From assembly GCA_018398765.1 (NCBI GenBank), contig JAHBMJ010000280.1:10001-51402 (forward strand): a stretch of DNA of 41,402 nucleotides. The letters run 5' to 3'. Position 1 is the first letter of the stretch, and the number at the start of each line of letters is the position of its first letter. The position numbers and the translations under genes are program-made. The stretch comes from Chromera velia (Eukaryota; Sar; Chromeraceae). This document shows, piece after piece, positions 1 through 41,402 of the stretch. The notes beneath the pieces were generated by a model. That model made no database searches and was not told where the DNA came from. It worked only from the letters and a program-made list of their open reading frames with translations.

Positions 1-3000
1 GAGGTCTTGCCGTGGCTGCTCGACTGCATGAGGGCACAGTCGGAACCCTCGGACGATAACTTGGAGGACTGCGTGGAGACTATCGGCAAGTGCCTCACAG
101 GTTGGAAAGAAGGAATGATTGTCTTTCTCTTTCTTGTCTGTTTTTCTGTCCGGCCGTCTGATTGTTGGGGAAATAGAGAAATCACGCAGTCCTTTTGCAT
201 TTGTACCTGCTAGTTTCTGCCTTTCTTTGCACGGCACTTGGTAAAGTTGTAGAGGCCTGCGTGATCTCTCTGTTCGTCCATTGTTTGGGAGGTTGTGGAG
301 GGCCTGTGTTGGGATTTTTGATTTGATTTGGTGTTCGTGTGGAGAGGCGGGGTCGAAAGACCTGACTCTGAATCCGGCCGGCACTGTCCAAAGAGGACCT
401 CTTTTGTTGGCCAAGAAGTTTTTCTCTTTTCCTTCTGGGTCTTCGCGTGAGCGCAGTGTTTGGGGATAACTCGCAGTCCATTTATTATTTTCTTGTCATC
501 CTTTACTTTACTTCCTTTTCTTGCGTGTCTGCCTGCCTGCAGCTTACGGAGGTCCTGTGGCCCGTCTTCATCTGACAGAGATCTTCACTGTGGTGTCTGA
601 TGAGATTTTTGTTCCTTCTGCCAAGAGCTTCCAGACAGGAATCTTCTCCAGATTGTGGGAGAAAACACTCGCAATTGCCATCTCCGATGTGCCTGTCGGA
701 CTCTACCCGTCTTGGTCAGTCAGGCAGGCACTCTCTCTGTCACGTTTCTGCCTTACGAAAGCCAGCCCCTCCCCTTGATTTATTTCCTTCTCCCAGATAG
801 CCAAAGAAGCGAAAGCAGAACTTTTCTCTGTCGGTCTGACTGACTCATGTTCCCCCTGCGTGACTCGAATTCTTTCTGAAATTGCAGGTTTGACTCTGTC
901 CTTGCTCCTGCTTTGGACGATTTGAGCATTCAGATAGTCAACAACAAGGACCCCTGCAGTCCCGCCTTCAAGTCCGTTAAGCACATAGTCCTCGCCTCGG
1001 TCCGTGCGGGTGTGGTTGTCGTTCCCCTCATACTCCAACGCATCGTTCTTCCTGCTGCCAAACACGCCGCAGAGCTTGAGGCCGATTCGGCGTCAAGCAG
1101 CGGGACTACGGGTGCCTCTAGTTCCCCCGACACAAAAGAAGGAGCGGGAGGTGCGGGAGGGTTCTCAACCAAAAAGGGGGAGGATGCAGAGACACTGCAC
1201 AAGAGGGAGGAAGCAACAGTTCGATTCGTTGCCGAAGTGCTGGAGGAGGCCAATGTGTCTCACCGTCTCTGTTCCCCCTCAGCGTTGCGCGTTCACACAC
1301 GGAGTTTTACCGCAGAAACAACTGACCTCTGCCTGAAGTTGCTCTCACCGATAGACAGGGGGGAAGGTCCAATGCTCCACGTCTTACAACATCGCATCAA
1401 CCTTGTGAAGTACATTCTCAAGGCACTAACCTGCCTTGCTTCACTTCCCGGGACTCCAGCACCCCAGAGCAAAACCCTGTGTAACCTGTTGATTCGTCTC
1501 CCCCCTTTTTCATTCAACCGAGTAGCCCTAGAAGCAGACAGCCCGCACTTGTCACCACTCGACCCTGCCCAGCAAGAGTTCGTAACTCTCTGGCAGCAGC
1601 ACCTTGCTCAGCATGTGCGCCTCGAAGGTCACCTTGACGGCCTCAATCCTCTCCTAGACGTTGTATATGACAGCCTCGCCTCACTGTTGCACTGCCACCC
1701 AGACTCTGACATTCCCAGAACGGTCTCCGATCTGGTGGCAACAGCCCTCCCGTTTGAGGCAGCCGAAAGGTGGAAGGCTGTCCCCATGCATATTCTTTCT
1801 GCCCTCGAGGTTGCTGCTCGACCTCTTTCCGCCCCACCGCCTTCTCTTGGTGACGCCGCAGTGTGTGGCAGACAATCCCTTGAAGCGAACCTAGGGCTGA
1901 CTTCCACTCTCGAGCAGCTGTTTGAGTCGGTAGTCCACACTGCCTTCGGGGCACCCCCCCCCGCAGACATGGGAGTGTCGGCCGATGAGACTGCCTCAGT
2001 TGAGACCAAAGCGCTCCTCTTGACTGCTGCCGGTATTCGGGGTCTCGCACGGAGTTTCGGTCTCTTCGAAGCAATCCGCAAAGCACTCACACGAAACCGT
2101 CTCGAGTCATTAGTTGCTCGAGCAAAGGAAGACCTAGCTGCATCCCCACCAACACAAGTCCAGCAGCAAGCAGGGGGGAGCGCACTTCCCCCTCGATTGC
2201 GCTCGATCGCTGCGGTTGCCAGTGTTGTGACTGACGTGCTTGTAGGGGGAGATATGGAGAGTGAGGGGAATGCGGTCGAGGTTTGGTCGGAGTTGGCGAT
2301 TTCGTTGATGGAGATTGTGCACTCCAGTGCCGAGGGGTTTGAGAAGGTGGAAGAGTGTGGTAACGCTACCGCAACAGTTGTTCAGTGGGGAGGGGGATTG
2401 TTCGTGCTTGCACCTCTCCTCGCATCCGCACAAAATCTTCCTGTGCGCAAAGAAGGAGAAGAGGAAATGGAGGTCACAAAGCTAGCAGCCGGTCTTTTTG
2501 GAATTGCACGAAAGCTTGTTCGTCTCTCCGGCCTTCGTCAGTCGTCCCCTTCCTTAGCGTCCCTCCACAGATCTGCACAATCATGCGCATCCTCTCTGTT
2601 GCGTCTGTTGCCGGACGATTTCCGTTTGGAATCTCTCCGTCAGTTCCAGGCAGAACTCGACTCAGTAGACGACGAGAGCATCCCCGCCACCTCAGCAGAC
2701 GCAGCAGAGTCTACTCGAAGTTTGATAGAGAACGTGGGGCTGGCAGCACAGGCAGTGCTGGTGAGAGACCCATTCGGGTCCGGGCCTGAGCTTCTCTCCT
2801 CCCTTCTCGAAAAGTTTGAGAAGGGAAGTCTGACCAAGAGGAGACAAATTGCAGAGATCTTTTCCGTTGTTTTCGCCCCCCCCCGTCTCGCCTCTCGAGT
2901 TGGTATCGTCGGCAGGGTGGAGGAAGAAGCCTCATCCGGTGGTGCAAGTGAGGGGAGCTCTCTGAGGAGTTCCTCTGCAGGGGGAGGGGATGGAGACGAG

Positions 3001-4231
3001 GTGCGACTTCCCCCATTTGTTGCGCAACGCGCTTGCCATATGGCGTGGGCAAAGCTGGAGTCCCAAGTGCGAAAGGGGGATGTGGAGGCGTGTGCGTGTT
3101 TGGCAGCTGTGGTGGGGGCTCTGCCCGCAAAGGTATGTGAACCTTCTTTTTCACTCCCGTCTCCCAGGTGTTTTTTTTAAGTTGATGGACGGTTGTCTGG
3201 ATGCAGGAATGGGCAGACTGTACTTCTTCTCTTTCTCGGCCCTTCAACCTTGTTCCCCCCCAATAATTCGGTCCACTCCCTCCGTGTTGCCGTGTGTCAG
3301 CCTTCCAGACTTGCAAACCTCTTTCTGTTTTGTTTTCCCTCTTGATCTGCAGATGGCCTTGTCTGAGTTTGCCGCTGTATCTGTTGACACGATGGTCGCA
3401 ACCCTGAAGGGCTGCGCGAGGGCAGTGGAGACGACTCGCTCTTCCACATCCTCCTCGCCTTCTGGGAATGAGCAGCGGAAGGAGGGACTTGACCGTCTCT
3501 CTTGCGGGTCTGCTCTGCGTGCGTTGGCTCTCTCCTGTCGCGCCTTTGAGCTTTTGAACTGTGAGCCCGGCTCTCTTGACACTCTGGTCCTCGAGAGGTT
3601 GGACAGCGACATGACCTCGTTGGTCTCCTCTCTCTGTGGACTCGCCGAGAAGGCTGCCGTCCCTGCAGTCCGCCTTCTGGCGCTCCAGACCCTCCTGGAA
3701 GTCTCCAAGAGGCCCTTCCAGAACCTGTACTCACACCAAAGAGGAGTCAGTCAGTCAGTCAGTCAGTCAGTCAACAAGCAGGCAGGCAGGCAGGATTGCG
3801 AGTATGGCCATGAGCGTATGGATGGATGGAACCTTCTGGTGCGTGTGCGGATAAAAGAAATTTTCTGTTGCTGTTCGATTAGAAATTCCGGGCTGATGGC
3901 TGAAGGTTTTGCCATTGTATCCATGCATTGCTTCTCTTACGACTGAGGAGAGATGAAGGTGGTCCATGTCGAGTTGCAGTGCAGGTAATTTTTGGTGAGT
4001 GGACTTTCTCTTCTCAAGCGAGGGGAGATGTGCAGTTATCCCGAGTGGCTTAGCATGATCCATTCCGCCTCCTCAGGCTTCCTAATTGATGGGGGTTCTT
4101 CAATGTGCTTCCTTCCTTGTGTGTTCCTGCAGGTCATGCGTTCCCTCGCTCGGTGTGTCGACGACAAGAAGCAAACAGTGCGTCGTCTTGCTGCGATCTG
4201 TCGGGGTGCATGGGGATGCCTGGAAGCGTAG
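1..4231 (+). CDS. MMS19: MMS19, C-terminal part of gene, five exons
   Basis: MMS19 is the HEAT-repeat scaffold of the cytosolic iron-sulfur assembly (CIA) targeting complex, delivering Fe-S clusters to DNA repair and replication enzymes. The proposed exons are 1-100, 543-714, 888-3132, 3353-3745 and 4133-4231. All junctions are GT-AG with matching phase (1, 2, 0, 0). The diagnostic part is the C-terminus: PAVRLLALQ, then VMRSLARCVDDKKQTVRR, then a short tail and TAG. This mirrors the conserved VIRALAKPLDDKKRLVRKEA ending of animal MMS19. VPSAKSFQ in exon 2 also resembles a conserved MMS19 block. The 5' part lies outside the window. Exon 3 is 2.2 kb, and its C runs stay in frame. The donors of introns 2 and 4 both read gtcagtcag. 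The family call is firm; the middle of the protein is poorly conserved. Confidence 0.82.
3746..3790 (+). repeat. (GTCA)n then (GCAG)n tetranucleotide repeat at a splice donor
   Basis: The last MMS19 intron begins inside a run of GTCA units, so the donor GT is itself the first repeat unit. Several downstream units are equivalent donors. Only those 12 nt apart keep the same reading phase. A short GCAG-type run follows. Confidence 0.85.
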
Positions 4232-4764
4232 TAGTTCCCTGAAGCAGTCTCTCTATCTACACATGCTTGCATTGACTGGTCCTCCGAAGTTGCATAACCC
4301 TGCTAGCCTCATCCTTTCCGGTTCGTGGCCAAGCAGATTCGCACCTGCATTTGCACATGCGTGCATCTTTTCAACTAGCTTTTCAACGATGATTTTTCTT
4401 AACTGCTTCAATGCCCTACGTGACATCAAGTTTTATTCCCTTGAGGTGAAAAACAGACTTAACAGCCCTAATTAAGTCATTAACAAATTTAAAATTCTAA
4501 AAATGTTATAGGTGACCGCCCGGCCGGCGTCTCACTGTCGAGTCACCGATGGCTGGCCCACAACAAAAAAATGTTTTCGATCATTTATAAACTAACATTT
4601 AAATCTAATTCATTTTATAATTTTTATTGGATGTTAATTTATAGTTTTAAAAAATCAATTTCTCTAGGGAATCCTGGAGGGAATCATCCGTAAAGATTTC
4701 CATGCATTCGTGTATGTGTATATATATGGTATGATATAGCATAACACTGAAGTATCAAACACAA
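4232..4764. other. AT-rich intergenic stretch
   Basis: This lies between the MMS19 stop and the end of the facing LRR gene, so the two genes converge here. It becomes strongly AT-rich after about 4440, apart from a short GC-rich island near 4516-4560. No coding signal is visible. It should hold both 3' ends and poly(A) sites; AATAAA-like strings are too common here to single one out. Confidence 0.6.
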
Positions 4765-7276
4765 CTAGCCATAAAATTTCAATGACAAAAAAATTAAATG
4801 GATGCATGTCCACATGTTTAACAGTAAATTGACGCAGCTTTTATGATCGAGTCTAGTGAGACTCGCTGGGAGGGTCGTAATCAATGACTTCCGGAAAAGC
4901 TTTCTGCAACTGCATCGCTCTTTCGCTCTCTTCCAGTCCGCGCGCGCGTTACCGGAGAGAAAGACCTTCGAGAGGAAGGGCATTCTTCTTGAGCCAAATA
5001 TGTCGGCCAGTATTTCAGGTGTACCAGTGGAGAGGATGTTATCCTGAAGATGTAGATGCCGCAAGGGGGGGGGGGCGACGATTCATCCACCCATCTCTCA
5101 ACTCACCCAAACCTGCGTCATTCAGAGCACATTCGATCAGTCTCAGCACCCTCAAGGAGGGAAGCTTGTCACCGTCTAGGGCAGACGAGAGCGCGGCGGC
5201 CTCTGACTCAAAGCTGACACGAACGAACGTCAGCTCGCGAAGGGAAGACAGCTTGCCACTGCTAAGCCCCGTGCAAAGAGAAAAGACCGCTACGTTTGAC
5301 TCCTCAATCAATCTGACCTCCAAGACCTGCAATCGGGACAGGTGCTCGGAGGCCAGACAAACGGAAAACGTGGCAACCAGTGCCGACTCAAAAGTATCGC
5401 CATACACATCTGAGAAGTGGACCCACATTTGCCGTAATGAGGCGGCGTGGGGGGAGTTGAGGTTAGTGACAAGAGTTTGGAATGATCTCAAATCTTCCTT
5501 TGTATCTACACACAGATTCATCTCACTCAGAGAGGGCACTTGGCCTGCAGCAATCAGGGAGGAAAGGGACGCAGCATTTTTTTCGTCCATCCATTTTACG
5601 AAACGCGTTTGAAGCTTTACAATTAAGGGATGGGAGACAACCCTCGCTCGCTACCACGCATAATGATTCCTTCTAAAAGTGCTCGCTCGGGTCTCTGGAT
5701 CTGTCAGACGAAGAGACACTTCCTCAAGGGTAGCCATGCAGGCTCCCGGATCTGTCAGCGCCCTTCCGAACGCTTCTGCGGTTGTCTGGTTGAAAATCCC
5801 TACCTCTGCTGAGACCTTCTGCAGATACGAAACCCGGCCGGAGCGGAGGGTCTCAGCGCAACACGTCAAAGCGGTATGGCGTTGGAGACTGCCGTGCGCT
5901 TGCAAATGCAGCTGAAGCCTCATCAAAGGAGGGGGGGATCTGCCCATACACAGACCCTCGCACAGAGCGACAAGCATTTGATTGGCAGGCCACCCCAATC
6001 TCACACGGCGCAGAGAGGGTGCTTTACCCGTGCTCAGCACCTCACCTAGCTCTGCCCCCCCCTTCCCCCCCTGACACCAGTCACAGAGATCAAGGTCCTC
6101 GAGCAAGGGCGTATTCCCCCCCCCCAACGCCTCAGCCAATTCCAAAATCCCCCCCCCAAACTCTCATCATCGTCGGGACAACACCATCGCAACTGGAGCT
6201 TTCGGAGATATGCCGCCCCCCCCCGACCCTAGAGCCCTAGCTCGACAACGAGGACACTGACGCAGATCGAAGCCGACGGGGCGATGCACTCTCATCAATC
6301 TGAAAATTGAGGATGAGGGCTTCCATTCTGGGCACCCGCCCTTCCCGCAGGGCCCTACCGAGAGTTTGCACCGCAGCATCGTAATTCTCTTGCTGACAAA
6401 ACCTGTTGTTGGGTCCTATTTCAACTCTGCTCAACAGCGGCGTTTTGCCGTCTGCCACTGCTTCAAAAAGAGATCGGGCAGCATTACCCGAAAACTCCGA
6501 ACAAGAACACAGGCTCAATACGGTGACGCCAGACAGGCGGCCGGAATGCACGGTGTTGGCAAGGGCTTGCATCCCCTCCCCCCCCCCACCCCTTTGGGAC
6601 CCAGACAGGCAAAGATCTTCAAGGAACGGAACGCCCCCCCCATCGACCGCGTTCATCAGAGCGGCAAGTTCTCCCGACTTTATTTTGGTGTTCGCAAGGT
6701 TGAGGATGCGGAGTTTCAGCAAACGTCCCGCGGCTGCTATGGCTGGAGCGGACACACGTCGATCTGACGCCCCCTCAACTCCGATCGGCTCGTCAAACAA
6801 TTTGTTTTCGCTTAGATCCAACTGCTCCAACTCTCCCAGTTGGTCTGTGGAGAGAACCATAGACAGGGGACCGTAGTCCCTGTCATTCTCTTCATCAGCT
6901 TCTTTTGTGTGGGTAAGAGAGTTATTCTTCAGAAGAAGAACCTTCAGAAAAGGGACTGCACCCGCGGTACAAAGTGCAGCAGCCAAATGCTTGAAACACC
7001 CAGCAAAAATTTCATTCTCGTTCAAATCGAGTGTTTGCAGAGAGGTCACTCTCTTCTCTTTCAAAACTTCAGCAAGGGCCTCCACGCCCTTTTCCTTCGC
7101 CCCTGTGCGAGCGAGGCCGAGGCACTGGAGGGGCGCAGAGAGACCCCTCACCAGCGCCCGCACCCCGAACGGGCCGAGCGGGTTGTCGCTCAGATCCAGG
7201 GACAGAAGGGCGGGGAGCCAACGAGCAGCGAGGGTGGAGCTGAGGGTCTCCATGGACGGGCTGCGGAATCCATTTT
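4765..7276 (-). pseudogene. Leucine-rich-repeat (RNase-inhibitor type) gene, disrupted
   Basis: Minus-strand reading frames at 7276-6237, 6210-5651, 5650-5076 and 5064-4765 together encode about 25-30 LRRs of the ribonuclease-inhibitor type (for example LLSLDLSDNPLG, LQTLDLNENEI, LRHLHLQDNILS). Such LRRs are protein-binding scaffolds. The first piece follows a good acceptor (ttgttcgttgcag, exon from 7276), so upstream exons are expected. Continuity is broken: TAG at 6239-6237 with a shift across G runs at 6216-6224 and 6149-6157; an in-frame TAG at 5653-5651 after which the same frame continues through more LRRs; and a one-base shift at the 11-base run 5065-5075. Recent pseudogenisation, homopolymer sequence errors, or very short introns could each explain part of this. 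LRR identity is firm; functionality is doubtful. Confidence 0.7.
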
Positions 7277-7304
7277 CTGCAACGAACAAATAGCATCGGA
7301 GCAC

Positions 7305-7650
7305 AGACTCAGTTGCTCCCTATTCGGGAGATGCAAGTATCGCGTGAAAGCAATGCGTGGTCAAAAAGACACGTGGGTCGGCAGCGATGGGAAAGGTTGA
7401 ATCATGCTAAGGGACCAGCTTGCACGAGGCAGAGGAATCAGACAATCACCAAGAGTTCAAATCCGAAAAGTCGAAATTGAGGAGCGACAGCAGCGAAGTA
7501 TAGGATAGCAGAGGACAGCGAAAGAAAGAAAACAAGCACACAAGCAAGCATGCAAGCAAGAAAACGAAAAAAGAAGGACGAAGGAAAAAAGGGAAGGGAG
7601 GAATAAATGAAAGACGCTCTCACACACACATGCACACACACTCAAAAACG

Positions 7651-7681
<31 letters not shown>

Positions 7682-7707
7682 TCTCTCTGTCTCACACACA
7701 CGCGCGC

Positions 7708-7738
<31 letters not shown>

Positions 7739-10194
7739 ACCAGCCAGGCAAAGAGGAAGAGAACAGCACAGCAAGACTGCGAGAACGCAAGAGAGTGAGC
7801 AAGCAAAACAGCAAGAAAGCGGGAAAGAAAGGTCCAAAAGAAGACAAAGAAGGATACTGCTTCCGACTCTTATGGAAGTTTATGAGACGAAACCCGTGAA
7901 AAGGTACAAATCGAAGTCAGACAATCAGTATCTCTTCATGCAAACAAAAGAAAGAAAGGCTCATTCATTGACCCTTCAGCTCCAGTGTCTCCAGAGACGG
8001 GGGGAGTGAGGAAAGAAGTGACGAGAACAACAGTGGGATGTCATCGAGGTCGCATTCTGCACGTATGCCAACAGGAAGACGAAGAGGTCACAGCCTGTCA
8101 GTCAGCTCATCAGCCAGTCAGAAGTAAACATGATGCATCTGTGGGACTGCAGGCGCACGGGAAGACAGCACCTTCGGGGATTCTCTCGTTCCCTCTCATC
8201 CAGTGGAATCGTTGTTTTGCCACCTTATTGGGTACAGCGGACACGTGAAGATGGACACACAACTGCGTCAGGCAGTCGCTTCTGCATACACACGTGTTGG
8301 GATTCAGTCCAGACCGCAAGAAGCACACAGCACATAGAGAATCACCGAGAGAAGACTGTGCGATAGACTGACTGGAAGCACTCAGCGTCTTCAAAGAGGC
8401 TGTACCGTCCTCTCGTCCCTCTCTACCCCCCCCTCCCGTTTTCAGACGGTGGAAGAAGTTCGTCAGGACGGGCAGAGAAGAGGCCGTGAAGACACCCGGA
8501 CCTGCACGGATGCAGGCAGAAAGACACAGAGAGGGAGAGAGGGATGGCGAATTTGAGGATCTGTCTGTATCTCTATCTCTCTGCCTGTGGAGATTCGGAA
8601 ATTGAGTCATCCTCCGAAATCAAGTTCCATTTCTTGGATGGACACCCATCGATGCCATAACGATAGCAGGACCGGCAGGAAGGTAGGCAGGCAGACAAGT
8701 AGGCTTTGCTGTCCTTCTCGTCGTGATTTCATGGCAGCTCTTCCCAGATATCCGCTAGCCAAAGCTGAGCCAGAGAAATAAAGGAAAAGCGGAGAGAGCA
8801 GAGTGGCAGATTGGGGGCGGAAGGAAGGAGGACGCATGAAGGAAAACGGGGTTGAAGACTGCACCGACCGAAACGCTCTCTCCTGTCCGTCTTTTTTTTT
8901 TTCGATATGCACTTGGCAAAGAATACCGACAGAGAAAGAAAGAACTTCTCCGCACTGTCTCCAGTCCTCTCCTCTGCTGACCACACTTGAGTGACTCCAG
9001 GGAAGAGTTCCCCACCGGAAGGGAACAGAGAGAAGAATTTTCAGCTGCCGAGCACCCAGAGAGAATTCTGCATCAACCCAACAACATGCAGGACACACCG
9101 ATCCATCAGAAGAAATCGTAGTGAGTGCATTCACTGAACGCACAGTTACAGACTGTTTCCGAGTTCTACCCCCTTTCTGAAACGAAGTTGTGAAACCACG
9201 ACGGAGCCAGAGAGCGCCTCCCTCCGACGGAAAAAGTGGGCCTGGGCCTCATTTCAAATATCCCCTTCGTGTTTCTTCCTCGCTGCATTTCTCCCTCTGG
9301 CGATCGACAAAAGAAAGGAAGTTAACAACGGAGCCCCATATATACAGGGGAAAAAAAGAGGAATGAGAAGCTACCTGAGAGATCCAGACTTCCAAGAGGC
9401 AAACCGAAGCCTCTCTGCAAACAGACACGATTAACGCAACCGTGGATAGAAAGAGAGCGCAGAAAACAATGCGGTCAACGCTCTTCAATTCTAGTCTTCA
9501 ATTCCTAGTGCCTACAGTCATCGTGAGAGGTATGTGCAGACTGTCAGTTCTTGCATGAGCTTTTCTCACTTTCACCAAAAAACCAGAAGGCAGAATACCA
9601 GCTACTGGACAGAAAAGGAAAACAAAAAGTTGGGCAGAAACAGAACGCAAACGTTCAAAGATGAGACAACAGAACAGAGAGACAAACGTTTCATCTGTCT
9701 CTTTTTCGGATCAAATGATGGACAGCAAAAAAGCGCACGATGAACAAGATACAAAGACCGCAAGACAGATTTCTATAGCAACCAAGACCACCAAAAACTT
9801 CCGTTCTGCCCGACCGTTCTCATGAACTGCAGCAGGACGAATCCCAGACCGAAGCCTTCTCTGTGCGAGACGAGGGTGGAGATCTCCTGCAGGACGCAGA
9901 TGGATTTTTTTAAAGACGGGGGAAGGGGAGGGGGGGGGGGAGAAGAGAGAGAGAAAGGAGCAAAAAGGACTAAAGTCCCAATTTCTTCATGGAAACGTCG
10001 GCAGATTCTCTAGAGACTGAAAATGAGGAGAGGGTATCTTGATGTCTTGAGCGTTGACGAAAGAAAGAGGCGGAGATTGGAAATCGCGTACGGATTACTT
10101 AAACTTTCGGGATACAGAAGATTATTTCCGTTTGAATTACTCAAGGAAGACTATGGATAAACGGGAAGAGAGGGAACTGACCAGCCCAAGACTT
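7305..10194. other. Non-coding, purine-rich and microsatellite-rich stretch
   Basis: No ORF here has a recognisable domain. Open frames such as 8110-8610 and 8607-9143 on the minus strand are low in complexity and end without conserved ends. The plus strand is rich in A and G. If the LRR gene has upstream exons, this would be intron or 5' UTR for it. A G-run is present near 9926-9940. Confidence 0.55.
7617..7738. repeat. Compound (CA)n-(CT)n-(GA)n microsatellite
   Basis: Alternating blocks of CA, CT and GA dinucleotides, with a short CG-alternating stretch near 7702-7709. The translated frames across it are repeat artefacts. Confidence 0.9.
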
Positions 10195-10269
10195 CTAAAT
10201 AAATTCACCACTTCTGGAACCACAGAAGGATCTACTTAGACGCGCAAAGCAGCAGGGACAAACGCGCAC

Positions 10270-10449
10270 CTGTGAAGTCTGAGGATAGTCACCAAAAGCA
10301 GCCGATAACAGATCATCCGCGGTCTGTACCGACTCCGTTCCTGATCTGTCAACCTTCCCGTCTCCTTCTGCAAAGAGAACACAAAGTGCCATCGTCAGCT
10401 TTGACTTCAACGTGAAGAGGGAAGGGACAAAGACGGCATTCTGCATGGT
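10270..10449 (-). CDS. Possible first exon(s) of a minus-strand gene
   Basis: An ATG at 10449 sits in a strong start context (gctgccaccATGc) and opens a frame running to a donor at 10269 (cacag|gtgcgcgt). Inside it an alternative acceptor (tgtgttctctttgcag) would make 10367-10270 an internal exon. The peptide includes LFAEGDGKVDRSGTES and DDLLSAAFGDY, and I do not recognise it. By position and strand it could be the 5' end of the LRR gene 3 kb downstream, but nothing in the sequence ties them together. Confidence 0.3.
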
Positions 10450-10519
10450 GGCAGCAGACCGGGAGAGGATCTCTCGAATTTTGTGAGTGGCTGAGACATC
10501 TGCCCTGTTCACTACGAAT

Positions 10520-11169
10520 TAAACGAAATGGATACTCAAATCGGTGGTCCTACTTAATTGATGGCCTACTTCAGTCTGACAAGGGAGCATTCGATTTCTG
10601 CAATGACCTCATACACGTGCGTAGGCAGGTTTGTATTCACGCAAGAAAGTCAGATGGCTGATCGAGATCGGAGGTGATGGTAGTGTCGGAAAAAACCCTG
10701 ATTGGGCCTGCATGGGTTCAATGGGTTGTCTGTGGGTGTGACATGGTGTGACTCGTCGGATCAAAAACCGATTCAATGGGAGGGTTAGAAGCCCAAATTG
10801 CTGCCCATGCAATGCCCCTGTTCGTCAAGCCGATCTCCCGCGCGGCCGTCTCGTCGGCCGTAGCCGGCTACGTTGGTCTCTTTCATGTCTCTTTCGATCG
10901 CGTATCATTTGCAACTCCCGATTATAAATTGCCTGTTTTGCAATATCCTACACTGGCCTTGCTTGCATTTCCGATCGACTCAATCATCCAAACAAAACGG
11001 CCAACGTGGAGTATGACAGCTCGACATCAAGAGATTAGACACTGAAGAAGTTACTTCCCTGGAGAGTCGCTTGACACATCATTGTGTATTGTTGAAAAGT
11101 CTCCTCCCAACTGGGCGTCTCTGCGTCAGAAGAGGAGTTACCGTCTCCCTTTTGTCCGAAGGGAAAATA
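10520..11169. other. Intergenic, likely promoter side of the METTL24/GT15 gene
   Basis: No coding signal apart from short open frames. An open frame at 10776-11045 has no recognisable domain. The stretch just upstream of 11170 is expected to hold the promoter and 5' UTR of the plus-strand enzyme gene; no clear TATA element or initiator was identified. Confidence 0.45.
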
Positions 11170-13281
11170 ATGCGACGGCTCCTTCCCACAACTCTCCTCT
11201 TAGCCTTCCCTGGTGTCGGACGCACCTTTTACCGATCTGTCCATGAGGCTGGGGTGGGCTTCGACTGCTCTGAAGAAAACAATACATGTGAGGAAGTCAC
11301 TGTCCCGCCATGGGAACAAAGTGGCAGCGCATGGTTGCAGCAACACCTCGAGTACAGCACTCGCGTCTATGCACAGCAAGTCGTGACCAGGACGCAAGAG
11401 CTCCGGCGTCGCTATGGGGGAGAGATGGAAAGTGGGGGGGGGTTGAAATTTGGGGACGCTCAGCTTTGGGATCTGTTCCCTCCTGCCTTCAATTGTCCCT
11501 TCAGGGACAGGATCGGTCAGAGCTCCATGCAAGGAGGGGGGGATGTGTGCAATTGGCAAGCAGTAGCCCCACAGGGGGGGGGAGAAGATCAATGTGAGGT
11601 TTTTAGCTTTACATGGGGGGGCACTGACATGGGTTTCGAAAATGAATTCCCCGCGGTTACGGGATGTCACGTCACAGTTTTTGACCCCACAGCCGAGTCC
11701 CTACCGGGCGGGGCTTTCCAAGAAAATCCGTGCGGTGCGTTTCATGGAGGGTCTGTTGATTTTGTGCGTTTGGGACTTGGGGATGAAAACGGTGTGGGGG
11801 CCAACGGCACCTTCCACGTTCGAACGCTGTCCAATCTAATGGACGCGCTCGGTGTCCGTCGACTTGCGTTTCTGAAACTTGACGTGAAGGGGGCTGAGTG
11901 GAAAGCAGTCGAGGAGATGAGAACAAGCGGGGCTCTCTCCCGTGTAGACCAACTGAGTGTCGTCCTGCATTGTCCCCCCATCTCCCATCAAATGTCGACA
12001 GAGAGCGAGAGCATTTCCCTTCTGAGCTCTGTGCTCCGTCTGTTCCAAACTCTCGAAAGTGAGGGATTGTTCCCCTTCGCAAGGGAGTTCCGAGACACCG
12101 TTTCTCCCCCCCTCCCCATCATCCAGTATTCCTTTGTGCGGACCCCTTCCATGTATCTCTCCCATGTGCCCTACCGATATGCGCACAAGAGATGCACTGG
12201 ACGTTCCTGGGTGGGAGAAGGGGGCGGAGAGCAAAGGGGGGGGAGAATTGAGAGGCTCCGCGTGCTGCGCGCCTCTCTCGAGAGAGTCGTCTTAGAGTCT
12301 TGTGTCCAAAAGAGTGTAGAAATGCAAGGCAGCAACAGCAGCAGCAGTCTGCTTCGCTCATTTGCAGGGGGGAGGAAGGCGATTGCAGTGTTGCAACGAG
12401 GGAGTTTGAGTGGTCAGGGTGACCAGGTGTTTCTGAACCTTGTGTACCGCACCGTCAGCTTGTTGGAACGGGAATGGTCACTTGGCTACGAGCACATTAT
12501 ATTGCACGAGGGGGACATTTTGGAGGATGCTCAAGAACGAATCAGAAGTGCAGTTGGCGCACAGTTGGCGTCAGATGTGCGGAAGAGAGGGGCTGCCCTG
12601 CGTCTCCAATTTTGTGATGTGTCCGACGTATGGAGAGGTCGAAATTCTCAGCTGTCAGAAGAGACGGAAGAAAAATTAGCAAAGGCAGCACGTCTTGGCT
12701 GTGCGCCTACCGAGCTGAGCCGAAAGTTTCCGGTAGGATACAAAGGAATGTGTGCGTTTTGGTTTGCAGACTTTGCGCGATCGAGTTGTTTGTCCCGTTT
12801 CGAGTTTGTTTGGAGAATCGACGACGACATCCTCCTGACGGGCCCGGCGAATGTGGATGACCCCGCTGTGGTGCACTTGCGGGGTGAGTCTGTGCCGGGT
12901 CCGTTGACTCTGTTGGGTGGGGCCGAGCTAGGACCGTATGATGAGGAAGGGGTGATGAGGGGAATGTCATCTCTGTTTTCGTCCTTTGCAGAACAAGACC
13001 AACATAGGAGATTGCAGTGGCATCCACCACAGGGGGGATTCTGGAACTCCCTCCGATCGAACGTGATGCTTTTCAATATGAGCTGGGTCCGTTCTTATGA
13101 AGTACAAAAACTGGTTGTAGCAGTCGACGACAGTGACTGCATATGGACGAATCGGTGGGGGGATGAACCTCTGTGGGGGGCGGTACAACGCATTCTGGGT
13201 CTTGATACCAGAAGCCTCTTGGTTTCTGTGCCCCATTTTCATTGCCGGTGGAAAGGCTGTGTCTTCCATCACTTAAAGTAA
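11170..13281 (+). CDS. METTL24-like methyltransferase fused to GT15-like glycosyltransferase
   Basis: An intronless 703-residue protein. The start is the first in-frame ATG (11170); it gives MRRLLPTTLLLAFPG, a plausible signal peptide or anchor. Residues about 85-310 match the METTL24-type methyltransferase family (PF13383-like): LWDLFPPAFNCP, CEVFSFTWGG, FENEF, GCHVTVFDPTA and the FkbM-like FLKLDVKGAEW (Asp at about 238). Residues about 400-703 resemble family GT15 (KRE2/KTR alpha-mannosyltransferases): GYKGMC (about 523), VWRIDDDIL (about 551), FWNSLRSNVMLFNMSWVRS, and RWGDEPLWGAV (about 662), equivalent to the yeast ERWGDAPVHS block. The inferred role is transfer of a sugar, probably mannose-like, plus methylation, in the Golgi or ER lumen. 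Several G runs stay in frame. Domain calls are from motif reading, not a search. The fusion itself is directly visible, as no stop or splice site is needed. Confidence 0.8.
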   Translation: MRRLLPTTLLLAFPGVGRTFYRSVHEAGVGFDCSEENNTCEEVTVPPWEQSGSAWLQQHLEYSTRVYAQQVVTRTQELRRRYGGEMESGGGLKFGDAQLWDLFPPAFNCPFRDRIGQSSMQGGGDVCNWQAVAPQGGGEDQCEVFSFTWGGTDMGFENEFPAVTGCHVTVFDPTAESLPGGAFQENPCGAFHGGSVDFVRLGLGDENGVGANGTFHVRTLSNLMDALGVRRLAFLKLDVKGAEWKAVEEMRTSGALSRVDQLSVVLHCPPISHQMSTESESISLLSSVLRLFQTLESEGLFPFAREFRDTVSPPLPIIQYSFVRTPSMYLSHVPYRYAHKRCTGRSWVGEGGGEQRGGRIERLRVLRASLERVVLESCVQKSVEMQGSNSSSSLLRSFAGGRKAIAVLQRGSLSGQGDQVFLNLVYRTVSLLEREWSLGYEHIILHEGDILEDAQERIRSAVGAQLASDVRKRGAALRLQFCDVSDVWRGRNSQLSEETEEKLAKAARLGCAPTELSRKFPVGYKGMCAFWFADFARSSCLSRFEFVWRIDDDILLTGPANVDDPAVVHLRGESVPGPLTLLGGAELGPYDEEGVMRGMSSLFSSFAEQDQHRRLQWHPPQGGFWNSLRSNVMLFNMSWVRSYEVQKLVVAVDDSDCIWTNRWGDEPLWGAVQRILGLDTRSLLVSVPHFHCRWKGCVFHHLK

Positions 13282-14554
13282 TTCTTCAAAGTGGTTTTTG
13301 CTTCTGTATATGTAGACTGTCTAGACAGTGTAGTAAAACAATGTATAATTAACTAGATAATTAGATGGAAAATTGAATTCATTTCTATGAATTCATTTGA
13401 TAAGTGATAAGTGTCAGATTTATTGGTGCCCTATACATTTTGATATGATAGGATATCAGAAATTTCTAGATAAATTTAATTAAATTTAATCATTTATGTT
13501 CTGGGTTTGTCACGAGTAGTTAGAGGTCCAGTGCCGGCGGATGGCTTGCACCGTTTCGGTCTAGGTTTCGGTTTAATCAGTCGACACTGACTCGACAGTG
13601 ATAAACCTAAATAAGGAGCCTAGCAGGAAGCATCATACAGACCTATGCAGACTAATCCCACCGCGTCCCACCGGATAGTCAGAAATCATCTAGAAAATCA
13701 TCTGGGCCGTTATATATACCTAAATCTACCTTTCAATCTAACCTACTCTCCATACCCTGACTGCATCACAAAAGCCTGCGTGATTGTTAACTATGAGTCC
13801 ATAAACGCTTCAAGCATTCTGAATTAATGAAATAATTTGATAGACCAAATCAGTCGAGCAAAGAGCGAAGGGGAAAGGAAAGGACATAGAGCAGCAGCAA
13901 GAATTGAAAACGCATGCTATAAGTTGATCGAAGCCCAGGTTCAAGCCCTTTAAAGCGAGCCTTACAGCCATTGTTTCACAAAGCGTCTCAATGCAGTTCA
14001 TGAAAACATTAATCACGGCCAAGTGATTCCTGGCGGGCCAATGGGATCGGTCTGATCCTCCTTGTTATAAAGTGTTATGAATTAGCGTAAGTGCAGGCTG
14101 TTTTTAGTGCTTCAGGCAGGAGGTTCACCAATCCTGCCGCTCGTAATCTAAAACACAAAGATTAGACGGTCAAGTGTCTTCGCGCCCCTCTATTTGAGCG
14201 CAGTGGCGAAACAACAACATTTGGTCTGATAGTTAAAGACAATGATGTGACTTGTTTTGAAAATATTCTTCGAGTTGCAGACATCTCTGACTTTAAGAAG
14301 ATTTGGAGAAAGAAGATGACGATGTCAGCAGGCAACAAAGGCTTTATGGGGGGGTAGGCAGAGGTTCCTCTCAAAGTGGTTGAAGTGTTGGAAGAAGGCA
14401 ACGCGCATGTTTTATGACCGTTCAAACAAGTTCAATCATACATATAATACTATAAATTTAAACATAAAAATTTTAAGTAAAAAACGTACAAAATAATGTA
14501 AAATATACTAGGAAATAGTAGAAGAAATCACTAGAAAAATATAGACCTAGAGGG
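13282..14554. other. Intergenic, AT-rich
   Basis: Downstream of the METTL24/GT15 gene. Mostly AT-rich with a more GC-balanced patch at 13510-13620. Short open frames at 13645-13827 and 14162-14425 carry no recognisable domain. Nothing else seen. Confidence 0.5.
13315..13328. repeat. 14-bp perfect palindrome
   Basis: ACTGTCTAGACAGT reads the same on both strands, 34 bases after the stop codon of the METTL24/GT15 gene. It could be a 3' UTR hairpin or chance. Confidence 0.8.
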
Positions 14555-14786
14555 ACCTCTCTGAACCTAACTACCACTTGAAAGTTGAAGCCGAATTTGT
14601 GGATAAGCTTGAAAGTCTGCGCCGCAGGCGCGGATCACTTACGGTGTCTTGAAAGCCAAAGCCGCATATCTGAATGGTGTCTTGACCGTGTATGCCGTAA
14701 GCATGGATGGTCTCTTAAAAAATAATGCTGCAAATAGAGATCATCTTGATTAGATTTTTTCAAGTAGCACTTAGGTTCAGGGAGGT
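14555..14786 (+). mobile_element. MITE-like element, copy A (hairpin-repeat family)
   Basis: About 232 bp with terminal inverted repeats: acctctctgaacctaa at the left, and the complement of acctccctgaacctaa at the right. Inside are about five degenerate units of 33-36 bp built on CTTGAAAG...GCCGCA, one holding the hairpin GCGCCGCAGGCGCGG. The reverse complement of copy B (19150-19392) aligns along its whole length at roughly 80% by eye. It encodes no protein. No clear target-site duplication was found. Confidence 0.7.
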
Positions 14787-15404
14787 TCTTAGAGGTTAAA
14801 GATATATATATTGAGTTAAAAAAAAAGTTCTTGTAAACAACTGTAAGTATTTTAAAAAAACTTGTTGGGGTTTTAGAAGCTCAAAACCGGTCTTAAATTG
14901 TTTTAGCCTCTTTTAGTTTTTGCAGGGGGGGTATTTTTGTAAATAAATTTTATTTAAAGAGTTTTTCATTTTTTTTTTTTAAGTTTTTTTTTTTTTAATG
15001 GCCTACGCCTAGGGATAAGTGCACTGCTGAATCCATCCATCTCTTCCCCTTCGTCTGCATGGCCTCGCGTGCCCCTGATGCATGCTGTTACTACTAATTT
15101 GGGCCGTACGTAGGCATCATGCAGTGCATTAATTAGTGAGCATATAATAAAACTTAGAGTAAATCAAATTTAACTAGAAATTTAATTTTTTAAAAAAGAT
15201 AATATGCTAGAGATAGGGTTAATTAATGATAATTGTATATAACACGTATAGCTAGACCTATCGAATGACGCGCTAGATGGCGCCTCAATCTAGGCGTCAG
15301 TATATAAGCACCGTAACAATTAAACGCTAGCCGTGTTTAGCAAACAGTTTGAGTATGTCATTCAAAATTGTTTATCGAAATCGTTCAAAATATCGAATGT
15401 CTTA
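14787..15404. other. AT-rich intergenic stretch, poly-T runs
   Basis: Contains T-rich tracts near 14968-14998 and an AT-rich block to about 15330. It faces the 3' end of the minus-strand GT/EGF/MT gene. No gene seen. Confidence 0.5.
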
Positions 15405-17705
15405 CTACAATTTCCTTCCGATGAAGTAGAACCCTTCTGTCCTGTGCAGAGGTGCTCGACACCTGCCAAGACCTCTCAAGATATTGGGGATCGAATACCG
15501 TCTGACAAATATTGGTTCAAAAAAGGAGAAGAACCTTTCATACACCGCTCGGAAAGGGCGGATGGGGTGTAGTCTGGAATCCAGATCCGACCAGTAGTCA
15601 GGTGGCATGTCGTCGTAGTATCTGTCGTTGAAGATCAAAATGCCCCCTGGGCGAAGGGACCTGTACAGATTCTCCAACAGGGCGTAACCGTTTTGGACGT
15701 GCTCAATCACATTGATCAGCACAACGGTGTCAAAGCTTTCACGAGCATTCACCAGATGCTCACCCCCTGCATTCACCACTGTGACAGGAAAAGGGAAGAA
15801 ATTCGAGTCATCACCCGACCCCCCCTGTCTCCTTCCCTTTGTCCCTGCCCCTCCCTGCTGCTGCTCATCAGGATCGTGTACTGGTATTGCGGTTGCATTC
15901 CTTTGACGGGAGGGCATTCTCTCAAGCCGTCCGGTCCGATAAGCACACGTCGGCACATCCCGTGCGTACACAAGCGCGCTGGGGTCAACTAAAGTCGCGC
16001 TGCGCACCCCCCCCGTCAATTCACTCCGTGCTTCTAAGAGCACTCTCAGCTGGGTCCACGGCCCACAGCCCACCTCTGCATAGTCCCCCAACACCGTCGG
16101 AAGGTCTCTGTAATTGTCAAATCCCCACAAATGATCCTCCCCCCTATCGTCCAAATCCGTGTCCGGAGCCTGTCTCCACACCTCCCCCTCTTCATCCTGA
16201 GCACGTCTCCACCTGCTGGGAGGCACCGCCATCCGTCCCCACAGCGGGTGCTGGAGGCAGGCGTCACTCGAACCGTGGCAGGGACCGTGGAAGGATTCAA
16301 GGGAGGGATGCTCACATGCAGGCCCTCCAAAGCCAGGCAGGCAGTGGCACTTTCCTAGAAAACACACACCCTCCTGACAATCAGGATCACATCGCAGGAG
16401 GGCATCTGCGCCCCCCTCCTCTCCCCTCAACGTGACAACACTGCTTGCTGCACCTTTTGCCTGCTGTCTCAAAACACTCACTGGGCCCTCTACGGGAGCA
16501 CCTTCCCTTCTGAAAAGCTCTGCAGAAAGAGTCCATTCAATCTGTTTCTCCTCCCCCTCCGCCCCTTTCACCATGACTGATTCACTCTCTTCAAGCTGCC
16601 CTCCTGCGTCGACCGTGGCTTCTTCCACCCCTCCCCAGTTGGACCCTCTCACTGTGCCCCGCCCACCCTGTGCTTCCCCCCCCTCTATTGCCTGGCCGTC
16701 AGTATGACTGGAAGAATTTAATTTGGACGGTCGGAACACTTCGAGGGTGCGATGTGCGAGCACGCCATCGGGAGGAAAGAATTCATACGCACCGGCTGAG
16801 TGGAATTGGGGGCAGAGACCCGACCGCTCTGCATCCCCCAGCAACGATGAGGAAGCTGGAAGAGAGAGGGGGTGGGCCCTCATCATCCGAGCAACTAGGA
16901 AGGACAGAAGAGTATCCTGCGCAGTGCCACCCGGCGGATGGGATTTTTCATCGCCCCTTCCCTCTTCTTCCCTGCCGGCAACACAAAGAGGGTCGAGGGC
17001 ACAAGCTGCCAAGGGGGTCAGAATGCTCTCCACAATTTCGGGCTGCCGTACGTCGAGAGCCAGAATGTCCCCAGAGACCAATTGGAATTGGTTTTCTTCT
17101 TCAATCCCCAAACCCACAAACCCCGAAGAGAGACCTCGGGAATGGAGCCATTGCACAACCCGTGTGCGAACCTTCTCTTGCTTTTCAGGCTCGGGTCGGC
17201 TGCTTCTCGCGGCAGCGTATGCCGAGAAGCCTGTACTGGAGACATGCTGAATCAGTGCGGAGACAGGCTCACTGCTGAGGAGACGGACTCCCGCATCCAA
17301 AAACCACACGACCTCTGCCTCCTTCAGAAGTGAGAGGAGGACGAGAGGCACCCACGCCCTCAAGGAGACGTCACGAACGTGGGGAGGGAAAGACGCAAAA
17401 TCAAATCGGCTGCATGAGGTCTGCTCGTCCATCCAAATGCAGGGCGAGCTGTCGAGGACAATAAATTTGACGGGCACTTTCTTTTCAAAGAGGCGAAGAG
17501 AGACGAAGAACTCTTCTGCCGACCTCAGGTCCTGTTGAGAGTACCCGGATACAACCAGAAAGGGCACTCGCTGTGCTTGCCTCTCTTCAGCCTGTTGAGC
17601 CTCACAAATGTCCCGCCCAGTTTCGGTGCGGCTACAGGTGAGCCCGGACGCCTGCAACAAAAGATTCCACAGAGTGGAAACAAACAACACCAAGTGTGAC
17701 CGCAT
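15405..17705 (-). CDS. Secretory GT-like + EGF-like + SAM methyltransferase protein
   Basis: A single-exon protein of 766 residues. ATG at 17705 is chosen because it begins a clean signal peptide (MRSHLVLFVSTLWNLLLQASG); the open frame upstream has no earlier ATG. Residues about 35-330 look like a nucleotide-sugar transferase fold of the DUF1647 kind: VPFLVVSGYSQQDLRSAEEF, VKFIVLDSS, and EVVWFLDAGVRLL, in the place of a DxD-type motif. An acidic linker follows. About 435-465 is an EGF-like module (CQEGVCFLGKCHCLPGFGGPAC). From about 540 is a class I methyltransferase: EVGCGPWTQL (motif I) and FDTVVLINVIEHV with LRPGGILIFNDRYY (post-motif II/III). It probably acts in the Golgi or at the surface. 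The EGF and methyltransferase calls are solid; the GT call is weaker. MITE-like copies lie on both sides. Confidence 0.75.
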   Translation of the reverse strand: MRSHLVLFVSTLWNLLLQASGLTCSRTETGRDICEAQQAEERQAQRVPFLVVSGYSQQDLRSAEEFFVSLRLFEKKVPVKFIVLDSSPCIWMDEQTSCSRFDFASFPPHVRDVSLRAWVPLVLLSLLKEAEVVWFLDAGVRLLSSEPVSALIQHVSSTGFSAYAAARSSRPEPEKQEKVRTRVVQWLHSRGLSSGFVGLGIEEENQFQLVSGDILALDVRQPEIVESILTPLAACALDPLCVAGREEEGRGDEKSHPPGGTAQDTLLSFLVARMMRAHPLSLPASSSLLGDAERSGLCPQFHSAGAYEFFPPDGVLAHRTLEVFRPSKLNSSSHTDGQAIEGGEAQGGRGTVRGSNWGGVEEATVDAGGQLEESESVMVKGAEGEEKQIEWTLSAELFRREGAPVEGPVSVLRQQAKGAASSVVTLRGEEGGADALLRCDPDCQEGVCFLGKCHCLPGFGGPACEHPSLESFHGPCHGSSDACLQHPLWGRMAVPPSRWRRAQDEEGEVWRQAPDTDLDDRGEDHLWGFDNYRDLPTVLGDYAEVGCGPWTQLRVLLEARSELTGGVRSATLVDPSALVYARDVPTCAYRTGRLERMPSRQRNATAIPVHDPDEQQQGGAGTKGRRQGGSGDDSNFFPFPVTVVNAGGEHLVNARESFDTVVLINVIEHVQNGYALLENLYRSLRPGGILIFNDRYYDDMPPDYWSDLDSRLHPIRPFRAVYERFFSFFEPIFVRRYSIPNILRGLGRCRAPLHRTEGFYFIGRKL

Positions 17706-18737
17706 CCTTCCAGTATGCAGCCCCAGACCCTCCAAATCTCAACGATGCCCGCTCAGACAAATTAGTAAGGGGTAAAGCTTTTCGGCAACAGACGTAACAG
17801 CGAAGGCTTCCTGATGCAGCCTACACCTCAGACCATCTCAGACATTCTCAGACCCGTCTACGAAAACGCAATTTTAATGCAAGGAGACGATAGGAGACGT
17901 CCTCTAGAAGATACAAGTCAGTTCGCGCGCCTTGCGCGCGAAAGTAAGTCTGGCAGAGCGCCGGGATCGGCTCAGTGGCAGTGCATAATAGTGCACGCTA
18001 CAGCGTTTCGTTGCCGCAAATCTTCTCTGTTCAATTCACAGCAGGAGGGGAACCAGAGGGCCTTTCCAGCCTGAGTGCCTTCTCGGTAGGGAGGTCGCAG
18101 CGTTCTCCGGGTCTTTCGACTCGGAGGGCGCAAACTAAGCAATCCTTTTGTGATTGATTCTTTATATACAAATAAGAAGGAAAAAAAAAAAAGAAAAGGG
18201 GGCAAGCGCATGAAAGGAAAGGAAGAAAAGAAGGTTGAGAAAATAAGGGGCAAATTAATGGGGAGGGTCTCTTTAAAGTTGTTCCCCGCCGTCAAAGGGT
18301 AGCCTTTGCCAAGGGGACAAACTTTTAGAAAGTTTTTGCTCTGCCTCTCCCCTCTTTTCATTGTTCTCCAAGTCCTACTCTACCGCTGCTTAAGAAATAA
18401 GCCGCAGTAAAAGTGATCAATGAGCAGTGTTCCTAGATTCAGAACAGACGGAACAAACCGGAACCTTTTGACAGACTAGGCTAGATCCGCCCCTCATACA
18501 CGGGGACGTGGCATGCATAACAAAAACCTCAATCACGTGCATAAGCAATACTCAGCAATTTCGGCTCCTTTACTGATTAAAAATAATTAAAAAATACTAT
18601 AGTAAAAGTTAGTAAAAGTGCAACGTTGTTTCCTGAAAAACTCATACTGCAGCCTTAAGCTTGCTGCAGCCTGCTGCCTGTATGATGGAAAATCTTGCGG
18701 AAAATTCTGAATAAATTAGAAAAAAATATATAAAAAA
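17706..18737. other. Intergenic, promoter side of the GT/EGF/MT gene
   Basis: No convincing gene. A minus-strand frame at 17972-18361 lacks a domain. There is an A run at 18181-18192. The stretch nearest 17706 should hold the promoter of the gene ending at 15405. Confidence 0.45.
17922..17942. repeat. GC-rich hairpin, 9-bp stem, 3-base loop
   Basis: TTCGCGCGC, CTT, GCGCGCGAA: a perfect stem about 220 bases upstream of the start of the minus-strand GT/EGF/MT gene, so within its likely promoter or 5' UTR. The alternating CG stem could also favour Z-DNA. Confidence 0.85.
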
Positions 18738-18981
18738 ACCTCCGTGACACTTCAGTAAACTTGAAATGCCACGCTATAGGTGCGGCCAGACTTGAAACGC
18801 CTGCGCCGCAGGTGTGGCTTAAGTTGAAGGTAGCGCACCAAAGGTGCGGCCAAAATAAAGTACATTTGAAATGACTTGAAATTTTTTTGTGAAAGGCGCA
18901 GACAGTCTTGAAGGAACTGCGCCGTAGGCGTGGCCAGCATTGAAAAATCTATTTCTAGACAGACTGGAGTGTCAGGGGGGT
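18738..18981. mobile_element. MITE-like element, copy C (related family)
   Basis: About 244 bp between terminal inverted repeats acctccgtgacacttcagt (left) and the complement of acccccctgacactccagt (right). Like copies A and B it is filled with CTTGAAA...GCGCCGCAGGTGTGG units of about 30-35 bp, but its terminal repeats differ from theirs (GTGACACTTCAGT against CTGAACCTAA). Both flanks carry TATAAAAAA-like runs, so any target duplication is ambiguous. No coding capacity. Confidence 0.62.
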
Positions 18982-19149
18982 TTATAAAAAAAAAATTTAA
19001 AAAATAGAAAAATGAAATTTAAACTGAGACACCCATCTTCAAAATTGTTGATAAAACATTTCACAACAGTCACCTCTTTTACTTCACCTATTTCAAGTTA
19101 GCTTCACCACTAATCGATCGGTGAAAGACTAGTTTATACTAATTTACTA

Positions 19150-19392
19150 ACCTCCCTGAACCTAAGTGCTATTTGAAAAAATATTATCAAGATGCTCTCT
19201 ATCTGCGGCATCATTTTTCAAGAGACAGTCTACGCGTCACGCGTGCGGCGTAGACGGTCAAGACACTGTCTAGATATGCGGCTTTAGCTTTCAAGATACT
19301 GTAAATCATCCGCGCCTCAGTGCGGCGCGGACTTTCAAGCTTATCCAAAAATACGGCTTGAACTTTCAAGTGGTACTTAGGTTCAAGGAGGT
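19150..19392 (-). mobile_element. MITE-like element, copy B (inverted relative to copy A)
   Basis: About 243 bp, starting acctccctgaacctaagtgc and ending with the complement of acctccttgaacctaagtac. Its reverse complement follows copy A unit by unit, including the GGATAAGCTTGAAAGTC stretch and the GCGCCGCA hairpin unit. Copies A and B lie in opposite orientation on the two sides of the 15405-17705 gene. Confidence 0.7.
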
Positions 19393-19968
19393 CGATTTAC
19401 TGACAGATCGACCAAATTAATAGAAATTGATATAAAATTTGATGTAACTCTTATCGGTCACAGTAGCGTCACAAGTTTACTGGTAACGCATGATCGGTCG
19501 GCAAGATCTAGACAAGATCTACACTGGCACGCTGCCGCCAATCTAATCAACCTTTAATCCACTTAAATTCAGGTTTTAGTTTGATAGCGTGAGGCTGAGT
19601 GAGCAACCCATACAATTTTTGTCGTTTTTCGATCGACACAGAAAATGAAATATCATTTGTTTAAAATTCGATCATGCAGGCAGCAACATGAAAAAAACTT
19701 TAAGCGCGATCGGTCGGTAACATCTACATAAGGTCGCTAATCTAGTCAAGCTTGAATCAATGCTTATCAATGCTGCACGCAACGCTCCTTTTCAGCGTGA
19801 CATTGTAAGCAGCGCAACTCTGGTCTTCTCTTCATCTGTGACTCTTCATACAAGTGAACAAAATTCAGCCAAGAGAATGACGCCAGATCACAAGGTTTAC
19901 TTGGCTGAGAACCCGGGTCCCTTCCTCTCGATTTTCTTTCAATTCCGTTTCCTCATCTCGTTCCTTCC
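19393..19968. other. Intergenic between MITE copy B and the EGF/MT/GT gene
   Basis: Moderately AT-rich, with no recognisable gene. A GATCGGTCGG string recurs near 19491 and 19709. It probably includes the 3' UTR of the minus-strand gene ending at 19969. Confidence 0.4.
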
Positions 19969-22900
19969 TCATTCCTTGGCATGCATGCGTTTGAATTCGT
20001 CAGAATGACATGGCAGTCGCCTCCATGCAGTCACTCGAGCATGAATCTCGTAAGGGTCGTTGTGCGCGCAAACCCCTTGGTCTGTAACAAACCAGTGCCC
20101 AAAGGTCCTTGCCCGCAGTTCCTTCGCCATTCCACTCTCCAAATAATTGTTCTGGATGACTACTGGAGGTGGCGTGTCCCTACACCTCATTTCGGGCCGA
20201 TCATACCAGAGCCCGGAAGGATACAATGCCGGGGGCAGCTGTAACACCCTCAGCCTGTTGCTGTCCACATACGCAGAGAAGTACGCAGCCTCGTTTCCGA
20301 GGTGCGCAATGGCCCTGGGCCCCTTTCCCTTCCCGTCCGTCCCCTCTTTGAGCAACTTCAATCTGAGGTCCAGGTCATGAAGCGCCCTTCCTCTGACCCA
20401 CGCGTACATTCTCTCGACTGCTGGAGACGGCCGAATCACTGCACGCTTGCATGCACGAGTGCGCCAACAACAAACATGCGGAGAGAAAAAGAATTAAAGA
20501 CGTTCAGTCTCCATCAAAGAAAGTCGAGGCACACCGGCCGTGTGCAGGCAGGAAGGCGACAGACAGCCGTCGTTGATTCTCAGAGAAAGAAAGAATCTTT
20601 GGAAGGCGGCGGCAAAAAAAAGATAATCATGACTCATGCAGCCATACTAGAATGGAAGGAACGCAAGCGGCCATGCAGGTAGGGAGGGAGGCACTCGGGC
20701 ATGCAACAGGCATCCATTCCTGCATGATCCCACAGAAATACGGGTGCGTTAGTCAGATGGCTAGAAATCAGTTCACGCATGCAGCAGCTCCTTCCCACCC
20801 CCCCCCAAGATTAAAAAAATGCCAACCAAAACGACAAGAGAGGTATGAGATTTGCGTTGCTGCATCCATGCCAACTGCCTTGCAATCATTGGCGCAAGAA
20901 AAAATATCACCACGGACACAAGCACACCTTCAGCAAATCCAAAAAGTGACGTGCAACAGAAAACCTCAACGAGGCTGTTTGTTTCGGACAACACAAGAGC
21001 GTCAGAAAAGACCAATGCCACTCCCATGCATCAACCCATCAACGCACCCACCCGCATGAAATCCAGGAGCGTACCACCCCTTTTCAGGATCCACAGAGGC
21101 GGCGATGTCCCATTCCTCCCCTCCCTTTTTCGCTTCTGCGAGCTCGGTGAGAAAATTACGGGCCCACACAGCATCGCTTTCAGCGAAAAGGAACGGAATC
21201 TGTGCCTTGACCAGCCTCTGCAACAACCATAGTCTCTCTGCCATCAATCCAAAAAATCCGACATCTCCGTACGTCAAAGACCCCCCCCCTTCCTTGGAGG
21301 AGGCACCGCCAGATACCCCCACCCCCCTGGTCCACACCGCGTTTTCAGGTTGCCACAACACCTTGTGAATTTTTCCCGGCACTGAGGGAAAATTGGAAAA
21401 AGACTCGGCGTCTAGAGCCACAAACAAAGTGGATTCCAGCGCTCCCCCTAATTTCTCTAGGTTGCACAGGAACGAAAAAGTCAACCAAAGAAAGTTGCTG
21501 TCAAACAAGACGATGTTGACAAAACCCGATCTAGAAGTTTGCAAAACTTTCGAGGCAGCAGCAACGGCGGTATCGGCAGGGTCCTTCTCTCTCTCTCCTC
21601 CCACACCCTCAACTGTACTCTTCCCATCGCCCCCCCCGCACTGACACCCTTCTGATGGTGCCTCCTTCGCTGACCCGGCGGTCGCGGCGGAACACGTAGA
21701 AGGAGGGGAAGAGCAGGAGCCTCCCCCTTTCTCCCCCCCCCTGTTTTCTGCTTCTGCTTGAGCTGACGTTGGGGAAAAGAAACCTTTTTCGCTTTCCGGG
21801 GGCATCTCATCAACAGAGGGGACCTGGAGGTCCCAAGACTTTCGGAACCTTTCTCTTTTTTTCTGTTTCTTCTTCTCCACCCACTCTGCCTCCCTCTGTA
21901 GCTCCTCGGAAGACACTGCAGGGAGAGGAAGCAGTCGGCCCGCAAAACAGATGGAGGACCCCCTCCCACTTTCGGACCGATGTTCTATCTCCCCACCCTC
22001 TGATTTTTCTTTTGACTGTCCGTCAATGAGGAAGTGTTGTTCTATGGACTGAAATTTAGAGAGAAATCGGAGCAGCAACGTAAGAGATGCTTGGACCGGG
22101 AAAGACGTTAAAGCTTCTCCTGTTAAAGGCGAAGGGTGGGCTTTGTGGTCATACCACCTCTCACAGAGGACCAGAAGGCCCCCTGCCCTCAGACCTCTGA
22201 CTATGGAGCGGAGAGTCTCCATGCCTTCTGCAAACACAAACGACAGAGCCCCGAGGAGTAAGACAGAGTCGTGTGACTCGGGAACAATGTCTGAGGGAGA
22301 CGACAGAAACGATGTGTCGTAACCAAGCACTGTACTGTTAGTCACGGCATAGGGGTATTGTCCTCCCTCTATCTGTTGCGCAACCTCCATCAGTCTGGGT
22401 CTGTCTGCGTTGACTACTGTAACCGACTTCACGGAGGGCAGATCCGCAACACCCCCCAGCAGGGCGGAGAACTGCACCGACGGACCCGAAGATATTTCCA
22501 ACACATCTCCCCAATGCATGCCCCAGGGAGATGTCCAGTCGGTTTTCACGCAGTTCACCAAATTCTCCCTTTGTCTGTCCCCCTCACTCTGCCCTCCCCC
22601 CCCCTGGAGGAGACGGGCGAGACGATTCTCCTGCAACACTTGCCAGAAACGGAACGGAAGGCGAATAATGCCAGCCCGCTCGGTCCAGAAGCATGCGAGA
22701 CGGCACTGCATTTCATCCCCGACGCACAGAGACTGCAGCAGCGTCATTTCTTCGAACGAGATCCCCATTGCGTTGGGACAGAGAGGGAGGTGAGGAAACC
22801 AAGGGGTGGGGGGGTCTGTCCACTGTGTGCAGAGTCTACCCGACCTGCCAGGCAGACAGTAACATTCCCCTAGAAAATTTACGCCAAACTCGCCGCACTC

Positions 22901-23074
22901 CAAAGCCGACAGTGCCGACGAGGAAGGTGAAGGTGCTGATTCGAGACCAGACTGAAGGGCTCTGACACCTACATGGAGACAAAGGAGCAGACAGACAGCC
23001 TTCCACATGCTTGAGGAGAACCAACGTCCTGGTTTTCTCCTTTTAACCACCATCTGTACACCAAGCGACGGCAT
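19969..23074 (-). CDS. Secretory EGF-like + SAM methyltransferase + Nucleotid_trans protein, two exons
   Basis: Exons 23074-21052 and 20438-19969 encode about 830 residues. The donor (gtgggtgcg at 21051) and acceptor (gcgtgcag before 20438) keep phase 1 and join the two halves of one domain. After an N-terminal hydrophobic segment (AVCLLLCLHVGV) comes an EGF-like module (CYCLPGRSGRLC). A divergent methyltransferase region follows (GDVLEISSGPSVQFSALLG; DSVLLLGALSFVF; LRAGGLLVLCERWYD), then a charged Ser/Gly/Glu-rich linker. The C-terminus is a Nucleotid_trans (PF03407-like) glycosyltransferase: VNIVLFDSNFLWLTF, PFLFAESDAVWARN (acidic DxD-like motif), then in exon 2 IRPSP, LPPALYPSGLWY and VVIQNNYLESGMAKELR. 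Domain order is the reverse of the neighbour at 15405-17705. The methyltransferase motif I is degenerate (ISSGPS for GxGxG), so activity is uncertain. Confidence 0.75.
20439..21051 (-). other. Intron of the EGF/MT/Nucleotid_trans gene
   Basis: 613 bases. Without splicing the upstream frame reads into a stop at 21002, before the PSGLWY and NNYLESG part of the glycosyltransferase. No gene is seen inside. Confidence 0.65.
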
Positions 23075-23653
23075 GGGGAAGACTGCCGGTCGTATTAGTG
23101 GAAAAGATACACGGAGACGGAGTGAGACCGAGTGAGACTGCTTCCACGCCTTTGCTATCTATAATTTGAGATCTCTTATCTCGTGCGTGGTGTGACCCTG
23201 GACGATCAGTGACGGTTCGATTTTCGATCGCTCAGAGCTGTGTGGTCCATCTGACAGGCGAGCTGCGACTCATTTCGACACAGCCACATAAAGCCAGTCT
23301 AGCCACGTCTGATTCTGGTGATCTAGCTCAGGATATTCGATTTGCATTATCCCGGCGCCCCCTCCACCGGGGCCATGCACGGCATGCTCCACAGGAGCAT
23401 CAAGAGTGAGTTGTAAGGGACCGTTTTCAAGGTTCACTAAGTGAGAGATACTGAGAGATAGTAAGAAGGCAAGCCAAAAGTCTCTACTGCGGACACGAGC
23501 TATTGATACTGTCTGACAAACCGATATTCATGGTGGGTCTGGCTGCTGAAAACGCCCGCTCGTAAATCATCAGAAGATCGGCTTTTTCTTCCAGTCCGGA
23601 GACGGCTCGGATTTGCTGACTGCTTCCGTCTGGTTTTTTGCAACGTTGCGGCA
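23075..23653. promoter_or_regulatory. Divergent intergenic region
   Basis: 579 bases separate the start codons of the minus-strand EGF/MT/GT gene and the plus-strand RING gene, so both promoters should lie here. No defined TATA box or repeat element was recognised; a GTGAGAC-like string recurs near 23120-23140. Confidence 0.4.
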
Positions 23654-25032
23654 ATGCCTTGCAAGTACTGCGGTGATTATTCTTGGGATCAGCTCTGCAG
23701 TCAGTCCGAATCTCTGATTGCTTCGTGTGTATACATCTCACAGCTTAATTGTCGGCACCGAGATTCTTTTTATTCTCCACCCTGTCTCCTTTTTTCTCAC
23801 GCCTGCCCCTTCACTCTTCTGTCGCTGTGCTGCAGGGTGACACAGACAGGGCGGCATGTATGGTTTTGCATTCTGCCTTTTCCCGTTTTTTTCTGCGCAG
23901 ACGAATCTCGACGAATCTCCTTTTCTCTCTCCCATTGCAGACAACGCGGAGTGTCAGAGACAGGCCCGAGGACAGGCCGCTTTCTTTGGATCGAGCAGAG
24001 CGTTTCCACAGGCGCACTCCTCAGCCTCGGCTTCGCATGGCACCAGAGACGCGAACGCGAGTGGTGAGTATCTCTCCTTTGATGAGGAAGACCCCTCCTA
24101 CGACGGGGGGGCGTACGGTCGGGCTGCTCAACCGGCACAGGCACAGACCCTTTCCGCAGCTGGAGGGGGAGTGCACGTGAAGGCCCCGAACCCCGAAAAG
24201 AGGCAGCAACTCCTCAGACAGCAGATGACGCAGGCAAACAGGGAGTCTCGCCGACCTCTCACCTCCTCGGGGGGGGGTCCTGGAGCCCTCGGCTGCCGCT
24301 GGGAAGCCTGAGGACGCGCGAGACGCAGCGAGGTCCTCATTTTTGAAGAAGTACGAGGACACCCCGACGTCGTGGTCGGGAGTGAAAAGCCATATGAGGG
24401 CAAAAGAGCAGAAGGAGCGGGAGGAGGAGATGTTGCGCTGGGAGCAGGAGAGAGCAGAAAGGGCCCCTCTGAGTCGAGAAAGGGAGGAGAGGCAGAAGCA
24501 AAAGAGGGGCGCCGTTCTGCGTCAAAGTTGGAGCGCGTGGGAGGAGAGACGCGAGAACAGAGACGAGCGCGGTAACCCCCCTTCTAACCCTAGTTTTTCC
24601 TCGTCTTCTGCCGCAAGACCGGCAGGGAAGGGGGGGGGGGGCTGTCACAGTGGTGAGGAAAATGGGCAGTCGGGTGGACCGGGCACGCATGTAAAAGCGC
24701 CCGAATGCCTGTCGTGTCCGTGTTGTTTTGAGGATGACGGATGCGATCTGTTTGTGCAAAAACGGCCATAGCGTCTGTGGCCAGTGCACAACCCAAGTAG
24801 AGTCTTGTCCGCTTTGCAGAGATGGGTGGATGGTGGAGGCCCGCAACCGAGCTCTGGAGGCTTTAAAAGGGCTTCCGAGCTAAAAAATGTGAAGTGCAGT
24901 TGGGGGGGCTGCCCGTTCTCTTTCCAATCTTGCTGTGCACGAGAGGGGGTGCAGCAACAGAGGGACACAGAAACCAACAGGGAGAGATGGTGCGGGCTCT
25001 CAGAAGAGAGAGAGACGTCTGTGTGGGGGTGA
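23654..25032 (+). pseudogene. SIAH-like RING-finger E3 ligase gene with frameshifts
   Basis: Exon 1 (23654-23699) begins MPCKYCGDYSWDQL. It joins in phase 1 to exon 2 at 23941, giving a CxxC...CxxxxC cluster. A Glu/Arg-rich coil follows (KSHMRAKEQKEREEEMLRW), then a C3HC4 RING (CPCCFEDDGCD..., CKNGHSVCGQC, ESCPLCRDGW) and RNRALEALKGLP leading to VKCSWGGCPFSF. This order resembles SIAH/SINA ubiquitin ligases. Three frame changes are needed: at the 9-G run 24269-24277, between about 24735 and 24755 inside the RING, and near 24860-24875, where the frame returns to that used before the RING break. So either this is a young pseudogene or the sequence has indel errors. RING identity is clear from spacing; SIAH kinship is inferred. 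The 3' end is uncertain. Confidence 0.62.
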
Positions 25033-25130
25033 AGAGAGAGAGACGCATGTCAGAAGGCCGTCTCTTCCTTCTCCTCCTGCGGCTGTTACTTCTGGTGGTG
25101 GCTTTGGGCTTCATCTGTTTGCTGTTGCAG

Positions 25131-25225
25131 AGCAATTGCGAGAGAGTGGAATGGGTAGGGAGGACGCGAGGGCAGCGTTGAGTGCCATGGGAGTTGCGGA
25201 AGTGGACGCAGAGCGCATAGTGAAG
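25131..25225 (+). CDS. Exon-like segment with UBA-like sequence
   Basis: Flanked by a good acceptor (tttgctgttgcag) and a donor (gtctgtac). The peptide EQLRESGMGREDARAALSAM followed by GVAEVDAERIVK resembles a ubiquitin-associated (UBA) helix bundle. It may be a downstream exon of the RING gene, where a UBA would suit a ubiquitin ligase, but the linking sequence is not resolved. It could also be chance. Confidence 0.35.
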
Positions 25226-25416
25226 GTCTGTACTTCTTTCTGTGTGTGTGCTTGTTTTTGGTTGCTTTGTATTTTTGGAAGTCAGAAAGAGGACACGTGT
25301 TTTTTGCTGACTGGATAAAGCAATTTCGTGTTGTTTCTTGGTTGCGTACGCATATCGAGTCGAATGCGTGAGCAGGTAACACGACAGAACGACAAATTGA
25401 TGGTGCGCGTCGGGAA

Positions 25417-26025
25417 TTAAACAATTGCAAGCCGGGTTGATTCATTGATTGCATGATCAATCGCTTTTGTCCTTCCAGCCGCTTCCTGAATCAGAAGAAT
25501 TTCTTTAGAGAGACACACACGCGGTTCCATGCGTTTCATTTTACTCAAAGTGAATGGCTGGCTGGTTTCTGGCATTCTCTTTGCAGACGTTGCCTCCCTC
25601 GTTCTAACTAGACGGGATTCAGCCGGCCGACGGAAATGTGAGTCCCGAAGTGGAAATTTATTGCCACTTTCACCCTCGAAGGAAGCAACTGCATGAAAGG
25701 GGAAGCGCGCGCGGCTTTTTTTGCTGAAAATTAATTTTTTGTTCACGTATACACTTTTTCCACCGCGCGGCCTTTCGCACATGGTTTTCCTTTGAGTGGA
25801 AGATCGACCCACATCTTCAGCCATCTCCAGCCTCACAGTAGTTCCAAGCAAGTAGCAGAAGACCTCTAATGCAAGCGTAGTACAACCGCAAAGCTGTGCA
25901 TACTTAGTCCCACCTGTGCTGTACAAAACATAAACGTCTTTTCTGTGATCTGCTTTATGCAACTTGATGGACACCGTGGGACGCACCATGAAACGGTGCT
26001 TCTCTGTACCCACAAGCTCTAGCAT
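25417..26025 (-). CDS. Hypothetical protein, 202 residues, no recognised family
   Basis: An uninterrupted minus-strand frame from ATG 26025 (context gaaaATG) to a stop at 25417. The composition is not low in complexity: it starts MLELVGTEKHRF and contains KDVYVLYSTGGTKYAQLC, ALEVFCYLLGTTVRLE and a Lys/Arg-rich C-terminal half. There is no signal peptide and no known motif. It could be a real single-exon gene or a chance ORF opposite introns of the RING-gene region. Confidence 0.3.
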   Translation of the reverse strand: MLELVGTEKHRFMVRPTVSIKLHKADHRKDVYVLYSTGGTKYAQLCGCTTLALEVFCYLLGTTVRLEMAEDVGRSSTQRKTMCERPRGGKSVYVNKKLIFSKKSRARFPFHAVASFEGESGNKFPLRDSHFRRPAESRLVRTREATSAKRMPETSQPFTLSKMKRMEPRVCLSKEILLIQEAAGRTKAIDHAINESTRLAIV

Positions 26026-26274
26026 TTTCTCTGCTGTTGTACATCTGCGTACTAATTCGCAGACCTACTTTTATGAATGAACTCCGACAAGATGTCGCAG
26101 TCCAGGGAAATCAAAAGCAGTTCGGCTGTTGCGAAAGCAGTCTCACCACAGAGACCCAAACACTACAAGTCAGTTCCTCTCAAACTTTCCTGCACTGATC
26201 AGAAACTGTACATTGTACTCGTAGCCTATCTCATCGATGATCTGTGTTTTCTGTACATTTGTGTTGTGCTGCAG

Positions 26275-26374
26275 GGTGTCAATGTGCCGACTGTTTGCAA
26301 AGGGGACCTGTCCGAATGGGGCTATAGGTTGCGGACGAGCTGCATGCATGCATGGGTTGCTGTTTGTCTCTTAA
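26275..26374 (+). CDS. Possible terminal exon with CCCH-like motif
   Basis: An acceptor-like tract (tttgtgttgtgctgcag) precedes a short frame reading VSMCRLFAKGTCPNG and ending at TAA 26372. The start copies the first half of a CCCH zinc finger (C-x7-C with KGTCPNG), but the second half (GCGRAACMH) lacks canonical spacing. Its parent gene is unknown. Confidence 0.25.
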
Positions 26375-26582
26375 AGACTCTCTTTTTTTGGAGACTCTAG
26401 GCTAAACCGCTATTAAGTAAAGTAAGTATTAAAGTACGTATAACTAAAAAAAAATTAAGAAAATAAAAAAATAAATATCTTTAATATATCCTCTAGGTGA
26501 ATGAATGTGAACGGAACTTGCATGTTATGCCCCACAGTTGGCTACGCAGGTGGCTACAGCATAACTTGTGTGCTCACCGGCT

Positions 26583-27306
26583 TTAACTGCCTCAATTCAA
26601 TTCAATTCAATTCAATATATATATATATATATATTATAAATATTCTAGTACTTTTTTTTTTTAATATAGAGTGCAGGCCCTATAGCTGCCAAGATGATTG
26701 TATGAGCAGAGCAAGAGTGGCTAAGCACAGACGATGACGAGATGAACGGAACGCTGTGACTTCCTGAAGCGAGGGGGGATGAAGACAACCACCATGCATT
26801 CCAATGGTGATTTTCAAGCTAGAGAGAGCTCCTTCAGATAGTTGTGTTCATCATTTCGTTCCCCCACAGTGAATGAGTCGATCAGGAAGACTGAGAACAT
26901 AAAACTCCTTCCTTATACTCTTGACATAGTATCAGGCTTTTCTATCAGACAGAATAAGAGGGCATAGAAAGCTAGATAGAATTCATAGAAAGCTGCAATA
27001 CGAAAACAATTGATGTAAATTGAGTAACCTGATTGCATATATGAGTCCTGATATTACATATATGAGTCGATTTAGCAGCGACGCATGCACCACATACTGC
27101 CGTCTCATTAACTTAATTTACTCGGAATGAAAGAAACCGCTCGATACTTATTGGGCACAAGCAAGCAGGACGTGTCTCTCCCATGAGAACCCCTAAGTTT
27201 ATAGTAGTTGCTTGCATTATGAGCGGCCATTGAAGGCTAGTACCCAGATCCTAGCCCAGATCTAGTCTCTTAGAGCCCGGTATAGACTTGCATCTGCTTA
27301 ATTGCA

Positions 27307-27342
<36 letters not shown>

Positions 27343-27371
27343 ATTGAATTGAATTGAATTGAGGCGGTTAA
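26583..27371. mobile_element. Candidate ~790-bp inverted-repeat element
   Basis: The left end reads TTAACTGCCTCAATTC, then (AATTC)n and (AT)n. The right end is its reverse complement: (AT)n, (GAATT)n, then GAGGCGGTTAA. About 37 bp match on each side with one or two differences, before the AT runs. The interior carries no recognised protein. It may be a non-autonomous DNA element or a microsatellite-seeded inverted duplication. Confidence 0.5.
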
Positions 27372-27390
27372 TATATATATACATGCACAC

Positions 27391-28434
27391 ATGCTGTCTA
27401 AACCTGCCTGGGGCGTCTGGGGTACTCCAGGCACGCCGCAGGCGGCCCGCCAGGGCCGCCTGGGGCGACCCCAGGTGGTTTTGCCTAAGTTTATATAGAG
27501 CTGCCTGGGATGAAGCCCCAGGCAGTTGTTGAGAGTTGCCTGGGGCAAAGGTCGGTCACTATGCCGAAGGCACCAACCTTATCGTCATGAACCACGGTGC
27601 ACATGCCCGACCGGGTTTGCATGAGGGACGCGCCGACACAACCTTGCAATCTATACGTGCAAGCCGCGTATCAAAGGTCCGACCGGGTTATATAGACTGG
27701 CAGCAACTTTTTGTTCGGCGGTCGCGATCAGCGATAGATACCAGTGGATACACATTAAGTTGACGGTTGCTTTCAACTTTCGTCTCTTCTCACTCTTATC
27801 ACTGGAGATGCACATCATTGTACATCCATTGATTAACTCACTGATTGATTTCGCACTTGGTTTTCCCGCTTACCATCTGAGAGGGAAGAGGTAAAGAAAC
27901 GGAGAAAGGTGTTTTACATGGAGGACATAACAGAAGAACAGGCCATAGCTGAAGAAAACCGCCGCAGAACATTCAGACAGACAATCGATACCTGTGTCCC
28001 TCACTACTATGATGAGGCAGAAGATTTCAAGCTTGTCTGGGAGGTGCACAAAAAGTAACACATGCAACTTTGCATTGTTTATAAACTTATCGCAGAGTGG
28101 AAATTTACTCTGAAAAATTATTCAGAAAATTTGATTTAATTCTTTTCTATAAAATAATATCTAGAATTATATAAAAATTTTGATTTATTGATTTAATTTA
28201 AGCATTGTAAATGAATCTTTAAAGTTGCGTTCAGATACTAAATCCTAGAATAAAGGCATTTTTAAACTTTTTTCAATGTTTTTCACACTATAGAGAGAAT
28301 GCAGAAAGACCTCCTGACTGCCTGGGGTGCCGCAGGCGGTCCTTACGGACCGCCTGGGGAAGGTCATACATAAGACCCCGGGCCCCAGGCAGCCTGGTTA
28401 GCGTAGGCAGTCATTCTCAAGGTTTAGACAGCAT
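27391..28434. mobile_element. Candidate ~1.04-kb inverted-repeat DNA element
   Basis: Perfect 15-bp terminal inverted repeats ATGCTGTCTAAACCT and AGGTTTAGACAGCAT. Just inside each end is a GC-rich subterminal block with GCCTGGGG and CCGCAGGCGG strings in both orientations (27406-27550 and 28317-28400), able to form hairpins. The interior holds only short frames, one from ATG 27918 on the plus strand, with no recognised transposase. This looks like a non-autonomous DNA transposon. No unambiguous target-site duplication was seen. Confidence 0.6.
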
Positions 28435-29381
28435 AATGTGAATGATAGTAATTGATTGATTTTCACGTAAACAGTTTGTGGCACAGGTCTTTTTGGCCTG
28501 TGCGGGCCGGCCAGGAAGGTCCGACGCGTGTATGCGCTTTTCCTGGACGCCGCACGGCGAGCGCTCGGCATTGGAGCAGGAGGCCAATCCTCTAGACATT
28601 AATCCAATCCAATCCAAAATACTATATATTGTATCTACTATGATAGTAATATATATATATATATATATATATATATCCTAATCCTAATCTAGATCCTAAT
28701 TATTGGACCTAATAGTTATATATATATATATATATATGTACAACCTTCAAGTCCGATAAACACGTACGTTTGCCAAAACTGAAGGACGAAGCATCTAGCG
28801 ATGCATGCAATACCTGGGAGTAACTTCAATATTATATTATATCTTCAAAGTAAATTGTTTGTCGATTGAGGTAAAAAGCATACATCTAGGCATACATAGA
28901 GAAACGCATGTGAGCCGCCCATCGCCGGACGATGGCCGGCTCAGAAAACTGAGCCGGACACCCCGAAATGCTAGTGCAAACTGAATCATCCCATGCAATA
29001 TCATGAAATCATTCAATTTCTCGATCAGTACAGAAACTCGCGTACCAGCCAGTAATCCTTTGCAATCTTTCCGTTTGCAGTCGAAGACTGTCATTGTAAT
29101 ACACCGGGCTCCCGTCTTTAGAACCAACTGGAGACAAAGAGACGGCGGCACAGAAAAGGAGTCTGAGGGAAGACCGGTCGACAACCAATCGAGCAAGCGA
29201 AGCGCGACTGATTCCAGCCAATCTGTCCGTGCAGAAGTTGAGTTGAAAAGTGGATGCACTTCCCCGCATCTTCCTTTCGATCTGCATCTTTCTGCAGAAT
29301 TTATCTCTTTCGGAAACGGAGATCCGAAAGAATTTGGACCAAAGACCAAAAGAAAACAAAAGAACAGGGGCAGAAACGAAT
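28435..29381. other. AT-repeat and 3'-flanking stretch of the kinesin gene
   Basis: Has (AT)n runs near 28650-28676 and 28717-28737 and a short GC-rich patch at 28500-28590. The minus-strand frame 28837-29385 overlaps the kinesin stop and is probably its 3' UTR read in another frame. No gene is supported. Confidence 0.5.
28936..28957. repeat. Perfect 9-bp stem hairpin with AAAA loop
   Basis: CCGGCTCAG, AAAA, CTGAGCCGG, about 430 bases beyond the kinesin stop codon on its strand. It could structure the 3' UTR or mark the transcript end. Confidence 0.85.
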
Positions 29382-29677
29382 TCAAAAGTCTCGCGTCTTC
29401 TCAAATTCTCCTCCACCTATGCCCCCCTGCTCAGAAGGTTCCTCCATCACCACATCGAGTGATCCTTCAATGCCCCCCCAGCCAGGCCGACCCGACTGCA
29501 TCATGGCAGGATCCCCTCCCACCCAATTCGAGTTGGAGAAACCACTGGCGGCAGGCCCGGTCGAGGAGGACGAAGAAGAAGACGGGCAGAGGTTGCTGAG
29601 GGCGGCTTTCGATATTTGGGCTTTCACAGACGCACGCGCTGCTCGAAGTCGTCTGCAAGCAATTGTCAACAGCCATG

Positions 29678-29712
<35 letters not shown>

Positions 29713-32700
29713 AGACCAAAGTGAATGAGTGAGGGAGAAATGAATGAGTGAACGACTCAATCTTTTTGCTCCGTGAGATTGCACGATTTTCGCGAGTGAT
29801 GGAGCGTGTTTCCTGGATCAGTAGACGAGCCGAGGGAACACCAGGCACAGAAGGAAAAGAGAGGAATGAAAAAAGGAAGGGAGAAGAGAGAGGAAGGAAG
29901 AAAAATGACTGACGAAGTGGGGGGGGCGTCCCCAGACGCCGACACAGACGCCGCAACTTCCCCGATCAACGACCCCGAGCCTCCGTGGCCCTCACTCAGG
30001 TGTCTCCCTGAGGTGCCCCCAAAGCCCCCGCGCTGTTGCTGCGGGTGTTGGTATTGAGGAGCAGCAGAGGACGAGAAGAGGTGCACGCCTGATGACGGCA
30101 CGCCCCCTCTGCCTCCCCGTGACCCTCCCGGGCCTTTCAGGTCGCCGTCCTTGCCTCTTTCCGCCCCTTCATCGCCGTTCCCCTCTCCCTCTGTGTGCAG
30201 GCCGCCAACACTTTTTTCCTTCTCCTTCGCTTTCTCGCGGAGGAGAGCCTGCCTCACTTTTCGCTCGCGTTCCTTCTGAGATGGTCAGGCGAGAAGACGG
30301 AGCAGAAACGACCGCACGCACAAGGAGAGACCGTCAGGGAAACAAGCGGGCAGGCAAAGAGGCAAGCATACAGGCGGTGAAAAAAGAAACGAAACGCACA
30401 TTATTGCAGTTACCCCACTCGATTATTTTTGCGGCCCTCGTGAAAAGCATTTGACCATCCATCCGTCCCCGTTTGGAAAAAAAAAAAAAACGAAAAGAAA
30501 AGCACAGTATGGAGACGACCACTGAGGAAAATCCCAGCCGTGGAATCAAACGGATGGCGTGGATACATGCGAATAGAGAGAGACGCGTGAACGCACAGTA
30601 TCCGATCAGCAGTCACTCTGTTTGTGTGTCAACCTCTCCCACATGAGCTCACCTCCCGGAGCAGAGTCAGAGATCCTGAGCAGGCCCCTCCACCGCCACT
30701 TGCCCCGTCACCTTCTCCTTCCCGTCTGCCTTTAGGCTCCCTCTCTGCGCGTCTGTGCGTTGGTGCCTGGTAGTCTGAAGGCCCCCCCGGATGGCCTGCC
30801 GAAGCTCCTGGACCAGGGGGTGCTCCTGCTCCAGCACTTCCTGTCCGATTCGCACGCAACACGGCGTCTGCAAGCCGAAGAATGCGCGCGTCCCTCTCCG
30901 CTATCGTTGTATCCCTTTCGGCAACCTGCAGGCCGAATTATTGTTGTAATAAGGTGAAAAACAATTCTAGTTGCAGAAAGACAGAGAGACAGAAAGGTTA
31001 TGAGGTGTTTGGAAGTCCTTAGGAAGCGTCAGATAGAGATGATATGCCCCAGAATCTATTTGTATGCCAAGGGAAAAGACGTCATTCAAAGATCAGAAGA
31101 CAGAACGCCCATCGACGAGCCGGGGAAGCCGGAGACAGACAAAAAGCTTTTTTCGGGTCTGTCTGCATTCACTTTGGATACCAAATAAAAAAAAAATAAC
31201 CCTCTGTTTCCTTTCGCCCTGCAGCAACGAAAGATGTCACCTGCAGTCTCAGGCTTCGCAGCATTCTCTCTTCCTCCATGCGCTTACTCCCCCACTCACT
31301 CACCTCCTGCCGGAGCCTTTCCTTCTCTTCGATTGCCGTCGACAGAGCGGACCTCAGCTGGGAAATCACGTCTCTCTGACTCTGCAGGAACACACACATT
31401 GACAAAAAGGAAGGCCCAGAAAGAAAAGAAGAGTCAAACCAGAACGCACATGTGTCGTAGAACAGAAACGAGAGGAGGGTATCCACAAGAAAGAGGGGCA
31501 GCTCAAGCAAAGCGCCGATTGACTAGAGTTGACTGTGTGCAGCTCACGAAGCAAGCACACTTAGTTCCCTCTGTTCGTCGATGTCAAACGTGCTTTTGAA
31601 GTCTCTCTTGACTCACATCGCAGAGTGCCTGCAGATCTCCGGAACGAAGAGGAGGAGCAGGCCTCGTAGCTCCTTCCCTCTCCCTGTTGTGAAGAGGAAG
31701 AGGAAGAGGGTGCACTTCCCCAGCAGATTCAACTGTCCCTTCGTTCTGCCTTCGTCTTTTCCGTGCGCTTCCCTCCAGAGCGGGATTCCAATTCCCCCCA
31801 CCGTCTCTTTCCTTCTCCTCTTCCCTTTCCCTCAGATCTGCCTCCTCAGACAACACGCCCTCCTCCCCCCGTCCTCCCGAACGGTGACGCAGCACAGTCG
31901 GGGGGGGGCCGTCAGACTCTTCGTCCTCCTCCTCCGGCCTCTCTCTTCCTCTTCCCGTTCCTCTCCATGTACCCCCCTGGCCCACAGTGTCGTCCTCCAG
32001 ACCTCGAGCGCCTCCCTCAACAACGGCAGAGGAATCCGGCGGTCCAAAACGCGGGGGCGAGGTTGAGGCACCCTGGTCGTTCGCATGCACAATGGGAGGG
32101 AGGGAAAACGTATGGAGATGTGTCTTATGATTGGAAGGCCGCTTTTCTATTTCAAGGAAACCGACGTGGGACACTTGCTTGGATTCACCGAAAGAACCAG
32201 AACCAGCCACCTAAGCATCATCAGCGTCCTTGTAAGAGGGCGCAGTGATGTAGTGGACACGTCAAGCCACTTACATGATGGGAGACGGAAAAAAGAGGAA
32301 CACCTAAGGAGCACAGGAAGATGACGGAGAATCAGTCATCCAGAAAGTCGGAATCAATCATGCGATTTAGAGACAGAAAGAAAGAAAAGGTGGCGAACCT
32401 CAAATCCCCGAGGATAAGGGCCTCTCTCTTTGTCCCTGCAGTCCCCTCCGCCCCCTCCCCCTCCCCCCTGCTGCTGTTGAGCGTTCATCACCGCCAGGGG
32501 CTGGGAGGGGACCTGTTGCATCGTGCACTGGCTGTGCGTCTGGGGCTGCAGGCGAATATTCTTCGCCCGATTGGCGTACCTGGAAGGGCGCATGCACGGG
32601 CAGCAAAATGTGCTTTTGTTGGACAGCATGGTCTTGCGAGACGTGGCGTAGGCGTACGTGGAGGCACAGAGGAACGTTCACTCCTTCCTGCCTCTCTCAA

Positions 32701-32788
32701 AGAAAGCGCCACTGGCAAAAAGAAGAGGAATGTGAATGAACGCAAACGAAAAATTCAACAAACGACCGACCGACACAGACAGAGAGAC

Positions 32789-32839
<51 letters not shown>

Positions 32840-32884
32840 AAGAAAGAAAGAAAGAAAAAAAAAAAAAGAAAAGAAAGAAAGCTG

Positions 32885-32954
<70 letters not shown>

Positions 32955-35900
32955 AAAAAAAAAAAAAAGAAAGCTGCAAACAAACAAACAAACAAACAAA
33001 CAAAGAAAGAAGAAAAGGCAACAACATCTAGAGACCCACAGGAGCACTGCCAAACAGCCAGACGGAAACCCAGGCGAACACAGGCGGGTGGAGATAACGG
33101 TAAACAAAGCAACGAACGCACTTGAGGGTGTTGTGAGACTCCTCATAAGCAAGCACCCCAGGATGCACGTTGGCAATCATCACCACCAGGCAGTCTCCTT
33201 CAAGAGAATTCTTCAGCAGGTGAGTCAGCTGCATAAATACCATGCCGCAACAGCATGCCCTCCCTTACATGCAGTGAGGACGGGTGCATGGGAATTGCGA
33301 AAAACCACAAATGAAGAGGGAGCAGATCGAGAGAATTGAAGTGTAATTTGGACCTCCAAGCAGTGAACAGAGACATGCAGCAGTGGTAGCTTCTTAAACA
33401 AGAGAAAATATTAGATGGACAACCAGACATGCGCGGAACAAAAAAAATGAAGTCTCTGCCCTCTCGCCGTTTTCAAAAGAAGAAAGAGGGGATGTCTGTC
33501 CCTGCATTCCGAGGTCAAACCAAACGGCTGCAAGCGCGTTATGAAAGTATCTCCAAAAAGGAGAAAAGAAAAGAGACAGAGCGTGCCGAGACCATGACTC
33601 GCATACAGGTGCTACGTGCTCCAGAAAATTTGACAGATCGGCTCAGCAAACATATGCACCATCAACTACCATAAACGTACACGGACACAGACGGTCATCA
33701 TAAAAAAAAGGCCCCTCGGTCTGGCGCTTCTGACCCGGTTTTTTTGTTTTCATCGAGTTCATATTGCCTAGAGGAACACAAACAATATGTATCAAACAAT
33801 CTCTCTCTCTCTCTCTCTCCCCGATCTCCTGACCTTGCTGTCCCGATACTTGACCTTCGCGAGGGCACCCCCTGCACCTTTGGAGGCACCCCCCCCTCCA
33901 GGAAGGCCACCGACCCCTGAGGCAGAGAGGCCCTGGTTGGAATGTTGGGTGTTCTCCTTCTCCTTCTGCACCCGGGCACGAAGAAGAATCAAAAAGGACA
34001 AACAAAAACTTGCAAGCTAGGTTGGAATTTTGGCACGAAGGCAGTTAGTGAGGAAGGTTTCTCTCTCGACTTTAAATTGCGCAACTGCAACAGTGCAAAA
34101 ATTTTCGGCTGAAAGCATCAATCAAACCTCCACACGAAGCAGAAGCGTTCTTTCTGTCTGTCTGCCCACCCCCCCCTCGACGTGTGTGCCTGCATGTGTA
34201 TTCATTCATTTCTGCAGTCCCCCGAATCGACCCTCCCTCGCACCTTGTGAAACTCTCTGTCGGCTCTGCTGCCGAGGGCGTTTATGCAGTTCGCAAGGGC
34301 AAGGAGAGACCTGCATGCGCGCATTAAAGTTCGGGAAAATGGAGCCATTATCAGAGGATAAAAAGACTCACACTCTCACCCGTGCCCCCTTTCCTTTTGC
34401 GGAACCACAAGAAAAACCAACAGCAGATCGAAGTATCAGCTACATACCACACCGAAACAAAGAAAAAAGCGGGGGGTCTGAAAGGACAATCCAGAGAGAG
34501 CTGTCACTGCTCTCAAACAAAACAGGGCCATGCAGAAAAAAGGAAATTAAGTCCATATCCCCATGCATGATCAAAAGGCCGAGACAACAAAAAGTAAGTA
34601 AGGGAAAAAACAAAAGAAGCACCGCCTCAGTCTCGTGTACCTCTTTCTTGTCCTACTGCATGCCCACCTGTTGATGTGCGCCCCCTCCCTCAGCTGCGCT
34701 CCCCTATTTTGAGTCACACAGGCCCGCTCCGAGCCTGCATTGACGCACGCCTCCTCGATGAACATGAAGAGAGAGACAGAACATGATTCTCCTTGTCTCT
34801 GGAGAAGAAAGAGGAGCTCCCTAAAACTTCTTGAATCCTTGTCACACCTTGAACGCTTTGGAAGAGAGCAAGGCAACCAAGCGGGCACGCTGGCACTCTC
34901 TTCCTGAAAGCTTCCAAAACTTCCCCCATTCCGCCCACTTATGAATGATCAGCCTTGACAAGATCATTCAAAGACACACACATACACACACACACACAGA
35001 GGGGGNGGGGGGGGGGGGGTCGACGAAGGGGGGGGGAAGGGAGGAAGGGAGAAAGGGAAGCGTGCATGCCTACTCCGGAAGGAGGGGAGAGAGACAGAGA
35101 GACGGACCCGCCAAGTCAATGAGGGACAGCTTGGCACGCTTCTTGACCGTCACCCCTGCAGCTCCCCCGCTTCCATTTCCATTGCCCCCCCCTTGGTTGT
35201 TCTGCGTCCGGTGTCTCTTCCCCCCCCTGCCTGTAGTCTGCTCTCCACCCGCCCCCACGACAGCGGAGGCAGAGGATGAAGAGGGGGTCGTCCGGGTGGT
35301 CGTTGTCACTTCACTCGAGACAACCAGTTGAAAGACCGCGTGCGATCTGCGCACACAGAGGAAGCAGGAAGCAGCCATAGAAACAGCACTGACTGGCATG
35401 ACTCAAGCCCGTTTCTTGACACACATCTACTCGAAGTCTGGAAGAGAGGGACACGTGAAGCTTTGAGTTCCAAGAAAAAACAAAACAGAAAAAAAAAAGA
35501 AGAGAAGGCTTCCCCACTGACCTCCCCGCAAACAAAGTACGACAGAAACACGAACGGATTCTTCTGTTGGCCAGCAGACGAGACAACTTGTTCGGAAATT
35601 GGGAGCGCAAACCACAGACAGACCGACACAGACAGACAGACAGACAGACAGACAGAAGAACCGACCTAGAAGAGACTTTGTTCGCAGCAGTAGATTCCAT
35701 TTTTCGGAGTCGAGATCCTCTCTGCATGCAGTGCACAAAGAAAGAAGACCAAATTCAGACAGAGAGAAGGGTAGGCGTTCAAGAAACGGACAAATGCGAT
35801 CGCATGGGGACAGCCATCCGAAATTCCACCTCTGCAGCAATCGAACATCCGAAAACTCGATCAAATGAACAAAAGATCCTCCCTCACATGAGACAATCAA

Positions 35901-38900
35901 CTCGAAAGCGTCTCTTCTCAGTTTCTTCCTTTCATGAACCGAGCTTGAACAAAGAGGCGTTTATTCCGTAGAGGCACACCAAGAAGTCCTTTGAAACCTT
36001 TGAGGATCACTCACTCACACCGACCTGCAGAGCCTGCAAAGCGGACTCGGCATCGAACACCTCGACCTCCGTGAGACCCGACACCTTCACCTGCATGAAT
36101 GAACAAATGCACAATGGGGGGAGTGCATGACGGATGGAAGGGGCATCCATCAGCAAGGAATTTTGTTTTGCTGTCTGTCGACCTGCCGCCGGTTCCTTCC
36201 GTCCTCTCTCCCTCCACCCCTTCGTTCCGTACTTTCCTTCAGTGCTTTCTCCTCGTCTTCGCATCCTTGCCTTGGTCCCTTCTTGCGTGCTTCACCTTGG
36301 ACCTTCCTTCTCAAGTATCGAGTGATCGATGCATTCGACCACTCAACAGAGAGAGCATGCACCCGGGTCGGGCGGACCCTAGGCCTCTTCCGAGCATGAC
36401 CTCATCAGAAGAAGCCAATGATGGCGGGAGAACGAACTTCGGTAGAAGACGGGGGCAAGTCAACTCAAAGTTGCATGCGTTTTTCCAAGTGCACCCTCGG
36501 CCGGGCGACAAACAGAAGACGTGCAGGAAGGAAAACTCATTGGAGGTTGAAGAGGAGAAGAGAAAGAGGCACAGCTCTCCCAGAATTGTCTGTCCGCTCT
36601 TTCACAGGGAGGGAGGGCAACAGAGGAGGGAAAAAGACAAAGATCCCATGGGTCCATCGACCCTCTTTTGTTCCTTCCATGCATCCTTATTTCTTTCTTT
36701 CTTTCTTTCTTTCGAGAGACACTCCAGGCACTCACCTCTGAGAGATCTTCCTGCACCTCACACACCTGCCCACTGGGGCTGAGCAGGTCTCTGCAGACTC
36801 ATACGAAGAGATACGGGGAGATAGCATAAAAGAAGAAGGAATCTAAAGGATGGAGTGGCCAAGTCAAGTGGGAGGAGAAAGAGCGAACACACAGAAAGAA
36901 AGCTTTACAAAATTAATTTGAAATATCTCGAAAGAGATGGGGAGGGCATCATTCAGAACGTAAGTGAACGAACAGGTACACGATCGAGGAGAGAGAGACC
37001 AGAGAGAAATAGACCGGGGGGGGGGGGAGGGCCATCCACCAACAAACAAACCAACCAGCTAACGGACCTGATGCTCTCATTGTAGACCTCCATGAAGCTC
37101 ACGGCAACGCGGACGTTCACCTGCTTAGTCGTCGAGGCCCCTCCCCCTGCCCCTGCCGCTCCCAAGTCTGGATCCAAATAATCCTCCTGCCTCCCTTCGG
37201 CTTCCTCTTCAAGACGCGCTTTTGCCTGAATGAACGAACGAACGAACGAATGAATGAATGCATGAATAAATGAATGAATAAATGAATGAATGAATGAATG
37301 AATGCGTGAATGAAAGAATGAATGAATGAATTCTGACAGGAAAGACGGGTCAATGTAGAGATTGAGAGTTGGGCGGACAGAGGCACACCGGGAATGAAGA
37401 TGACAAAGTCTGCATGCTCTCTTTAAATTTTCTGAGTTGAAACGAATTATGCGGAGGGGGACAGACACACTTGATCACGCAGACATCCAAACCAGACAGA
37501 CAGATTCTCTCGACGGAGGCATGCACCTCGGTATCTGCTGATTCATTCCTCTAGCTCCCTCTCGCTCTCCTTCCTGTTATTTTTCTCTCGAGTTCGCGGC
37601 ACCTGTATACGCGCATCTGCGTGTGTATGTGTGAGTGTGCGTGCATGTGTGTGCCCACAAAGGCTTCCGGACCGAAAAGGCCCAATGCGCATAATCGGAT
37701 CAATTTATTAACAGTATATTTGTCTCTCCGAGCAGATGCAGAGTATATTTGCTTCTCCCTCCAAGCAGATGTAGAATATTTCATTTCCTCATGTCCAACT
37801 TCTCTTCTCTCTGCTTTTCTGTTCTCGCTCTCAGAGTCTCCGGCTGTTTCCTTTCTTTCTTTGTTTCTCACTGACTAACTGACTGAGTGACAGACTGATC
37901 CACTCACTCACTCACTTTGAACACGTCTCGAATCGCACGTCCGATGATGCCCTCTTCCTCTCCGGTGGTGCCCGTGCCCCCCCCTCCACCCAACATCGTG
38001 AACGTCTTTCCTGCTCCCGTAGCTCCGTACGCGAACACTGTGCCTGCATGCATCGGAAAGCGAGAAAGCAGCCAGAAAGAACTGAAATGAAAACAGAGGA
38101 CTCCTCCTGTCCTTCACCAGCACCTGATCTTCCTTCATTGCGCTTTCGCAAACATGGAAAGACAGACAGACGGAAGGAGATGTCCGCAAAGATCTTCAAA
38201 GAAGAAAAGAGTCACCAACCAACCGACCAACCATTCACTCCGCCCATCACCTTGTCGATGATGGGTCTTGCAGCGGCGCTGTAGATTTCCTCCTGCTGGC
38301 TCTCGGGGCCGAATGCTGCGTCAAACGCATACCTGCAGGCATGGACGTGCGCGTGCTTTCTTGTGCCGAATGAGTTTTCAAACGCAGCCGAACGAGGACA
38401 GAACAAATGTGGAAGGGCAAGCCTGAATGGATGGATGCATTTGAGCTTCTCTCAGAAGAAAAGAGAGTGGTGACAGAAGGGAGGAAGGAAGCACAAGGGA
38501 TGGAAGGGGGTAAAGGAATACGGCCGCGAAAGACGCTGACGTGAATGGACTTGCTCTTGACCCTCGCTGCTCGAATTCCTGCAGCTCTTTCTCTCGACTG
38601 CAAATCGTCAATCTGACTCCCCCCATCACCGATTTTTCTTCTTTATGCAACTGGCTGACTCGTTTCTTGTGGCCTGTTGGGATTTGAGGTACTGGAGCTG
38701 TCTCTTCGCAGGCTTGGCAATGGAGACCACCTTTGAATTCGTCAGGTGAATCACGTGCTGCTGGTCCTCCCCCAAAGGCCGGATGCGAACTGCAGCCAGG
38801 GAGAGGAGGGGGGGGGGGGAGATCTGTGCTGCTGGTTCTCTCCGGCTGTCGGATGCAGTAGTCACTGGTGCCGGAAGAGACAGTAACATTGCTGCTGTAG

Positions 38901-39766
38901 GAAGTGAATGGAGATTGAAGCAGGTCAGAAGACTGGCCTCCCGGGATGGCAAGAGCAGGCGCGCCCAGAAGGCCTGCGCGAGAGGGATGTCTATTTCTAG
39001 AACCTTTCGTGTTCTTCTTTGCGGACGAGCTGCCACCACCACTCCAAACGGATACACATACACACAGACACACACACACACACACCGATATATACACGCA
39101 CGCACAAGGACGCGAGGAAAGACGGATGGAGAGAGGCGGCAAAGGAGCGCCAGCAGCATCCAAACGATGGTGGTGTCGAGAAGCAAAAGACATCTGAGTA
39201 CACGGGGGGGCAGATTATCAAAAAAGAATCATGTACAAACCGTATTGAGTGCACCCAATGGCTTCTTCTGACAAAAAGCGAAACCTCTTCTGAGTCAAGG
39301 AGACGGCGTGCGAGGTTAATTTAATACATGGAGATGAGGGGACGCACACAAAAATGGGCACCAGGATTCGATTGGCAAATCTGCACAACATCCAGGGGGG
39401 TGATCTGTCTGCAGAAATGGAGACGGAACGAATAGACAGTCCCCTCAAAAGAAAGAGTGCCATTGCAATTGCTGGGATGAAATTTCCTTTCTGCCCTTCC
39501 GGACTGCAATACGCCCACGACAGAAAAAATAACCACAACGGACCAGCCACTTTCACATTGGAGGTGTCATCCAGTTTGCACAGAGTTGTAGAGGCAGCAT
39601 CAGAGAGGCAGCCGTCGTCCATGCTCTCATCAGCGGTCACAGTCTCCTTCAGATTCAGTCTGTCAAGCTGGAAGAGGGAGCTGAGGGGTGCAGTGCTCGC
39701 ATTGTCGATCAGGAACCGATCGCTCTCCCTTCCTCCCAAGCCATCCAATGGATTGTCTCTCCACAT
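29382..39766 (-). CDS. Kinesin-8-like motor protein, about 20 exons
   Basis: A microtubule motor of about 1,070 residues, motor at roughly 70-530. Exons: 39766-39544, 38789-38660, 38597-38562, 38332-38232, 38043-37916, 37225-37068, 36790-36736, 36090-36019, 35721-35666, 35346-35108, 34734-34668, 34310-34244, 33965-33834, 33228-33122, 32579-32399, 32072-31617, 31381-31241, 30925-30653, 30275-about 29944, 29652-29382. Phases match throughout. Seen in order: NVKVA|VRIRPL; YAFDAAFGPESQQEEIY; P-loop VFAYGATGAGKTFTML; VSFMEVYNESIRDLL; switch I SSRSHAVFQ; switch II LSLIDLAGSERA; INRSLLALANCINALGSR; YRDSK; LTHLLKNSLEGDC; NTLKYANRAKNI. NTLKYANRAK and the overall layout point to kinesin-8 (KIF18/19, Kip3). 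Gly/Ser-rich inserts sit in exons 6, 10 and 13. The tail has a coiled coil (VAERDTTIAERDARILRLAD). The exon 2/3 junction and the end of exon 19 are least sure. Confidence 0.85.
29678..29709. repeat. (CA)n microsatellite in kinesin intron
   Basis: A run of CA dinucleotides just upstream, on the minus strand, of the acceptor for the last kinesin exon. Confidence 0.9.
32776..33006. repeat. Compound (GACA)n/(GAAA)n/(CAAA)n microsatellite in kinesin intron
   Basis: About 230 bp of tetranucleotide blocks in the intron between exons 14 and 15. GACA and GAAA blocks each occur twice, with A runs between, and end in CAAA units. Long open frames across it (for example 32678-33121 on the minus strand) are repeat artefacts. 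Confidence 0.92.
34976..35039. repeat. (CA)n followed by long G run with an ambiguous base
   Basis: Inside the intron between kinesin exons 10 and 11. Base 35006 is N within a G run, showing that the assembly itself could not resolve this homopolymer. Confidence 0.95.
35625..35665. repeat. (GACA)n repeat beside a kinesin splice donor
   Basis: On the minus strand the intron after exon 9 opens with gtcggttcttctg and runs straight into (TCTG)n. The repeat starts within about ten bases of the donor. Confidence 0.85.
37226..37332. repeat. (ATTC)n repeat forming the acceptor tract of a kinesin intron
   Basis: On the minus strand about 100 bases of ATTC/GTTC units run directly into the cag acceptor of exon 6 (37225). 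They take the place of an ordinary polypyrimidine tract. Confidence 0.88.
37887..37915. repeat. (GTGA)n repeat at a kinesin splice donor
   Basis: On the minus strand the donor after exon 5 is gtgagtgagtgag, a tetranucleotide run in which the GT is the first unit. Looser repeats continue beyond it. Confidence 0.85.
38598..38659 (-). other. Short 62-base kinesin intron (predicted)
   Basis: Proposed between exon 2 (ending at 38660, donor gtcagcc) and the 36-base exon 3. It is far shorter than neighbouring introns. An alternative donor at 38629 would leave an implausible 32-base intron. The phase fits both options. Confidence 0.45.
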
Positions 39767-40403
39767 TCTGACGGATGTTGAAAAGCCCCTATGAAATCCA
39801 CACCTCTGAAAGAGCGTAAGAAAGGAAGGAATTAAACTGATGCCAAAGAAAACAGCGAAGAATACCTGTACAAGCTTTCTTTGGCACAGACCTCAAACCC
39901 TGTAAGCCTTTCTGCTCGGTCCTCCGTGGTCATAGAGGGACATAGTGGGATTGGGACGTGGTGGGTCGTCTGAGAGTCCAAGTAACATTGAGCAGTCGTC
40001 GATCAAACGCGCTTGAAACATCTTCAAACAGGGTGGCAGGGCCTCACCAATCGGACCATAATGATGGCTTACCTCATGCATGAGCGCTTTTTTTGGACCC
40101 CTCGATCGGGATGGGCCCCTCGCGCGGGATGGGCCCCTCGCGGGATGGGCCCTTCCGACGCATATGTGCTCCGGCGTGCATGCCTTATGGAAAATTTATG
40201 GAGACGGGGCCAGATGAATTCTGATAGGAGTTCGCTTTACAAGAAGAACCGATCAATTCTGACCGGCCCCGTACTGAGGCTCAGAAGCTGACATGATCAA
40301 GAAGGCGCCCTGAGCGTTGTGGGGTGGGTTTCGTTATTGTGTCTCCGTGTGCTTTGCACGGACTTCCGCTATCGTTTGCTTTTTCGACTTGACTCGCTCA
40401 AAA
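39767..40403. promoter_or_regulatory. Divergent promoter region of kinesin and GST-like genes
   Basis: 637 bases between two start codons pointing away from each other, so both promoters are expected here. It includes a small GC-rich tandem repeat (40108-40153). No TATA box was singled out. Confidence 0.45.
40108..40153. repeat. GC-rich tandem repeat, units of about 15-18 bp
   Basis: GGGATGGGCCCCTCGCGC is followed by two slightly shorter copies (GGGATGGGCCCCTCGC and GGGATGGGCCC). It lies in the intergenic region upstream of the GST-like gene. Confidence 0.8.
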
Positions 40404-41328
40404 ATGTGTCCCCGTCTCCTCACAGTTACTTGCCTCCTTTGCGTTCAAGTAGGTCTCTCTGCAATAAATATCTTGGACAAGAGGTCATGGGGGCAAAAAG
40501 GGGTGGTCCTGAAGTACTTTGACACGGGAAAGTACGCTGCAAGAGGAGGAATTCTTCGTCTCTGGCTTCGAGAGACCGGCATCCGTTAGTCGGCCCCCTC
40601 TCGTCCCTCTTACTCAAGGCTTGCCCAGCTGTTTGCCCCTTCCTCAGACCTTTCTCATCAGTTGCTATAGATGACTTTGAAGTTCATGCATGAGTGTGAC
40701 TCTGTCAGCAAGCGGCCTCCCCCGTTCGTGCGCCCTGCATGGAGACGGGACGTTTGTTTCCTTCTGAGAGCTCTCGTGTGTAGTAACCCTCAATCAGCCC
40801 ACAGGCTTTCATGTGATTGCATGCAGTCTTTTCTACCGTACATATTATCTCTGACCACTAAGCAAGGCCCATCCATGAACATTGAAGCTCTAACTGTTGT
40901 TGCGTGCAGCGTTTTCTGAAGAGACGGTGCCCCATGACGAGTGGCCTGCGTTGAAGGCGGAGTTGAAGGGGACGTGGGAGAATCCCACGGGGGAATTGCC
41001 GATGATGACCTACCAGGGAAAGAGCTTTTACGGTACAAACGCAATCGGGAGGTATCTGTCAAGGAAAGTGAAGGCGCGACACTTCTTCACGTCGTACGGG
41101 CAGAATGCCGAGGACGATTTCTGGGTCGATGTGGCGTTGGAGGAGACGCACTCGATGCACAACGACTGGGCAAAGTCTCTTGCGGGGAGTAACGTGAGAC
41201 TTTTCCCGAGAAAGACCGGGTTCTTCGGGAAAGTCAAGCGGGCAGTCGTGGGGGAGGGCCCGGGACCTGCAGCACGAAGAGCACGCATCCAGTATTTGAA
41301 GAGAGACAGAAAAGGTCGGTCGATCTAA
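40404..41328 (+). CDS. Glutathione S-transferase-like protein with signal peptide, two exons
   Basis: Exons 40404-40584 and 40910-41328 (phase 1; donor gttagt, acceptor gttgcgtgcag) encode about 199 residues. The spliced sequence fits a GST N-terminal thioredoxin fold: VVLKYFDTGKYAARGGILRL, WLRETGIPFSEE, HDEWPALK, then GELPMMTYQGK and AIGRYLSRK, the cis-Pro and SNAIxRYLA-like elements of sigma-type GSTs. GSTs conjugate glutathione to electrophiles. The Tyr after KYFD stands where the glutathione-activating Tyr is often found. The first 20 residues (MCPRLLTVTCLLCVQVGLSA) look like a signal peptide, so entry to the ER or a complex plastid is possible. The C-terminal half is short and basic (RKTGFFGKVKRAV). 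A donor-like AAAG|gtcggt just before the stop could mean a further exon beyond 41402. Confidence 0.7.
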
Positions 41329-41382
41329 TGGGAAGGGCTCCAATGACGCATTTTTTGTATCAGCTGCTTTGGAAGTGTGAAA

Positions 41383-41400
41383 ATTTGTGTGTGTGTGTGG
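41383..41400. repeat. (GT)n microsatellite at window end
   Basis: TGTGTGTGTG run at the right edge, in the 3' flank (or a further intron) of the GST-like gene. Confidence 0.85.
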
Positions 41401-41402
41401 GG

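Follow-up and report, generated by a model that had tools for sequence, protein, structure and literature searches.

Three large genes at one locus

The window considered here, the whole stretch of 41,402 nucleotides of Chromera velia DNA that was analysed, carries three consecutive large genes, referred to below as A, B, and C. A preliminary description had picked them out, and three long coding frames are confirmed at the coordinates listed below. They are real genes: their stop-to-stop frames exceed 426 codons, the longest frame in 100 third-order Markov windows (the longest frame of the window itself reaches 777). Counted from the ATGs chosen in the analysis, A encodes 703 amino acids, B 766, and C 690 before splicing. 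A is on the plus strand and ends 2123 bases from B, while B and C are on the minus strand; the three therefore do not form an operon. A and B each consist of one frame without interruption, and the joins between their domains are therefore not artefacts of gene modelling. The features, with methyltransferase abbreviated as MT and glycosyltransferase as GT, are as follows.

11170..13281, plus strand: gene A, one exon, 703 amino acids; weak N-terminal hydrophobic stretch, METTL24-like MT, putative GT15-like GT
11467..11934, plus strand: MT region of A, residues 100 to 255 (CEVFSFTWGG, CHVTVFDPT, FLKLDVKGAEW; Methyltransf_22 and own-genome profile)
12712..13203, plus strand: GT15-like region of A, residues 515 to 678 (GYKGMC, FVWRIDDD, NRWGDEP; GT15, KTR4, and own-genome profile)
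15405..17705, minus strand: gene B, one exon, 766 amino acids; signal-like start, N-terminal part, EGF-like motif, class I MT
15486..16136, minus strand: class I MT of B (motif I EVGCGP; LRPGGILIF; Methyltransf_11 at 2.7e-10, Methyltransf_23 at 5.6e-9)
16311..16391, minus strand: EGF-like motif of B (EGF_Teneurin at 2.6e-4, under cut-off)
16731..17570, minus strand: N-terminal part of B, residues 46 to 325, suspected to be GT-A/DUF1647-like
19969..20438, minus strand: exon 2 of C, second half of the Nucleotid_trans GT (placed by eye; Nucleotid_trans after splicing)
20439..21012, minus strand: intron of C, GT...AG, placed by eye and supported by domain continuity once spliced
21013..23074, minus strand: exon 1 of C; anchor-like start, EGF-like motif, MT-like part, first half of the GT
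22043..22507, minus strand: MT-like part of C, homologous to that of B, with a degraded SAM motif I (EISSGPS)
22829..22900, minus strand: EGF-like motif of C (aligned with B; EGF_2 only at E 1.3)

The N-terminal hydrophobic stretches are judged by hydropathy, which is not a signal-peptide predictor. The N-terminal peak is the highest of the protein in C (1.64) and also in A, where it is weak (1.18); that of B (1.48) is its third highest, with two inner stretches being more hydrophobic.

Domain families of the three proteins

What do the parts of these proteins resemble? Pfam matches of A, B, and C were listed up to an E value of 10, with filters that remove most matches above 0.1. The MT of A is supported as METTL24-like: it matches Methyltransf_22 at 21.8 bits (E 1.6e-4), just under the gathering cut-off of 22.4, and a profile built from four METTL24-like members of its own genome at 1.8e-14, where the best of 300 decoys reached 0.78. 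In contrast to A with its probable GT, the four other frames of this family that were scanned contain no GT in Pfam at E <= 0.001.

The region of A at residues 515 to 678 is probably a GT, as several weak but agreeing lines suggest. It matches GT15 (PF01793) at 21.3 bits (E 2e-4) and is called only "GT15-like" because this is under the gathering score of 25; in a scan of the whole protein the E value is 0.0019. Residues 523 to 670 match residues 204 to 359 of KTR4 in phmmer (E 0.025, domain E 0.076), and the conserved GYxxMC, WRIDDD, and RWGDxP blocks of the KRE2/MNT1/KTR mannosyltransferases stand in the KTR4 order. Unlike in those enzymes, the GT15-like part is fused behind an MT. A profile of GT15 proteins from the same genome finds it at 0.0028, with none of 300 shuffled decoys reported. 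As a single query against the genome at E <= 10, the GT part of A returned itself and one place at 6.3, and the protein search did not recover the two GT15 genes found elsewhere in the genome. Genome family searches with PF01793 and PF13383 likewise listed other genes and not A. The AF2 model from the single sequence was unusable (pLDDT 35.6). The proposed METTL24-like plus GT15-like composition of A thus holds for the MT and is probable for the GT, with both matches under their Pfam cut-offs.

The class I MT family of B is firm, at 41.2 bits for Methyltransf_11 (PF08241; cut-off 21.2, E 2.7e-10), and its SAM site appears intact. The N-terminal part of B is a candidate GT. Pfam gave no GT family for it, the only match being Phage_T7_Capsid at 0.059; NCBIfam and PHROGs gave nothing. 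We presume a resemblance to DUF1647, as did the preliminary description, and PF07801 is not among its Pfam matches with E up to 10. A genome search for DUF1647 also found nothing, and its controls were silent too. The best PDB matches, alpha-1,4-glucan phosphorylases at 0.055 (domain 0.42), were taken as chance. Within its own genome the N-terminal part finds, apart from itself, two weak matches (0.018 and 0.195), whose frames look unlike a GT when read by eye. AF2 on the single sequence was again unusable (pLDDT 32.8). A missing family match may only mean that this part has diverged.

In C the situation is reversed. Its GT belongs firmly to Nucleotid_trans (PF03407): unspliced, C matches positions 3 to 109 of the 208-position profile at 29.3 bits, and spliced it matches positions 2 to 205 at 38.2 bits (cut-off 22, E 2e-9). 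What sets it apart from this family is the EGF-MT module in front. Neither Pfam nor NCBIfam recognises a methyltransferase in C; in PHROGs, C matches one methyltransferase family (0.031), which B meets too, at 5.7e-4. SAM motif I reads EISSGPS in C versus EVGCGPW in B, with two glycines missing in C, while LRAGGLLVLCERWYD is kept in C and aligns with LRPGGILIFNDRYYD of B. An MT fold or activity in C would otherwise follow from the homology with B.

A local set of GT-MT fusions, as first proposed, is a fair description in which the GT of B and the MT of C are inferential. The fusion is probable in A; a GT is firm in C, probable in A, and a candidate in B, which is not the outcome of two genes in three lacking a GT fold.

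The EGF-MT module and its surroundings in the genome

As their sequences indicate, the EGF-MT modules of B and C are related by descent, with the GT or N-terminal partner on opposite sides of the module. BLASTP gives 4e-10 for the pair alone. The Smith-Waterman score of the module is 130, versus 34.4 +/- 4.8 (maximum 57) in 500 shuffles, and that of the MT part alone is 100, versus 30.5 +/- 4.8 (maximum 54). When the modules were compared with 30 other Methyltransf_11 frames, four METTL24-like frames, and 300 decoys, the best other match of B was C (2.5e-6; the next was at 0.062), and the only other match of C at E <= 1 was B (1e-6). In the genome search the module of B met an EGF match elsewhere in the genome (C1903, 0.06) just ahead of C (0.069), and whole B at E <= 0.001 found only itself, C not being recovered. 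The partners show no such kinship: pairwise comparison of the GT parts, with 300 shuffles each, scored 47 for A-B (maximum 65), 33 for A-C (58), and 43 for B-C (53), all within the shuffle range. The preliminary description had the three genes as different families and not simple tandem duplicates. For B and C the claim of unrelated families fails, and the second claim is half right, as these two have the module in common; A has no significant similarity to either.

Are such fusions found elsewhere in this genome? Elsewhere it has stand-alone genes of all three kinds: METTL24-like ones, whose hydrophobic starts were read by eye, the two GT15 genes, and a further Nucleotid_trans gene. A genome search with Methyltransf_11 gave 56 matches, B being the 31st; the best 30 were read as frames, one of them mostly N. 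Scanning 15 of these 30, the four METTL24-like frames, and the one Nucleotid_trans frame in Pfam at E <= 0.001 uncovered no further MT-GT fusion, in a scan that is blind to fusions split by introns and to GT parts that match as poorly as that of A (0.0019) or go unrecognised like that of B. That fusions are widespread in the genome was rejected, given that the 15 Methyltransf_11 frames scanned had no GT at that threshold. BLASTP of the parts of A, B, and C against all 30 Methyltransf_11 frames found nothing at E <= 0.1. An EGF pattern also run on these frames had been fitted to B and would not pick up C; no result rests on it.

Possible coupling of sugar transfer and methylation

What might these enzymes do? 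We consider it evenly balanced between right and wrong that A, B, and C are putative secretory-pathway enzymes, each joining a GT part with an O-methyltransferase part and thereby coupling sugar transfer to methylation. Each would most likely extend a growing glycan by a sugar and methylate a hydroxyl, either on this sugar or on the adjacent one, the two steps being coupled in the Golgi, presumably on the luminal side, and comparable in action to the chlorovirus protein A064R. A would do so with a METTL24-like MT and a GT15-like part, C with a degraded EGF-MT module and a Nucleotid_trans GT, and B with the same module, an intact-looking SAM site, and a probable GT as its N-terminal part. B and C would stem from one EGF-MT ancestor, presumably through local duplication, and carry different partners on opposite ends. 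Methylated glycans, the products first suggested, would fit this coupled action.

There are two precedents of different kinds. (i) A064R of PBCV-1 is a GT-GT-MT protein with proven activities, in which one polypeptide both transfers sugars and puts an O-methyl group on the terminal one, as proposed for A to C; unlike them it is viral, its GTs are of other families, and an EGF motif is not mentioned in the available text (PMC9614988). According to the same text, the PBCV-1 enzymes discussed there, two excepted, are without an identifiable signal peptide. (ii) The "glycoclusters" of Caenorhabditis elegans, to which the cluster of A, B, and C would be comparable, combine putative GTs from different families with potential methyltransferases and DUF1647 proteins, their joint function being unproven; they are clusters of genes, and the available part of the paper does not mention fusion (PMC7614267).

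How does coupled action compare with its rivals? A real possibility, if short of probable, is that the genes are together by chance with one local duplication, A being an unrelated neighbour and B and C having diverged afterwards, all serving different pathways. The opposite strand of A, its distance of 2123 bases from B, and its lack of significant similarity to B or C fit this, although all three genes seem to follow an MT-plus-GT plan and no other such fusion was met in the frames scanned, weak evidence from a scan that misses GT parts like those of A and B. With A on the opposite strand and not significantly similar to B or C, one pathway for all three is not established. The absence of A from the genome family searches and the insensitivity of the fusion scan lower our trust in the coupled reading and raise it in chance proximity.

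Somewhat unlikely, in our view, is that the EGF-MT module of C is a dead MT fold serving to position or bind the acceptor and that the N-terminal part of B is no GT, leaving A as bifunctional, B to methylate, and C to transfer sugar. The degraded motif I of C (EISSGPS versus EVGCGPW), its want of a Pfam or NCBIfam methyltransferase match, and the want of a GT family match for B all speak for it. Against it, LRAGGLLVLCERWYD of C aligns with LRPGGILIFNDRYYD of B, both proteins meet the same PHROGs methyltransferase family, if weakly (0.031 and 5.7e-4), and the silence over B may only reflect divergence. It is improbable that the MT parts have targets other than the hydroxyls of glycans, for example carboxyls of lipids or proteins in the secretory pathway: the general class I families matched by B are uninformative on substrate, but the MT shares its protein with a GT that is firm in C and probable in A, and A064R provides a glycan-methylating precedent (PMC9614988).

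Building on coupled action, a more tentative proposal is that these are undescribed eukaryotic "add and cap" fusions, Golgi GTs with an O-methyltransferase of their own, that arose independently at least twice at one place: as METTL24 plus GT15, and as an EGF-MT module placed once before and once behind a GT. A literature search by title and start of abstract returned no eukaryotic GT-MT fusion enzyme, which does not prove that none has been published. If true, the proposal would supply candidate enzymes for eukaryotic glycan O-methylation, which have long been missing. N- and O-glycans with O-methyl groups are reported from microalgae, worms, and molluscs. To the knowledge of the authors of a 2020 review, as far as its available text goes, no microalgal glycan-methylation enzyme had been characterised (PMC7773692), and a 2023 paper states that it is unknown which methyltransferases modify the N-glycans of C. 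elegans (PMC7614267, available part). A, B, and C may fairly be counted among the candidates for making methylated surface sugars, whose enzymes are poorly known, and genes in which an MT is joined to a GT are testable candidates that also hint at the acceptor sugar.

Some smaller observations concern relatives of the parts. In collections that are not eukaryotic, no relative was confirmed for the EGF-MT module of B, the GT part of A, or the N-terminal part of B among viral contigs, nor for the last among bacterial genome contigs or, by tblastn, among plasmids and phages. Because these collections lack eukaryotes, such absence says little. In the Chromera genome itself, FkbM has 10 matches, four of them at the METTL24-like places (five of the 10 frames were read by eye only), and Exostosin (PF03016) has six.

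Layout of the three candidate fusion genes

Three neighboring Chromera velia genes (A, B, and C) form a real locus. One of them, at the least, is a probable glycosyltransferase-methyltransferase (GT-MT) fusion gene, and all three may be. Each start is an ATG chosen in the analysis:

Gene A: 11170-13281, + strand, 703 aa
Gene B: 15405-17705, - strand, 766 aa
Gene C: ATG at 23074, exon 2 at 20438-19969, - strand, 843 aa spliced
Intron of gene C: 20439-21012, - strand, GT...AG, borders set by eye

The preliminary description had placed three consecutive large genes, each beginning with a secretory N-terminus, at 11170-23074, and long frames are indeed found there, the window's longest stop-to-stop frame having 777 codons versus a maximum of 426 in 100 third-order Markov windows. 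Since A lies on the + strand and B and C on the - strand, with gaps of 2123 (A-B) and 2263 bases (B-C), this is no operon. No further such gene was seen among the listed frames of at least 120 aa, read by eye, in the contig's first 10 kb upstream of the window (about 5 kb of it N).

Domain composition of A, B, and C

The MT part of A scores 21.8 bits against Methyltransf_22, below the Pfam cut-off of 22.4, and A is absent from the 6 matches, at 5 places, that this family finds in the assembly containing the window (GCA_018398765.1; 177.8 Mb). A profile of four frames from that genome (L002-L005), which match the family at 6.1e-31, 2.7e-21, 5.5e-14, and 1.2e-13, reaches A with an E value of 1.8e-14, versus 0.78 for the best of 300 shuffled decoys (Z = 20000). 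The GT part is probably GT15-like, judging by its sequence. It scores 21.3 bits (cut-off, 25; whole-protein E value, 0.0019), and residues 523-670 match yeast KTR4 (0.025; domain, 0.076), with the A blocks GYKGMC, VWRIDDD, and RWGDEP following the KTR4 order. KRE2-type 1s4n appears at 1.1, ranked after unrelated chains at 0.7 to 1.0. The GT15 search of the genome matched two other genes, not A; their profile gives A 0.0028, with no decoy reported, and the GT part of A as a single-sequence query of the genome did not recover them.

The predicted class I MT of B is a firm assignment (Pfam Methyltransf_11, 2.7e-10; Methyltransf_23, 5.6e-9) and is preceded by an EGF-like motif (EGF_Teneurin, 2.6e-4, under its cut-off). 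What of its N-terminal part? It begins with a hydrophobic stretch; its sole Pfam match is a phage capsid family (0.059), and NCBIfam and PHROGs gave none. The top PDB matches were alpha-1,4-glucan phosphorylases, GTs that belong to another fold class; at 0.055 (domain, 0.42), this kinship was set aside as chance. The blocks FDFASFPPHV, AWVPLV, VVWFLDAGVRL, CALDPLC, and QDTLLSFL, in that order, presumably resemble DUF1647, which is a lead; the DUF1647 search of the genome returned no match, nor did its controls. A single-sequence AF2 model of this part reached a pLDDT of 32.8, too low to be usable.

In C, the Nucleotid_trans GT is firmly predicted, and the second exon is supported because splicing lifts this match from 29.3 bits (profile positions 3-109) to 38.2 bits (positions 2-205 of 208). 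The MT-like part of C matched no methyltransferase family in Pfam or NCBIfam, and one in PHROGs at 0.031, which B meets at 5.7e-4. As judged by alignment, it is homologous to that of B: the module common to both (EGF-like motif plus MT or MT-like part) gives a BLASTP E value, for this pair alone, of 4e-10 (23% identity, many gaps) and a Smith-Waterman score of 130 versus 34.4 +/- 4.8 for shuffles (maximum, 57; n = 500), while the MT part alone scores 100 versus a shuffle maximum of 54. SAM motif I reads EISSGPS in C instead of the EVGCGPW of B, and C may therefore have lost methyl transfer.

The proposal that each gene joins an MT to a GT thus holds for the MTs of A and B, the GT of C, and, probably, the GT of A; against it stand the GT of B, unmatched in three databases, and the MT of C, unmatched in two. 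Two of the six assignments (GT of B, MT of C) are inferential, and one (GT of A) is only probable. The further proposal of different families fits A (Methyltransf_22-like and GT15-like) and the Nucleotid_trans part of C, but not the homologous modules of B and C.

Related genes elsewhere in the genome

Are such fusions common? Methyltransf_11 has 56 matches in the genome, B included. None of the 15 frames scanned (Pfam, E <= 0.001) has a GT beside it, at a threshold that would have missed A's own GT and with introns able to hide fusions; second domains were Aldolase_II (two frames) and PP-binding (one). The Pfam scan found no second enzyme part in four METTL24-like frames or the other Nucleotid_trans frame, and no MT was seen in the stretches of the two GT15 genes that were read by eye. 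GT-MT fusions are suggested to be rare in the part of the genome scanned. L041 and L046 have MT frames, similar by eye, with Aldolase_II behind, one with 2-Hacid_dh (2-hydroxyacid dehydrogenase) in between.

Four METTL24-like proteins start with hydrophobic stretches (read by eye), and a wider set of secretory methyltransferases is suggested. METTL24-like matches occur at five places and FkbM-like matches number ten, four of the ten at the same places (L002-L007 and L060-L069 together); several of the frames there have a hydrophobic start by eye.

Possible working, parallels, and minor features

GT15 and many Nucleotid_trans members are Golgi enzymes using nucleotide sugars, and SAM is the methyl donor for METTL24-like and class I MTs. 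If each fusion has an N-terminal signal or anchor, its two halves would face the lumen, and lumenal MT halves would need SAM import. A C. elegans study names samt-1, a putative SAM transporter gene, among the glycome mutants (PMC7614267). The same study describes putative GTs that lie clustered with potential MTs and with DUF1647 genes, their joint function unproven, and clustering as such is therefore not new. In PBCV-1 A064R, the second domain adds a terminal rhamnose and the third methylates its O-2, a coupled order that is proven for this enzyme (PMC9614988). By analogy, we infer that A, B, and C could follow the same logic, adding a sugar and then methylating that same sugar.

Gene B is flanked by two elements of about 240 bases in opposite orientation (14554-14787 and 19149-19393; 83% identical over 245 aligned positions), each MITE-like, with its own terminal inverted repeats (29-39 bases, 79-86% complementary); no further copies occur in 295,534 bases (window plus loci from the same genome). 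Another inverted repeat, 26583-26643 / 27311-27371, is 93.5% identical over 62 aligned positions. One further frame has a family match:

Leucine-rich-repeat frame: 6237-7304, perhaps on to 5039, - strand, LRR_1 4.9e-8

The two frames adjoining it have no Pfam match. The frame at 36953-37468 (- strand) holds what we take to be a kinesin-like motif, VAVSFMEVYNESI, with no kinesin match in Pfam. Upstream of the window on the contig, a 477-codon frame (L020:2117-3550, - strand) shows a putative resemblance to the beta-subunit family of coenzyme F420 hydrogenase.
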